Shown here: positions 1 through 48,639 of the stretch, in pieces | Layout: every line of letters starts with the position of its first letter | Numbering within the stretch: position 1 is the first letter of the stretch | IMG/VR virus record: IMGVR_UViG_3300030202_001027 | Span: 1 to 48,639 of that record | Strand: one strand, 5' to 3' | Length of the DNA stretch: 48,639 nucleotides | Origin: a virus | Made by a program: the position numbers and the translations under genes | Notes under the pieces: generated by a model | Told to the model about the DNA's origin: nothing | What the model saw: only the letters and a program-made list of their open reading frames with translations | Database searches by the model: none

Positions 1-941
1 TTCTTGTCATTAGCGTGGTCGTTATAATCACCAGCGCTCATTGGCATCAGCACCTCAGCCTGACCCTTCAGCTCCTGTATAATTTGGCAGGCTTTAACGG
101 CCTCCTTCTCTCCCGTCTTGCTCTTCTCATCATTGTCGGCTATGAACACATGCTTCTTGGTCTTAAAAAACGGAAAGAACACCTTGGCGACATTCGACAG
201 GTTGTAGGCATCAAAGCACACAACCACTGGCTGGTTATGGTCCGCAAAATAGCTGGCGCCAGTTGCATAGCCCTCAACGTAATTTATTCTGTCGCAGCCA
301 TCTAACAAGTTCTTGCCAATAAAGAAGTAGTTACTCTCCTTCTTAGATCCGTACTCAATTTTTTTGTTGCCATCACCATCAATCTTTTGCAGGCCTGCAA
401 TCTCTCCCAACTGATTCTCAATCGGAATCATCAGTGATCCGTTTTTATCTACACGCAAACCATAGGAGCAGACGTTTTTCTTCTCTAGGTACGGATGCTT
501 GTCACAAGGCACTCCAAGTTGCCACTCCTTACTAGCGCGTGCAGCTCCTTGTTTGTAATGTTCTTCTTGCTCCACCTTACGCTGTTGTTCACGTTGCTTT
601 GTTTCTTCCTTTATCTCTTTCTTGCGTTCTGGAGAAATGTCTGACCACTTCTCTGCGTTCTCAGGGCGAAACACAGACGTTGGCTCAGTTGCAGACACAC
701 GGTAGTCTCCGACTCTTCCGTATGGCACCTCCTGATCGAGCCACAATTGATACCAGCCATTTTGTTTGTTTTTTGAATCGCCATTGATGTATGCTCTACC
801 TATGCTGCCGTCTGATATCAGGCCTTTCTTTGAATCAAATTCATAACCTCGATTCAACAGAAAGTCCATAAACTCAGACCGCACATCTCCAGATAATGGC
901 TTATCTAGATTTTTAAAATTCTTAGGTGGTTTAATTTTCAT
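1..941 (-). CDS. TOPRIM-domain DNA primase, 3' end cut by window edge
   Basis: The reading frame is open from ATG at 941 to the left edge (313 codons seen). It looks like a phage DNA primase that makes primers at the fork. An N-terminal region (residues 1-100) and a charged, probably coiled segment (100-145) precede a TOPRIM fold. Visible TOPRIM motifs are the glutamate in VEGYATG (E223), the acidic pair in IADNDE (269-271) and DYND (305-308). No zinc-finger cysteines are visible in the N-terminus, so it resembles P4-alpha/TraC-type phage primases more than DnaG. The start is supported by GGAAG just upstream. It diverges from the SSB-like gene across a shared inverted-repeat region. A helicase part may lie outside the window. 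Confidence 0.85.
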   Translation of the reverse strand, partial: MKIKPPKNFKNLDKPLSGDVRSEFMDFLLNRGYEFDSKKGLISDGSIGRAYINGDSKNKQNGWYQLWLDQEVPYGRVGDYRVSATEPTSVFRPENAEKWSDISPERKKEIKEETKQREQQRKVEQEEHYKQGAARASKEWQLGVPCDKHPYLEKKNVCSYGLRVDKNGSLMIPIENQLGEIAGLQKIDGDGNKKIEYGSKKESNYFFIGKNLLDGCDRINYVEGYATGASYFADHNQPVVVCFDAYNLSNVAKVFFPFFKTKKHVFIADNDEKSKTGEKEAVKACQIIQELKGQAEVLMPMSAGDYNDHANDK

Positions 942-951
942 ATCTTCCGGC

Positions 952-997
952 TTGTGCTATGTGCTAAGTTGTGTAAAATAGCACAACTTTTTATAAA
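952..997. promoter_or_regulatory. Divergent promoter/operator with nested inverted repeats
   Basis: This lies between the primase (-) and the SSB-like gene (+). For the plus strand, TTGTGT (969-974), a 17-base spacer and TATAAA (992-997) make a good sigma70-type promoter. Over it lie two perfect inverted repeats: TTGTGCTA (952-959) with TAGCACAA (979-986), and AAGTTGTG (966-973) with CACAACTT (982-989). A direct copy, TGTGCTAA, is at 960-967. Half-sites covering the -35 box and spacer suggest binding of a dimeric repressor. Regulator unknown; the role is inferred. Confidence 0.6.
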
Positions 998-1018
998 TTC
1001 AAACAACCGGAGTATTTT

Positions 1019-1735
1019 ATGATAATGGTAGCAAGTGGTGGAGGCGGTGATTACGAGAACCTGCCAGTGGGAAGGTACAAGGCAACGTGTTATCGGATCA
1101 TTGACATGGGAACGCACAAAAGAAGCTGGCAGGATCAACCAGAGAAAGATAAGCGCGAGTTACGCATCTATTGGGAAATTACCCATCAACTGCAAGTAGA
1201 GAACGATGCAGAGACTTGGGGTGATATTCACATGGCTGATGGGCGTCCTTTCTCAGCGTCTAAGAAGTACACAGCTTCTTTACATGAGAACGCAACGCTG
1301 CACAAAGACCTAAAGAGTTGGCGCGGACGCTCTTTCACTGAAGCAGAGGTCAAGGGGTTTGAGCTGAGCAACGTGCTGGGCGTGACCTGTGAGATTGAGA
1401 TAATCGAGTATGGTACTGAAGGCAAGACTGCTGTTGACTCATTGTACAAACCAGATGGCGGCGCCAAGAAGGTAGATACGATTAACGAGATCGAAGACTT
1501 CGATGTTGAAATATATTGCAAGGAATGGACAGGCGAAAGCTCAGAAGAGTCCAAGAAAATGTGTGATATTTTTGAGACACTTCCTCCGTGGCTGCAAGAG
1601 GAGATTACTACTTCTCAGGAAGTAGAGAAGGCTCAGGGAACGAAACCGCCCACTCCGCCTCCGGCGCCACAACAAGGCGGCGGATTGGCTGACTTATCGT
1701 CTAACGACAAGAACGACGACAACATTCCGTTTTAG
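1019..1735 (+). CDS. Single-stranded DNA-binding protein (phage SSB-like)
   Basis: A 238-aa protein that probably coats ssDNA during phage replication or recombination. The N-terminal two thirds (residues 10-180, GDYENLPVGRY onward) resemble phage OB-fold ssDNA-binding/DUF669-type proteins. A disordered Pro/Gln/Gly linker follows (about 205-222). The last residues, NDKNDDNIPF, are an acidic tail ending in Ile-Pro-Phe, the hallmark of the SSB C-terminal tip that recruits partner proteins. ATG at 1019 is chosen because CGGAG lies six bases upstream; a second ATG at 1025 is too far. It opens the plus-strand replication group, behind the inverted-repeat promoter, with the exonuclease downstream. 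The fold is inferred from pattern; the tail is directly visible. Confidence 0.75.
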   Translation: MIMVASGGGGDYENLPVGRYKATCYRIIDMGTHKRSWQDQPEKDKRELRIYWEITHQLQVENDAETWGDIHMADGRPFSASKKYTASLHENATLHKDLKSWRGRSFTEAEVKGFELSNVLGVTCEIEIIEYGTEGKTAVDSLYKPDGGAKKVDTINEIEDFDVEIYCKEWTGESSEESKKMCDIFETLPPWLQEEITTSQEVEKAQGTKPPTPPPAPQQGGGLADLSSNDKNDDNIPF

Positions 1736-1747
1736 TTCCTAGCTGTT

Positions 1748-1791
1748 GCTCTGGGGGGGTTGTTTTCATATCTCCGGCGAACCCTCAGAGC
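1748..1791. other. Intergenic hairpin after the SSB-like gene
   Basis: GCTCTG (1748-1753) can pair with CAGAGC (1786-1791), and GGGTT (1757-1761) with AACCC (1780-1784). No T-run follows, so it is not a classical terminator. It may stabilise the upstream transcript end or attenuate downstream genes. Confidence 0.35.
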
Positions 1792-1825
1792 GCAGCGCTT
1801 TTACAAACTAATTGAGAGGTAAAGA

Positions 1826-2065
1826 ATGAGCGGGTATCCAAGCAAAGGAAACAGCACCAGATATTTGCGAACAAAGTCTGCAATCAAGGATGGCAGATTT
1901 AACGTAGAGGTTGGCGGTTTTGTTTTTGTGCAAGACGCTAAAGATAAAACAAAATTTCACATGCCCGGAGGACAGGTTGTTAGCCTGCCATGGATCTACA
2001 AACAGGCGGCTGACAAAGGTTGGGGCGAGGTTCGCAAGAGATACATTCAAAGGCAAACTGCTTGA
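1826..2065 (+). CDS. Small hypothetical protein, 79 aa
   Basis: Not recognised. It starts with MSGYPSKG and is basic, with alternating hydrophobic stretches (NVEVGGFVFV, residues 26-35) that suggest a small beta-rich domain, and a basic C-terminus (VRKRYIQRQ). A GAGAGG ribosome-binding site sits about seven bases before ATG 1826. It lies between the SSB-like gene and the DUF3310 gene on the plus strand, so it is probably an early replication-group gene. Its stop overlaps the TTG start of the next small gene (TTGA), implying translational coupling. Confidence 0.6.
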   Translation: MSGYPSKGNSTRYLRTKSAIKDGRFNVEVGGFVFVQDAKDKTKFHMPGGQVVSLPWIYKQAADKGWGEVRKRYIQRQTA

Positions 2066-2199
2066 GCAGGAAGATAACCATAACCATAGAGCTTGATGAA
2101 GAAGAAGCTGAACAACTAATCGAGGCACTACTCGATAAGGAAAATAAAGATGGAAGCACAGAAGAAAAAAAGAGGACGACCAAAAAAAAATCAACTTGA
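2062..2199 (+). CDS. Small acidic/basic hypothetical protein, 45 aa, TTG start
   Basis: A short frame starting at TTG 2062 and ending at TGA 2197-2199. It begins MSRKITITIELDEEEAEQL: a beta-strand of alternating hydrophobics, an acidic amphipathic helix (residues 11-26), then a Lys/Thr-rich tail. The start overlaps the previous stop as TTGA, the same junction seen near 8525. AAAGG lies a few bases upstream. Its 3' half overlaps the DUF3310 gene in another frame, so the Lys-rich tail could be partly a by-product of that overlap. No function can be assigned. Confidence 0.45.
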   Translation: MSRKITITIELDEEEAEQLIEALLDKENKDGSTEEKKRTTKKKST

Positions 2200-2419
2200 C
2201 CCAGTTAACTCTCCGGCCCACTACAAGGACGGAGAAATTGAGTGCATTGACGCGATGGTATCTGCATTTGGAATAGAAGCAGTTAAGGTTTACGCCAAGA
2301 TAAATGCGTTTAAATACTTGTGGCGTGATGGCAAAAAAGACAGCTCATCAGATTGTTTGCGTAAAGCGTCTTGGTACACAAGATTTGCAACAGGCGATGA
2401 TCCGCGCAATGATAAATGA
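2150..2419 (+). CDS. DUF3310-like phage protein
   Basis: An 89-aa protein. A basic leader (KKKRGRPKK, residues 5-13, AT-hook-like) precedes the DUF3310 pattern: VNSPAHYKDGEIECIDAM (19-36), then KVYAKINAFKYLWRDGKK and LRKASWYTRFA. This family is common among phage nucleotide/replication genes and some members have been annotated as nucleotide-kinase-like, but its activity is uncertain. AAGGAAAA lies upstream of ATG 2150. It follows the SSB-like gene and precedes the exonuclease on the same strand. The fused AT-hook-like leader is unusual for so short a protein. Confidence 0.7.
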   Translation: MEAQKKKRGRPKKNQLDPVNSPAHYKDGEIECIDAMVSAFGIEAVKVYAKINAFKYLWRDGKKDSSSDCLRKASWYTRFATGDDPRNDK

Positions 2420-2578
2420 GGCAGGGTAAACGTCGGGGGAGCGCTGGCGTCCGACCAAATTCCTTAGTTCGTAACTGAACTTTTAAAGTAACGGATGTGA
2501 TGAAGTGCCTGCTTGCCGCAATGAATTTTCATCAGGCCAATTGCATCAACCAGCGCATAATTTAACAGGGGAGTAACC
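2420..2578 (+). other. 159-base leader upstream of the exonuclease
   Basis: No clear gene. It contains a GTCGG/CCGAC inverted repeat (2432-2436 and 2451-2455) and a possible 21-codon upstream frame (ATG 2501, starting MKCLLAAMNFHQ) ending just before the exonuclease ribosome-binding site AGGGGAG. It may be a regulatory leader; the evidence is weak. Confidence 0.3.
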
Positions 2579-3352
2579 ATGGATTTTAAAGTTGGATTTT
2601 ATGAGGATGTACCTTACGAGGAGTACGCCTCGATACCTGCCTATCGATCTCACGATCTAACCACAGTCATCAAGTGTCCATACAAGTGGAAGAATGAGCT
2701 TCCTATGAATGAATCGCCTGCATTGATCGAGGGGCGGTTACAACACACCCTCTTTCTGGAGATTGATAAGTTTGATGATGAGTTTGTGATAGAGCCTAAC
2801 GTGGACCGCAGGACTAAGGCTGGCAAGGAAGAATACGAAGACTTCAAAGCAAGCATAGGCGATCGATCACCAGTCAAGCAGGACATGTACGATGTCTGTA
2901 TGGAGCGCAGGAGCATTGTTGAAGAATATGTTCCACATGAAACACACAAGGTAGAGCTGACGCTTTGCTTTCACTGGCACAACCATCCCTTCAAGGCTCG
3001 AATGGATTGGTACGACGGCCAGAACGTCTGGGATCTAAAGACTGCCCGTGACGCTTCTCCCAGAGGATTTAAGAGCGCGATCAATAACTTTAACTATCAT
3101 ATGCAGGCTGCGCTGTATCTCGATGCTGCTAAGGCTCTGGACCTTCAGGCGGATCAGTTTATGTTTTTAGCGCAAGAGAAGGCGCATCCCTATCCGTTTG
3201 CGGTTTATACACTGAGTGAAGAGGCTATTGATTATGGCAGGGCTAGAAACGAGCAGGCACTTAAAACCATCATTGACTGCAAGGATCGTGACGACTACAA
3301 ACCGTTCAATGTGTCTGGGGTACAAACGGTAGAACTCAGTGATCTCTACTGA
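2579..3352 (+). CDS. PD-(D/E)XK exonuclease, RecE/exodeoxyribonuclease VIII-like
   Basis: A 257-aa nuclease expected to resect double-stranded DNA 5' to 3' to leave 3' single strands for annealing recombination. Visible core motifs are the His in EGRLQH (residue 56), the Asp in KARMDWYDG (143), the DLK of VWDLKTARD (152-154), and YHMQAALY (173-180), which matches the QxxxY helix of RecE-like enzymes. The length fits the stand-alone RecE C-terminal nuclease domain. AGGGGAG lies five bases before ATG 2579. It is in the same plus-strand group as the SSB-like gene, which suggests a recombination module, although no annealing partner (RecT or Erf) was recognised here. Confidence 0.85.
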   Translation: MDFKVGFYEDVPYEEYASIPAYRSHDLTTVIKCPYKWKNELPMNESPALIEGRLQHTLFLEIDKFDDEFVIEPNVDRRTKAGKEEYEDFKASIGDRSPVKQDMYDVCMERRSIVEEYVPHETHKVELTLCFHWHNHPFKARMDWYDGQNVWDLKTARDASPRGFKSAINNFNYHMQAALYLDAAKALDLQADQFMFLAQEKAHPYPFAVYTLSEEAIDYGRARNEQALKTIIDCKDRDDYKPFNVSGVQTVELSDLY

Positions 3353-3530
3353 GGAGCAAGAAAGGATCTGGGCGCAGGAGCGTAAGTATTGCGCTGCTCG
3401 TTTTGTGTGGAACCGCAGAAGCCTGAAGACGCCTAAGCGTCTAACTTGGCAACAGTGGTGGGAGCGTATGTTTAACGACAACTACAACGATTATGTGCGT
3501 AAGATGATGGCCAAAAAAGAGGAGGCCTAA
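3339..3530 (+). CDS. Small hypothetical protein, 63 aa, GTG start
   Basis: Not recognised. GTG 3339 lies inside the end of the exonuclease gene (14-base overlap), suggesting coupled translation. The product is basic and Trp-rich (LTWQQWWERMF, residues 35-45), with a C-terminal KKEEA. The last codons form one arm of a bidirectional terminator. It may be an accessory of the exonuclease, judged only from the overlap. Confidence 0.6.
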   Translation: MISTEEQERIWAQERKYCAARFVWNRRSLKTPKRLTWQQWWERMFNDNYNDYVRKMMAKKEEA

Positions 3531-3544
3531 GCCTCCACTCTTTT
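3513..3544. terminator. Bidirectional terminator overlapping two stop codons
   Basis: GAGGC (3522-3526) pairs with GCCTC (3531-3535) around a CTAA loop. The stem extends as AAAAGAG (3515-3521) with CTCTTTT (3538-3544) after a two-base bulge. Each strand ends with a U-run after the stem. The loop holds the stop codons of both convergent genes, TAA on plus and TAG on minus. Confidence 0.7.
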
Positions 3545-4180
3545 CAGCATCTCCAGATCAGCTTGAGCAGACCCGAACAGGTTATAGATACTCCAAAGCG
3601 TCTGTCTTAATCTTTGACCATGGTAATCCAGAACGCTGATACCATGCTTAACCATGTAAGCCCTGTAGAAAGCTTGCTCCCATTTTTCGGCGCGTACATC
3701 GAGTTGAAGTGAGCATTCTTCGGTTTCGTACTCTTTGCTTACGTCTTCAAAAACATCAAATACATTCGAGTCCTGAATAGATTCCAATGCCTGCTTTTTT
3801 GCTTTGTATTCCAACATGGCATGAAAAAAATCAAAGTCTTTAGCTAACAATTTTAATTCATGATCGGTATACCGGATTGCACAAGAGTTATCTTCACGAT
3901 AAACAGAAATTGATGCGTTTTTAACTCCGCCCTTAACTCCAAAAGTAGCAATAAAACTGTACTTTGCAATTCCTAGTGTTTTGGAAGAATACCCTTCTGG
4001 TGTGTTTCCGATAATCCCAATCATCAATTTATTGTTGTCACAAATTGTAGGCGCTCCACTTGTCAAAACGTCATAAGTAAAGGAGGCGTTCAACCCTTCT
4101 GCAATGTCATAAGCCTGCATGAGTAAAGAGCGTTGCTTTCTGGTCAATCCGCTTGGCATGTTTTGTCTAATGTCTTCCAT
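3527..4180 (-). CDS. Hypothetical protein, 217 aa
   Basis: Not recognised. It starts MEDIRQNMPSGLTRKQRSL, has a beta-rich middle (LMIGIIGNTP, residues 52-61; YSFIATFGVKGGVKNASISV, about 74-93) and a helical C-terminal half with an acidic segment (FDVFEDVSKEYETEE). No signal peptide or membrane segment is visible. The ATG is preceded by the shared leader ACCGGAGATA also found before the two genes upstream. It converges with the exonuclease-linked small gene and shares its terminator. Probably an early accessory gene. Confidence 0.7.
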   Translation of the reverse strand: MEDIRQNMPSGLTRKQRSLLMQAYDIAEGLNASFTYDVLTSGAPTICDNNKLMIGIIGNTPEGYSSKTLGIAKYSFIATFGVKGGVKNASISVYREDNSCAIRYTDHELKLLAKDFDFFHAMLEYKAKKQALESIQDSNVFDVFEDVSKEYETEECSLQLDVRAEKWEQAFYRAYMVKHGISVLDYHGQRLRQTLWSIYNLFGSAQADLEMLKRVEA

Positions 4181-4219
4181 TGTTATCTCCGGTTAGTTAT
4201 CCAAGACCCTTCGGTTTCG

Positions 4220-4238
4220 GCGGGGGAACTACCCCCGC
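4220..4238. other. Strong GC-rich hairpin between minus-strand genes
   Basis: GCGGGGG (4220-4226) and CCCCCGC (4232-4238) form a perfect seven-base-pair stem with a five-base loop. No T-run follows on either strand. It lies between the stop of the 64-aa gene and the leader of the 217-aa gene, so it may set relative mRNA levels within that unit. Confidence 0.5.
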
Positions 4239-4254
4239 AGCTCATCAGTTGGAA

Positions 4255-4449
4255 TTAAGCAGCGTCTTCCATCGCGTCAAAAAGCTCGTCAAACAAATCA
4301 AACTCGTCCTCGGTAGGCTTGGCGTATTTGCCGTCTTCGATTAGTTTGTTGATAAAAGCTTCCATCTCAACAGTCATTTTTGCAGAGGATGCTTCAGCAA
4401 TTTTTATCATGTCGTTTCTTAGCACTTGATCAATCTTTAGTATTAACAT
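4255..4449 (-). CDS. Small acidic hypothetical protein, 64 aa
   Basis: Not recognised. The first half (MLILKIDQVLRNDMIKIAE) looks like a strand followed by helices. The second half is strongly acidic (EDEFDLFDELFDAMEDAA), which resembles DNA-mimic or partner-binding tails. ACCGGAGATA precedes ATG 4449. It is the first gene after a promoter of the shared GACACG type, so it is likely an early regulated gene. An anti-host or regulatory role is possible but unsupported. Confidence 0.6.
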   Translation of the reverse strand: MLILKIDQVLRNDMIKIAEASSAKMTVEMEAFINKLIEDGKYAKPTEDEFDLFDELFDAMEDAA

Positions 4450-4489
4450 CTTTATCTCCGGTTAGTTGTTTATCAATTCAATGGTTATA

Positions 4490-4518
4490 AATATACATGA
4501 ATCCCGTGTCGATGTACA
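4490..4518 (-). promoter_or_regulatory. Promoter with GACACG spacer element
   Basis: On the minus strand: TGTACA (4513-4518), a 17-base spacer holding TCGACACGGGAT, then TATATT (4490-4495). It drives the 64-aa gene and probably the 217-aa gene. The same spacer element recurs at five other gene starts in this window. Confidence 0.7.
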
Positions 4519-4553
4519 ACTATTTATACTAATAAAACACATTATTTTTAGGC

Positions 4554-4577
4554 AAAAAAAAGGCCACTTGCGTGGCC
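4554..4577 (-). terminator. Rho-independent terminator of the 108-aa gene
   Basis: On the minus strand the six-base stem GGCCAC/GTGGCC (4562-4577) with a four-base loop is followed by eight U (4554-4561). It lies just past the stop of the 108-aa gene and insulates it from the next promoter. Confidence 0.85.
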
Positions 4578-4592
4578 CTTGATCTAGCGCTT

Positions 4593-4919
4593 TTAAATTC
4601 GCTCAACATTGACCCAGTAGAAAGTGATCGATTGATCGTAAACTCCGTTTGAAGGGGTTTCAAAAACAAAGCCAATAATCGAGCTATCCCTAGTAGCCTC
4701 GTCCTTGCCAAGATTTCTCAGGCTTCGCTTCGCTGTCCCTGCGTTCTTAAAGTATTCAGTTCCAAAACCAAGAATCCATTCATCCTCAACCCTGAACCCC
4801 AGCTTTTCAACTTCTGACTCAAGTTCTTTCTGAGCAGCTTCCACAACTTGGAAATAATCATCATGCTGCTCGTTAGAGGGAACATACTTAATGTGCTGCT
4901 CTGCTATTAGTCCATTCAT
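4593..4919 (-). CDS. Hypothetical protein, 108 aa
   Basis: Not recognised. MNGLIAEQHIKY is followed by a helix (YFQVVEAAQKELESEVEKLG, residues 22-41) and a beta-rich half (EWILGFGTEYF, IIGFVFETP, ITFYWVNVERI). No membrane segment. It is a single-gene unit, with its own GACACG-type promoter (4958-4986), an ACCGGAGATA leader and a strong terminator. This isolation suggests an independently regulated early accessory gene. Confidence 0.65.
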   Translation of the reverse strand: MNGLIAEQHIKYVPSNEQHDDYFQVVEAAQKELESEVEKLGFRVEDEWILGFGTEYFKNAGTAKRSLRNLGKDEATRDSSIIGFVFETPSNGVYDQSITFYWVNVERI

Positions 4920-4957
4920 CTTCGTATCTCCGGTTAGTTATTTCTCAATTCAGGAGT

Positions 4958-4986
4958 ATTATGAACTAATCCCGTGTCGATGTACA
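4958..4986 (-). promoter_or_regulatory. Promoter with GACACG spacer element
   Basis: On the minus strand: TGTACA (4981-4986), a 17-base spacer TCGACACGGGATTAGTT, then CATAAT (4958-4963). It precedes the 108-aa gene by about 40 bases. Spacer element and spacing match the promoter at 4490-4518. Confidence 0.7.
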
Positions 4987-5036
4987 CAACTTTATGCAAA
5001 TATTTATAATTATTTGCAATTATTTTTTAGGGGAAG

Positions 5037-5762
5037 TTAGGGAAGGTTTTGATGCAGCTCGACGACACGCTCTTTATCGCATAGCCAGAAGACTAAAAGA
5101 TACCTATCGCCTTTGCTAACTGGCAGGCCTCTGTGTGAGTGGGTGAAGGATGGGAAGATTAAACCATGGCCGTTGGGCAAAGGCTTGAGCTTGCCATGGT
5201 TATGGAACTCAGTTCCGCCGCCTATATATGATCCCGTGTTGAGTGGTACAACCACACTAATATCTGCTGAGTCATCATGGTGCCAATGACCCATGCCTGT
5301 CTCCCCCAGATTGTAGTTAGCAATCTGTATCGTTGCAGGATCGCCACAGCTGCGTTGCCACAATGCCATGATGATGGGATTGATCACAGTACGCACCACA
5401 AACCACATGTTTGTATAAAGATCCGCACATTTCTCCCGTAGTACAATCTCTGGGATCTGTCTGAGCAGGTCTTCATCTTGATTAGATTCAAACCCAAACT
5501 CTTTCTTCATATGCTCAATCTCTTGGCACATCATCTTGCACCAGCTTCTTCTGAACAAAGGAACCGTGTACACATCTGGGAATGGGTTCTTAACCATCTT
5601 TTGAATTGGCGTGCGCTCCATCCTATCCATGCCTCGTTGCGCCGTGTACTTTGTGATTGCAGGCAAAGAGTCTTGAACCGCTTGGTAGGTGTTCTGGTTG
5701 ATCATCCAATGCGATTGCATGGACAACATGTAATTCTTCAATTGGTACATAAGTTTGCACAT
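5037..5762 (-). CDS. 2-oxoglutarate/Fe(II)-dependent oxygenase
   Basis: A 241-aa cytoplasmic enzyme of the prolyl-4-hydroxylase/PKHD-like 2OG-Fe(II) family. The double-stranded beta-helix iron ligands are visible: H161-x-D163 in GHWHHDDSADISVVVPLN, and a distal His in THSHRG (H210). R220 in KGDRYLLVFWL, ten residues on, would bind 2-oxoglutarate. The substrate cannot be told; phage homologues are thought to modify protein or nucleobase. The N-terminal 60 residues are outside the core. The start is uncertain: a TATAAT box lies almost on ATG 5762, so translation may begin at Met5 or Met12. It diverges from the RHH-like gene. Confidence 0.8.
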   Translation of the reverse strand: MCKLMYQLKNYMLSMQSHWMINQNTYQAVQDSLPAITKYTAQRGMDRMERTPIQKMVKNPFPDVYTVPLFRRSWCKMMCQEIEHMKKEFGFESNQDEDLLRQIPEIVLREKCADLYTNMWFVVRTVINPIIMALWQRSCGDPATIQIANYNLGETGMGHWHHDDSADISVVVPLNTGSYIGGGTEFHNHGKLKPLPNGHGLIFPSFTHSHRGLPVSKGDRYLLVFWLCDKERVVELHQNLP

Positions 5763-5783
5763 TATCGCAAAAAATTATAGAAT
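5755..5783 (+). promoter_or_regulatory. Promoter of the RHH-like gene pair, overlapping an opposing -10 box
   Basis: Plus strand: TTGCAC (5755-5760), a 17-base spacer, TAGAAT (5778-5783), about 28 bases before ATG 5812. On the minus strand a perfect TATAAT (5774-5779) overlaps it and would serve the oxygenase gene. The opposed overlap implies the two genes cannot fire at full strength together. Confidence 0.6.
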
Positions 5784-5811
5784 GTGCCATAAGTTAACAT
5801 GGGAATACCCA

Positions 5812-5988
5812 ATGAGCAGTCTTGATCCAGAGGATTCTAAAACTCGCAAATCGTTGGCTCTTGATGTACGCACCTACAACATGTTGCAAGAAATTTGTAA
5901 CCATCAGGAGCGTTCAAAAATTGGCCAACTCAAGGTTCTGATTGAGAGAGAACACAAATCTATCTTTGCAGAGCAACTTAGCGCATGA
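5812..5988 (+). CDS. Small ribbon-helix-helix-like protein, 58 aa
   Basis: A putative DNA-binding regulator. Residues 12-40 fit a ribbon-helix-helix pattern: strand KSLALDV, helix RTYNMLQEICNHQ, turn, helix KIGQLKVLIERE. A longer frame from 5755 is rejected because its start lies in the -35 box; ATG 5812 follows the -10 box at normal distance. It overlaps the next gene at ATGA, so the pair is one operon. It diverges from the oxygenase gene and may autoregulate the shared region. The family call rests on pattern only. Confidence 0.55.
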   Translation: MSSLDPEDSKTRKSLALDVRTYNMLQEICNHQERSKIGQLKVLIEREHKSIFAEQLSA

Positions 5989-6236
5989 ATCTTTTTAAAA
6001 AACAAAAGTCTGTTTACCAGACTTACCAGCCAGTTCTTGAAGCAAAAGAAGTGATTGATCTGTTTTCTAGATTGACACTACACCATCAGGCCGCGCTGCT
6101 TAGGTTAATCTCAAGAAACCTGATGGTTAATGTTAATGGCGAAAACGTCATGGGCTATGAGTTCGACTATGATGTCGATGGCGCCATGATTGTAGCTCAT
6201 GAGCATGAGCCACAAGGCGAGCTGGAGCTAGACTAA
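5985..6236 (+). CDS. Hypothetical protein, 83 aa
   Basis: Not recognised. Starts MNLFKKQKSVYQ; a central helical region (EVIDLFSRLTLHHQAALLRL, residues 22-41) is followed by an acidic C-terminus (FDYDVDGAMIVAHEHEPQGELELD). The ATG overlaps the stop of the RHH-like gene (ATGA), so it is coupled to it and could be its partner protein. The 3' end overlaps the convergent 766-aa gene by nine bases, with no obvious terminator between them. Confidence 0.6.
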   Translation: MNLFKKQKSVYQTYQPVLEAKEVIDLFSRLTLHHQAALLRLISRNLMVNVNGENVMGYEFDYDVDGAMIVAHEHEPQGELELD

Positions 6237-8528
6237 ACCAGCAATCCCCGACTGTCTGGACCTTAACCGCATGGCCAGCTCTCTGTCTTCATCTCTTGGC
6301 AATATCGTTGGTGACGTTGCTGGGTCAATACCCAAAGGCACACCCATGCGATCAGGCTGCATAGGAAGGTCTTCAAACATATCAACATCTAAAGCGCCTT
6401 GAGGATTGTTCAAGGATTCTTGCAGCTCTTTTGTTTGGTTTATCATGGCTTCAATCTGCGGTTTTGTTGGAGCGTATTCTTGGTCTTCTTCTGTAATAGC
6501 ACCTACACCCTCTGTTGCTCCACGAGCCATAGATTGCTTTGCGCCATACTCCAATTTAGAAAAGTATTGATATGCTTTTTCAACATCAACAGCAGAGTCT
6601 GGATCAAGCAAAACTTTAGCCAAGGCATCGTAGTAAGTATCAGCCTGCTTCATAGCAATTGAATGCATTAGCTCATCGCCAACAGTTCCAGTTGCTAATC
6701 TTCCTACCAATCTAACTGCGCTCAGTAAAAATTTAGTTGTCTTTAAGCCAAGGCCAGCAGTGTCGTCTGCGAGCATTTTTTCCATCACCAAGTTAGGTTG
6801 GGTTTGAGAGCCGCCTCTTGGCACTGTGTTGTATGCTTTACCCATGATCTCGATCATGCGATCAAATTTCTGAAACTCATCTGGAGTTAAAAACTCCTCC
6901 ATCACTTTTCTTGTTTTGGGCCTAGCAAAGTATTGCTGAAATTGAGGCATTCCTCCTTCAAGGCTTTGTTTAGTAAAATCGTCAAGTTTCATTTTAATAA
7001 ACATTTTTTTAACGTCTTGCATTGCATCTGGATCAACGGCTTGCAAAATACGTTTTGCGTTTCTCATAGACTGAACAGACACATCTGGATTAAATAACTC
7101 AGTCACAGCTCTCGCTGATTGTTTGTCTGTCATAACATTAGCAAGCCTTCCAATGGCAGAGTTTTCAATTAACTCAAGCTGAGGCTTAGTTGGATCGTAA
7201 ACTCGTTTTGCTAGACGATAAGTTTCGCCAAACACAGGATGCGCCTCAAACAAATCAGTCATCCCATCTTTGTATTTTATTAACTCTTTCCCTTGAGAAG
7301 TTCCCATGTTGGCTTTAATAAGATTTTCTATTTCCCCCGCCCTTCTTTCATGCAAAGCCATAAGGTTAGATATTTGATCTCCATTAGCATCAAAGAATTG
7401 ATCCTTCATGGCTTCCAGAGCTTCTCGCATGTCGTTGCCTAGCTCTGGATTTGCCAACTTATCATCAATGTCTTTAATTATGGCGCTAGTGTCTACAGTA
7501 ACAGGGTTTTCTGCGTTTCTAATCGTGTCGTATAATTTAGCCGCTCGATTTTGTCTTTTTGCCGAAATTTGTTTTACTGCGCTTTTTGCTGCTTCAGAAA
7601 CCCTTCTTCCAATGTCGCCATACTTTTGTGTAGCTGCACCTATTGAATCGGCAAACACCTCAGTAGCCTCTCTAATCCTAGCTGACCTGTTATGATAAAA
7701 CTTACGAACAGCTTCAATTTGTGGCTGTTGGCTTAAAAAGTATTGTAGGTTAACCGATCTGGTTGCAACGTCCGCAGCTTCTGCTGGAGTCAGCTTAATA
7801 CCTATTTTAGATGCTTCTTTAATTATTTCATCATTGGTGGCTCTAAGATTCATAAGCTCTTTAAGCATTGTTTCTTTGCCAATGAACTTGTTTACAACAT
7901 TTCTGGTTGGGCCTGCGCCAAAAGGTATCGCTGAAAATGCAGAAGACACTAAAAGATCATTGTAAGCAGCCGCTATCTCTTCTGGAGGGAGATTGTAAAA
8001 CATGTCAATCATTGCTTCTCGACCAGTTCTTGCGACGCCGCCAATAATAAAGTTTGAACCAGCCGCCCCTAATCCAGTGGATAGTAATATACCTGCGGTT
8101 TTAGCCAGTGGATGTTTAATATTTTTTGTCCAGTCCACACCTTTTTTAAATCCAACAGTTGCCCCAGCCATGCCGGAGCCAACGTCAGCCGTAAAAGTAG
8201 TCGCAGGCACAATATTTGGAACAAAATAATTTTCAATCCAGCTTACATCTTCTCCCGGCTCAAAAACTTTTTTGATGTTTCCATCATAATCTTCGTAAAC
8301 CAAAGTTCCGTCTTGTTTTTTAAACCTTAAAGAAGCCATCGGGTCATCAGGAAATTTTTCTGACGCAATGTATTCAATCATTGCGTTGTCATCAAAAAAC
8401 AAATTAGCTCTAGCCTTCATAAGACCATAGTCCATAAAGTCTTGGTCTTCCTGCATTTGTGTCTGCATTGCGTTTCGTAGAACTTTGTCTCTTTCTTCTT
8501 CGTAATTAAATTCGTCAGCCACAATCAA
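6228..8528 (-). CDS. Candidate internal virion (ejection) protein, 766 aa
   Basis: The last gene of the 23.2-6.2 kb late unit. Not recognised as a named family. It is mostly helical, with one Gly/Ala-rich hydrophobic stretch (LAKTAGILLSTGLGAAGSNF, about residues 141-160) that could insert in a membrane, and long charged helices (about 290-480). Size, composition and place after the tail/neck genes fit ejected core proteins of short-tailed phages. The start is TTG 8528, overlapping the upstream stop as TTGA; GTG 8522 is an alternative. A polyvalent enzyme role cannot be excluded, but no catalytic motif was seen. Confidence 0.6.
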   Translation of the reverse strand: MIVADEFNYEEERDKVLRNAMQTQMQEDQDFMDYGLMKARANLFFDDNAMIEYIASEKFPDDPMASLRFKKQDGTLVYEDYDGNIKKVFEPGEDVSWIENYFVPNIVPATTFTADVGSGMAGATVGFKKGVDWTKNIKHPLAKTAGILLSTGLGAAGSNFIIGGVARTGREAMIDMFYNLPPEEIAAAYNDLLVSSAFSAIPFGAGPTRNVVNKFIGKETMLKELMNLRATNDEIIKEASKIGIKLTPAEAADVATRSVNLQYFLSQQPQIEAVRKFYHNRSARIREATEVFADSIGAATQKYGDIGRRVSEAAKSAVKQISAKRQNRAAKLYDTIRNAENPVTVDTSAIIKDIDDKLANPELGNDMREALEAMKDQFFDANGDQISNLMALHERRAGEIENLIKANMGTSQGKELIKYKDGMTDLFEAHPVFGETYRLAKRVYDPTKPQLELIENSAIGRLANVMTDKQSARAVTELFNPDVSVQSMRNAKRILQAVDPDAMQDVKKMFIKMKLDDFTKQSLEGGMPQFQQYFARPKTRKVMEEFLTPDEFQKFDRMIEIMGKAYNTVPRGGSQTQPNLVMEKMLADDTAGLGLKTTKFLLSAVRLVGRLATGTVGDELMHSIAMKQADTYYDALAKVLLDPDSAVDVEKAYQYFSKLEYGAKQSMARGATEGVGAITEEDQEYAPTKPQIEAMINQTKELQESLNNPQGALDVDMFEDLPMQPDRMGVPLGIDPATSPTILPRDEDRELAMRLRSRQSGIAGLV

Positions 8529-10024
8529 TCACTCTTTGGGGTAAGTTCATAAGCTTGGATCATCCACTCAGGAACAGGTAGTCCCTTGTCTATCATGTCT
8601 TGTAATTGAATCGTCTTTTCTGCTCGCGTACCTGATCCTTTAACAACTTTGTCTGCAAGACTTGAAGATTGTTCTGCAACGGATTGGGTATTAGTCGGCA
8701 ATGTTTTAGCCGATTGAGTGCTTCTGTAATCTTGTCTGCCAGCCAAATAATTATAATCTTTGCTGTAGTCCTTTCCTGCTGCATGTCCTTGTATTTCTGC
8801 CAGCTCTTCTGATGACTCAAACAGCGGGTTGTCATTTCTCCATTTAGTTTGAAAAACACCTAATTCTCTTCTCATAACGCTAGGAGAAACTTTTTCTTTT
8901 TCGAGCCTTGCCGCTTCTTCAAAGTATGCAAGTTGAAAATCTTCGCTTCGCTTTGCAATGCGATCCAAGTATTTCAATTGCTTCATAAAACCATCGTAAG
9001 TGCTGGCTAAGGAAGGAGATCCTGCCAAAAACATATCCATTTCTTTGTTTGATATAGCGCCTTTGGTCTGTCCAACAAGCCCCATGGTAAAGCCAAGACC
9101 AACTTGGTTCATCAAGATTTGATCGCCTAACTTGCTCTCATCGATCATTCCGCCAAGACCTACGCCAACTAAAACTTTTTTTATAGGCACTAAAAATGCT
9201 TCAACTGAACCGTATCCATCCGGGCCAAGATCCGTTGCAATTTTTCTCGCATAGGCAACTTGATCCCTTATTCCACCAGCCGACTTTGCTTCTGCGTTTA
9301 TTTCATCTTCTTTTTTAATTAAAGATTTAATGTATTCTTTGTTGCCTTCTTCCCCATAAACATTAGTGATGGCTTGCGCGTCATTGATCTTTAGCCCGTT
9401 TCTTTGTTGTATCAACACATCTAAAAATCTTTTATTAGCAGCATTATTCCTAAACGACCTTTTCAATCGGTTTCCAGAAGCAACTTGTTTTTGAACAGGC
9501 TGGCCGTCCGCACCCATTACAGGGTTACCTTCCTTGTCAGTTTCAAAAACAGGATCACCATTCGTGTCAACTTCAGGAATGTATTCATCAAATTCCAAGC
9601 TAATCATTTCCCCCGGATCGTTAGCTAGCTTTAAAAGCTCAAAAGAATATTTGTCCATATAGTCTTGCGCTCTTTGCTCGTCTTGCATTGCAAGAGAAGC
9701 AATTTGCATTCCCATCTGCTGATTGGCTTTCATGTTGTCTTCACGCGCCTGTCTAACTCTTGTTGAGACATTAGCAAAGCCGCGCCCAATTCCCTCAAAC
9801 ACATTTCCGGTAGATGGGGTAGATAAAATTGCAGCACCCAGTTCTGATGCTACGTCAAAAAAATCTAATTTAGGAGCCTGATAAAGATAAGGAGAAAGTC
9901 TATCCTGATACTTTTGAAAAGTGTCCTGATAAGTTGGCGTTTTAAGTCTATCCCGAAGGGTGCTGCCATCAGGCAACTTGATGTCGCCGCCAAAAGGATC
10001 TATTTGCTTTGTGTTTGTGACCAT
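8525..10024 (-). CDS. Candidate internal virion protein, 499 aa
   Basis: Not recognised. It begins MVTNTKQIDPFGGDIKLPDG and is almost wholly helical with no membrane segment. A stretch with Gly turns (KKVLVGVGLGGMIDESKLGD, about residues 285-304) interrupts the helices. The C-terminus is Ser/Thr/Gln-rich with a final WMIQAYELTPKSD. It lies between two other candidate ejection proteins in one late unit and is translationally coupled to the 766-aa gene. Assignment as a virion protein is from context. Confidence 0.55.
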   Translation of the reverse strand: MVTNTKQIDPFGGDIKLPDGSTLRDRLKTPTYQDTFQKYQDRLSPYLYQAPKLDFFDVASELGAAILSTPSTGNVFEGIGRGFANVSTRVRQAREDNMKANQQMGMQIASLAMQDEQRAQDYMDKYSFELLKLANDPGEMISLEFDEYIPEVDTNGDPVFETDKEGNPVMGADGQPVQKQVASGNRLKRSFRNNAANKRFLDVLIQQRNGLKINDAQAITNVYGEEGNKEYIKSLIKKEDEINAEAKSAGGIRDQVAYARKIATDLGPDGYGSVEAFLVPIKKVLVGVGLGGMIDESKLGDQILMNQVGLGFTMGLVGQTKGAISNKEMDMFLAGSPSLASTYDGFMKQLKYLDRIAKRSEDFQLAYFEEAARLEKEKVSPSVMRRELGVFQTKWRNDNPLFESSEELAEIQGHAAGKDYSKDYNYLAGRQDYRSTQSAKTLPTNTQSVAEQSSSLADKVVKGSGTRAEKTIQLQDMIDKGLPVPEWMIQAYELTPKSD

Positions 10025-10026
10025 AT

Positions 10027-12102
10027 TTATCGAGGCGTGGCGCCACCTCCATAACCATAACCATATGGGCTGCGTCCTTGGTTCATAAAGCTTCCTATGC
10101 CTCCAAGCGTACTCAAACCAACTCCCATGCCTGCCATCAAAGGACTAGGCCTTGGGGTGTACTGCTGCTGAGTTGTCTGCTGCCCTTGCGGAGCTGCCTG
10201 AATAAACGGCAACATGGCTTGATATTGAGACAGCGGAGCCATCTGTGCCTGCATTGCATTCGCTCTCTGAGCGTCTAACAAGCTTTGCTGATACTGCTGC
10301 TGTTGCCCACCCATCTGGTTCAACATGCCGACACCAGCCATTCCTGCCTGCTGTGCTTGGCCTCCAAGCCCCTGCATAAACCCGCCCAGCCCTTGTTGAG
10401 CTTGGAATTGTTGTTGACCCATCTGGCCTTCGAGTCCTCCCATCTGGCCATAAGCACCCGCCAGCTGCCCTGCCGATCCTAACGCCGCTTGTCCTGCGCC
10501 TGCTTGCGCCTGCTGGCCTGCCTGACCGTACCCGACTAATGTCTGACCTAAACCAGTTCCGGCGCCATAACGCTGTCCTGCGGTCTGTCCAAGGCCACTT
10601 GCCAATTGTTGCTGTGACCCGAACCTTTGTGAACCAAGCGTGCCTAGCCCACTAGCTAAACCTCTTTGAGCGCCCAACACATCTCCTGAGATGCCTCGAA
10701 GCGTGCTTCCTAGCTGCTGCTGTGATCCTAACCTTTGTCCAGCCATTCCAGCTAAACCGCTGGCCGCTGTACGCTCTGCTTGCTTTTGTCTGGCAAACTC
10801 AGAGGTTCCTGCCCTCTGGGCCTCTGTAAAGCCTCTGGATCGAATTCCTGCTATCTCCTTTGCCAAGCCTCTGCCAAGCGCTTCCTGACGCTCTCCAGCG
10901 CCCAAACGCGCCCTAGATCCAAATGCAGACTCACCGCCCGACCTTAAATCCCCAAACCTTTGAGCTACCTCAGCCTGTGCTGCACCCTTCATCGCGTCAT
11001 CAATTGTCTGATCAACCACGCGATCTTCGTAAGGATCGTAAAACTGCTTGGTTAAATCCTGATCGTAACCGCCTGTGGTTCCTCTAAGCATCTGCTCAGA
11101 CTCGCCCAGACGCCCTCCAAACTGTCCTGTGGCGCCAACTTGACCTCTGGCAATGTCTCTAGCTTCTTGACCAAATTGGCCTGTAGCGCCCCTTTGTATT
11201 CCTTCTGCTTCGCCCAACCTGCGACCAAACTCATCTGTCGCTCCGCGACGGATTCCTTCAGTCTCGCCCAGACGACCATATAAATCTTGTGTCGCGTCTC
11301 GCGCTAACCCTCTGCCCTCTTCAAGAGATCCTAGCAAACCACTTAAACCAGCTTCTCTTAGGCGCTTTTCTTCTGCTACGCCTGACTGAGTGGCTTCCAA
11401 GCCTTGAAGGCCATAACGTCTTGCTGCGTCTTGACCCTGCTGAAGCTGGCCAATGCCTGTTTTGTATGCCTGCTCAGCTTCGCTTAAATATCGATCCTGC
11501 ACGCCTGTCAGGCCACGCGCCATCTTTTGAGCGTCAAGCTGGTCTTGGGACATGCCCGCAATTTCTTGAGGGTTGATAATCGGATTACCTTGCTCATCAA
11601 AGAATGCTTTCTGAGCCGCCTGCATAGCGCCCGGAATGAAGCCGCCTTTGCCATCAAGGCCATACATAAGCTGTTGGAAGGCTGGATCTGCTGTCGTGGT
11701 TTGTGTCTGCGACGACGACATGTATGGGTCCTGAGAACCTTCAGCCTGTATATCTTGAATAGCATCTGGGTCTTGTTGTGGCTGTCTTGCTTCGTATTCT
11801 TCCATGGTTTCGTCTGCCCTTGGCCTACTATCGCCGTAGTAGTCATCGAATCCGCCACCATAACCACCGCCGTAGTAATCGTTATAGAAGTCTCCGCCGC
11901 CATAACCGCCACCATAGTAGTCGTCGTAGCCTCCGCCACCACCATAGTAGTCGTCGTATCCACCACCATAGTAGTCGCCTAATCCGCCTATGCCACCACC
12001 GTAGCCGCCACCACCTCCGGTATAGACATCAGCTGCAAATCCACCGCTTCCGCCGCCATAGCCAAACGTGCCATCCATGTTTGATCCGGGGTATTGACTC
12101 AT
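10027..12102 (-). CDS. Low-complexity Gly/Tyr/Gln-rich virion protein, 691 aa
   Basis: A highly repetitive protein. Residues 13-90 are Tyr-Gly repeats (units such as DDYYGGGY). About 250-350 holds four copies of an amphipathic motif like GRRLGEAEGIQRGATGQFG. About 400-640 is Gly/Gln/Ala-rich (GSQQQL, AGQRYG). The C-terminus returns to Gly/Tyr (SPYGYGYGGG). No enzymatic motif. It starts at ATG 12102, sharing one base with the upstream stop (TGATG). Position and composition suggest a packaged or tail-associated protein, possibly condensate-forming; both points are inference. The opposite strand shows long spurious frames caused by this composition. Confidence 0.6.
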   Translation of the reverse strand: MSQYPGSNMDGTFGYGGGSGGFAADVYTGGGGGYGGGIGGLGDYYGGGYDDYYGGGGGYDDYYGGGYGGGDFYNDYYGGGYGGGFDDYYGDSRPRADETMEEYEARQPQQDPDAIQDIQAEGSQDPYMSSSQTQTTTADPAFQQLMYGLDGKGGFIPGAMQAAQKAFFDEQGNPIINPQEIAGMSQDQLDAQKMARGLTGVQDRYLSEAEQAYKTGIGQLQQGQDAARRYGLQGLEATQSGVAEEKRLREAGLSGLLGSLEEGRGLARDATQDLYGRLGETEGIRRGATDEFGRRLGEAEGIQRGATGQFGQEARDIARGQVGATGQFGGRLGESEQMLRGTTGGYDQDLTKQFYDPYEDRVVDQTIDDAMKGAAQAEVAQRFGDLRSGGESAFGSRARLGAGERQEALGRGLAKEIAGIRSRGFTEAQRAGTSEFARQKQAERTAASGLAGMAGQRLGSQQQLGSTLRGISGDVLGAQRGLASGLGTLGSQRFGSQQQLASGLGQTAGQRYGAGTGLGQTLVGYGQAGQQAQAGAGQAALGSAGQLAGAYGQMGGLEGQMGQQQFQAQQGLGGFMQGLGGQAQQAGMAGVGMLNQMGGQQQQYQQSLLDAQRANAMQAQMAPLSQYQAMLPFIQAAPQGQQTTQQQYTPRPSPLMAGMGVGLSTLGGIGSFMNQGRSPYGYGYGGGATPR
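11833..12066 (-). repeat. Tyr-Gly coding repeat region
   Basis: Degenerate tandem codon repeats encode residues 13-90 of the 691-aa protein, with units of Asp-Asp-Tyr-Tyr plus Gly runs. The DNA repeats themselves are imperfect, so selection at protein level is likely. Such DNA is prone to slippage. Confidence 0.75.
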
Positions 12103-13925
12103 CAGGCAACTCCTTCAAACATATTCATCATTGCGTACATGACATCCGTACCCTTTTGTCGGTCAGGGGCGCCAGAGGGTGTTAGTGTAAGAATCCCATC
12201 CTGACCTTGGCTCATGTCAAATGAACCTGCACCTCTAACCGCTTGCCCTGTCATTACAAATTCGCCATCACTCAACATCGCTGGCACATCGTCACTGGTT
12301 TCAGTGCCCGGACCATTGATGCCTCCGTTCATTCTCTCGAAGTCTTTCATGGCAACATTACCGCCATTAGCATATGCCATTGGATAAATAGCACCGCCGC
12401 CTGCCACCTGAATGGGAGGCTGTTGCTCAATTTGGCTAGGGTCATACTGTGGCATATCAGGATCATAATACTGAGAAACAACAGCTGGTCCGGCTGGTGT
12501 TGCCGATCCACCACTCATTTCTGGGAAAGTGCCTTGAGGCAACAGTCCGTATTCAACTGGATTAGGTGCAGCTCTTCCTTGCTGTCTAGCAACCTCTGCC
12601 GCTATGTTATATCTGCCGCTTGAATCCATCATGGTTAGAGGAACCTTTGGCACACCTTTATCTTTCTTAGCTTCATCCATGGCCAGCTTTGCAAGCATGT
12701 AGGCAGCGCCGCCGCCAAGCGCTAGTTTGCCCATGTCTCCGCCAAGCAATCCTGATATTCCTTCGCCGTCACCGCCACCTCTTAAAAAACTTAACGGGCC
12801 AGTACCTTTGCTTGGATCAATATTTAAAATTTTGTCAGCAAAACTGTTCGGGCCAAATAACCCTCCGGGGAACATTCCGCCCCTGTTAAATTCATCAAGC
12901 TCCGCATCAGTGGCAGTTCCAGACACACCATCAAGTCCTAACAAAGCGTCAGGGCCGTAGGTTGCTATATCCACTTCTGTGTACCCTTCATTAAGAGCCA
13001 TTTGTATTTTTTGTTCTTGAGTTAAAGGGCTGCTTCCTTGCTGTTGACCTCCACCTTGCTGCTGGCCTCCGCCTCTCAAGAAGCGGTTTAAAAGATCACC
13101 CTGATCAGCGCCATAAAACTCTGACCCCGGCTTGCCAAAAACGCCACCAGCAAATGGTTTAAATCCTCCAGCAAAAGGAGCTGTAAAGCTTCCAGCAGAA
13201 GCACCACCCGCAATCGGTGATATTCCGGGGATTCCTAAACCAGCAATGCCTGAAACGCCAGAAGAAACAAGACTGCCAATTGCCTTACCTCCCGGTATTA
13301 CTGAAAGGGCTTTACCGGCTAACCCACCAATGCCGCCAAGTGCAGCACCAAGCGCTGTACCAACTCCGGGTATTAACATTGCAACCGGAGCAACAACTTT
13401 TACGACCTTTTTAAGAGATTTACCAATTTTCTTAAAAAATCCAAACTCTTCTAAACCAGTCACAGGATTCAAGCTGGCAATGCCTGCACCCACCACATAT
13501 TGCTCTGGGTCCAGACCAATCTCGTTAAATCGGTTTTCGACAGCTGTTTCAAAAGCTGAGTCTTGCATTGCCGCTACCGGCAAAACCACTTCGCCCGGAG
13601 TTAAATGAGCAAGCGTTGTGTCTCTTCCTCGACCTTCAGCTGCAATCATTTGAGCTTCTGCTGAAAGAGGCGCATTTGCAGCGTCCATCATGTTTTCGCC
13701 CATGCTGGCAAACATGGCTTGCTCTGTTGGATCGTCAGTCATGGCTTGTTCAGCCATCAACCCATCAATTGCAGCAGCAAGCTCCGCATTGGGATCGCCT
13801 TCCGCCATCATCATCATCTGCTCGACTTCGCCGCCTTCTTGGAAGCTTTGTGGCATCATGTCCATGTCGGAAACAGATCCTGCACCCATAAAATTATTAA
13901 TTCGAGCTTCTAGTTCTGGCGTCAT
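12102..13925 (-). CDS. Candidate internal/ejected virion protein, 607 aa
   Basis: It carries two motifs I associate with marine phage virion proteins: HLTPGEVVLPVAAM (about residues 107-120) and DVPAMLSDGEFVMTGQAVRG near the C-terminus. Between them a cationic amphipathic helix (FFKKIGKSLKKVVKVV, about 164-179) leads into a Gly-rich hydrophobic region (AMLIPGVGTALGAALGGIGG), which looks like a membrane-inserting module. A Gly/Gln linker (RGGGQQQGGGQQQG) follows. It precedes the 691-aa gene with a one-base overlap. The role in genome delivery is inferred. Confidence 0.6.
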   Translation of the reverse strand: MTPELEARINNFMGAGSVSDMDMMPQSFQEGGEVEQMMMMAEGDPNAELAAAIDGLMAEQAMTDDPTEQAMFASMGENMMDAANAPLSAEAQMIAAEGRGRDTTLAHLTPGEVVLPVAAMQDSAFETAVENRFNEIGLDPEQYVVGAGIASLNPVTGLEEFGFFKKIGKSLKKVVKVVAPVAMLIPGVGTALGAALGGIGGLAGKALSVIPGGKAIGSLVSSGVSGIAGLGIPGISPIAGGASAGSFTAPFAGGFKPFAGGVFGKPGSEFYGADQGDLLNRFLRGGGQQQGGGQQQGSSPLTQEQKIQMALNEGYTEVDIATYGPDALLGLDGVSGTATDAELDEFNRGGMFPGGLFGPNSFADKILNIDPSKGTGPLSFLRGGGDGEGISGLLGGDMGKLALGGGAAYMLAKLAMDEAKKDKGVPKVPLTMMDSSGRYNIAAEVARQQGRAAPNPVEYGLLPQGTFPEMSGGSATPAGPAVVSQYYDPDMPQYDPSQIEQQPPIQVAGGGAIYPMAYANGGNVAMKDFERMNGGINGPGTETSDDVPAMLSDGEFVMTGQAVRGAGSFDMSQGQDGILTLTPSGAPDRQKGTDVMYAMMNMFEGVA

Positions 13926-13930
13926 AATCT

Positions 13931-14242
13931 TTAACTCGTTGTCACTGTTACTGAACCGATTCCAAAAGTTGCTCCTAGACCAGTCGGGTAGGTTTGATGC
14001 TCATACAAATTTCTGAACACATTTCCGTCAAAAGCCTGATGCACCTCTACTGTGCTGTTAAATATTATCGCACCCGTAGCAAATTGTAACGTAGAAATTT
14101 CGTCTGCATTGAAGGTTGGAGTTTGGTCAACATCTGTTGATCCGAGGTTTATTTCAAGAATTCTAACCAGTCGATTAAATGTATCTCCAGACACTGACTG
14201 ACCATCAGCAAGAGGCAGTCTGGTCTCAAGTATTTTAGCCAC
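13931..14242 (-). CDS. Small virion protein with C-terminal beta-repeat, 103 aa
   Basis: Not recognised as a family. It starts MAKILETRLPLADGQSVSG, with a helix (TFNRLVRILEINLG), then a beta-rich part. The last 19 residues (YPTGLGATFGIGSVTVTTS) match one unit of the 22-residue repeat in the tail protein at 39703-40287. It lies one base from the 634-aa tail gene. Probably a minor tail or neck protein. Confidence 0.55.
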   Translation of the reverse strand: MAKILETRLPLADGQSVSGDTFNRLVRILEINLGSTDVDQTPTFNADEISTLQFATGAIIFNSTVEVHQAFDGNVFRNLYEHQTYPTGLGATFGIGSVTVTTS

Positions 14243-16147
14243 TTAACCCCTCCGACCAGAGGGCTGCATATCTAACCTAGTGTTTCCGAGTCTCCACTTG
14301 TAATCTTTTTTGTTGGCCTCAACCGAATTATCATCATCAGATTCAAATCTAAGAACCATTTGCCGAGTTCTTGTTCTCAAACTTGCAAATGTTGTCGAAT
14401 TGGTTATTTGACTGGTTGAGTCAGTCGAAAGGCTTTCTGAGTTGTAGTTCCGTTTTTTGACAACAATGTTCATTGCAGGTGTGTTAGACACTCCGACTGA
14501 TGTCGAAAACTTGATGTCTGGGATCATTTTCTTAACAAACATAAAGTTTTCGCCGTCACCTAAATCTATGTCCGCCGACTCAATGTAAACATTGCTCATT
14601 GCACTTGTGTCGTCGTTAAACCCTGTCTCATGGACATAAATTTGAGAAGTAGAATACGCTCCGCCAGCCGCCCTTGGTTTATTTTCAATGCCAGCGTCCA
14701 ACCAACTGTATCGCACCAAAGAACCAATGCTCCACGTTTGCTCTTCATAGTTGTACATCGCGTACCGTGATATCTCCCCCGTGTCGTCTTCTGTAGAAAC
14801 GTAGAAAAACCACACCTCTGCGTTTTCAGAATTCAACGCTGCAAAACACTTGAACGCTTGGCCTAAGTCCAAGTCGCTAAAAACGTAATCCTGCACACTA
14901 CACGGCAACCTTTTGACCGAGCCGTTGTAATAATAAAAGCCGTTCTTCGACATGAAAAATATGCCAACAGGGCTATTCACTGCTGACTTTGGCGATATCA
15001 GGCCCGAACCCTCGTTGATTAGGTTCAAAGCAAAAGTTAAAGGAGGCCCAATAAAAGTCATCGAGTAAAGACTGGTGTCAGTCCAAATCAAAGTTTCCTG
15101 CCTCGACTTTAGTCCGCCAATAATTAACGAGCCAGAAGAAAGCCTTACTGATCCGGCTGAGTTTGTGATTGTCGGATTAAAATCCAATTCATTTTCTGAA
15201 TCAGAAAACGCAACCAACATTGGATCAACTGTGCCTTCCCTGTCGCCGGTATCATCGAGCGCGTCCGCTCCTAGCACAATTAAATGCCGATCCACTTCAG
15301 ACGTAATTACCTGCAAACCAACAGTTGGCACTTTGCTCGCGCCAGAAGTTGTAGACAGGTTTACAGCTCTGACTGATATTCCGCTGTTTTCAACCCAGCG
15401 ATAAATGCCTCCGCCTCTTGGGTTAATTATTAGATTCTCACCAAAATTATCGTGAGTCCACAGTCTCAATTGTCCATCTGATGCGATTGCAGAGGATGAT
15501 CCAAACGTGCCAGAACCCCAAGTCCCTACACCCCAACCTGTAGATTCGACGTAAGTGTCTAACCCGCAATTAATTTGATAAGTGCCGACTACACTACCTC
15601 CGCCGTTGCCGCTATCGCTCGCATTAGCAGTGACTGTTGCTCCGTCTGTATCTTTGGCAGTAACGGTGTATGTATTAGCCCCTGTGACCAAAAGTATTTG
15701 GTATTCTTGGTTCAAAACGGCTGCTGTAACTAACCCGCCCAAGGTAGCGGCGCCACTAAAAGTCACAAAGTCATTGGTGACAGCGCCATGAGCTGTATCG
15801 GTTATGGTAATAGTTGAAGAACCATTGGACGCGCTAAATGTTACATCGCCCGCGCTTGTTGTAGCTCTGATTGGCGTAACGTCGTTATATTTCTCGCCTT
15901 CCTCGATATAATATTTGCAGGTGGTGCCGATACCAAGATATCGATTCCCGCCCAAGGAAAGCCAACTGTGTAGCGCTCTGGCTAAACCAAAAAAAGTAGT
16001 AGTCGCTAAGGCTTGCCAACCGCCAATCTTTTCTGGGCGGCCTTTTCGGAAGCGAATGAGATTTCCGTCCGACCATCCATTCTCATTAGAATAGTCGGTT
16101 TCTTCTTTGTTGATTCCCGGCTTGAAATTTAATGTAGTAAGTGGCAT
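14243..16147 (-). CDS. Tail/neck protein, possibly P22 gp10-like stabilisation protein, 634 aa
   Basis: It starts MPLTTLNFKPGINKEETDYS, an opening I recognise from large beta-rich proteins in podovirus and marine phage tail modules, often annotated as packaged-DNA stabilisation (P22 gp10-like). A Thr/Ser/Gly-rich insert (about residues 100-195, VTFSASNGSSTITITDTAHG) looks like an extra beta domain. The remainder alternates beta strands with aromatic motifs (FFMSKNGFYYYNGSVKRLP), consistent with a propeller. Neighbouring gp4-like and adaptor genes fit a tail-plug complex. Homology to gp10 is tentative. Confidence 0.6.
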   Translation of the reverse strand: MPLTTLNFKPGINKEETDYSNENGWSDGNLIRFRKGRPEKIGGWQALATTTFFGLARALHSWLSLGGNRYLGIGTTCKYYIEEGEKYNDVTPIRATTSAGDVTFSASNGSSTITITDTAHGAVTNDFVTFSGAATLGGLVTAAVLNQEYQILLVTGANTYTVTAKDTDGATVTANASDSGNGGGSVVGTYQINCGLDTYVESTGWGVGTWGSGTFGSSSAIASDGQLRLWTHDNFGENLIINPRGGGIYRWVENSGISVRAVNLSTTSGASKVPTVGLQVITSEVDRHLIVLGADALDDTGDREGTVDPMLVAFSDSENELDFNPTITNSAGSVRLSSGSLIIGGLKSRQETLIWTDTSLYSMTFIGPPLTFALNLINEGSGLISPKSAVNSPVGIFFMSKNGFYYYNGSVKRLPCSVQDYVFSDLDLGQAFKCFAALNSENAEVWFFYVSTEDDTGEISRYAMYNYEEQTWSIGSLVRYSWLDAGIENKPRAAGGAYSTSQIYVHETGFNDDTSAMSNVYIESADIDLGDGENFMFVKKMIPDIKFSTSVGVSNTPAMNIVVKKRNYNSESLSTDSTSQITNSTTFASLRTRTRQMVLRFESDDDNSVEANKKDYKWRLGNTRLDMQPSGRRG

Positions 16148-16176
16148 AGAAAAATTCTACCACAAAAACCTAAATT

Positions 16177-16602
16177 TTAAGCTAAGCGAATAATTGCTGC
16201 CGTCGCATTCGCCGCAGGAAACACAATCGTGAAGTTCCCAGCTGTGCTGGTTTTGTCTCCACCAAAGTCAATTGCCGCAACAGCTTTATTGCCGTTTGTA
16301 CTGTTGTACAAAAGACAGCCTCTAGCTGTGACAGTAGCTGTGCCAAATGTAAGGTCAGCAAAATCGCATACAGCAACTGAGCCTGACAAGGCTGGAGTCA
16401 CGTTGGTTAGCGTTGATCCGCCTGCACTGTAGTTTGTCCCTGTCGCTTGGCCAGTCGTTACATAAACCGTAGTTCCAGCTCCTAAAGTTGCTGAAGATGT
16501 ATATAACGCAAGCTTTATGCTGTCAGCACCATTGGTCAGGTTATGTCCTTCAACTAACAGCTGCTGTTTGAACGAATTTGCAATAGCACTGGTGATAGCC
16601 AA
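16177..16602 (-). CDS. Virion structural protein, beta-rich, 141 aa
   Basis: It starts MAITSAIANSFKQQLLVEGH. The pattern ADSIKLALYTSSATLG, YSAGGSTLTNVTPALSG and AAIDFGGDKTSTAGNFTIVFP is typical of a small phage virion protein widespread in tailed marine phages. It is nearly all beta, Thr/Ala/Gly-rich, with no charge clusters. It sits between the 634-aa tail protein and a 99-aa protein in the late unit, so a minor tail or decoration role is likely. Confidence 0.6.
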   Translation of the reverse strand: MAITSAIANSFKQQLLVEGHNLTNGADSIKLALYTSSATLGAGTTVYVTTGQATGTNYSAGGSTLTNVTPALSGSVAVCDFADLTFGTATVTARGCLLYNSTNGNKAVAAIDFGGDKTSTAGNFTIVFPAANATAAIIRLA

Positions 16603-16612
16603 TTTATATCTC

Positions 16613-16912
16613 CTAATCCAATTGTTTCACAATGTCAGCCATGTCGTTATGACCTTGACTTCTCAACAAGTTTACCATAGTTGTCCTGTCTGAAGTAATC
16701 GCATTCTTAATGCCATACAAGACTATCGTATAGATGTAGTTTTGAAAAGCTTCTGCTTGTTGTCGAATATGGGGAGCAGCGTCGGCTGATACTTCGCATA
16801 TTTTTTTGGTTATCTGTTCAGCCCAAAACTCTGGGTCATGACCCTTGTTTTGCGTGGTTTCAACCATCACGCTTCCCACGCTCAAAAACCCATCGTTACC
16901 CATATCACCCAC
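16613..16912 (-). CDS. Hypothetical protein, 99 aa, GTG start
   Basis: Not recognised. It is helical, beginning MGDMGNDGFLSVGSVMV and ending NMADIVKQLD equivalents rich in Asp/Lys. GTG 16912 is chosen because GGAG lies seven bases upstream; ATG 16903 is an alternative. It overlaps the 239-aa gene by eight bases, so it is coupled to it. Possibly a small chaperone or completion protein, by context only. Confidence 0.5.
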   Translation of the reverse strand: MGDMGNDGFLSVGSVMVETTQNKGHDPEFWAEQITKKICEVSADAAPHIRQQAEAFQNYIYTIVLYGIKNAITSDRTTMVNLLRSQGHNDMADIVKQLD

Positions 16913-17624
16913 GATAAGGCTCCGGCGGTTTAATTTCTTCTGTCACAGCTATTCCTGACTTTTCCATCTCTTCTTCCATTTTAGACTTTTTGCAAACAAT
17001 CCAATCCGGTTCGTTAGGAATTGCGACCATTGGATCTTGCAGTCGGTGAAACCCATAGATTCTTTCTTCTTGGGGAACATTTTGATCTAAAAGAGTTGAT
17101 CGTCCAGAAACCCCAACCTGTATGTTTTTATCCATGCACTTAGCTAACCAAAACTCAACACAAGCTCGACCAGCTTCTGCAAAATGCAAGTTGTGGGTGT
17201 AACTGAAATCTATTCCAAACAAATCAATTCGAGCAACTTTGTTCCAATAAGCAAAAGCAATCGTTAATGGAATTGTATTGTTTAGATACGCACACTTGGT
17301 TGCTTGCACAATTTCTTCAATAGGATAAAGAACCGCGCTAGGCACTCTTGAATCCAATTCACAGGTATAGCAAGGCACATCGCAGTCAGGCAAAAACCGC
17401 TTCATTACATCTGTCTGAGCGCCAGCATCATCAGTATCAAAAAATCGACTAGCTGGATCTAACATGAACATTCGATCTGATTTGTAAACCGCAGCGGCAG
17501 AGTTTATTGTCCAGACCTCATCCCACTCGACGCCGTTTTCTCTTCCTATCGCATAATCCACTTGTGAGTTTCCCAGCGCCACAATCGCTATGTGAGCGCC
17601 TTCAAGCGACTTAATCGGTTCCAT
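16905..17624 (-). CDS. Rossmann-like protein resembling DUF115/MAF-type domains, 239 aa
   Basis: Residues 8-60 read as a Rossmann-like start (AHIAIVALGNSQVDYAIG, EVWTINSAAAVYKSDRMFMLD), and 125-165 hold IDLFGIDFSYTHNLHFAEAG then a helix (RACVEFWLAKCMDKNI). That layout recalls the MAF/DUF115 glycosyltransferase-related family, but no assignment is secure. It lies between neck genes and overlaps the 215-aa adaptor gene by one base. An enzyme in a neck operon is odd; it may decorate virion proteins or be a structural derivative of the fold. Confidence 0.45.
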   Translation of the reverse strand: MEPIKSLEGAHIAIVALGNSQVDYAIGRENGVEWDEVWTINSAAAVYKSDRMFMLDPASRFFDTDDAGAQTDVMKRFLPDCDVPCYTCELDSRVPSAVLYPIEEIVQATKCAYLNNTIPLTIAFAYWNKVARIDLFGIDFSYTHNLHFAEAGRACVEFWLAKCMDKNIQVGVSGRSTLLDQNVPQEERIYGFHRLQDPMVAIPNEPDWIVCKKSKMEEEMEKSGIAVTEEIKPPEPYRG

Positions 17625-18271
17625 TAACTTACTCCGGTTCTGAGTAAGTCGTACCTATACTCGTCTCTCGTCTCTCGACCTTCTGCAATGTTCTTCATTC
17701 TGGCTATCGCTTCTTTAAACCGCGTTTCAAAAGTCCCAACAACGTCTGGTGTTTCTTTTAAGAATACTGCGGCCTCAGCAAGAGAACCATATAGAAGTGC
17801 ATCTGGATAGTCTGTGGATAGGAATGTTGTGCCGCTATCAGCACCAGCAGTAAGAGATGCTGGCTTATAAAGATAGTGGAGTTCAACCGTGTAGTTTGAG
17901 TCTGGAATCGGAGCCAACTCAAAAGCGCTGTCGTCAAACAACGAATAGTATTTAGGAAGGCCTGTCGTTGCGGTTGACGGAGCATACTCCTTCATAAAGG
18001 AGGGGTGCTTGTAGTCCAAATAGTAATAGACGTTGCTAGAAATTATTGCTGCGCTAAATGGCGCATAAAAATCACTAGGCGTTGCTAAGAATCGGTTACT
18101 AGAAGTTACCGTCCCTTGCACGTTTTTGCGCTGCTTAGGCAGCTCAACCATCTTGAATATTCTTGTTTCAGACTCTTTAATAAAAGTCGGAAGATTTGTG
18201 ACAAACGTAGATTCAGTGCATTCTAAATAATCCTGAATCGCAGTCTTTAATGTTGCATATGTCCAGCTCAT
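17624..18271 (-). CDS. Head-tail adaptor-like neck protein, 215 aa
   Basis: It begins MSWTYATLKTAIQDYLECTE, the pattern seen in phage SU10-type adaptor proteins that dock under the portal. Helices at both ends (residues 5-45 and 165-210) frame a beta-rich middle (ATPSDFYAPFSAAI, FELAPIPDSNYTVELHYLY), where the aromatic-rich hairpin is typical of this neck family. It lies next to the P22 gp4-like gene. Start ATG 18271 overlaps the upstream stop by four bases (ATGA). Confidence 0.7.
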   Translation of the reverse strand: MSWTYATLKTAIQDYLECTESTFVTNLPTFIKESETRIFKMVELPKQRKNVQGTVTSSNRFLATPSDFYAPFSAAIISSNVYYYLDYKHPSFMKEYAPSTATTGLPKYYSLFDDSAFELAPIPDSNYTVELHYLYKPASLTAGADSGTTFLSTDYPDALLYGSLAEAAVFLKETPDVVGTFETRFKEAIARMKNIAEGRETRDEYRYDLLRTGVS

Positions 18272-18582
18272 GATGTGGTAATGGTTACCTCCCCTAGTCC
18301 TGTAGAAATTTCATAGGTATCAAGTTTAGTTCCAAGTATACCTTTATCCACATTTGTATACACCACAAAAGCGTTATTATCATTAGCGGTGTCAGGCCTT
18401 GCATTTTTAAGTGCTTCTGGATCAGCAGCTTTTGGTTTTGGATCTAGTTGTGGGCTTTTAGGCGACCACTGATCTGGTCCGACCAAAAGACCATCCCAAG
18501 TAAATTTCATGTCTCTAAGTCGGTAACGGAACCCTGTAATGTCACATATTCCGTAAGCCTGTTTGCCTTGTGCAAATGCCAT
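18268..18582 (-). CDS. Small virion protein, 104 aa
   Basis: It begins MAFAQGKQAYGICDITGFRY, then LRDMKFTWDGLLVGPDQW and PKSPQLDPKPK. I recognise this block from small conserved proteins of many tailed phages, located between head and tail genes; the cysteine and aromatics are typical, the function unknown. The C-terminus (STGLGEVTITTS) resembles the end of the 103-aa protein and half of the tail-fibre repeat. It lies between the two neck proteins, so it probably belongs to the connector. Confidence 0.6.
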   Translation of the reverse strand: MAFAQGKQAYGICDITGFRYRLRDMKFTWDGLLVGPDQWSPKSPQLDPKPKAADPEALKNARPDTANDNNAFVVYTNVDKGILGTKLDTYEISTGLGEVTITTS

Positions 18583-18584
18583 GA

Positions 18585-19280
18585 CTAAGCGGAGTTATAT
18601 CCGCCTAAGTTTGGCGAAATTCTAAATGACGCTCTGGATTGGTCCTGAGACATTGCCCGATCAAACTCTTCTTCGTAAAGTTGTTTTAAAACTGGAGAGC
18701 GCTCTGGCGCTTTCTTCAAACTGATGTAATAAGCCATGCCAGCAGCAAAGCAAGGGTAAAACCGGAAAGGCACTTCTATAGTGTTTGTGGCGCCGTCCGC
18801 ATCGTCCATGCGAGTTAACACATTCATGTAGATCGTGTAAGTTGAATTCTTGTCAGGCACAGGCCAAACCGTAATTGTTGGAGTGGTCTGCTTGTCAATA
18901 AACATTTGGTTAGGTTTGCCAGTAGTGCTTTTGTTTGTGACATTCGCATACTCAGCTCGATTCATTCGATTGATAGGCGTGTCAATTTCATCTCCGCCCG
19001 TCGTTTGTCTTATGAAGGCATCTAAAACGTCAATAGGCGCTGTAGCGTTAGTTGAATCAATGTTGTACGTTTTTGTGTCTTTTACCATGGCAACAGTCTT
19101 TTGCTTAATGGTCCACTGGTTTAAGCCACGGTTAGCCCATTCAGCAAGCATCAAATTAGCGCTTCTCTTAGCTGTTTTTAGATCGTAACCAGTTCTGAGT
19201 TCCAAGCCACAACGCTCGAAAGCCTCTTCGACATACTCAGCTACGTCTGGTTCAAAATCTTTGCTGCCGCTTACTGCCAT
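18585..19280 (-). CDS. P22 gp4-like tail accessory (connector) protein, 231 aa
   Basis: It should form a ring under the portal to close the head. The N-terminal helices (FEPDVAEYVEEAFERCGLEL, residues 8-27; RSANLMLAEWANRGLNQWTI, 44-63) followed by a beta segment and VPFRFYPCFAAGMAYYISLK (about 170-189) match P22 tail accessory factor gp4 and its relatives. Length fits. It pairs with the P22-like portal encoded at 29465-31960. A glycosidase activity known for P22 gp4 cannot be judged here. Confidence 0.75.
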   Translation of the reverse strand: MAVSGSKDFEPDVAEYVEEAFERCGLELRTGYDLKTAKRSANLMLAEWANRGLNQWTIKQKTVAMVKDTKTYNIDSTNATAPIDVLDAFIRQTTGGDEIDTPINRMNRAEYANVTNKSTTGKPNQMFIDKQTTPTITVWPVPDKNSTYTIYMNVLTRMDDADGATNTIEVPFRFYPCFAAGMAYYISLKKAPERSPVLKQLYEEEFDRAMSQDQSRASFRISPNLGGYNSA

Positions 19281-19987
19281 TAGTTTTTCCTTTTACGCTT
19301 TTTCTTGCGTACAGGCTCTTCAGGAGCATACAGGTTATCAAAAACCTTGTTGACATCCAACGTGTAATCCAACTCGCTTTTTGAATAATGAATGTGCTGA
19401 GAAGGTTTAAAGTCCGGCGCCCCCTCACCAACCGTAAACCAAGCTGGGTGTGTGACTCGCACCCTGTTGTTTGGCAAGGCAACAATGTTACCCGTCCACT
19501 TGCCAGCATCCAACAGCTCTAGAACGTGTGATTGTTTGTGTTGAGCTGGATCGTCTGCAATTTCGTTTTCGGCATAGTCCACAGTGAAATAATATTTTGC
19601 GGGGTAGAATTCTCCATCAATCTTAGCAAGCCACGGGCAAGGTGTTGCTCGATCAATGACATAAACCGAATGATTGTGAGATGAGCAATCCCAAGGCTGA
19701 CAGGCCCAAACTGGCATCGGCTCAGGCCATCCCTCGTAATCGGAGTCAGCAGCTAAACCGGTAATCGGCATTCTGGCCCACATGGCTCCGCCATGGACAT
19801 TTTCTTCCACTGTGTCAACTTCAGCGCCAGTAAATATCAGCTGGAACGAAAGGCATCGCGTTGGCATGGTTGTAACCGCAACCGCCATCGCGTGAATAAA
19901 TTCACCGTGGTATTTTTCGTGATTGTGGGTGTATTCCTTTCTAACCCAACATTTAAAGTAGGGAATGTTAGACTGAAGATAAGCCAT
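19280..19987 (-). CDS. Hypothetical protein, 235 aa, Trp/His-rich
   Basis: Not recognised by function, though similar Trp/His-rich proteins occur in this position in marine phages as I recall them. It begins MAYLQSNIPYFKCWVRKEYT, has many beta strands and His/Trp/Cys residues (CQPWDCSSHNHSVYVI, ATPCPWLAKIDGEFYPAKYY), and ends in a basic tail (RKKKRKRKN). Clustered His/Cys/Asp could bind metal. It overlaps the gp4-like gene by one base, so it is probably co-expressed with the neck genes. Confidence 0.55.
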   Translation of the reverse strand: MAYLQSNIPYFKCWVRKEYTHNHEKYHGEFIHAMAVAVTTMPTRCLSFQLIFTGAEVDTVEENVHGGAMWARMPITGLAADSDYEGWPEPMPVWACQPWDCSSHNHSVYVIDRATPCPWLAKIDGEFYPAKYYFTVDYAENEIADDPAQHKQSHVLELLDAGKWTGNIVALPNNRVRVTHPAWFTVGEGAPDFKPSQHIHYSKSELDYTLDVNKVFDNLYAPEEPVRKKKRKRKN

Positions 19988-19990
19988 TAC

Positions 19991-20170
19991 TTATCTTTTC
20001 TTTTTAACAGTCCCGCCTTTGTTCATCATTACCTTTTTAATAACTCCGCCCTTATTCATCATTCGAGGAGTTTTTATGGTGCCGCCCTTATTCATCATTC
20101 GGGCCATCTTTACTGGATTGCCCTTATTCATCATTCTTTTGTTAGAACCCATCTTACTTCTTTTATTCAT
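19991..20170 (-). CDS. Small basic MMNKGG-repeat protein, 59 aa
   Basis: ATG 20168-20170 follows AGGAG at ideal distance, and the stop is TAA 19991-19993. The product is almost all repeat: RMMNKGNPVK, RMMNKGGTIK, RMMNKGGVIK, VMMNKGGTVK, ending KKKR. It is very basic, Met/Gly-rich and has no acidic residues. The same MNGGG or ANGG tag appears in the next gene (MNGGGTVNK) and in the 607-aa virion protein (YANGGNVAMK). Function unknown. Nucleic-acid binding or a virion-targeting tag are possibilities. Confidence 0.65.
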   Translation of the reverse strand: MNKRSKMGSNKRMMNKGNPVKMARMMNKGGTIKTPRMMNKGGVIKKVMMNKGGTVKKKR

Positions 20171-20178
20171 CGTAACTC

Positions 20179-20487
20179 CTATCGTCTTCCGAACAAGCCC
20201 ATGTTCGATTGGTTGCTAATTATACCACCACTTCTTGCAAATGTTTTGACGTTAGTCGGCTTTCCACCCACGCCTTGTTTCTTGGATCTTTTGCGCTTAA
20301 CCGCAGATGTAATTTGGCTTTTAGACATCTGGTTTGCTTGGGATCTAGGAACGCATTTAGGATAAGCGCGTTTGCTTTTAGAAGCAGACTTTCTCCCGCA
20401 CGCTTGAAACTTGCCGTCCTCTTTAGGAGCGCCAATATCAACCCAATCACCTTTTGAGCCTTTGCCAAACCAAGTTTTTAGGCTCAT
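20179..20487 (-). CDS. Small basic Lys/Arg/Ser-rich protein, 102 aa
   Basis: It contains GDWVDIGAPKEDGKFQACGR, KSKRAYPKCVPRSQANQM and QITSAVKRKRSKKQG. I recognise this order (WVDIGAPK, then CGR, then KCVP) from small conserved proteins of marine phages and large algal viruses; the two cysteines and the DW motif are conserved there. It is basic and probably binds nucleic acid or capsid. The stop of the upstream 154-aa gene and this start share a base. Its biological role is unknown. Confidence 0.6.
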   Translation of the reverse strand: MSLKTWFGKGSKGDWVDIGAPKEDGKFQACGRKSASKSKRAYPKCVPRSQANQMSKSQITSAVKRKRSKKQGVGGKPTNVKTFARSGGIISNQSNMGLFGRR

Positions 20488-20951
20488 TAGGTTCTGGGTA
20501 CTCTGGTCATTTTTTGCTTGCTAGGGTCAATCGCACCACAGCCTCGCCCTTGAACCATTGTTGAGTTTTTGTTGACCGTTCCGCCACCGTTCATGTAACC
20601 CATACGGTTACGAACTTTGGGGGGCAGCTTTCCCAACCCTTTGTTTTTTTCTGGAACAGGTTTAAGTGTCACTTCGCCTCCTACCGCAGCGGTATATCTG
20701 CCGCCTCTATCTTTGTAAGTTTTAACCAACCATCCGCTGCTGTAGGCTGATGGCCAGACATCAAACTTGCTCTTAGCCTCCGCCTTTACTTTTTTGTACA
20801 GCTTTGGATTCGATACGTTTTTAGGTACACCGCTAGAAGCGCTGCCGCCTTCTTTCATTTTAATCGTGCTTAAAGTTTTTGCTTGCTGAGCGTGAGTTTT
20901 GCTGGCTTTCCTTAACCCCTTAATTACTTTGTTGAGCTTTTCTTTTGCCAT
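20487..20951 (-). CDS. Small basic protein with NxGGG tag, 154 aa
   Basis: A very basic protein. The middle (SNPKLYKKVKAEAKSKFDVW, PSAYSSGWLVKTYKDRGGRY, about residues 46-85) is a pattern often found next to the 102-aa family in marine phages. After it comes MGYMNGGGTVNKNS, the same tag as in the 59-aa repeat peptide. Ends with KQKMTRVPRT. No membrane segment. Probably virion-associated by context. Confidence 0.55.
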   Translation of the reverse strand: MAKEKLNKVIKGLRKASKTHAQQAKTLSTIKMKEGGSASSGVPKNVSNPKLYKKVKAEAKSKFDVWPSAYSSGWLVKTYKDRGGRYTAAVGGEVTLKPVPEKNKGLGKLPPKVRNRMGYMNGGGTVNKNSTMVQGRGCGAIDPSKQKMTRVPRT

Positions 20952-20962
20952 GATGCCTTAAC

Positions 20963-22081
20963 CTATCTTCTGTTCATATTTCTTCTTGCTTTAGCTGCGG
21001 CTATAACTTCAGGCGATAGGCGAGCTATACTAGGCGTTGCGATTCCTCCAGCACCGCCCATCATTCCGCCCATGCCACCTATTCCTCCAGTCATTTCGCT
21101 CATCCTAGCCTTCATGCGATCAATTTCTTCTTGACTTGCAGGAGTTCCATACAGAGAACCAGTGCCTCCAGCAACTGGCGGACCCTGTTGAACAGAAGAC
21201 ATTTGTGCGTCAATTAGTTCTTGTGGAATCTGAGGGGCGTTACTTGTTTGGAAAATTGTTCCATCAGCGTTAAAAACTGGCTTGCCAAATGGTGAATTTG
21301 CTCCAGCGCTTGCCCCTCCCGCTAGAAATGTGCTTGCTTCTCCAGAAGTGGGAGGACGCTGATCAACTCTTTGCCTGAACTGATTGAAAGCGTCTGTATC
21401 GATTTGCGGTATCGGGTTGTAAGATTGCCTCGATTGTTGAAAAAACGGCGGTCTAAACCCTCCGCCAAATGGAGAAGCAGTCCCTTCGCCGTAACCACCA
21501 CGATCCCGTTGCATTCCGCCATACTCGTATCGCCGGGAAGATTCCCATGGAGACCTTTGCATTCCGCCAAATCGTCCGCCTCCACCCATACGGTTCATAA
21601 AGGTGGGCATACCTCGATACATTCCGGGGAAAGGCCTGCGTCCGCCAAACTGTCCTCCGCCAAAAAAAGGAGGAGGGCGCCTTCTGCCAAACATGCCGCC
21701 AAATCCACCACCCCTTCTCCCAAACATGCCGGGAAAGCCTCTTTGCATGCCGGGAAAACCTCTTTGCATGCCGGGAAAACCGCCGCTCATCCTTCTGGGA
21801 TCAAACCGCCTCATAAGGCCACCTAAGCCGCCACCATAAGGAGAATTAGGGGAAGGCCGAGACATAGCCGGGGTTGGACTTCCTCCAGCAGCTTTATCTC
21901 GTAAAGCAAATAATTCCGATTTCAGTTGCTCGTATTCTGGATTACCAGACGGATCATAACGATTACTTGGGTTCCTCATTTTATTCAACCGACTATTCAT
22001 TTCCTGAATTTGCGGATAAAGAGGGCTGGCTCTTACAGCATCTTGCCTTGCTCTAGCTTCTTCGCCCATCCAAAACGACAT
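20963..22081 (-). CDS. Gly/Arg/Met-rich repetitive protein, 372 aa
   Basis: An N-terminal helical domain (residues 1-70) is followed by RGG-like low complexity with FPGMQRG and GGMFGRR repeats (about 75-200), then a Pro/Gln/Ala-rich half ending in AAAKARRNMNRR. The repeats are partly perfect at DNA level (21-base units at 21725-21782). Such RGG/FGM segments often bind RNA or phase-separate, but no activity is shown. It precedes the small basic genes in the late unit and is probably a virion component. Confidence 0.55.
   Translation of the reverse strand: MSFWMGEEARARQDAVRASPLYPQIQEMNSRLNKMRNPSNRYDPSGNPEYEQLKSELFALRDKAAGGSPTPAMSRPSPNSPYGGGLGGLMRRFDPRRMSGGFPGMQRGFPGMQRGFPGMFGRRGGGFGGMFGRRRPPPFFGGGQFGGRRPFPGMYRGMPTFMNRMGGGGRFGGMQRSPWESSRRYEYGGMQRDRGGYGEGTASPFGGGFRPPFFQQSRQSYNPIPQIDTDAFNQFRQRVDQRPPTSGEASTFLAGGASAGANSPFGKPVFNADGTIFQTSNAPQIPQELIDAQMSSVQQGPPVAGGTGSLYGTPASQEEIDRMKARMSEMTGGIGGMGGMMGGAGGIATPSIARLSPEVIAAAKARRNMNRR
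21725..21782. repeat. 21-base tandem repeat, nearly three copies
   Basis: Units starting CATGCCGGGAAA begin at 21725, 21746 and 21767, with one base change in the first. They encode the RGFPGMQ heptapeptide of the 372-aa protein. The near-identity suggests recent slippage expansion. Confidence 0.8.
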
Positions 22082-22091
22082 ATCAATTCCC

Positions 22092-22496
22092 CTAGTCGTA
22101 CTTCTTGATTAGCTCAAGAATAATCATATAAGTGTCACCACTGCTATGACCTGTAGTGGTTACAAGCACATCGCCAGTCTTACCAGATCCCGCATTATTT
22201 GGGATAGCGGTAAAATTGTCGTAATACTCATCACCCGTCGAGTCTGCTGGCAAACCAATTGCCAATACATTAGTGCTTGCATCAAAATCTAATTTAACGG
22301 ACATGCCTACGGTAGCCCAGTAAATCCTTTGAATGGCAACTTCAGTGCAAGCTTGTCCAGCTGAGTTTGCGGCCAAGGCAGATACATCTACCTTTACTAC
22401 CGCAGACTCGCCTGTTCCATCGCTGACGTTGGTGAACCGCATCACTGCGGTTCGCTGTCCGTCTTGAATGGTTTGTGAGGCTACAGCGTCAGCCAT
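22092..22496 (-). CDS. Virion structural protein, 134 aa
   Basis: It begins MADAVASQTIQDGQRTAVMR. The pattern VMRFTNVSDGTGESAVVKVD, IQRIYWATVGMSVKLDFDAS and GDTYMIILELIKK resembles small beta-rich structural proteins of T4-like cyanophages and other marine phages. Nothing suggests an enzyme. It is the second gene after the late promoter at 23289-23315, so it is likely abundant; a decoration or tail-tip role is plausible. Confidence 0.6.
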   Translation of the reverse strand: MADAVASQTIQDGQRTAVMRFTNVSDGTGESAVVKVDVSALAANSAGQACTEVAIQRIYWATVGMSVKLDFDASTNVLAIGLPADSTGDEYYDNFTAIPNNAGSGKTGDVLVTTTGHSSGDTYMIILELIKKYD

Positions 22497-22510
22497 GTTT
22501 CACCTCCTAC

Positions 22511-23221
22511 TTATAGTTCAGTGACAGCGGTTCGCTCTTTATAAGCGCCAATGTAATCAACTGTCAAAGTTTTTGCAGCGGCAGCGCCGTTCTGAATTCC
22601 AAATGAAACAGTCAGCTCTTCGTTGTCGGGAACATTTGTACTTACGACGGTGCCAGCCAAAACATTATTCTGGAAGACATGGAACTTCTGATCCTTAGGA
22701 TCGTAGACAAATCCTATGGTCATAAACGTGTCGTCTGCCAATGCATTAGGCAAATCCAAAGTGGATTGCGTGCTGTCTTTTTCAACGATAAAAGTAACAG
22801 TTGTGCCGCCATCAGACTTCAAAAAGAAAATCCCGTCTGTTACGTCCAACGGAGATGTGTCCGTAAGTTGTAAACCAGCAACAATGTCGGTTTCCGTTGC
22901 ATCATTAGTCTTCAGTCTCATGTTGAAAGCTAGTTGCTTTCCAGATTCGTACTTGAATCCTTCTTTGACTAATTGAAAAAAGTCATTGTCATTATCGCCA
23001 GCAGCGTTAGTTACTAACAAAAGACCGCCATCGCCATCAGCTAAAGCTTCTGTTGCAGACCCAGTTCCGTCTTCTGTCGTTGTGATCGTCCAGTCGCTTG
23101 CCAGATAAGTATCAAAGTCATTGAAATAGCTGTGATATTTTTGTGGTGCTGGAGCTTTTAATTTACCCAGTGTTCCGTCAGCCGAAACATTGGTCACTCC
23201 CGAAGTAAAATGTGTTGTCAT
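22511..23221 (-). CDS. Structural protein with lectin-like jelly-roll pattern, 236 aa
   Basis: It begins MTTHFTSGVTNVSADGTLGK. FNDFDTYLASDWTITT, FEYK-like strands, QLAFNMRLKTNDATETDIVA and FMTIGFVYDPKDQKFHVFQN recall concanavalin-A-like beta-sandwiches in phage capsid or tail decoration proteins. It is the first gene of the 23.2-6.2 kb unit, with AGGAGG eight bases before ATG 23221, which fits high expression. Probable capsid-surface or tail protein; sugar binding is only inferred. Confidence 0.6.
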   Translation of the reverse strand: MTTHFTSGVTNVSADGTLGKLKAPAPQKYHSYFNDFDTYLASDWTITTTEDGTGSATEALADGDGGLLLVTNAAGDNDNDFFQLVKEGFKYESGKQLAFNMRLKTNDATETDIVAGLQLTDTSPLDVTDGIFFLKSDGGTTVTFIVEKDSTQSTLDLPNALADDTFMTIGFVYDPKDQKFHVFQNNVLAGTVVSTNVPDNEELTVSFGIQNGAAAAKTLTVDYIGAYKERTAVTEL

Positions 23222-23253
23222 CCTACAGCCTCCTTTTTAAAGTTTAGACCAGC

Positions 23254-23270
23254 ATTTGGACCATCCAAAT
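23254..23270. promoter_or_regulatory. Perfect inverted repeat in late leader
   Basis: ATTTGGA (23254-23260), three bases, TCCAAAT (23264-23270). It lies between the -10 box at 23289 and the first gene of the unit, so it would be an early-transcribed hairpin or an operator. Confidence 0.45.
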
Positions 23271-23288
23271 ACCGTAGTTGACGCTTGG

Positions 23289-23315
23289 AGTATAGCACTA
23301 AAAAAGAAGATGCAA
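23289..23315 (-). promoter_or_regulatory. Late promoter of the 23.2-6.2 kb structural unit
   Basis: On the minus strand TTGCAT (23310-23315), a short 15-base spacer and TATACT (23289-23294). The -35 box lies directly beside the helicase terminator, so a fresh promoter is needed here. It lacks the GACACG spacer element, which sets it apart from the other promoters. Confidence 0.5.
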
Positions 23316-23347
23316 TAAAAAAAGCTCGTTTCGACCGAAGGTGAGCT
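23316..23347 (-). terminator. Terminator of the SNF2 helicase gene
   Basis: On the minus strand AGCTC (23343-23347) pairs with GAGCT (23323-23327), with an inner TTCG/CGAA stem, followed by a seven-U run (23317-23323). It lies 65 bases past the helicase stop. Confidence 0.8.
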
Positions 23348-23411
23348 AAACCTTTTGAAGCAAAGCAGGAATAGGTTGGCTTAACTTTGCTAGTCTAGAC
23401 AAGGGGATGCC

Positions 23412-25247
23412 TTAGCCAAAGACTATATTAAATTGTTTTGACATTCCAAGGCCTGTTAACTGATTTTTGTATTTTTTAATCATAATTTTCGCAGCGTGTT
23501 GTTGTGCAGGAGTCCACTCTGCTTGGTTAGCCAGTGAGTGACCGAATCCTGAATCCATCTTGTTGTAACCAGACCCGTCTAATTCCAACGCTCCGTCGCA
23601 AGCCTCACATAACCTTTGCACACATTCTTGTAAAGACTTTACGGTCTTTGCAGAAAGAGGCTTAGGTTGTTTTTTTGTTTTAACGGTAATTGCTTTTTCA
23701 ACGTCTTGTACAGTTAAAGCAATGTCTTCAATGCTAACTTCATTAACAATTACGTTGTCGAGCGCCTTATCTAAAACTCGCTGCTTCCCAACCAAGACCT
23801 GTGCAAGCCTAGCGTCGATTGATCCATCAACAACCAAGTGTTGAACCAGCACTGAGTTTTCTTGCCCAATTCTGTGACATCGATCTTCTGCTTGTGACAT
23901 GTTACCGGGGACCCAATCCAACTCAGCAAAGACAACGTGGCTTGCTGAAGTAAGGGTAATGCCAACGCCAGCTGCTCCGATTGTTCCAATAAACACATCT
24001 GCGTTACCAGATTGGAAAGTATCTACCGAGTTTTGCCTGTGAGACTGGCTGCAATCGCCAGTTAAAGTAACCACTGTTTTGCCAGCATCTTCTAAGCCGG
24101 ATTTGATTCCGTCAACTACGTCTTTGTGATGAGCCATCACAACCACTTGATGATCAACGTCTTGAAGGTGAGCAACAACGTCAGCTACTTTTGCTAAAGC
24201 GGTTTCATGTCGAACGCCTGACATTTTTTCAAAATCAATATCTTCTGACGACGTTTCATCCACTGCGTCCGCCAACGTAGTAAATTCTTTCTTAATTTCA
24301 TCGCTGTAAGCGCTGTTAGGAAGCACAATGATTTGACGTACTTTCTCAGGAAGCTCCTTTAACACCTCATCTTTTTTTCTGCGGATCATAAAAGATTGTC
24401 GAAGAACTCTTTGAAGCTCGTCTAAATTAGTAGCTCCGTCAAAGTCCCAACCCCAACGACCTTTGTAAGCGCCAGCATATCTCAAACCAAACTTGAAGTA
24501 GTTGCCAAAAGTAACAGGGTCCAGATAACCAGCAATTGGTTGTAATTCGATAGGACGATTAGTGATGGGAGTGCCAGTCAAAATTACTTTTCGATTAGCC
24601 TTTATTGAAACCGCAATTTCAGTTCTTTTGGCGTTGTTGTTTTTAATGTAATGAGCTTCATCCATGATAACCATGTCCCAAACACGAGATTTGATTGCGT
24701 AAGCGTGCTTTGACAAAACATCATAGTTAATGATGATTACGTCTGGAGTTTCAGGGATCTGCTCGCCACCGCCGTTGACGATCTGGATGTCACGATCAGC
24801 AACCAACCACTTAGTCATTTCGTTTTTCCAATTGATCTTTAGGGATGCTGGGCAAACAACTAACACGGTTTTAGGTGCAGTTGCGTTGATCACTCCGATA
24901 GCTTGTATGGTTTTACCAAGCCCCATCTCGTCAGCAATAAGAGTAGCAGACCGTTGCATGGCATACGCAATACCAGCTTTTTGATAAGGAAGGTAAGACA
25001 AACCTTCTGGCACAGGAAACTCCATGTCAGAATCTGTAGCTTGAGATTCTGCTATTGCAGCATTGTTGTCACGCAATCTAGTAGCGACCCAATTTCCGTC
25101 AACTTTTTTGACAGAATAACCAGCCGCTTTTACTGCTGATTTTTGTTCGCGCCACACGGACCAGAACTCTTGGTTAGGAGTAGCAGTGCTAATGAAACGC
25201 CCATCTGTGTGGACTGTCTCTTCTGACCAATTGAGATTTAATTCCAT
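23412..25247 (-). CDS. SNF2-family DNA translocase/helicase, 611 aa
   Basis: An ATP-driven DNA translocase similar in layout to short SNF2 (SMARCAL1-like) proteins. Motifs, numbered from the chosen start: LPYQKAGIAYA (Q motif region, about 86-96), Walker A DEMGLGKT (106-113), DEAH (196-199), LTGTP (223-227), and in the second RecA domain a GVGITLT block and DRCHRIGQ. A longer frame reaches TTG 25289, but that codon overlaps the -10 box; ATG 25247 follows AAGGA by nine bases. It has its own GACACG-type promoter and terminator, between capsid and tail units. The likely role is remodelling replication or recombination intermediates or counteracting host complexes; no nuclease domain is fused. 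Confidence 0.9.
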   Translation of the reverse strand: MELNLNWSEETVHTDGRFISTATPNQEFWSVWREQKSAVKAAGYSVKKVDGNWVATRLRDNNAAIAESQATDSDMEFPVPEGLSYLPYQKAGIAYAMQRSATLIADEMGLGKTIQAIGVINATAPKTVLVVCPASLKINWKNEMTKWLVADRDIQIVNGGGEQIPETPDVIIINYDVLSKHAYAIKSRVWDMVIMDEAHYIKNNNAKRTEIAVSIKANRKVILTGTPITNRPIELQPIAGYLDPVTFGNYFKFGLRYAGAYKGRWGWDFDGATNLDELQRVLRQSFMIRRKKDEVLKELPEKVRQIIVLPNSAYSDEIKKEFTTLADAVDETSSEDIDFEKMSGVRHETALAKVADVVAHLQDVDHQVVVMAHHKDVVDGIKSGLEDAGKTVVTLTGDCSQSHRQNSVDTFQSGNADVFIGTIGAAGVGITLTSASHVVFAELDWVPGNMSQAEDRCHRIGQENSVLVQHLVVDGSIDARLAQVLVGKQRVLDKALDNVIVNEVSIEDIALTVQDVEKAITVKTKKQPKPLSAKTVKSLQECVQRLCEACDGALELDGSGYNKMDSGFGHSLANQAEWTPAQQHAAKIMIKKYKNQLTGLGMSKQFNIVFG

Positions 25248-25280
25248 CGTATCCATTCCTTGTTTGTTGAAAGCAAGGTC

Positions 25281-25309
25281 ATTATACAACTATCCCGTGT
25301 CGTTATGCA
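25281..25309 (-). promoter_or_regulatory. Promoter with GACACG spacer element for the helicase
   Basis: Minus strand: TGCATA (25304-25309), a 17-base spacer ACGACACGGGATAGTTG, perfect TATAAT (25281-25286). The element and its distance to the -10 box match the sites at 4490 and 4958. Confidence 0.75.
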
Positions 25310-25372
25310 AATATTTGTACAAATGTTTTATACGATACAAAGGTCGAGAACGCTACGAGATTTTTTTAAAGC

Positions 25373-25396
25373 AAAAAAAAGGGGCTTTTCAGCCCC
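25373..25396 (-). terminator. Terminator of the morphogenesis unit after the capsid gene
   Basis: Minus strand: GGGGC/GCCCC stem (25381-25396), six-base loop, then eight U (25373-25380). It lies 35 bases past the capsid stop and ends the 39.7-25.4 kb unit. Confidence 0.85.
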
Positions 25397-25431
25397 TCGA
25401 AAAATAATTTTTTCTTAGTCAAATTAACGAC

Positions 25432-26349
25432 TTACGCGCCTTGCGAGCCGTAAATTCCGCGCCAATCACTCCATCCAAAAGAGTAACGCTCGCGTGCCTT
25501 GTAGCGAATGTTACCAGTCGTAAAGTCTGGTTCCATGCTGGTTTCCATTGAAGTTCTTTGGAAACCTTTAAGGCCTTCGCCTTGATCAGTGACAGAAGTC
25601 AGCAAGAAGAAAGCATCTGGATCTGACAGGTAATGGTTAACAGTGTAACCGCCTGAAAGAACTCCAGTGTTTTTAATTGCGTTGATGTCATTGTCAGCAG
25701 TTCCGGGTCTACCGGGAGAGTTTAAGATCCTGTCCGCAATAAAGGTCAGTTGCGGAGGAATAACAAGCTTAGTTGCTTGCACAGAGATCGTTAAACCCCG
25801 GTCATCAGTGAAAGTAGAAATGTCAATTAACGCATCTTCAAGACTGGTTTCATTAAGGTCAGCCATAGTTGTAGCGCGATTAGCAGCTGTGCCGCCTCCC
25901 GCCAAAACGTGAGCTGTGTTAATCAAAGACAGTCCGTCACCGCCTGTGTAGCTAGAGCTGAAAGCGTTGTTTAAAACGTCAGACGCTATAACTTCCTTGG
26001 TGTTAGCCATGGAACGCGCAAGCGCTTTGACGTACCTTTTGCCTAAAGAGTCATAAAGCTGGTCTTCGACGGCCTCTTCGGTTAGAGAAAATGCCAACGC
26101 AACCGTATTATGCGTATAGCGTGCGGTCCAGCCTTCGTTAGCTGAATCAAAGGAAACGCCTGCACCTTCACTTTTAGTGGGGGCAGAACCAAATCCTGCG
26201 ATCAGAACCTCTTCTTCAAAGGCTCTAGAAGAATCTTCCATAGGGAAGATGTCCGCATATTCCTGATTGTAGGAATCGTATGACATGCCAAATAACGAGT
26301 TAAGCCCCGGCTCCAATTCTTTGGCAAGTTGTGCTCTTGAAATAGCCAT
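25432..26349 (-). CDS. Major capsid protein
   Basis: A 305-aa shell protein, likely HK97 fold and similar to Mu gpT-type major heads. It begins MAISRAQLAKELEPGLNSLF; then IFPMEDSSRAFEEEVLIAGFG, EGWTARYTHNTVALAFSLTE, EEAVEDQLYDSLGKRYVKAL and a C-terminal RERYSFGWSDWRGIYGS. Place after scaffold and decoration genes and right before a strong terminator is the standard position. No N-terminal delta domain is seen, in line with a separate scaffold gene. Strong codon regularity suggests high expression. Confidence 0.85.
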   Translation of the reverse strand: MAISRAQLAKELEPGLNSLFGMSYDSYNQEYADIFPMEDSSRAFEEEVLIAGFGSAPTKSEGAGVSFDSANEGWTARYTHNTVALAFSLTEEAVEDQLYDSLGKRYVKALARSMANTKEVIASDVLNNAFSSSYTGGDGLSLINTAHVLAGGGTAANRATTMADLNETSLEDALIDISTFTDDRGLTISVQATKLVIPPQLTFIADRILNSPGRPGTADNDINAIKNTGVLSGGYTVNHYLSDPDAFFLLTSVTDQGEGLKGFQRTSMETSMEPDFTTGNIRYKARERYSFGWSDWRGIYGSQGA

Positions 26350-26362
26350 TAGTTATTCTCCT

Positions 26363-26947
26363 TTAAGCTAGTCCAGCGCCTTTGACGCCAAAGATATGGT
26401 TTTGGATAACAACATACACGTTTGTGTTTGCTGCGCTTACGTCTGAATTTTCTGGATCTTCAGAAATATCAATAGCCTTAATTGAAAGCGTTGTGGCTGT
26501 TCCGCCATCCGTAACTTTCAACTCAGCTCCAGAAATTCCAGTTTTTGTGCTACCCGCAGAGGTATAGACAATGTCAAAGTTTCCAAGCAAATCGGCAACT
26601 GGGAAAGCTGCGTCGGCTTGTACTTCATAGACAACAAACGGGTCATCAATAACATACGCAAATATGTCATCTGCGTTTGTAGATGCAGGGTAGTAGTTGC
26701 TGAAAACCTGCTCACCAGTAGTGGGATCAGTGTAACGACAACCATTAAAAACACCAACGATAGGCACAGTGCCTCCGTCAGCATGAACTTCCACTCCACC
26801 TCCAGTGACCTGAGCAACCATATCTCCTTGGAAGATAGCGGTTCCATAGTTTGCAGCGATTCGATATCTCGACTGTCCACCAGAGTAGGGAGCGCCACCA
26901 ATCATTTTGACTGGTCTCATTCCGAAAGCAGCGTCTTTATTCGCCAT
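26363..26947 (-). CDS. Head decoration/structural protein, 194 aa
   Basis: It begins MANKDAAFGMRPVKMIGGAP, then SGGQSRYRIAANYGTAIFQG and GGTVPIVGVFNGCRYTDPTT. This beta-rich layout recurs immediately before the major capsid gene in many marine phages and is usually thought to be a capsid decoration or minor capsid protein. No catalytic motif. It is 13 bases from the capsid gene, so expressed with it. Confidence 0.65.
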   Translation of the reverse strand: MANKDAAFGMRPVKMIGGAPYSGGQSRYRIAANYGTAIFQGDMVAQVTGGGVEVHADGGTVPIVGVFNGCRYTDPTTGEQVFSNYYPASTNADDIFAYVIDDPFVVYEVQADAAFPVADLLGNFDIVYTSAGSTKTGISGAELKVTDGGTATTLSIKAIDISEDPENSDVSAANTNVYVVIQNHIFGVKGAGLA

Positions 26948-26963
26948 TTTCTAAGCTCCTATA

Positions 26964-27446
26964 TTAAGATTTACCGAAGGTAACCTTGGTATCCCGCTGA
27001 GGGTCATACTTAACATAGCGACCATCTCTTTGAGCGTCACCAAAAACCGTGTTGTCCAGAGCTTCTTTAGCCTGTTCACTTTGGCCTTGATAATACTCAT
27101 TTCGCTCGTTAACTGTCTCAGTTGGAATTTTTGCCAAAAGCAATCCTTCATTTGTTATCACGCCAGCGTGTCTACCTGCATCAATGGTAGGCATGTGTTG
27201 CCAATTGTCAGGAAGCTCTGCGCCCAATACAAGCTCAAAGCCTTCTCTCAATCGGCGCGAGACATTTGATCTGTCTTCTTCGCCTAACATTTCTGCCCTA
27301 ATCCACCTATAGGTGTAACCCGGAGGTGGGGGAGGGGTTTCAAGTTTTCTAACTGGCCTCCATGGGGTTCTACGAAGGTTATTATCGTGAGCTTCGGAAT
27401 CACGCGAGTTTCGATTCACCGCTTCTTTTTTCTCTGCTGTAGTCAT
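26964..27446 (-). CDS. Structural-region hypothetical protein, 160 aa
   Basis: Not recognised. A longer frame goes to 27500, but ATG 27446 has GGGAGG six bases upstream and overlaps the scaffold stop as ATGA, so it is preferred. N-terminal basic region, then TPPPPPGYTYRWIRAEML (about residues 37-54), and a helical C-terminal half. The proline run next to Tyr/Trp-rich strands is typical of a small head-region protein found between scaffold and capsid; the role is unknown. Confidence 0.6.
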   Translation of the reverse strand: MTTAEKKEAVNRNSRDSEAHDNNLRRTPWRPVRKLETPPPPPGYTYRWIRAEMLGEEDRSNVSRRLREGFELVLGAELPDNWQHMPTIDAGRHAGVITNEGLLLAKIPTETVNERNEYYQGQSEQAKEALDNTVFGDAQRDGRYVKYDPQRDTKVTFGKS

Positions 27447-28387
27447 ACTGCCTCCCTTTGAGCAATCTTTTGTTTCTCTTGAGCTACTCGTTTCAACCAT
27501 GCCTCTTCAGTCATGTTGTGCGGTTTTAGCCCACGGAGGCGTTCTACTTCAGACCTAGAAAAAGTCACGCCGTTCTTTTTGCCTTGTGTTTTTTGACGAC
27601 TTCCAACGGAAGCAGAGGCGACTCTTTGCACAGCGGGTCTACCCTCTTTTTGACCGTCACCCACATCTGAAGATTCCAGATGTGGATAAACTTTGTAAAT
27701 TCTACTATTTAATTCACCATAATACTCGTCTGAATCAGCTTCGTAACCCTCGTTAATTAAATTGTAGTGTTGAAAATATGCGTACTGAGTTGCTTCAAGA
27801 TTGCCTTCGTTTTCTTGATCTCCGTACCACTTGTTCTGCTCGTACCAGCCTAAAGCCTCTTCAGTTGGTTCAACTTGCGCTTCTTGTTGTGCCGGTTGAT
27901 TTTGATAATAAGCCGGATCTACTGGCGGTTGTTGCGGAATAGATCCTTGTCTGTTTTTAGCAAGTCTTACTTTTTCTTTTTGAATGCTAATATCGGACTT
28001 CAAGGTATCTGCTTTGCTCATAAGCTCAGCATCGCCAGACTCAACCGCTTTCTTATAAAGATCGTCAGCCTGAGCTTCTTTGGCCTTAATCGCTTCTTCT
28101 TCTTTTTCTAAAACAGTAGCTTGTTGAACCACTTGTTGCGATCTAAGCGCGTTGATTTCAGCCTCACGCTGCCTTGCAATAGATTCAAATTGCGCGGCTC
28201 TTTCCTCAGCAGCCCTTATTTGCTGGTTCTTTTTATTTATACGCTTGCTTACTGTTTTGGTGTAAGAATCAAGCTCTTCATCAGATGAAGCAGCAGGTTG
28301 ATCAGCAGCCTCGACTACCGCATCTTCTTGAACTTCAATTTCAAGCTCTTCAACTCGTTCTTCTGCGTTTGTGTTTTCTACTGTCAT
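27443..28387 (-). CDS. Putative capsid scaffolding protein, 314 aa
   Basis: Very charged, with an acidic N-terminus (residues 5-40), a long coiled coil (about 45-140: KRINKKNQQIRAAEERAAQF onward), a Gln/Pro linker, and a basic helical C-terminus (EEAWLKRVAQEKQKIAQREA). This acidic, coiled-coil, basic-tail plan is typical of phage scaffolds whose C-terminus docks in the shell. It sits between GroES-like and capsid-region genes. No protease was seen near it, so the scaffold probably exits intact. Confidence 0.7.
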   Translation of the reverse strand: MTVENTNAEERVEELEIEVQEDAVVEAADQPAASSDEELDSYTKTVSKRINKKNQQIRAAEERAAQFESIARQREAEINALRSQQVVQQATVLEKEEEAIKAKEAQADDLYKKAVESGDAELMSKADTLKSDISIQKEKVRLAKNRQGSIPQQPPVDPAYYQNQPAQQEAQVEPTEEALGWYEQNKWYGDQENEGNLEATQYAYFQHYNLINEGYEADSDEYYGELNSRIYKVYPHLESSDVGDGQKEGRPAVQRVASASVGSRQKTQGKKNGVTFSRSEVERLRGLKPHNMTEEAWLKRVAQEKQKIAQREAV

Positions 28388-28389
28388 GG

Positions 28390-28815
28390 CTATACACTCA
28401 TAATGTCGTCTGGGTTTAGAATTGTGGCAATGACTTCATCGTCATTAATAATTCGCACTTCCGCGCCATCTTCAAGTTTGAATCTGGCTCCTGCGTATCT
28501 ACCAATTAAAATCCATTGCTTTTCTTCACACCAAGGTTTATCACCATGTTTTGCAGGATCGTTATAACATTGCGGACCCATCTTAACGACATAAGCTACG
28601 ACTGTAGCGAGAGCCTCCCTCTCAACTGTCTCATTTGTTAATAAAATCCCGCCTTTTGTTTTTTGTTTTCCGCCGTATGGCAAAACCAATAACCGCCAGC
28701 CAGTTGGCTGAGGCATTCTTTCTAGCACAGATTTATCCAAAAGAGATGGATCTAACACCCTCTCTTCTGGATCAACATAAGCTTCTAATATAGCTTTTTC
28801 TGCTGTTTCTGACAT
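28390..28815 (-). CDS. GroES-like co-chaperonin, 141 aa
   Basis: Probably a phage Cpn10 that caps host GroEL to fold the capsid protein, as T4 gp31 does. Core strands match the family: PTGWRLLVLPYGGKQKTKGG (about 37-56) followed by ILLTNETVEREALATVVAYV, then WILIGRYAGARFKLEDGAEV and a closing IINDDEVIATI. The mobile loop between them (GGKQKTKGGILL) keeps the Lys/Gly/Ile-Leu signature. About 40 residues precede the core, more than in bacterial GroES, and an insert with two cysteines (about 84-98) enlarges the roof. Its place beside scaffold and capsid genes supports the role. Confidence 0.8.
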   Translation of the reverse strand: MSETAEKAILEAYVDPEERVLDPSLLDKSVLERMPQPTGWRLLVLPYGGKQKTKGGILLTNETVEREALATVVAYVVKMGPQCYNDPAKHGDKPWCEEKQWILIGRYAGARFKLEDGAEVRIINDDEVIATILNPDDIMSV

Positions 28816-28817
28816 TC

Positions 28818-29000
28818 TTAGCTATCCTTGTTTTGTTCCCTTATCTCCTGCTCGATATAGGATAACGCAGAAAGCTCACCTTGTACAAATTTATAATGTT
28901 CTATAGATTCCAACGCACCAGACATTAGTGTTTCACTAATTTGGTCTCTTCGATTATCAATTAATCTTTTTAACTTGCTGTAAAGATCAATGTCATCCAT
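28818..29000 (-). CDS. Small hypothetical protein, 60 aa
   Basis: Not recognised by function. Helical, with ATG 29000; it reads MDDIDLYSKLKRLIDNRRDQ then HYKFVQGELSALSYIEQEIR. Similar short helical proteins appear between portal and scaffold genes in marine phages as I recall them. Two bases separate it from the GroES-like gene. Possible head-assembly helper, by position only. Confidence 0.55.
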   Translation of the reverse strand: MDDIDLYSKLKRLIDNRRDQISETLMSGALESIEHYKFVQGELSALSYIEQEIREQNKDS

Positions 29001-29003
29001 AGG

Positions 29004-29147
29004 CTAAGACTTAACTTTAAATTCCAGTCCTCGCGTAGCAGCTCCAGCACCTCTGGCTTTTACAATTTTTTCAACTCCAGCGTTAACCACAACGCCTTGC
29101 TGCATACTGGTAATAGTTTTTGGTTTTTCTCTGCCGAACTTTTTCAT
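29004..29147 (-). CDS. Small basic hypothetical protein, 47 aa
   Basis: ATG 29145-29147 follows a perfect AGGAGG; the stop is TAG 29004-29006. It reads MKKFGREKPKTITSMQQGVV and ends ARGAGAATRGLEFKVKS. The RGxGAATRG(x)xF block is a motif I associate with short basic proteins of marine phages near portal and head genes. Strong translation signals and flush spacing support a real gene. Function unknown. Confidence 0.65.
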   Translation of the reverse strand: MKKFGREKPKTITSMQQGVVVNAGVEKIVKARGAGAATRGLEFKVKS

Positions 29148-29159
29148 AAAACCTCCTAA

Positions 29160-29456
29160 TTAAGATTTTTTAGATTTAGATTTCTTTTTTACAGCAGGCT
29201 TTTTCTTTGGCTCTTCAACAGCAGCCTCTGTTTCTGGCTCAGGCTCAGGCGCTGGCTCAGGTTCTGACTGAACCACTGGAGCCGGTTCCCCAGAAGCAAT
29301 TCTGGCTTCTTTTGCTGCAATGCGAGCCATGTTTGCTTGATGAGCTTTTTCGGCTTCCGCTTTAGCGTCAGTCAATGCTTGCGCCTCAACTTCTCTATCA
29401 ATTTTCTTTTGCGCTCGTAACTCTTTAATAGCTTCTAATCTGTAACTGGTAGTCAT
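29160..29456 (-). CDS. Small charged protein with Pro-Glu repeat and Lys tail, 98 aa
   Basis: Not recognised. An amphipathic helix (residues 5-53, rich in Lys/Glu/Ala) leads to a PEPAPEPEPETE repeat (about 66-77) and a Lys/Ser tail (KKKSKSKKS). The shape suggests a stalk with a basic end for DNA or membrane. It precedes the portal gene by eight bases in the unit. Virion or assembly role only by context. Confidence 0.55.
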   Translation of the reverse strand: MTTSYRLEAIKELRAQKKIDREVEAQALTDAKAEAEKAHQANMARIAAKEARIASGEPAPVVQSEPEPAPEPEPETEAAVEEPKKKPAVKKKSKSKKS

Positions 29457-29464
29457 GTTATCTC

Positions 29465-31960
29465 CTAATTACTTTGCATTTTTTGATCAAGCTCCATTAA
29501 CTTTAAATTTGCTTGTTGATCTAATCTTTGCAATGCAACGCCAAGCTTATCATCAGCAACTTCTTTTTGCACATTCATGCGTTCTTTTTGAATTTCAGTC
29601 TCAAGTAATTTTTCTGACGCCCGTTGGCCTTGCTTAGATTCAAACTGAGACTGATCTTGATCAAGTTCTTTGTCTTTCAATTCTAATTCGGCTTGCCTTA
29701 TTTGAACCAAAGGATCGCTGTCATTGCCTTGGCCGATTGACTGCAACAACTCTTGTGTTAGTTGAGCCATGATAGGAGAAGCAAATTGATCTAACGTCAG
29801 CTGGATCTGCTGAGAGACTTGCTGTTGTTGGTCCGCAGGCATCTGTTGAAGCTGTTGTTGAGCTTGTTGGATTTGCTGCATTTGTTGTGGAGGAATTTGC
29901 TCTCTAGCCAACTCAGAAGCCAGAAACTGCAAATGCTGCATTATGTGACTGATAATTAAAGATTGCAGTTGCGGGTTCTCTTTTACTACCTGAGTTAAAA
30001 ACAAAGCCCTGTGTGCGTCCACATGCGCCCTATGGTTCTGACCCTCAAACGCCTGAGCAGGTTGGCCCATAAGGAACCCAGCGTTTTCTAAACCAGCATC
30101 AATTGGTTTAGGCGTCATGTCAGGTGGCGCTTGCAATAAACTTTCGACGTTATCAATTCCTAACGCTCCGTACATTCGACGATACGCTTCGTATATACCA
30201 TTAGGCCCATGCACCTGCGGGTTAGACTGCACCATCTGTAACAGTTCTTGAGCAAGTGTTATGCGTTGCGATTGCGAAAATATGTTTGGGTCTGATACTG
30301 GAATGACATCTATGCGTTCATCGAAATCGCCTTGTTTTATTTCTCTAGGGCCAGTTCCAGTTTCGTAGGCGTACTCTGGAGGCAAATAATCTGCAAAGAC
30401 CTTAGACAACAACTTGAACTCAATCCTTTGAGCGTAGTGCAACCTTTTATGGATTGCGCTCATGACTTTTGTTCCGCGCTCCAGCAGTGCCACAGTGGTG
30501 CCAACCGGCATCGCTTGGTTCATATCGCCTATGTTGGTGTCCGCAATTGCTGCAAAGCGTTTACCAGAATCAACCAGAAGGCCAAGCAGCTGCATCAATA
30601 CATTGCTTGGTTCTTTAATAGGTAGCGGAATAAGGTTTTCTCTAAGATTACCACCTGTAGTGTCAATGTCGCGGAACTCTCCGGGCTGTAAAGGCTCGTC
30701 CTCATCCCTAATCCGCATACCTCGCGCTTTAAAACCTGCTGGAAGGTTCGCCAAAGTACCCGCATCGATCAACTGCCGTAGTATCGATGTCGAGGCTTTG
30801 GACAAACCGCCAATCATATGGCTTAGTCCTAAGCCATAAAATCCTAATCCGGGCAAAAACTTGTACTGAACAAAATAGTTGATTTTGTTTTTATATTGAT
30901 CTGCTTCGTTGTAATTTCTACGAATAGATAAAACAGTCTGCGAAGACTCGTCGATTGTGACAATGTAAGGCAGCTTCAAGCCTGTTGGTTCTCCATCCTC
31001 GCCAACGTCCTCAAATCCTTTTAAGTCTAATATCGTGTGTACTTCATAAACAGTGTGATCTCTGTCTTCAGCATAAGACGGACCAAGGCCTTCTATTTCA
31101 TCTATTTCTTTTTGTACATCTGACTCATCAGCTTCGTAAGAGTTTTCTGTAATATCAACATTTGCATAAAAACCAGATAGCTGTTGTTTTTTAATTTCGT
31201 TACGCGACATGTTAATAGCGTGCGTAATTCTTTCCGCGCTGCTTAAATCTGAAGCCTCGTAAGGAACAATTAAATCTTCTGGAGATATAAACTTAGCAAC
31301 TGCCTTGTTAAGAACAGTGTCAAAATAAACTTTTTTAAACGCAGACCCTGCAAGCGGTAAATAAAACAAAAGCATGTCTAACTCAGGATCGTATTCCTGC
31401 ATGACATTCATAATGTAAAAGTTCATAAACTCTTGAACACGATCAGCTTGCGCTTCTGTTTCAGCTGTTCTGGCGCCAATCAATTGAGTTTTAACTGGAC
31501 CCTTCGCAGGCAACATTTCTTTGTAAGCTTGCGCTTGAAACTGTGTTACAGCCTCTGCCAAAATTGGATGTATGACCCCACTCGATCCTTCAAACGGCTG
31601 GGATCTAGACTCATCAAACTTCATTCCCAGATATTTCAATCCGTCAACATAAGTCTTTTCCCATTCACTTCTAGACTCTTTGTCTTGACGGACGCTGGAT
31701 AGAATGTCGCTAGAAAGGCTTTGAAGCTCCCTATCATCTATTGCGTCTACGAGGTTTGCGTCAAACGCTTCAGGCTGTGCAACTTCTTCCTCTTCCATCT
31801 CTTCATCTGGAATAATTATTTCTTCTTCATTAACCAATATTTCTGCGGCTTCGCGTATTTGATCTTGCCGACTTGGTTCTGGAAACACCTCAATCTCTGT
31901 TCCAGTCACAGCAATGTCTGGATTGTCTTGAGTGCCTAATTCTCTTTTTTCAATAGCCAT
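29465..31960 (-). CDS. Portal protein, P22-like
   Basis: An 831-aa protein expected to form the dodecameric DNA channel. After an acidic N-terminal 70 residues, the core reads DGLKYLGMKFDESRSQPFEG, SGVIHPILAEAVTQFQAQAY and KFISPEDLIVPYEASDLSSA, the pattern of P22-type portal family members. A long helical C-terminus (about 650-831) with Gln-rich stretches (QQMQQIQQAQQQLQQM) resembles the barrel helix of P22-like portals. It lies next to the large terminase gene. Length is somewhat above P22 gp1. Confidence 0.85.
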   Translation of the reverse strand: MAIEKRELGTQDNPDIAVTGTEIEVFPEPSRQDQIREAAEILVNEEEIIIPDEEMEEEEVAQPEAFDANLVDAIDDRELQSLSSDILSSVRQDKESRSEWEKTYVDGLKYLGMKFDESRSQPFEGSSGVIHPILAEAVTQFQAQAYKEMLPAKGPVKTQLIGARTAETEAQADRVQEFMNFYIMNVMQEYDPELDMLLFYLPLAGSAFKKVYFDTVLNKAVAKFISPEDLIVPYEASDLSSAERITHAINMSRNEIKKQQLSGFYANVDITENSYEADESDVQKEIDEIEGLGPSYAEDRDHTVYEVHTILDLKGFEDVGEDGEPTGLKLPYIVTIDESSQTVLSIRRNYNEADQYKNKINYFVQYKFLPGLGFYGLGLSHMIGGLSKASTSILRQLIDAGTLANLPAGFKARGMRIRDEDEPLQPGEFRDIDTTGGNLRENLIPLPIKEPSNVLMQLLGLLVDSGKRFAAIADTNIGDMNQAMPVGTTVALLERGTKVMSAIHKRLHYAQRIEFKLLSKVFADYLPPEYAYETGTGPREIKQGDFDERIDVIPVSDPNIFSQSQRITLAQELLQMVQSNPQVHGPNGIYEAYRRMYGALGIDNVESLLQAPPDMTPKPIDAGLENAGFLMGQPAQAFEGQNHRAHVDAHRALFLTQVVKENPQLQSLIISHIMQHLQFLASELAREQIPPQQMQQIQQAQQQLQQMPADQQQQVSQQIQLTLDQFASPIMAQLTQELLQSIGQGNDSDPLVQIRQAELELKDKELDQDQSQFESKQGQRASEKLLETEIQKERMNVQKEVADDKLGVALQRLDQQANLKLMELDQKMQSN

Positions 31961-31981
31961 AGTTTCTCAGTCTAATATTAG

Positions 31982-33463
31982 TTAGTAGTAGACGACTCGA
32001 TTTCTAGGTAACAAATCAGCTTCCATCGAATAATCTTCATTTAACGACACAAATCCGCCTTGCCGAAACCTCATTAAAGCCATGGTTGCAGAGTCACAAT
32101 AGTCGTCATGATCTCCAAACGGAAAAGACGCCATCTCCTCCATAACCTCATCAGCAAAAGATTCTTCTGGCGCCCAAACCATTCCAGATTCAAATATTGG
32201 CGCTACAGAATTCATTCGAGCAATCTTATCCTGTCCTCTGCTTGGAGTATACGCTGTTACTGGTATACCCATTCTTCTTAATTCCTGAGTCAACGGCGTT
32301 CCAGAAGCCTTGGCCTCGATTAAAACACAATCTGGCTCCCAGTATTTATATTCATCCCAAGCCAATTTTTTAAGCTCTGGAAAGTCAACTCGAACGCGCT
32401 TGGCATCTAACAAAATAATCTGATCAGCTTCCCCATCAGAAGGACTAAATATTGCCCAAGTGGTTATGGCCGAGTAGTCAGCCGTTTCTTTTTTACTAAA
32501 CGCCGTGTCATAGCTCTGGATGACATAAGAATAAGCAGGCACATCGCCTTCCCACAGGTTCCACCACTCTCGCTTAACAATAGAACCTTCTTCTGCTGTT
32601 GGGTTTTGTAGCCACTGGGAGTTCCATTTAGATATTGGCAAAGACGCTTTAACAGATAACAACTCGTCTTTGTTCCAGAACTCAGGCCACAAAGGAGTGT
32701 TGCTCTCAGGCATGATTGCAGGGAACTCAACAACCTCCCACTTGTCGGCATTTTCATCGCCTTGTTTCTTCAAAACCTTTCCAACCAGATCCTTAGTAGA
32801 CCATCTGGTCATGACAATGATGATAATGCCTCCGGGCTGCAAGCGCTGGCGAGGACCAGAGGTGTACCATTCGTAAGCGCTTTCCATGGCTGTAGGCGAC
32901 ATAGCGTCTTGCTCAGAATGCGGATCGTCAATGATCAACAAATCTGCGCCTCGACCTGTAATGGCGCCACCAACACCAGCCGCGAAAAATTCACCCTCTT
33001 GGTTACTGGTCCAACGACCAGCTGATTTGTTGTCAGCTTCCAATCTGGTTTCTGGAAAAATGTGTCGATAATCTTGGCTATCAATAATGTTACGCACTTT
33101 ACGGCCAAACCTAACGGCAAGCTCAGCCGTGTGAGTGGTCTGTATTATCTTTAGATTTCCACGCAAACCCATCATCCAACTAGGGAAATAAGTGCTGGCA
33201 AACTCAGACTTTGAGTGCCGTGGAGGCAGGCAAACAATTAACCTTTTTAATTTTCCTTCAGCAATACGATTAAACTTTTCGCCAATAATCTTGTGGTGAC
33301 GGCCTTCTATGAAATCTGGCCACAAATGTTTAACGTAACTAATGAAGTCCTTCTGACAAGAATCTTGTTTTTTTAACTGCTCGTATCGATCAAGTAAAGC
33401 AACAGCTTCAGCCTGATCTTGTTGAGACAGAATATCAAAGTCTTTTAGACTAATTTCAGACAA
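31982..33463 (-). CDS. Terminase large subunit
   Basis: The packaging motor ATPase and nuclease, 493 aa. ATPase: a deviant Walker A LPPRHSKSE (about 79-87), Walker B DLLIIDDP (174-181), a coupling motif around IIIVMTRWS. Nuclease: the acidic residues in SYDTAFS, VLIEAKASG and DDYCDSATMAL are spaced as in RNase-H-like terminase nucleases. A longer frame to 33481 exists, but TTG 33463 lies nine bases after GGGAGG and just past the lysozyme stop, so it is preferred. No small terminase subunit was identified; it may be one of the small unknown genes or outside the window. Confidence 0.9.
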   Translation of the reverse strand: MSEISLKDFDILSQQDQAEAVALLDRYEQLKKQDSCQKDFISYVKHLWPDFIEGRHHKIIGEKFNRIAEGKLKRLIVCLPPRHSKSEFASTYFPSWMMGLRGNLKIIQTTHTAELAVRFGRKVRNIIDSQDYRHIFPETRLEADNKSAGRWTSNQEGEFFAAGVGGAITGRGADLLIIDDPHSEQDAMSPTAMESAYEWYTSGPRQRLQPGGIIIIVMTRWSTKDLVGKVLKKQGDENADKWEVVEFPAIMPESNTPLWPEFWNKDELLSVKASLPISKWNSQWLQNPTAEEGSIVKREWWNLWEGDVPAYSYVIQSYDTAFSKKETADYSAITTWAIFSPSDGEADQIILLDAKRVRVDFPELKKLAWDEYKYWEPDCVLIEAKASGTPLTQELRRMGIPVTAYTPSRGQDKIARMNSVAPIFESGMVWAPEESFADEVMEEMASFPFGDHDDYCDSATMALMRFRQGGFVSLNEDYSMEADLLPRNRVVYY

Positions 33464-33465
33464 GG

Positions 33466-33921
33466 CTAAACGCCCTCCCAAGCTTCTCCTCTAAATAACA
33501 AAGATTCTGCTTCTCTGCGCCTAATCAGCCCATCAAGCACTTCTCCGCCAGCACGATTCCATCTTTTCATTTGCCTTGGCACTTCTTCAAAATTACCAGC
33601 ATTTAATTCTTTCAACATAGTAGATTCTGCGAGGTTATTTGGCCCAAGGTTATACGTCCAAGCAACTAACGCATCGAATTCATTTTGTTCTAAATCAGAC
33701 TCCACATACTTTTTAACGTAATCTTCAAACTCTTGTAAATCTTCTGCGAGCATGGTTTCTGCTTCTTCTTGGGTGCAGGTATCGCCATCCGAAACACCAG
33801 CAGTATGGCCAAAACCAATCGTTGGCACATTTGCTGAACACCTGTAACTTTCTAGCTCACACCCTTCAAATGATTTAATTAATGAAATCCCTTCTTGAGA
33901 AGTTTTTAACTCTTCATTCAT
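33466..33921 (-). CDS. Endolysin, T4-type lysozyme (GH24)
   Basis: A 151-aa muramidase that cuts peptidoglycan at lysis. The catalytic triad is visible with exact family spacing: Glu19 in KSFEG, Cys28 eight residues on, and Thr34 five residues after that, in the PTIGFGHT block. The usual Asp is replaced by Cys, as in several GH24 endolysins. The C-terminal part (FDALVAWTYNLG, RWNRAGGEVLDGLIRRREAE) is the standard GH24 domain. No signal or anchor sequence is seen, so it depends on a holin. It lies next to the spanin genes. Confidence 0.9.
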   Translation of the reverse strand: MNEELKTSQEGISLIKSFEGCELESYRCSANVPTIGFGHTAGVSDGDTCTQEEAETMLAEDLQEFEDYVKKYVESDLEQNEFDALVAWTYNLGPNNLAESTMLKELNAGNFEEVPRQMKRWNRAGGEVLDGLIRRREAESLLFRGEAWEGV

Positions 33922-34306
33922 CTTTCAGCTCCTCTTCATCTAATTCTCGATAGTATTTTAAAATACTAATGACTTGACGCAAATATCTTTTCACCTCTGC
34001 CATATTCATAGAAAGGTTTTCATAACCCTTCGTAGTAAGCGCATACCAAGCATTCGTTGGAGCATTACCTTCGTTTAAGTCGTCTAAATACTCTTGCATA
34101 AGTTGCGGGTTTAACACCGTCCATTCTACCGGAACAGAGTCTATCTGGTTTGGCAAAGGAGGGTGATAGGTAGGTGCTTTTTTAACAACCGTAACCACTT
34201 CCACAGGCTTAACTTCAGGTATATCCCGACTTGAGCCAAGGATAGAGCAGCCGCTAACCAGCAGTAGGATTAGGAATATCAGTATTTTCATCGAACTGCG
34301 TTTCAT
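33914..34306 (-). CDS. Outer-membrane spanin subunit (Rz1-like lipoprotein)
   Basis: An N-terminal signal ends at a lipobox: MKRSSMKILIFLILLLVSGC, cysteine at residue 20 from the chosen start. The mature part has a Pro-rich stretch (TYHPPLPNQIDSVPVEW) and a helical C-terminus; it is longer than classical Rz1. Its start lies inside the 3' end of the i-spanin frame, the classical Rz/Rz1 overlap. Starts at 34327, 34306 or 34291 are possible; 34306 gives the usual basic n-region. It should bridge to the inner spanin and fuse membranes at lysis. It overlaps the lysozyme by eight bases. Confidence 0.65.
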   Translation of the reverse strand: MKRSSMKILIFLILLLVSGCSILGSSRDIPEVKPVEVVTVVKKAPTYHPPLPNQIDSVPVEWTVLNPQLMQEYLDDLNEGNAPTNAWYALTTKGYENLSMNMAEVKRYLRQVISILKYYRELDEEELKDE

Positions 34307-34694
34307 CGGTGATATTTTTAAGGTCATTGAGTACTGACTTCGTACCGCGATTGATAATATTCTCTATCAACTTTGGCTTTCTGATGGACAATACATCCAT
34401 GGAATGCCGAGAGAACTTTTTTCTGATATCGGTTACCTCGTTTTGAGCCATCATGTTTTCTTTAGTTAGCTTTTCAACTTGCGCCACCATCAGCTCTTGG
34501 TTCTCAACGGTTTGCTTTAAGTTTTCGTTCTGTTGCTCAATCGTGCCTTCAAGCGTTTTTTGGTTCTGGATTGACTGCTCTAGCTGTAGATGAAACGACT
34601 CAATTTCTGCCTGTGTTTTATCGTAATACATTTTAAAAGAACCAGCTAAAAGCACTAAAGCAATCCCCAATCCTGCACTTAGTTTTAATCCCAT
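34254..34694 (-). CDS. Inner-membrane spanin subunit (Rz-like)
   Basis: A 146-aa protein with an N-terminal membrane helix (LSAGLGIALVLLAGSFKMYY, residues 4-23) and a long periplasmic coiled coil (about 28-90, rich in Gln/Glu/Asn). The C-terminus is disordered (FDENTDIPNPTAG). This is the type-II anchor plus coil expected of an i-spanin, and the lipoprotein gene overlaps its 3' end in another frame. Place beside the lysozyme supports it. Confidence 0.7.
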   Translation of the reverse strand: MGLKLSAGLGIALVLLAGSFKMYYDKTQAEIESFHLQLEQSIQNQKTLEGTIEQQNENLKQTVENQELMVAQVEKLTKENMMAQNEVTDIRKKFSRHSMDVLSIRKPKLIENIINRGTKSVLNDLKNITDETQFDENTDIPNPTAG

Positions 34695-34697
34695 GCT

Positions 34698-34904
34698 CTA
34701 TACCAGAAAGTTAATAAAGGTTTCTGTTCTAGCTTTCTCTAACTGTACTTTATTATTTTTAGCAATATACAGCGTCGTGTTAAGTTGTTCTACTCGCTGT
34801 CTTTGCTCTTCAACTTGCAGATTCTCTACTAGTTTTTGATACTTTTGCTCTGCTACTTGTCGCCAAGCAACTTGATTCGTGGGTGTTGTTGCTCCTATGT
34901 CCAT
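34698..34904 (-). CDS. Hypothetical helical protein, 68 aa
   Basis: Not recognised. A frame from TTG 34922 exists, but ATG 34904 has AGGGG seven bases upstream and avoids overlap with the previous gene. It reads MDIGATTPTNQVAWRQVAEQ, then a long Gln/Glu/Leu-rich helix (about 13-60). No membrane segment. In the lysis region by position; it could partner with the coiled-coil i-spanin or the TM protein upstream. Confidence 0.5.
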   Translation of the reverse strand: MDIGATTPTNQVAWRQVAEQKYQKLVENLQVEEQRQRVEQLNTTLYIAKNNKVQLEKARTETFINFLV

Positions 34905-34905
34905 A

Positions 34906-35385
34906 TTAAAGCCCCTTGCCAAATAATTTGATTACTAAAGTAACTGTTACTACTGCAACCGCAATTGCCAAAACAAGTAAAATCCCATATTGACTAATGT
35001 CCTTGAGCATCTGCCGTCTTCTTTTTTGTTTTTCAATTGCTTCTTTAACGCTCTGTCTATGACGCTGTTTCTGAGCCTCTAATTCCTCAAAATATGCATC
35101 AATGACGCGAGCCGCCTCAGAATTCATATTCGAGAGTAATTTTAAATTTTCATGATACCTGTCGAGTCGCGCCTTTTGGGCAGCAAGTCTCATGGCCGAT
35201 TCACCGTCGAGGGGGGCGGTTAGCGAGTTACGCCTTTCAATCTCATATTTATCTATTCCGCTAGATATAGCGCCAAGCTGACCCAACAAGGTCTGGACGT
35301 TTTTTGTACCCTCTTCAACTTGCTGAAAAAGACCATTAATAGCCGAAACAGCGCTGGTTATGGCCACTATACTTTCAAATATCAC
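34906..35385 (-). CDS. Tail-anchored membrane protein, 159 aa, GTG start
   Basis: A short hydrophobic start (IVAITSAVSAINGLF) is followed by a long helical region with basic clusters (KEAIEKQKRRRQML, about 115-128) and one C-terminal membrane helix (YGILLVLAIAVAVVTVTLVI, about 133-152). The topology is like tail-anchored phage membrane proteins and some holin or antiholin proteins. GTG 35385 lacks a good ribosome-binding site. Family not recognised. It sits in the lysis cluster, so a holin-related role is likely but unproven. Confidence 0.55.
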   Translation of the reverse strand: MIFESIVAITSAVSAINGLFQQVEEGTKNVQTLLGQLGAISSGIDKYEIERRNSLTAPLDGESAMRLAAQKARLDRYHENLKLLSNMNSEAARVIDAYFEELEAQKQRHRQSVKEAIEKQKRRRQMLKDISQYGILLVLAIAVAVVTVTLVIKLFGKGL

Positions 35386-35394
35386 GGGAAAACT

Positions 35395-35715
35395 CTACGG
35401 TTTTCGAGACATGTAGGCGGTAGCGCCGAAATACAACCCTATAATCGATGCTTGTGAAAGAAAGAGCATGTCTGAAAGAGAAGAAAGAGTGCTAAGCCTT
35501 TCTTCTGGCACGAAAGGTAATAGAGGCAATAAAGAATATAAAACCATAGAAGACATCGCCACCCAAGCTATACGTCTTTGAGAGTCTTGTTTTTCTTCTC
35601 TTAAATCTAATTCAATCATTTGAGTAGCCCTTTCAAGCTCCTCGTCTGTTACGACACCATCGTTGTCAATGTCGTACTTATCCCAAACAGAATTAGACTG
35701 TAATTTTTTAGCCAT
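35395..35715 (-). CDS. EF-hand membrane protein, holin candidate, 106 aa
   Basis: The N-terminus carries a canonical EF-hand loop, DIDNDGVVTDEE (about residues 15-26): Asp at 1, 3 and 5, Gly at 6, Glu at 12, the Ca2+ ligand pattern. A charged helix follows, then two membrane helices: VAMSSMVLYSLLPLLPFV (about 51-68) and LFLSQASIIGLYFGATAY (about 84-101). Small two-TM proteins beside lysozyme and spanins are typically holins. A calcium-binding head would let Ca2+ or a charged partner gate pore formation; this is inference. The stop of the 35-aa gene overlaps its start. Confidence 0.7.
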   Translation of the reverse strand: MAKKLQSNSVWDKYDIDNDGVVTDEELERATQMIELDLREEKQDSQRRIAWVAMSSMVLYSLLPLLPFVPEERLSTLSSLSDMLFLSQASIIGLYFGATAYMSRKP

Positions 35716-35815
35716 TTCTCTTTAACCGCTGTTGGCTATAAAATTCCATGTACTCATCCCATCGAGCAAATCGTTTTTCTTCTTGGATATAAAACAATCC
35801 GTTGTACACACTCAT
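35708..35815 (-). CDS. Small hypothetical protein, 35 aa
   Basis: Frame MSVYNGLFYIQEEKRFARWD to the stop TAA at 35708-35710, overlapping the EF-hand gene start by eight bases. It follows the 75-aa gene by two bases, with GGGA upstream. It is aromatic and basic. Its tight fit with both neighbours supports a real, coupled gene; function unknown. Confidence 0.55.
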   Translation of the reverse strand: MSVYNGLFYIQEEKRFARWDEYMEFYSQQRLKRNG

Positions 35816-35817
35816 TC

Positions 35818-36045
35818 TTAGTCCCAAAACTTTTGGTTTATTCCTGCCATCACCGGCCTACAATAAGCCGTTATGTTGTGTTGCTTGATTCCCCCTCTAC
35901 AACGGGAATCCCGGCAGTTATGCTCTATCCAGTATGCAAATTGTTGACAGCGATGTATATCTCTAAATAACATTTGATCAGCACCTTCAACGACATTGCC
36001 CTCAATAACCGTTATAAGCATAAAGGCTAGGATTGCGCCTTTCAT
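35818..36045 (-). CDS. Secreted Cys-rich small protein, 75 aa
   Basis: It begins MKGAILAFMLITVIEGNVVE, a Sec-type signal or membrane helix (residues 1-16). The remainder has four cysteines (in RCQQF, HNCRDSRCRGG and YCRPV) and many basic and aromatic residues, suggesting two disulphides in the periplasm. Not recognised. It lies in a cluster of small membrane/secreted proteins of the lysis region. Confidence 0.55.
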   Translation of the reverse strand: MKGAILAFMLITVIEGNVVEGADQMLFRDIHRCQQFAYWIEHNCRDSRCRGGIKQHNITAYCRPVMAGINQKFWD

Positions 36046-36048
36046 CTG

Positions 36049-36231
36049 TCATAAAAATTTAGTAGCAAGTATGCTAATAGCAATAAATGGGTAAACGCCC
36101 CATATAAGCATTTCTAAACGCTTAAACTTTGCTGAACCCTCGTCAAGACGTTTCTCAATATGTTCGTATCTGACGGCGCATTCTCTTTGGTGTGCTTTTA
36201 TTTCACTCAAAGCTTCTTGCGCCTCGTCCAT
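36049..36231 (-). CDS. Small tail-anchored protein, XhlA-like, 60 aa
   Basis: An amphipathic helix (residues 1-42, ECAVRYEHIEKRLDEGSAKF) is followed by one membrane helix (MLIWGVYPFIAISILATKFL). This is the plan of XhlA-type holin-associated proteins and of T7-like small membrane proteins. It shares a TGATG junction with the gene upstream, so it is coupled. Likely holin partner or antiholin; inferred. Confidence 0.55.
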   Translation of the reverse strand: MDEAQEALSEIKAHQRECAVRYEHIEKRLDEGSAKFKRLEMLIWGVYPFIAISILATKFL

Positions 36232-36437
36232 CAGTCAGACCTTTTGACAAACTTAATTGGGTTTGTAGTGGTGCCTTCTTTAGCTTTGCCAATATTAAGC
36301 GCGATTGTTTCAAGCACAGGATATATATACTTACCCATAAACTCATTGTCTCTAGGCGTAGGTGTAGCCGCACAGATCGCACTACTCACCGTTACAAAGA
36401 GGCTCGCGTAAATAAGAATATCAGCGATAAAGTCCAT
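36231..36437 (-). CDS. Small single-TM protein, 68 aa
   Basis: It has one membrane helix near the N-terminus (FIADILIYASLFVTVSSAIC, residues 3-22), then TPTPRDNEFMGKYIYPVLET and NIGKAKEG. The block xATPTPxD...LETIALNIGKAK is one I know from small holin-region proteins in marine phages. TGATG junctions on both sides show coupling. Probable part of the lysis/membrane cassette. Confidence 0.6.
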   Translation of the reverse strand: MDFIADILIYASLFVTVSSAICAATPTPRDNEFMGKYIYPVLETIALNIGKAKEGTTTNPIKFVKRSD

Positions 36438-36652
36438 CAGCTTGACTCAGCCTCTAAATTTTCCTCTGAAATATTAGCGACATTGCCTTCTTCTGGAGCC
36501 TGTTCTTTTAATTCAGCATGGAATCGCTCACGCATTGCACCGATTGTTGATAACTGATCCCCACCAAACATACCTTGCTTGGCTGCTCCGTCAATCAAGG
36601 TTAAGACATTTGCCAGATCGTGAATTTCTAAGTATTTTGTTTCCACTACCAA
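36437..36652 (-). CDS. Hypothetical protein, 71 aa
   Basis: Not recognised. Helical first half (YLEIHDLANVLTLIDGAAKQ), then GMFGGDQLSTIGAMRERFHA and an acidic tail. TTG 36652 lies four bases after AGGAG and inside the previous gene's end; GTG 36646, touching the previous stop as TAGTG, is an alternative. Between tail-fibre-side genes and membrane genes; role unknown. Confidence 0.5.
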   Translation of the reverse strand: MVVETKYLEIHDLANVLTLIDGAAKQGMFGGDQLSTIGAMRERFHAELKEQAPEEGNVANISEENLEAESS

Positions 36653-36960
36653 GGTACTCCTGTTTTAATTTTTGGTGTTTTAGAAGATTTTAGTTGTAAT
36701 GCTACAGACTCTTCATTTCTCTTTACTTCCTCTTCTCCTAAAGAAGCTTTAGCCCATTCAACAGCTTTGTCTGGTGTCACATCTGCAAAAGCTGTAAAAC
36801 TACTAAGATCCGAAGTATCTAAAACTACTGATCCATCAGTGCCGCCTGCATGCTCTTCATCATTATCTGTACAAGTCCAATAAAGAGTTCTAATTACATC
36901 TTTTTTTGAATTTAAAGATACATCTCTTTTCATATTGGTTACTGTCCACGTTGCTGCCAT
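36646..36960 (-). CDS. Small phage protein, DUF7936-type pattern, 104 aa
   Basis: It begins MAATWTVTNMKRDVSLNSKK, then VIRTLYWTCTDNDEEHAGGT, SSFTAFADVTPDKAVEWAKA. This order is typical of a small beta-plus-helix protein common after tail-fibre genes in cyanophages and other marine phages; the family label is from memory. It starts 12 bases after the tail-fibre stop. Virion-associated or tail-fibre accessory role is likely. Confidence 0.6.
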   Translation of the reverse strand: MAATWTVTNMKRDVSLNSKKDVIRTLYWTCTDNDEEHAGGTDGSVVLDTSDLSSFTAFADVTPDKAVEWAKASLGEEEVKRNEESVALQLKSSKTPKIKTGVPW

Positions 36961-36972
36961 TTTAAACCTCCT

Positions 36973-39636
36973 CTACCGTACTAGCCATTCTTCAACAGTG
37001 TCTGAAATGTCTTTCATTTTTATCCAACGGTCCCCTGTAGGCTGGCCTTTTCTCATTCTTAATTTACCCATCAAACCTATAGTATCCCATTCTTTTCTAG
37101 ACTCTCTGGTTTCATAAGATTTAGAAGGATCATAATCAGGGTTTAATTTTCTTCGTTTAAGTTTAGTAGTACCATCTTCTTCTGTATCTTTAACTACAGC
37201 TTTAGTTTTAATGATCCTGCCTTCACTGTCTTTAACATCTTCAGAAGGAGGAGTAACATCACTTGGAATTTTATCTGTTTCATACCAAATTTTGTCTTCC
37301 TTTGCGATGTTTGTTGCATCATAAGTAATTTCTGTCCATTCAGTACTTGTGTGTTCTTCCCAAATAAAAGAACCAAAATCGTCTTTAAGGTATTTTTGTT
37401 TATATTGCTCTGTATCACCATCACCTATTACAGCAGGAGCGGCAGAAACAATACCAAGGATGGACGATTTCTCATCATCACTAGTCGCTTTACGAATCAT
37501 GTTGCCATCAAGAACTACTGAATAACCTCTACGATCTTCACTATCTGAGTTGCCATCTTTCCACTCAAAGTATTCTGCGTAGTCAGCACCGCCTCCTGTC
37601 CATGAACCATCACAAAAAGCATTACCATCGCCTCTAAGCAAATACTCATTATCGGCAGCAGAAGCAACATTTGATCTTCCAACAAAATGATAATAAGCTG
37701 TACTTGCTGCTCTGTCTGCGTCTGCTCCATAAAGCCAATTATTAAAACTTCCGCTAGTATTATAAGACATAATACCGTAGCGACCTGCTGTACTTGATTT
37801 ACGGTAGATGTCCCAAGAATCTCCTACATCTCCGACTCCATTTCCTACAATAAATGCTCCATTATCATTAATACGAGCTATCTCAACTACTGTTTGAGTA
37901 GCTCCTGCACTTACAGAAGCAGCGTTATACCAACGATGCGTACCTTCACCTTGTAAATAACTAGTTCCTAATCCAGTAGCGGTGGCAACGTAATTTGATC
38001 CGTTCCAAACCGTATTTTGAGACAAATAAAAACCACCTGATCCAGTGACGTTAGCCCATAAATAAGCAGCTCCTCCAAGATCAAGTGCGCGATAGTTAGC
38101 ATCCCAAGCAGCTGATCCAATAGCATTTATTGCAACATTACCAGAATTATTAATACGAACCCTTTCTACTTCATCATAACCGCCATCTGGAGTTGTCCAA
38201 AAAGATAAACGTCCCGGCATATCATTGTCACCGGGAGTTCCATCTACAAAAGATTTAATTGCAGCAGTAGCTCTCATGCGTTCACCGCCATCAGCACCTG
38301 TAAACGCTACTATTCCAGTTATATCTCCACTTTGGACAATAGTGTCTGAATTAACTGCTGTACCTCTGCTTTTACCTATACTTAAAATAGGACCAGCAGT
38401 ATCATTAGAGTTTCTAAACATTCCAATTGAAGAAGTATTTACGTCAGTACCTTCAACTTGGAGAGTAGGAACAATTCCTCCATAAAGTGTATCAGCAGAA
38501 GTAGCTGCTATTCCTCCAATCAAAACTCTACCCGTTGAATCTACTCTCATTGCTGGAGCTGATGTAGAACCTCCTGTTCTTCTATCAAAAACCAAATCTC
38601 CTAGATAAGTGCCTTTCCATTCATTAGCAATAAGCCATCTTGAAGCCCCAGTGGTTCTGGTTTCAAGTGCAATACCTGAGTAAGTTGCTGAGTTGGATTC
38701 GTTATGCGCTCCGATAAGAATGTTAGAATTAGCTGTAGTTACGCCAACTGTTCCGTCAGTCGGTAAAGTTCCTGTTGCGCTAGTGTTAGTTTGGAAAGTT
38801 AAAGTAGGAGCCGCAACGCCAACTCCTACATTGCCATCCCCACGAACTTTAAAATACGTTGAAGCATTTGCATGATCACGAACACTGAAGGATTCATCAG
38901 CAGAAGTGCTGCCAGCACGAACCACTAAGCCATAGTTCCTCCCATCCGTAGCTTCGTTGTTACGAACAAATAAAGCATAAGCATCATCAGCCACACCGTC
39001 TGCGGGATCAATTACAACTTGCCCGGCTAATGTAGACTTTAAGTCTTCATCAATGCTAATTGCTGGAGTAGTTCCTACTGTAGAGCCTTTACCTATAATT
39101 AAATCATCGGCTGAATCATCTAAACCAATGTAGAAATCCTGTGCGTTTCCATCGAATATAATCGCCGTGTCCTCTGCCGCAGCATTGCCAATTCTGAAAT
39201 TAGTACCTACACTTAAATTATCAAACGCCTCAACAACAGCCGCTCCAGCACCTGCGCCATCAAGATAGACTGCCTTCACAAAACCATTGGCTATCGTTAC
39301 TTCTGCGCCAGAACCTTGTTTAATGATGATGTTTTGTGAGCCTGAAGTTGCGTTTTCGATGATGTGAACGCGAGACAATGTGTTTGGCCCAATTGTGATC
39401 GTACAGGCAGAATCAAGAGTTCCAGTGTACTTGATGTACATAGCTCTGCCGGGGTCAGTTGAGCCATCAGCTACTGTCGTTGCATGGGTATCAGCGTTGG
39501 TGGTTATGCCCTCCGTACCATACCCCAGCGCTTCACCGATCAGCTCTAAATTTGTGTTTGTCTCAGTTCCCCACGTTCCACTGGATTCTCCAGTGCCAAT
39601 CTCCTTGAGGCGTAGGTCATTAACGTACGTTGCCAT
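36973..39636 (-). CDS. Tail fibre/spike with C-terminal Peptidase_G2 autocleavage domain
   Basis: An 887-aa tail protein. The N-terminus (TYVNDLRLKEIGTGESSGTW, residues 3-22) is a common attachment motif. The middle is a long beta-rich shaft with many Asn/Asp/Gly turns (NVGVGVAAP, NVAINAIGS repeats). The C-terminal part matches Peptidase_G2: GGGADYAEYFEWKDGN, SVVLDGNMIRKATSDDEKSS and ILGIVSAAP. In that family the domain works as an intramolecular chaperone that folds the trimer and then cuts itself off. Here about 130 mostly charged residues follow the domain, an unusual tail. It has its own GACACG-type promoter. Confidence 0.75.
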   Translation of the reverse strand: MATYVNDLRLKEIGTGESSGTWGTETNTNLELIGEALGYGTEGITTNADTHATTVADGSTDPGRAMYIKYTGTLDSACTITIGPNTLSRVHIIENATSGSQNIIIKQGSGAEVTIANGFVKAVYLDGAGAGAAVVEAFDNLSVGTNFRIGNAAAEDTAIIFDGNAQDFYIGLDDSADDLIIGKGSTVGTTPAISIDEDLKSTLAGQVVIDPADGVADDAYALFVRNNEATDGRNYGLVVRAGSTSADESFSVRDHANASTYFKVRGDGNVGVGVAAPTLTFQTNTSATGTLPTDGTVGVTTANSNILIGAHNESNSATYSGIALETRTTGASRWLIANEWKGTYLGDLVFDRRTGGSTSAPAMRVDSTGRVLIGGIAATSADTLYGGIVPTLQVEGTDVNTSSIGMFRNSNDTAGPILSIGKSRGTAVNSDTIVQSGDITGIVAFTGADGGERMRATAAIKSFVDGTPGDNDMPGRLSFWTTPDGGYDEVERVRINNSGNVAINAIGSAAWDANYRALDLGGAAYLWANVTGSGGFYLSQNTVWNGSNYVATATGLGTSYLQGEGTHRWYNAASVSAGATQTVVEIARINDNGAFIVGNGVGDVGDSWDIYRKSSTAGRYGIMSYNTSGSFNNWLYGADADRAASTAYYHFVGRSNVASAADNEYLLRGDGNAFCDGSWTGGGADYAEYFEWKDGNSDSEDRRGYSVVLDGNMIRKATSDDEKSSILGIVSAAPAVIGDGDTEQYKQKYLKDDFGSFIWEEHTSTEWTEITYDATNIAKEDKIWYETDKIPSDVTPPSEDVKDSEGRIIKTKAVVKDTEEDGTTKLKRRKLNPDYDPSKSYETRESRKEWDTIGLMGKLRMRKGQPTGDRWIKMKDISDTVEEWLVR

Positions 39637-39657
39637 TCATCACTCCTTAATCAGATG

Positions 39658-39687
39658 AGTATCTCTACGCACCCGTGTCGTTGTACA
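39658..39687 (-). promoter_or_regulatory. Promoter with GACACG spacer element before the tail fibre
   Basis: Minus strand: TGTACA (39682-39687), spacer with ACGACACGGG, then GATACT (39658-39663, 18-base spacing). The -10 box is weaker than at the other sites. It would drive the whole tail-to-capsid unit. Confidence 0.6.
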
Positions 39688-39702
39688 TTTCTTATAAAAC
39701 AA

Positions 39703-40287
39703 TTAAGCCGCTTCATCTCGACCTGCTTCTATCTCGCTGTAATTGGGAGACTGACTCGTATCTATGTTACTATAACTTGCCGACTGACTGTCGTCTATGG
39801 TAGCGTAATTCGCCGCCTGTGACGTATCGATCTCTCCCCATATCAAAAACTGACCTAAAGAAAAAGTTGCACTGACACCAGTCGGAGTTACATTTGCAGC
39901 AGAATTAGTCGTCACATCACCCAACGATGACGTAACACCCAAACCAGTAAGTTCAACAACAGCGTTGTGGAAAACGGTAACAGAGCCAAGCGCCGAAGTT
40001 GTTGCTAGGCCTGTAAGGGCTTGGTTTGCTGCGGCGTTAACCGATAGCGTGCCTAGTCCAGAAGTTACCGCCAAGCCAGTCGGCGCAACATTGGCCAGAG
40101 CTGTAACAGTCAGCGAGCCAATGCCAGATGTAATCGCCAAGCCAGCAGGAGAAACATTGTTGTCGCATTGCAGACTTACTGTGCCTAAACCAGAAGTAAC
40201 CGCCAGACCTGTTGGCTCGACTGGAAGAGCAGTACCCCAAGCACCTTCGTTCCATGTGCCTCTGCCCCAGCCGTTAATATTAGCCAT
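39703..40287 (-). CDS. Repeat-containing tail protein, 194 aa
   Basis: It begins MANINGWGRGTWNEGAWG, a motif shared by small marine phage tail proteins. Six 22-residue beta repeats follow (residues 23-154; core PTGLAVTSGLGTVSL), then three 11-residue units like IDTSQSPNYSE and an acidic end. The repeats would stack as a fibre or bind surfaces. One such unit also ends the 103-aa protein at 13931-14242. It lies beside the tail fibre and the serine recombinase. Exact function unknown; adhesin or fibre accessory is likely. Confidence 0.65.
   Translation of the reverse strand: MANINGWGRGTWNEGAWGTALPVEPTGLAVTSGLGTVSLQCDNNVSPAGLAITSGIGSLTVTALANVAPTGLAVTSGLGTLSVNAAANQALTGLATTSALGSVTVFHNAVVELTGLGVTSSLGDVTTNSAANVTPTGVSATFSLGQFLIWGEIDTSQAANYATIDDSQSASYSNIDTSQSPNYSEIEAGRDEAA
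39826..40221 (-). repeat. Six 66-base coding repeats
   Basis: Six in-frame units of 22 codons. Protein similarity is higher than DNA similarity, so they are old duplications kept by selection. Conserved positions are P/L-T-G-L, T-S-x-L-G and a hydrophobic strand. Confidence 0.75.
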
Positions 40288-40424
40288 TAAAGATCCGCCT
40301 TCGCATCTTCAAGTTGCGTCCTGACGTTGGTCAGCTCTTCTCGCACAGGCTCTGTAATAAAGTCCAATAGCAAGATCGCATCGAGCTTAACAATCGCAGC
40401 TTCAATTTTTTGTTTGCTTGTCAT
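40287..40424 (-). CDS. Small hypothetical protein, 45 aa
   Basis: Frame MTSKQKIEAAIVKLDAILLL to AKADL; the stop TAA shares a base with the ATG of the tail repeat protein (TAATG). It is one amphipathic helical hairpin (residues 4-42). The ribosome-binding site is weak. Position suggests a helper coupled to the tail protein. Confidence 0.55.
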   Translation of the reverse strand: MTSKQKIEAAIVKLDAILLLDFITEPVREELTNVRTQLEDAKADL

Positions 40425-40442
40425 GGCTAGATTCTAACTCAT

Positions 40443-41249
40443 TTAAGTTAAGTTTGAACCCAAACCCTGAAACTTACGATTAAGGATCTTGTCAACTTTG
40501 TTAGGCGTAAAGTTTTCATATCCAGCATGAGTGTTCGCAATTTGCTTGGCAGTTCTCCTAACCCCAAGTCCGCGTTTTTTGCATTGATAAATTGTCCTGA
40601 TCACCGCCTGCTCTTCAGGAACCTCGACTAGCTTCTTGCGAGTCTTCATCCGGTTGCCATGCTTGAGCTTTTCTTCCTCAAAGCAATAACCAAACGGCGC
40701 CGACCCACCAATCGAATATCCACGTTGCGCCCAAGAGATTTTGCCCTCAGCAAACTTCTTCTTAGTGTTCTCGAACTCCATCTCAGCGACGGCAGATAAC
40801 ACCATCAGCATGATCTGGTTAACCAAGGCGTTCATGTCGTACTTAGAGTTTAACCCCTTGGCGGCAATCTCCTTGGGGTACACGATTGGCATGTCGCCAA
40901 ACTGCTCACACAGATAGAAGGTCACGCCGCATGATTCAAAGTGTGGGATCGTCGCCATCAAATCTTTGCAGCTTCTAGACAGTCGGTCCATTCTGGTTGA
41001 CACAATAATGTCGTACTCGTCCATCACATCTGTCATGGCTCGACATTGTTCGCGCTCCAAAATCGGAACAGTGCCTGAGACACCAGAGTCCGCAAACCAG
41101 TCAGTCACTTCTTTGTTGAATTTCTCTTTGACAAACTCAGAGATCAATTCCTTCTGAGTGTCAATTGAGATTCCGTTCTCAGACTGCTCGATGGTAGACA
41201 CGCGACAGTAGCCATAGATGTTGCGGATCTGTTTTTTAGGATTGCTCAT
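40443..41249 (-). CDS. Serine recombinase (resolvase/invertase family)
   Basis: A 268-aa site-specific recombinase. Catalytic Ser18 lies in YGYCRVSTIEQ; DSGVSGT (54-60) and RMDRLSRS (86-93) supply the active-site Asp/Ser and Arg residues. A helix E region (about 135-165) is followed by the recombinase-type domain (GYSIGGSAPFGYCF, PEEQAVIRTIY) and a helix-turn-helix-like end (GVRRTAKQIANTH). It is larger than a minimal resolvase and smaller than a large serine integrase. Roles may be integration, dimer resolution or inversion of nearby tail genes. It overlaps the 77-aa gene by four bases (ATGA). No attachment site could be defined. Confidence 0.85.
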   Translation of the reverse strand: MSNPKKQIRNIYGYCRVSTIEQSENGISIDTQKELISEFVKEKFNKEVTDWFADSGVSGTVPILEREQCRAMTDVMDEYDIIVSTRMDRLSRSCKDLMATIPHFESCGVTFYLCEQFGDMPIVYPKEIAAKGLNSKYDMNALVNQIMLMVLSAVAEMEFENTKKKFAEGKISWAQRGYSIGGSAPFGYCFEEEKLKHGNRMKTRKKLVEVPEEQAVIRTIYQCKKRGLGVRRTAKQIANTHAGYENFTPNKVDKILNRKFQGLGSNLT

Positions 41250-41479
41250 TTAATGCCTCCAACAAAACCATACTTGGTCAGCTCGTCATGCAGGCGCTGC
41301 CAATCAATGTTGAGTGGCTCTCGCCCCTTCGCGTAATCTCCCAGCAGCAGCTGCCCATCTTTAAGCAACTGCACTGAGCGATAATTTTTTGGCGCACCCT
41401 CAAGCTGAATATCAATGTCATGCTTGCGGCAGGTACGCCGCACGCGATTGTAAAAAACTTTCTTTAATGCTGCGCTCAT
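41246..41479 (-). CDS. Small basic hypothetical protein, 77 aa
   Basis: Not recognised. It begins MSAALKKVFYNRVRRTCRKH, then IQLEGAPKNYRSVQLLKDGQ and a helix (IDWQRLHDELTKYG). Basic and soluble. ATG overlaps the upstream stop (TAATG) and its stop overlaps the recombinase start, so three genes are coupled. It may be the recombinase's directionality or accessory factor; this rests on coupling only. Confidence 0.6.
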   Translation of the reverse strand: MSAALKKVFYNRVRRTCRKHDIDIQLEGAPKNYRSVQLLKDGQLLLGDYAKGREPLNIDWQRLHDELTKYGFVGGIK

Positions 41480-41655
41480 TATGCTGCCTCCAAAGATTCA
41501 ATGGGAAGAGCAAGCTCGCCGGAAGCCGTCTTGGTGTAGTCGCTAGGATCTACACACTTGAGCTGGGCATAATCTTCTCCGCCAATTGTTCTAAAGCCTA
41601 ACACTACGAAGTGTCCTGCTACTTTGCCCTTTACGATTTGGTTTACTTCAAACAT
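41479..41655 (-). CDS. Small hypothetical protein, 58 aa
   Basis: ATG 41653-41655 with CGGAG upstream (leader ACCGGAGA); stop TAA shares a base with the next ATG. It reads MFEVNQIVKGKVAGHFVVLG, then FRTIGGEDYAQLKCVDPSDY and an acidic end: a compact beta-barrel-like pattern. First gene after the GACACG-type promoter at 41688-41715. Function unknown; possible small regulator of the recombinase operon. Confidence 0.65.
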   Translation of the reverse strand: MFEVNQIVKGKVAGHFVVLGFRTIGGEDYAQLKCVDPSDYTKTASGELALPIESLEAA

Positions 41656-41687
41656 TTTTTTCTCCGGTTTTGTTAAGCAATGTGAAC

Positions 41688-41715
41688 ATTATATGGATTG
41701 CGTGTCGATGTGCAA
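41688..41715 (-). promoter_or_regulatory. Promoter with GACACG spacer element for the recombinase operon
   Basis: Minus strand: TTGCAC (41710-41715), 16-base spacer with ATCGACACG, perfect TATAAT (41688-41693). It fires away from the plus-strand promoter at 41750-41778. Confidence 0.7.
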
Positions 41716-41749
41716 GCGTTTATTTAACATTATGTTCATGTATATAAAG

Positions 41750-41778
41750 TTGCATCTAGACACGGCATGTGGTAGGCT
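41750..41778 (+). promoter_or_regulatory. Promoter with GACACG spacer element for the plus-strand cassette
   Basis: Plus strand: TTGCAT (41750-41755), a 17-base spacer CTAGACACGGCATGTGG, TAGGCT (41773-41778). The -10 box is weak, which suits activator control. The leader to the first gene contains CGGAGA. Confidence 0.6.
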
Positions 41779-41810
41779 GTCTGTATATTCACAAAAACGG
41801 AGATATGAAT

Positions 41811-42059
41811 ATGAAGCTACCTAACAAGATTACTCAAGGTTGGCTCGACAGCAAAGGCTACGAAGCTGGAATGATGTATCGCAACCATGGCGGTTGGCGT
41901 CTTGTTATTCTGCTCAAGCGCGGGCGCAAGTGGGCCAGCTTGGTAGAGCAGGGACCAATCGGCGGAATCAACAAACGGTTCAAGGTCAAGATGTCTGAGC
42001 TAGACAATAACTTTCAGCCGCTCAAGATTGTGCGCGGCAAAACAAGGAGGGCGGCATGA
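41811..42059 (+). CDS. Small basic hypothetical protein, 82 aa
   Basis: Not recognised. A longer frame starts upstream, but ATG 41811 lies eight bases after CGGAG and past the promoter. It reads MKLPNKITQGWLDSKGYEAG, then WRLVILLKRGRKWASLVEQG, and is basic (KTRRAA end): beta-rich and possibly nucleic-acid binding. It is the first gene of the accessory cassette and overlaps the 571-aa gene by four bases (ATGA), so the two are coupled. Confidence 0.6.
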   Translation: MKLPNKITQGWLDSKGYEAGMMYRNHGGWRLVILLKRGRKWASLVEQGPIGGINKRFKVKMSELDNNFQPLKIVRGKTRRAA

Positions 42060-43771
42060 AGGGATATAAATCACTGGAGACTACAAGAGATTTTGTGAAG
42101 GATCAGGCGAAACATTTGAGGAAGGCGTTAAAGGTATTTAGAAAGACTTGCAGCAAGCAAACTTTTCAAACCTGCGTTTCTCCGACTTTTCTTAAACTTT
42201 CAAGCATGGACGACTTAACTTGGGAATCTTACATTGCTTGCGAAAATCAAATCTCAAGAACAATGGGCAACCACTTGGGTGCAAACTACATGTACTCAAC
42301 AATGATGTTACATTCGGTGGACTTGAACAGCGAATGTTTAAGCAATTTTGACGGGCAACAGGTTTGGAAAGGCTCTGCTCCTTTTCTTAGAAATGCTTTG
42401 CATACCGCGATTTGGGATCGTGAAGAAATAGGAATTAATGACCCCAGCAAATATATGAAAGCCGACGGCAAGGAAGCTGTCAGCATGAAAGCACGTTTTG
42501 GGAATGGCATGGATGAATCTGCAAAAGAAAACTTGCTGAAAATAATTGAAATAGCCGAGTCGCAATGCTCGCTGTCGAAAATGATAAATGGAATAGAACC
42601 TGCATCGAGCACTTTGACAGGCGAGTCTCGCGTTTACATGCCGCTTCAATATGAAAGCTCAGAAAAAACCCAAGAAATCCTTCGATGCATTGAAGGCAAT
42701 TTTGACAGGAGGTCTTTGGATCAATATTTTTACACAACTGATCGAGTCGTCATCTATCCAGAGTCTGTTGACTTGTTAACAAGCATTTTTGAAGCCGATT
42801 ATCATCTTGACGGTTTTGAGCTAGACACTTCTTTAAAAGATTTTATTTTAATGATGCCAGAAGGGTTTGAGATTAATGGAATAGAAGTTCCTTCTATTCA
42901 GGTTTCAATAAGCTCTAGATATCAAAGAAACATCTCGCTGTATTCTTACGTCAGGGACGCTTTGGAAAAAAGGTGCAGAGACTTTGGCGCAGGTGAACTT
43001 TATCACAGTGTTATTGAACAGTATAAAATCAAACAGGTCAGCGCTAAAAATGTTTTTGAAATTGCAAATAAATATATTGGCATTCATGGGACTAGCTTAG
43101 ATAAATGGACACAAGAATCGATTGCAAAGTTTGAGGATGAAATCGAAGAAACGGGACAAAGTTTTGATGAAGCCTTAGAGGCGATAAATTTGCGTGAAAA
43201 CTTTGAGACTGAAATAGTGCTGAAAGGTGGAGGCGCTTACGCTAACTTGGGGTTGGGCGCTTTCTTCAATGCTGTCAACGCTGACAAAGATCCTGAGTCC
43301 GAAAAACAATTTTTGGAAAACAATTATTCAAACGACGGACACCAAAACCAAGAGGCGGCAGATAGGCTTGCTGACATTTGCAAACTGATCTGCTCAGTCT
43401 TGGTGTACTGCCAAGCTCTAGGAGATGAGGTGCTGCACAAGGGCGTACCGTTCAAGAAGGACAATGTCATCAAGCTGTCAAAGAACGCTAACAAGAAGAA
43501 AGGTACAACCTCGATGACCCTGCGAGGTCCGAAAGGATTCTCGTCGAAGAGGGCGCAAAGCCATTACCGCAAGTGGCACTTCAGGACGCTAAAGGATGAG
43601 CGCTTCTACCAAAGTGATGAGTGGAAGGACAAGCCAAGGGGTAGCCGCGTGGTGTTCGTTAGGGACTCCGTAGTTAATCGAGACGTTAGCCCGCATGTCC
43701 TGACTGACGGCACAAACGTGGAGGACAAGGTTATGACTGCTGAAATGTCCAAGGAGGCAAACAATGGGTAA
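42056..43771 (+). CDS. 571-aa accessory protein, C-terminus like the AcrVA2 superfamily
   Basis: Not assigned with certainty. The C-terminal ~135 residues follow an order I recall from the anti-CRISPR AcrVA2 and its phage relatives: a helix ICKLICSVLVYCQA (441-454), then LHKGVPF (460-466), a basic linker, HYRKWHFRTL (503-512) and PRGSRVVFVRDSVVN (527-541). LKDFILMMPEGFEINGIEV (260-278) may match its N-terminal beta part. The first ~440 residues are otherwise unknown and mostly helical. No membrane segment. Base composition becomes GC-richer after about 43380, as if two parts were joined. It is the main gene of a plus-strand cassette with a regulated promoter inside minus-strand DNA, typical of a defence or anti-defence island. 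An alternative is a generic conserved phage protein of this superfamily. Confidence 0.55.
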   Translation: MKGYKSLETTRDFVKDQAKHLRKALKVFRKTCSKQTFQTCVSPTFLKLSSMDDLTWESYIACENQISRTMGNHLGANYMYSTMMLHSVDLNSECLSNFDGQQVWKGSAPFLRNALHTAIWDREEIGINDPSKYMKADGKEAVSMKARFGNGMDESAKENLLKIIEIAESQCSLSKMINGIEPASSTLTGESRVYMPLQYESSEKTQEILRCIEGNFDRRSLDQYFYTTDRVVIYPESVDLLTSIFEADYHLDGFELDTSLKDFILMMPEGFEINGIEVPSIQVSISSRYQRNISLYSYVRDALEKRCRDFGAGELYHSVIEQYKIKQVSAKNVFEIANKYIGIHGTSLDKWTQESIAKFEDEIEETGQSFDEALEAINLRENFETEIVLKGGGAYANLGLGAFFNAVNADKDPESEKQFLENNYSNDGHQNQEAADRLADICKLICSVLVYCQALGDEVLHKGVPFKKDNVIKLSKNANKKKGTTSMTLRGPKGFSSKRAQSHYRKWHFRTLKDERFYQSDEWKDKPRGSRVVFVRDSVVNRDVSPHVLTDGTNVEDKVMTAEMSKEANNG

Positions 43772-43979
43772 GGTGATTTACGGGGTGTTTGATAACTCGA
43801 TGTGGGAGCTACATGTGCATGTTCGGATCAACGGAGAGGAGGGTTATGTGAGACACGTTAAGTGTGACGATAACAAGTTTCCTCAACTCATTAGTAGCAA
43901 GGCAAATAACTTTGACAAAGAGGGTGAAAACTATCGAGTCTATCTGGACGGCGAGCTAGTGCATCAGTCACAAAACTAA
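43764..43979 (+). CDS. Small hypothetical protein, 71 aa
   Basis: Not recognised. It reads MGKVIYGVFDNSMWELHVHV, then NGEEGYVRHVKCDDNKFPQL and VYLDGELVHQSQN, and is beta-rich. AAGGAGG lies eight bases before ATG 43764; it overlaps the 571-aa gene by eight bases. Its stop shares a base with the micro-protein start. Likely partner or regulator of the 571-aa protein. Confidence 0.6.
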   Translation: MGKVIYGVFDNSMWELHVHVRINGEEGYVRHVKCDDNKFPQLISSKANNFDKEGENYRVYLDGELVHQSQN

Positions 43980-44068
43980 TGATTGAGTTTTTGTTTTGCA
44001 TTGTGATCGCGGGGTTGGTTGTTTTACAGTTGGCTGTGTTGTCTTGGCTTTGGAATAACCGCCGCTAA
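43979..44068 (+). CDS. Single-TM micro-protein, 29 aa
   Basis: ATG 43979-43981 overlaps the previous stop (TAATG); stop TAA at 44066-44068. It is one membrane helix (IEFLFCIVIAGLVVLQLAVL, residues 2-21) with a positive end WLWNNRR. Translational coupling and good topology support a real gene, but it is very short. Could be a membrane anchor, toxin or holin-like peptide. Confidence 0.5.
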   Translation: MIEFLFCIVIAGLVVLQLAVLSWLWNNRR

Positions 44069-44099
44069 AACTTTGTGAGAGTATCGAGCTTATTAGTTT

Positions 44100-44128
44100 G
44101 GTGTCGGGGTGTTTGTTACACCGACACC
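44100..44128. terminator. Strong hairpin between convergent genes
   Basis: GGTGTCGG (44100-44107) pairs with CCGACACC (44121-44128), with an inner TGT/ACA pair after a two-base bulge and a five-base loop. It lies between the plus-strand cassette and the minus-strand 260-aa gene, so it is likely a convergent terminator, though no U-run follows. Confidence 0.5.
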
Positions 44129-44134
44129 TGCGGC

Positions 44135-44917
44135 TCACATCCCACCGCCAATTCTTTGCATTCTAGGACCAGAAGGTTTGTAATCTGGGTGTTGCTGGCC
44201 TTGCAGGAAGACGTTACCAGTCGCCTTGTCAACCAACTGATAGTAGCGGTTACCGTCATCTCCCATAATGTTTTCTACCTGCTGGAAAGGCAGGCTCTCA
44301 ATAACTTCTCGATTAACACCCGCCGCAATAGAAGTAGCATCAGGGCGCTGGATGCTTTGGCCAAATCCGTAAGAATCCATGTCCATTCCTGAACTTATTG
44401 GACCAGCAGTCTCAAGATACTGTTGCCGTGAGAATCGTTCCATGGGAGTCATCTGGCTGAAGCCAGTTGCGCCACGGCCTTGGCCTCCCCTAAAAAGTCC
44501 CAAGCCTAGGATGCCTCCTCTACCTGCGCCTTGGCCTCGTCGTCGGCCCATGAGTCCAAAGCCAAGCGGTCCTCCTCTGCCTCTGCCCTGTCCTCCAGCA
44601 AATTGTCCTGCCATGGCCATTGGGTTTGTCATGTTGGCAAGATTGTCTTGCATGTCGGTCATACGGTTAATAGGACGAGCTATGCGATTTAAAAAATTAC
44701 CTATACGTCTTCCGCCGGGGAGGCGTTGTCCAAACTGACCTAACCTTGTAAATCCTCTGGTCATTAAGTTTTGCATTCTAGGACCAGCAAACGGTATAGA
44801 TCCGATCCCGGTTCTGTTGGCTAACATTCTGCCAAACATTTGTGGTGCTTGGCCGTAGATAGGCCCACGGTATCCGGGTCTGTAAGGTACTGGAGCTTGT
44901 CTAAATCGTGTAGCCAT
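44135..44917 (-). CDS. Gly/Arg-rich protein, paralogue of the ART protein C-terminus, 260 aa
   Basis: Residues 9-90 (VPYRPGYRGPIYGQAPQMFG, RMLANRTGIGSIPF, GRRIGNFLNRIARPINRMTD) match residues 538-650 of the 742-aa protein just upstream, so the region is duplicated. The middle is RGG/Gly-rich (QGRGRGGPLGFGLMGRRR); the C-terminal part holds NIMGDDGNRYYQLVDKATGN and ends SGPRMQRIGGGM. No catalytic residues. It follows the ART gene by three bases. Probably a virion component that shares a packaging or docking module with the ART protein; inferred. Confidence 0.6.
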   Translation of the reverse strand: MATRFRQAPVPYRPGYRGPIYGQAPQMFGRMLANRTGIGSIPFAGPRMQNLMTRGFTRLGQFGQRLPGGRRIGNFLNRIARPINRMTDMQDNLANMTNPMAMAGQFAGGQGRGRGGPLGFGLMGRRRGQGAGRGGILGLGLFRGGQGRGATGFSQMTPMERFSRQQYLETAGPISSGMDMDSYGFGQSIQRPDATSIAAGVNREVIESLPFQQVENIMGDDGNRYYQLVDKATGNVFLQGQQHPDYKPSGPRMQRIGGGM

Positions 44918-44920
44918 ATC

Positions 44921-47149
44921 TTATCCTAACGCAGAATCATAAGGATTTTCAAAAATATCAAAATCACCGCTTTCGATTGTGCCTGTATAGTTCGGTACGT
45001 TTCTAGTCGAGGAATCTTGTCTACCTGTTACAACGTCTTCACCAATATTCGGGACGTAACTTGAAGCAAAGGCACCACTACCTAACATGCTGGGTGCGCC
45101 TCCATATTGTTGCATTGCAGCCTGCCTTGGAGTTCCTCGACCACCTAACAAACCAAATCCTAGCAGGCCTCCTTTGCCTCTGAGGCCAAGCATACCTTTG
45201 CCGCCTTGTTGGCTTCCACCACTAAACAATCTGCCTATACCACTGGTCATTACGTTCTGCGGGTTCATTCGATCTTGGAACGCAGTGACTCTGTTAACTT
45301 GTGTTGCTGCGCGATTCAAGGCATTGCCTAAACGTCCAGCTCCGGGTAAAAACTGAGCTACTCTACCCAAGCCCCGAAAGCCTCTGGAGAATAAGTTGGT
45401 TGCAGGTCTTCCAATAAAAGGCAATGCACCTATCCCAGTCCTGTTAGCAAACATTCTGCCAAACATCTGAGGTGCTTGACCGTAATTAAAACTAGGATCT
45501 ATAGGTCCACGATATCCGCGCCTATAAGGAACAGGTACGCCGCCAAATCGCATGTTTTGCACTTCCACTGGTCCGCCTCCTGCTTTTGATATGTTAGCAG
45601 AATCCCTGTCCTTTGGGTCTCCTTTTGCGTATTTAGATCGGATGTTCTTAGGGTCTAAAATTAAAAACTGATTACCGCGCTCTCCTCTGGCTTTTGCTTC
45701 GGACGGCATATCAAATGTTGTGCCTCTAATTTCTACAGAGTCGTAACCCTGCTCTATTAATTTTTGTCTGGCTTCTTCAGGCACAAACCCTTCTTGGTAA
45801 AACTTTTTAGCCTTTTCTGGATCTAACCCTATATGAATCATAAACTGCTCAAATGGATCAGAATGCTTTCTGGCCCTATCTGCTTGTTCATACTTCAACA
45901 AAATATTTTTGTATTCATCCGTTAAGCTGCCGTCCGCATTTTTCATCAGCTTTGGATTAAAGTTATTGGCTGCATCTCTTGCTTTCTGGAACGCCTCATC
46001 TATGCTTTTGTCAAACGTGAACACCAAGGGGTTTTCTCTTCTGGTGTAAACTGGCAAGACGTTTGGCGAACCCACGCCTTCTCTTGATGTAGCAAACCTA
46101 CTGGCCATTTCTGGAGAGTCGGAAAACCAAGTTCCTATGCCAGCTGTTGGGTGTCGCAATCTCCCAGTATCTGTCAGTGTTTGGTATCCGCTTGGGCCTC
46201 CGGGGACAAATTCATCTATACCCTTACCTTCTGGACCTGCGTCAACTGTGCCATGGTACATGGTTGTATCAACGTCCAGCCCCATGTTTTTAAGTGCTTG
46301 AACCTGTGCCGGCGGAATTTTTCCAGCCGCTTTTAACACCTTAATAATTCCACCAACGCCGGGAATAGCACCAACTATTTGCAAGGCAGAAGAGCCATAA
46401 TTGCCTTGCAAGATATTTTCTACCAAGCTCAATCCTCTAGGACCAGACAGCATCTCTTCAACTGACATGTCTCCAGAAGGAAACTCAGGATAGTTACCAG
46501 TTAAATCGGCACCCCCATATGGATCAGCAAATGCACCCGCTAGGTTAGCAGCTTGGGCAGGAGTTAGAGACGGACCTGTACGGCCCATCATCTCTGAAAC
46601 AGAACCACCAAGGCTGTAGCCAAAGATGTCCTGACTGTCTACGGAGCCGCCTTTGTTAAAAAAATTGTATTCTTCTTCGTAAGGAGTGCCTTGATGGAGC
46701 TGATAAGCATATAGCTTAAATTCTTTGTCAGAAATTAAACCCCTTTGCCTTTGCAAAATCAATTCGTCCATTTTACGAATTAACTCTTTTATTTTTTCTT
46801 TTTCTCTAACAAATGCAGACGGGTCAGGAAGATATTTCTCCTCCATATCTCTATCTGATACAACCCCTTTTAAAGCAGATAAATCTAATTGTCTTCGTAT
46901 CTCAGGAGGGTAAGCGCCCATCTTGCCTGCGCCCATCTTGCCTGCTCGATTCGTTGTCAAGCCTAGCTCTCTAGCCGCTTCCATTATTTGCATGTTTCGA
47001 TCACTACGCTTTCTAGCGTCACTAACCAGTGGATCGCCCTCTTGGGAAGCAGAAAAAATTATTTTTCGTTCGGTTAAATTGCCTTCAGGGTCAAACGCCT
47101 CGATGGTCATATGGTCCTGATCAAAGATGTCTATGTCTTCAGTAGCCAC
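44921..47149 (-). CDS. Polyvalent virion protein with ADP-ribosyltransferase-like domain
   Basis: A 742-aa multi-domain protein, GTG start. Residues 1-170 are helical. About 260-280 is a short Gly-rich hydrophobic stretch. Residues 297-505 look like an ART domain of phage polyvalent proteins: TTMYHGTVD (296-304), GIGTWFSDSPEMASRFA (337-353), a strand NVLPVYTRRENPLVFTFD, then YDSVEIRG (469-476) and NQFLILDPKNIRSKYA (493-508). Glu473 could be the catalytic Glu; the usual triad needs a structural check. Residues 538-742 are the Gly/Arg module duplicated in the next gene. Such ARTs are often injected to modify host proteins. The stop/start junctions (TAGTG) tie it to the upstream gene. Confidence 0.65.
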   Translation of the reverse strand: MATEDIDIFDQDHMTIEAFDPEGNLTERKIIFSASQEGDPLVSDARKRSDRNMQIMEAARELGLTTNRAGKMGAGKMGAYPPEIRRQLDLSALKGVVSDRDMEEKYLPDPSAFVREKEKIKELIRKMDELILQRQRGLISDKEFKLYAYQLHQGTPYEEEYNFFNKGGSVDSQDIFGYSLGGSVSEMMGRTGPSLTPAQAANLAGAFADPYGGADLTGNYPEFPSGDMSVEEMLSGPRGLSLVENILQGNYGSSALQIVGAIPGVGGIIKVLKAAGKIPPAQVQALKNMGLDVDTTMYHGTVDAGPEGKGIDEFVPGGPSGYQTLTDTGRLRHPTAGIGTWFSDSPEMASRFATSREGVGSPNVLPVYTRRENPLVFTFDKSIDEAFQKARDAANNFNPKLMKNADGSLTDEYKNILLKYEQADRARKHSDPFEQFMIHIGLDPEKAKKFYQEGFVPEEARQKLIEQGYDSVEIRGTTFDMPSEAKARGERGNQFLILDPKNIRSKYAKGDPKDRDSANISKAGGGPVEVQNMRFGGVPVPYRRGYRGPIDPSFNYGQAPQMFGRMFANRTGIGALPFIGRPATNLFSRGFRGLGRVAQFLPGAGRLGNALNRAATQVNRVTAFQDRMNPQNVMTSGIGRLFSGGSQQGGKGMLGLRGKGGLLGFGLLGGRGTPRQAAMQQYGGAPSMLGSGAFASSYVPNIGEDVVTGRQDSSTRNVPNYTGTIESGDFDIFENPYDSALG

Positions 47150-48639
47150 TAAATTGTTTCCATTGCACTAATCACAGCTTCTCTTTCAGGCTCACCTAAA
47201 ATCTGATCATAAATAAACTTACCGCCCTGCACAGCAGCTGGAAGCAAGTTCAGTCCACGCTCATCGTATACGTTTTCTGGGTCAAGCGCATAGTCAACCA
47301 CTGGTGCAGCTACGTCAATCACTGGCTCCAGCATAGATACAATACCCTTCTTAAATTCATCACTGGCCTGACGCGCTAACGCAGAGCGTGGCTCATAGTT
47401 TAACCCAGACGCTACGTCTTCCCTTGCCTGCTTGACGTTAGCCGCCAGAGCAGCAACTGCTTCTGGGTTGTTGTTTAAAACTTCATAAACCCGCTGCGGC
47501 AATTGTTCTTTGTACTGCATCAATCCAGCTATACCGCCAGCGACTGGTGCAATTAATCCGCTGATAATGTCTAGCGCTGCCTCACCAGAAGCTACGTCTG
47601 CCTTCATGCTGACCTCAGAAGCCATTAACTCTGGACTTAGCGCAGAGATGCCAAAGCTGGTTGCAATGGCTGTAGAAAACAACGGCAGGCTTTTCTTCTT
47701 AACAAAATCCTTGACGGACATATCCTTCTGACCCTTCATCGTTTCTCTAAGATCAATGAACGGAGAGGCGTATCCTTCTACGTTATAAATTAGCTCGCCA
47801 GCCCCATCTGGATTGTCTGGGTCATCTGGTAAAAAATTATGACCCTCTGGATTCGTGTATACAGCCTTATCGTTTTTATCAAACATGACAAAAGACCAAT
47901 TTTGCTGGCCATATTCATCAGCGTCTGGGCGCTTGTCGTAACGAATCGATGGTGACGGCGTTTGGCCAGTTATCTTCTTGAAGGCTGATGGCAGCAACAC
48001 ATCATACTGTTGCTCTAAACCTTCTTCGCCCCACCTGTCCATATGAACATCTGCTGGCGCGTAGGCAATTAGGTCATATTCGCCCTCTGATGCTTCTTTC
48101 AATATGTTTTTAGTCAACAAGTCGTTCCACGCTTTTGACTTGGTTACGAAGGGGTTTTTTCCTATTTCGCTTCTTAGAGAACCTAAGTTTTTTCCAAGAT
48201 CATTTTGGTAGCGATCTACTATGTTGAATATTTTGTATATCTCTGCTGGATTGACGCCAGCATTGAGTAGTTGACTGTTTATGTTTTCATCTACTTCTGC
48301 TGTTACATCGATTAATTTTTGATCAACACTGTTTGGATCTAAAAAGCTGCTTAAAGATTTTGTTTTTTTGTACGGCTCTATGCCAATTGGTCCCCTGCTC
48401 ATCAGCACGTTTGGCTGCTCTATCATCAATCGGTTGCGAACATAGTTTCCTATGAGGGCTGGAGACTGTCGCAACTCGTCGCTGGTTGATACCAAAGGCA
48501 TATTTAATCTAGCGCGAAGGTCTCGGTCTGCTTCTAACAGGTAATCGGTTATTTCTTTTGTTAGATCAGGATCTTTTAATATTTCTGCAACAATCTGACC
48601 TGACGTTTTTTGCATAATTTCTTTTTCACGCAACACAGT
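47149..48639 (-). CDS. Large virion-type protein, 5' end beyond window
   Basis: The frame is open at the right edge; a start at GTG 48636 is possible but the gene may be longer. About 495 residues are seen. The pattern EYDLIAYAPADVHMDRWG, LEQQYDVLLPSAFKKITG (about 190-230) is like a module of phage polyvalent proteins. A hydrophobic Ala/Gly-rich part (SGLIAPVAGGIAGLMQYKEQ) occurs about 365-385. Ends YDQILGEPEREAVISAMETI. It overlaps the ART gene by one base and would be translated with it. Likely an ejected protein; the enzyme activity is unknown. Confidence 0.6.
   Translation of the reverse strand, partial: TVLREKEIMQKTSGQIVAEILKDPDLTKEITDYLLEADRDLRARLNMPLVSTSDELRQSPALIGNYVRNRLMIEQPNVLMSRGPIGIEPYKKTKSLSSFLDPNSVDQKLIDVTAEVDENINSQLLNAGVNPAEIYKIFNIVDRYQNDLGKNLGSLRSEIGKNPFVTKSKAWNDLLTKNILKEASEGEYDLIAYAPADVHMDRWGEEGLEQQYDVLLPSAFKKITGQTPSPSIRYDKRPDADEYGQQNWSFVMFDKNDKAVYTNPEGHNFLPDDPDNPDGAGELIYNVEGYASPFIDLRETMKGQKDMSVKDFVKKKSLPLFSTAIATSFGISALSPELMASEVSMKADVASGEAALDIISGLIAPVAGGIAGLMQYKEQLPQRVYEVLNNNPEAVAALAANVKQAREDVASGLNYEPRSALARQASDEFKKGIVSMLEPVIDVAAPVVDYALDPENVYDERGLNLLPAAVQGGKFIYDQILGEPEREAVISAMETI

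What the first reader, a model, noticed from the sequence alone, without database searches (positions are those of the whole stretch)
44921..47149. Possible injected ADP-ribosyltransferase in a polyvalent protein
ART-like motifs lie between a helical N-terminus and a duplicated Gly/Arg module. Phage ARTs modify host RNA polymerase or other targets; carriage on a virion protein would let it act at infection.
Basis: partly seen in the sequence, partly recalled or inferred. Interest (0 to 1): 0.55.

Follow-up and report, generated by a model that had tools for sequence, protein, structure and literature searches.

The report
Swappable phage ADP-ribosyltransferase cassette protein
A marine short-tailed phage carries a large protein whose middle section is folded like an enzyme that tags host molecules with ADP-ribose; close relatives keep the ends of the protein but swap the middle for other toxin-like enzymes, so it looks like an interchangeable weapon that is probably, but not provably, delivered at infection.

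Summary
The 742-aa ORF at 44921-47149 (minus strand) contains an ADP-ribosyltransferase (ART) domain of the ART-PolyVal kind at about residues 285-522: Pfam PF18760 E 4.4e-6, just under its cut-off on the whole protein, just over it on the excised domain. An AlphaFold2 model (pLDDT 80, pTM 0.78) has the ART layout, with H299 in strand 1, W341 in strand 2 and Q494 at the front of strand 5. The usual tyrosine and glutamate are thus replaced, in 3 of 3 sequences of this subgroup, under purifying selection (dN/dS about 0.1, one pair). The top Foldseek match in the PDB is a pre-ejectosome protein of cyanopodophage A-4L, a structural precedent for an ART-like fold in a podovirus particle. In related viral contigs the same N-terminal, linker and C-terminal parts flank ART-PolyVal, PBECR5 nuclease, zeta-toxin or unknown domains, with an acidic 'xDIF' motif bracketing the cassettes. 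Polyvalent phage ARTs are published; the W/Q(H) active-site variant and the xDIF brackets I did not meet in the passages read, but did not search for directly. Injection, catalysis and target (RNA polymerase or other) are untested.

The parts
44921..47149 (-). 742-aa polyvalent-type protein (the finding)
   Evidence: conserved in relatives
47123..47131 (-). N-terminal xDIF motif (residues 7-9, MATEDIDIFD)
   Evidence: DIF or NIF near the N-terminus in 16 of 17 cluster proteins whose N-terminus is held
46295..46657 (-). linker/preface module (residues about 165-285), shared with relatives that carry other effectors
46622..46630 (-). second xDIF motif (residues 174-176, SQDIFGYSLGG), start of the preface module
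45584..46297 (-). ART-PolyVal-like domain (residues about 285-522)
   Evidence: PF18760; AF2 model; Foldseek/VIA
46253..46255 (-). H299, strand 1, expected NAD-binding histidine (YHGT)
46127..46129 (-). W341, strand 2, at the usual tyrosine position
45668..45670 (-). Q494, front of strand 5, at the usual glutamate position
45752..46009 (-). helical insert inside the ART domain (residues about 381-466)
   Evidence: five helices between strands 93-97 and 190-196 of the model
44924..45574 (-). basic Gly/Arg-rich C-terminal module (residues 526-742); 82% identical in L003/L004, 93% in L005 (to residue 718), 77% in L006, none of which has this ART
44951..44959 (-). third xDIF motif (residues 731-733, SGDFDIFENP)
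44135..44917 (-). next gene, 260 aa, second copy of the Gly/Arg module plus a further conserved tail
   Evidence: pI 11.5
47149..48636 (-). preceding gene in the same run (495 aa), may be cut by the contig end; no family found

Best explanation
The protein is a modular phage effector carrier. Fixed parts (an xDIF-tagged N-terminus, a preface/linker module and a basic Gly/Arg tail) hold a swappable enzyme cassette, here an ART-PolyVal-like ADP-ribosyltransferase. Most likely the protein is made late, packaged with the genome or ejection proteins in this podovirus, enters the cell with the DNA and transfers ADP-ribose from NAD+ to a host macromolecule to help takeover or counter a defence. Shown here: the domain, its predicted fold, the cassette swapping, the conserved but non-canonical residues and the gene neighbourhood. 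Inferred: packaging, injection, catalysis. Unknown: the target.
For: PF18760 match (excised domain over the cut-off). Profile-profile match to canonical H-Y-E ART-PolyVal domains (hhalign probability 98.8) and to W-H members (98.3). AF2 model pLDDT 80.3, pTM 0.78. Foldseek against the PDB: the only hit at E <= 0.001 is 9k3a_B, cyanophage A4 pre-ejectosome (3.5e-4), and 48 of the 50 rows shown are PARP catalytic domains at E 0.02-0.3. VIA: 9k3a_B and ParT Z 7.3, cholix 6.5, tankyrase 6.4. BFVD: 33 hits at E <= 1e-3, several named ART-PolyVal-like. Swapped cassettes in the same frame. Purifying selection on residues 341-525, dN/dS 0.095 in one pair. Context between replication genes and the tail-fibre/terminase block.
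Against: PF18760 is below its curated cut-off on the whole protein, and so is the closest full-frame relative L093 (22.3 bits). Y and E of the usual triad are W and Q. All VIA Z-scores are under 8, a level that the tool says may mean only a common arrangement, and 8 of the 50 rows shown are plainly unrelated by title. TM-scores to PARPs are low, about 0.3. The 9k3a_B sequence itself has no Pfam ART hit and only a marginal motif match. No proteomics or expression data. The related phages HTVC027P and 023Pt_psg01 lack the gene.
Confidence: 0.6

Rival explanations
1. The domain has the ART fold but does not do canonical ADP-ribosyl transfer: with W and Q in place of Y and E it binds NAD/ADP-ribose or nucleic acid, hydrolyses NAD, or uses another acceptor chemistry.
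For: W341 and Q494 replace Y and E. In a second sample chosen by the tryptophan motif (only L088 and L100 shared with the first), 0 of 36 readable domains have E at the third site: 26 have H and 10 have V, I or T, so the variant is a stable class.
Against: The H-Y-[EDQ] clade as defined in print allows Q at the third site (PMC7955679, passage); the histidine, the strand positions and the sequence are kept under selection.
Confidence: 0.3
2. It is an effector expressed inside the infected cell (host takeover, superinfection exclusion or competition with other phages) and never packaged.
For: No virion data; the gene sits next to replication genes as well as next to the tail-fibre block; HTVC027P and 023Pt_psg01 do without it.
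Against: A large protein with a similar domain is in the solved pre-ejectosome of cyanopodophage A-4L; one published survey places about 44% of the phage ARTs it recovered in contexts suggesting head packaging (PMC9503650, passage).
Confidence: 0.27
3. The ART likeness is a chance resemblance of a different mixed alpha/beta domain.
For: VIA Z under 8 and Foldseek E 0.02 or worse to PARPs.
Against: Sequence profile, profile-profile and fold evidence agree, and the three motifs fall on strands 1, 2 and 5.
Confidence: 0.04

Closest known systems
ART-PolyVal (Pfam PF18760), ART of phage and plasmid polyvalent proteins (Iyer et al. 2017, PMC5512222; probably the 'N4-like' family of the HY-[EDQ] clade in PMC9503650)
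   Same: Profile match, H in strand 1, predicted ART fold, phage multidomain protein with other effector domains in relatives.
   Different: Tryptophan in place of the strand-2 tyrosine, glutamine in place of E/D, and a helical insert of about 86 residues; whole-protein score just below the Pfam cut-off.
Cyanophage A-4L A4L_27 / PDB 9k3a chain B, pre-ejectosome tail protein
   Same: Top Foldseek and joint-top VIA match to the ART model; YHGT, GTYFS and INP stretches are visible in the protein.
   Different: Only a marginal sequence match around the first two motifs, no Pfam ART hit, a different protein frame.
T4 Alt
   Same: Phage ART, packaged and injected (stated in passages of PMC5512222 and PMC9503650); works-like model for early host modification.
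   Different: R-S-E clade, whereas this domain has H at the first position; not the same family.
Polymorphic/polyvalent effector exchange (e.g. jhp1044 mosaics of Helicobacter phages, PMC5512222, passage)
   Same: Exchange of effector domains in otherwise orthologous proteins.
   Different: Here fixed ends and a repeated xDIF motif at the joints.

Membership tests
ART-PolyVal (PF18760) | Score over the curated Pfam cut-off (31.2 bits, set for the whole protein) | tested here: inconclusive
   Whole protein 27.9 bits, excised domain 31.9 bits; relatives L006, L007, L016, L019, L021 over the cut-off on whole ORFs, L020 and L093 under it
ART superfamily, H-Y-[EDQ] clade | ART split beta-sheet fold | tested here: met
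   AF2 model with pLDDT 80.3 whose listed PDB matches are mostly ARTs with further ART-PolyVal-like names in BFVD; every Z is under 8, so the support is moderate and read with the sequence evidence
ART superfamily, H-Y-[EDQ] clade | Histidine in strand 1 | tested here: met
   H299 in model strand 11-20
ART superfamily, H-Y-[EDQ] clade | Tyrosine in strand 2 | tested here: not met
   W341 in model strand 59-62; W also in L093 and L002
ART superfamily, H-Y-[EDQ] clade | E, D or Q at the front edge of strand 5 | tested here: met
   Q494 in model strand 211-216
ART superfamily, H-Y-[EDQ] clade | NAD+-dependent ADP-ribosyl transfer | not testable with these tools
   no biochemistry
Polyvalent proteins (Iyer et al. 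2017) | Several effector domains in one polypeptide | tested here: inconclusive
   One recognised effector in the window protein; the relative L007 joins an ART and an unnamed domain of about 370 aa, and L022 joins that domain and an ART-like one
Polyvalent proteins (Iyer et al. 2017) | Encoded with virion genes and delivered with the DNA | tested here: inconclusive
   Near the recombinase, tail-fibre and terminase block on one side and replication genes on the other; delivery not testable
T4 Alt (R-S-E clade) | Arginine at the first catalytic position | tested here: not met
   H299

The most novel reading that the evidence does not exclude
A family of marine podovirus proteins uses a short acidic xDIF tag, repeated at the N-terminus, at module joints and near the C-terminus, as a loading or processing signal, so that any effector cassette (ART, PBECR nuclease, zeta toxin, unknown enzymes) placed between the tags is packaged and injected. 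The ART cassette used here belongs to a tryptophan class with H or Q in place of the catalytic glutamate, and therefore probably with altered chemistry.
Probability: 0.22. Interest if true: 0.72.

Novelty: new variant of a known kind. Interest (0 to 1): 0.47.

Why it matters
Polyvalent ARTs are widespread predictions; the passages I read offer no direct demonstration of one at work. A pre-ejectosome structure with a similar fold makes virion delivery testable, the xDIF-bracketed cassettes offer a candidate signal that could be deleted and scored, and the W/Q(H) class gives a clear residue-level question about ART chemistry. [quoted passage not shown]

Tried and rejected
First AF2 model, from 16 sequences (alignment A6), was poor (pLDDT 52.1, pTM 0.37) and was not used; a second alignment of 26 more diverse rows gave the model used. 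The model coordinates were not among the files in the Python box, so triad distances and the NAD pocket were not measured. phmmer of the whole protein against PDB sequences gave nothing (best E 1.7); a profile of A7 gave only weak hits (a ribosomal protein E 0.046, cholix E 0.16), a profile of A10 none of interest. PHROGs and NCBIfam gave no family for the target. tblastn in plasmids gave nothing; in 50,697 phage records only the ART part matched, 15% of the query or less.

T4 Alt-type membership was rejected (H, not R). xDIF was looked for in ORFs of 80 aa or more of HTVC027P and 023Pt_psg01: two D[IV]F[DEGNQ] matches in the first and three in the second, no protein with more than one, so it is not a general tag of that lineage. 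The 74-nt DNA repeat between this gene and the next could mediate exchange but is only 78% identical. An inverted-repeat search for a tail-fibre inversion switch beside the recombinase found only one weak 22-nt pair, 77% complementary.

Rows dropped before counts. Of the 35 places, one (L096) was no ART by eye, 8 were duplicates, L078, L087 and L103 had no strand-1 motif found, and L083, L091, L092, L094, L102 and L106 were left out of A7 by choice; 17 went in. Of the 102 places the 80 listed were read; 45 had the histidine motif upstream, 39 were non-redundant (some near-identical), 36 had a readable third motif, part of them read by eye. The second- and third-site residues of A7 were also read by eye. 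The dN/dS rests on one pair, window against L002. The xDIF counts rest on related proteins, so they are not independent; the 41 window proteins were ORFs that I picked, not every ORF; the 33 outside ORFs include duplicates and L096.

Papers: PMC5512222, PMC9503650, PMC7955679 and PMC9599517 were seen as search passages only; PMC12810830 only as passages of its reference list; Hou et al. 2025 (cyanopodophage A4) not seen, known from that reference and the PDB title. That the W/Q(H) class and the xDIF brackets are not in print is not established: the paper searches were made, none of which asked for them directly.

Full report
What was checked. The window is a 48,639-base IMG/VR virus record. 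The ORF at 44921-47149, minus strand, is 742 aa long. It lies in a run of minus-strand genes: an unknown 495-aa gene before it (47149-48636), this gene, and a 260-aa basic gene after it (44135-44917). Then follow, with one larger plus-strand gene in between (42056-43771), a resolvase-type recombinase (40443-41249; Pfam Resolvase E 3e-22), a tail fibre with a Peptidase_G2 domain, the terminase and the portal. In relatives the order is primase, RusA resolvase (and in L022 a small-terminase-like gene), the polyvalent gene, recombinase, tail fibre. TerL is 62% identical to phage 023Pt_psg01 and 57% to Pelagibacter phage HTVC027P, and the portal 54% and 52% over about three quarters of its length, so this is a relative of the HTVC023P-type podoviruses. 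The host is not certain, since Phage DSL-LC04, listed with a gammaproteobacterial host, is about as close (59%).

The ART domain. hmmscan gives one family, ART-PolyVal, E 4.4e-6, 27.9 bits, cut-off 31.2; the excised domain scores 31.9, although the cut-off is meant for whole proteins. The motifs are YHGT at 298, GTWFSD at 339 and NQFLILDP at 493. A profile of this subgroup (window, L093, L002) matches canonical members with probability 98.8 and members of a tryptophan-histidine type with 98.3. Between the window and L002 the ART part that L002 holds (residues 341-525) has dN/dS 0.095, against 0.191 for the C-terminal module and 0.157 for the next gene, so it is a maintained domain.

Structure. 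With an alignment of 26 rows the model reaches pLDDT 80.3 and pTM 0.78. H299 lies in strand 11-20 of the model, W341 in strand 59-62 and Q494 near the front of strand 211-216, which fit strands 1, 2 and 5 of the ART scheme in PMC7955679 (passages); five helices are inserted between strands 93-97 and 190-196. Against the PDB, Foldseek has one hit at E <= 0.001, chain B of 9k3a, 'Cyanophage A4 pre-ejectosome' (E 3.5e-4); of the 50 rows shown (of 226 at E <= 10) 48 are PARP catalytic domains with E from 0.02 to 0.3 and TM-scores near 0.3, and one is syntaxin 6. VIA-align gives 9k3a_B Z 7.3 over 138 residues, ParT 7.3, cholix 6.5 and tankyrases 6.4, with 8 of 50 rows plainly unrelated by title. 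No Z reaches 8, so the fold evidence is moderate by itself and is read together with the sequence evidence. In BFVD 33 matches reach E <= 0.001 and several are named ART-PolyVal-like.

The pre-ejectosome precedent. 9k3a_B matches gene A4L_27 of Anabaena phage A-4L end to end (residues 1-1717 of 1717). Its sequence near residue 1425 reads YHGT, followed by GSGTYFS and later VINPDAVSV. Pfam finds no ART there, and a profile from A7 gives only a marginal local match (E 0.019 in a database of one). So a solved internal protein complex of a podovirus holds the domain that the ART model resembles most. I did not see the paper and do not know how its authors read this region.

Cassette swapping. Relatives in viral contigs keep the ends and change the middle. 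L002 (87% identical ART) and L093 (59% over residues 4-533) carry the same ART. L006 and L007 carry other ART-PolyVal domains over the cut-off, and L005 a PBECR5 nuclease domain (1 of 12 records searched has PBECR5). L016, L019 and L021 carry ART-PolyVal over the cut-off, L020 a cut one below it, and L012 a zeta-toxin domain behind the same preface. L005, L006, L007, L008, L016, L021, L022 and L023 carry an unnamed domain of roughly 370 aa, seen by eye. L003 keeps 82% identity to the C-terminal module with no ART in its record. In L007, and by eye in L006, the C-terminal part of this gene runs on into the tail of the window's next gene as one protein. tblastn in 50,697 phage records finds nothing beyond the ART part, and HTVC027P and 023Pt_psg01 lack the gene.

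The xDIF motif. DIF followed by D, E or G occurs three times in the window protein (residues 7, 174, 731), nowhere else in the 41 window proteins that I picked (13,695 residues in all), and in 0 of 5000 shuffles of the protein at that number. In 19 proteins of the cluster it occurs 24 times in 12,891 residues, against once in 20,859 residues of 33 pattern-matched ORFs outside the cluster, duplicates included, the one match being in L096, which is not an ART. Counting DIF or NIF, 16 of the 17 cluster proteins whose N-terminus is held carry it near the start (L012 does not). It recurs at the start of preface modules (DIFDYLPS or DIFxYSLGG), and towards the C-terminus in the window, L002, L003, L022 and L023. 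In L093 a new xDIF plus YSLGG follows directly after the ART. These proteins are related, so the numbers are not independent events. A docking or loading tag and a processing site are both possible; neither is shown.

The active-site variant. In A7 (26 rows, read by eye) 15 rows have E at the third site and none of these has W at the second; the W rows are the window group (Q) and L082, L088 and L100 (H), with L075 unclear. To test the coupling I scanned viral contigs for the tryptophan motif alone. Of 80 loci read of 102 matched, 45 had the strand-1 histidine and 39 were non-redundant; of 36 readable third sites 26 are H, 10 are V, I or T, and 0 are E; L088 and L100 are in both samples. PMC7955679 describes the clade as H-Y-[EDQ] (passage) and PMC5512222 describes the polyvalent ARTs as H, Y, D (passage). 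A W with H or Q class was not mentioned in the passages I read, but I did not search for it as such.

Mechanism. Shown: a selected ART-fold domain in a constant, tagged frame between replication and late genes. Inferred: packaging and injection, by analogy with T4 Alt and the polyvalent-protein model (PMC5512222, PMC9503650, passages) and with the A-4L pre-ejectosome. Inferred with less confidence: ADP-ribosyl transfer despite W and Q. Unknown: the target. My odds: ART fold about 0.93, active transferase about 0.55, injected about 0.6.

Verdict. The kind of system is published; this is a variant of it with an unusual active site and a suggestive tag.

Noticed in passing
Viral-contig loci L112-L189, L088, L100: A class of phage ART-like domains has W in place of the strand-2 tyrosine and H (26 of 36 readable), V, I or T in place of the glutamate, E in 0 of 36. 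It could be a separate chemistry.
   Followed up: partly
L012:3436-4758: Zeta-toxin domain (PF06414 E 5.4e-8) behind the same preface module, just upstream of the Gly/Arg gene homologue.
   Followed up: no
L005:1730-3340, L006:3649-5229, L023:200-2038 and others: A conserved domain of roughly 370 aa with no Pfam match recurs as a cassette in this family; possibly a new enzyme.
   Followed up: no
window 40443-41249 and 36973-39636: Resolvase-family recombinase near a tail fibre of which only residues 1-306 match in L003/L004; a tail-fibre exchange or inversion system is possible, but no clear inverted repeats were found.
   Followed up: partly
window 5037-5762: 2OG-Fe(II) oxygenase (PF13640 E 3.1e-7) whose PHROG matches include DNA endonuclease families.
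   Followed up: no
window 42056-43771: 571-aa plus-strand gene of unknown function, opposite to its neighbours, conserved in L002 (about 70% identity, dN/dS 0.23); no family in Pfam or PHROGs.
   Followed up: no
L022:7081-7965: A second, different ART-like domain (PF18760 E 0.028, 3.6e-4 for one record, under the cut-off; a sub-cut-off Amidohydro_2 match scores better) near the end of an xDIF protein.
   Followed up: no
PDB 9k3a_B / L212:20116-25269: Pre-ejectosome protein of cyanophage A-4L with ART-like motifs not flagged by Pfam; the stretch before them looks ParB-like to me by eye (recalled, untested).
   Followed up: partly
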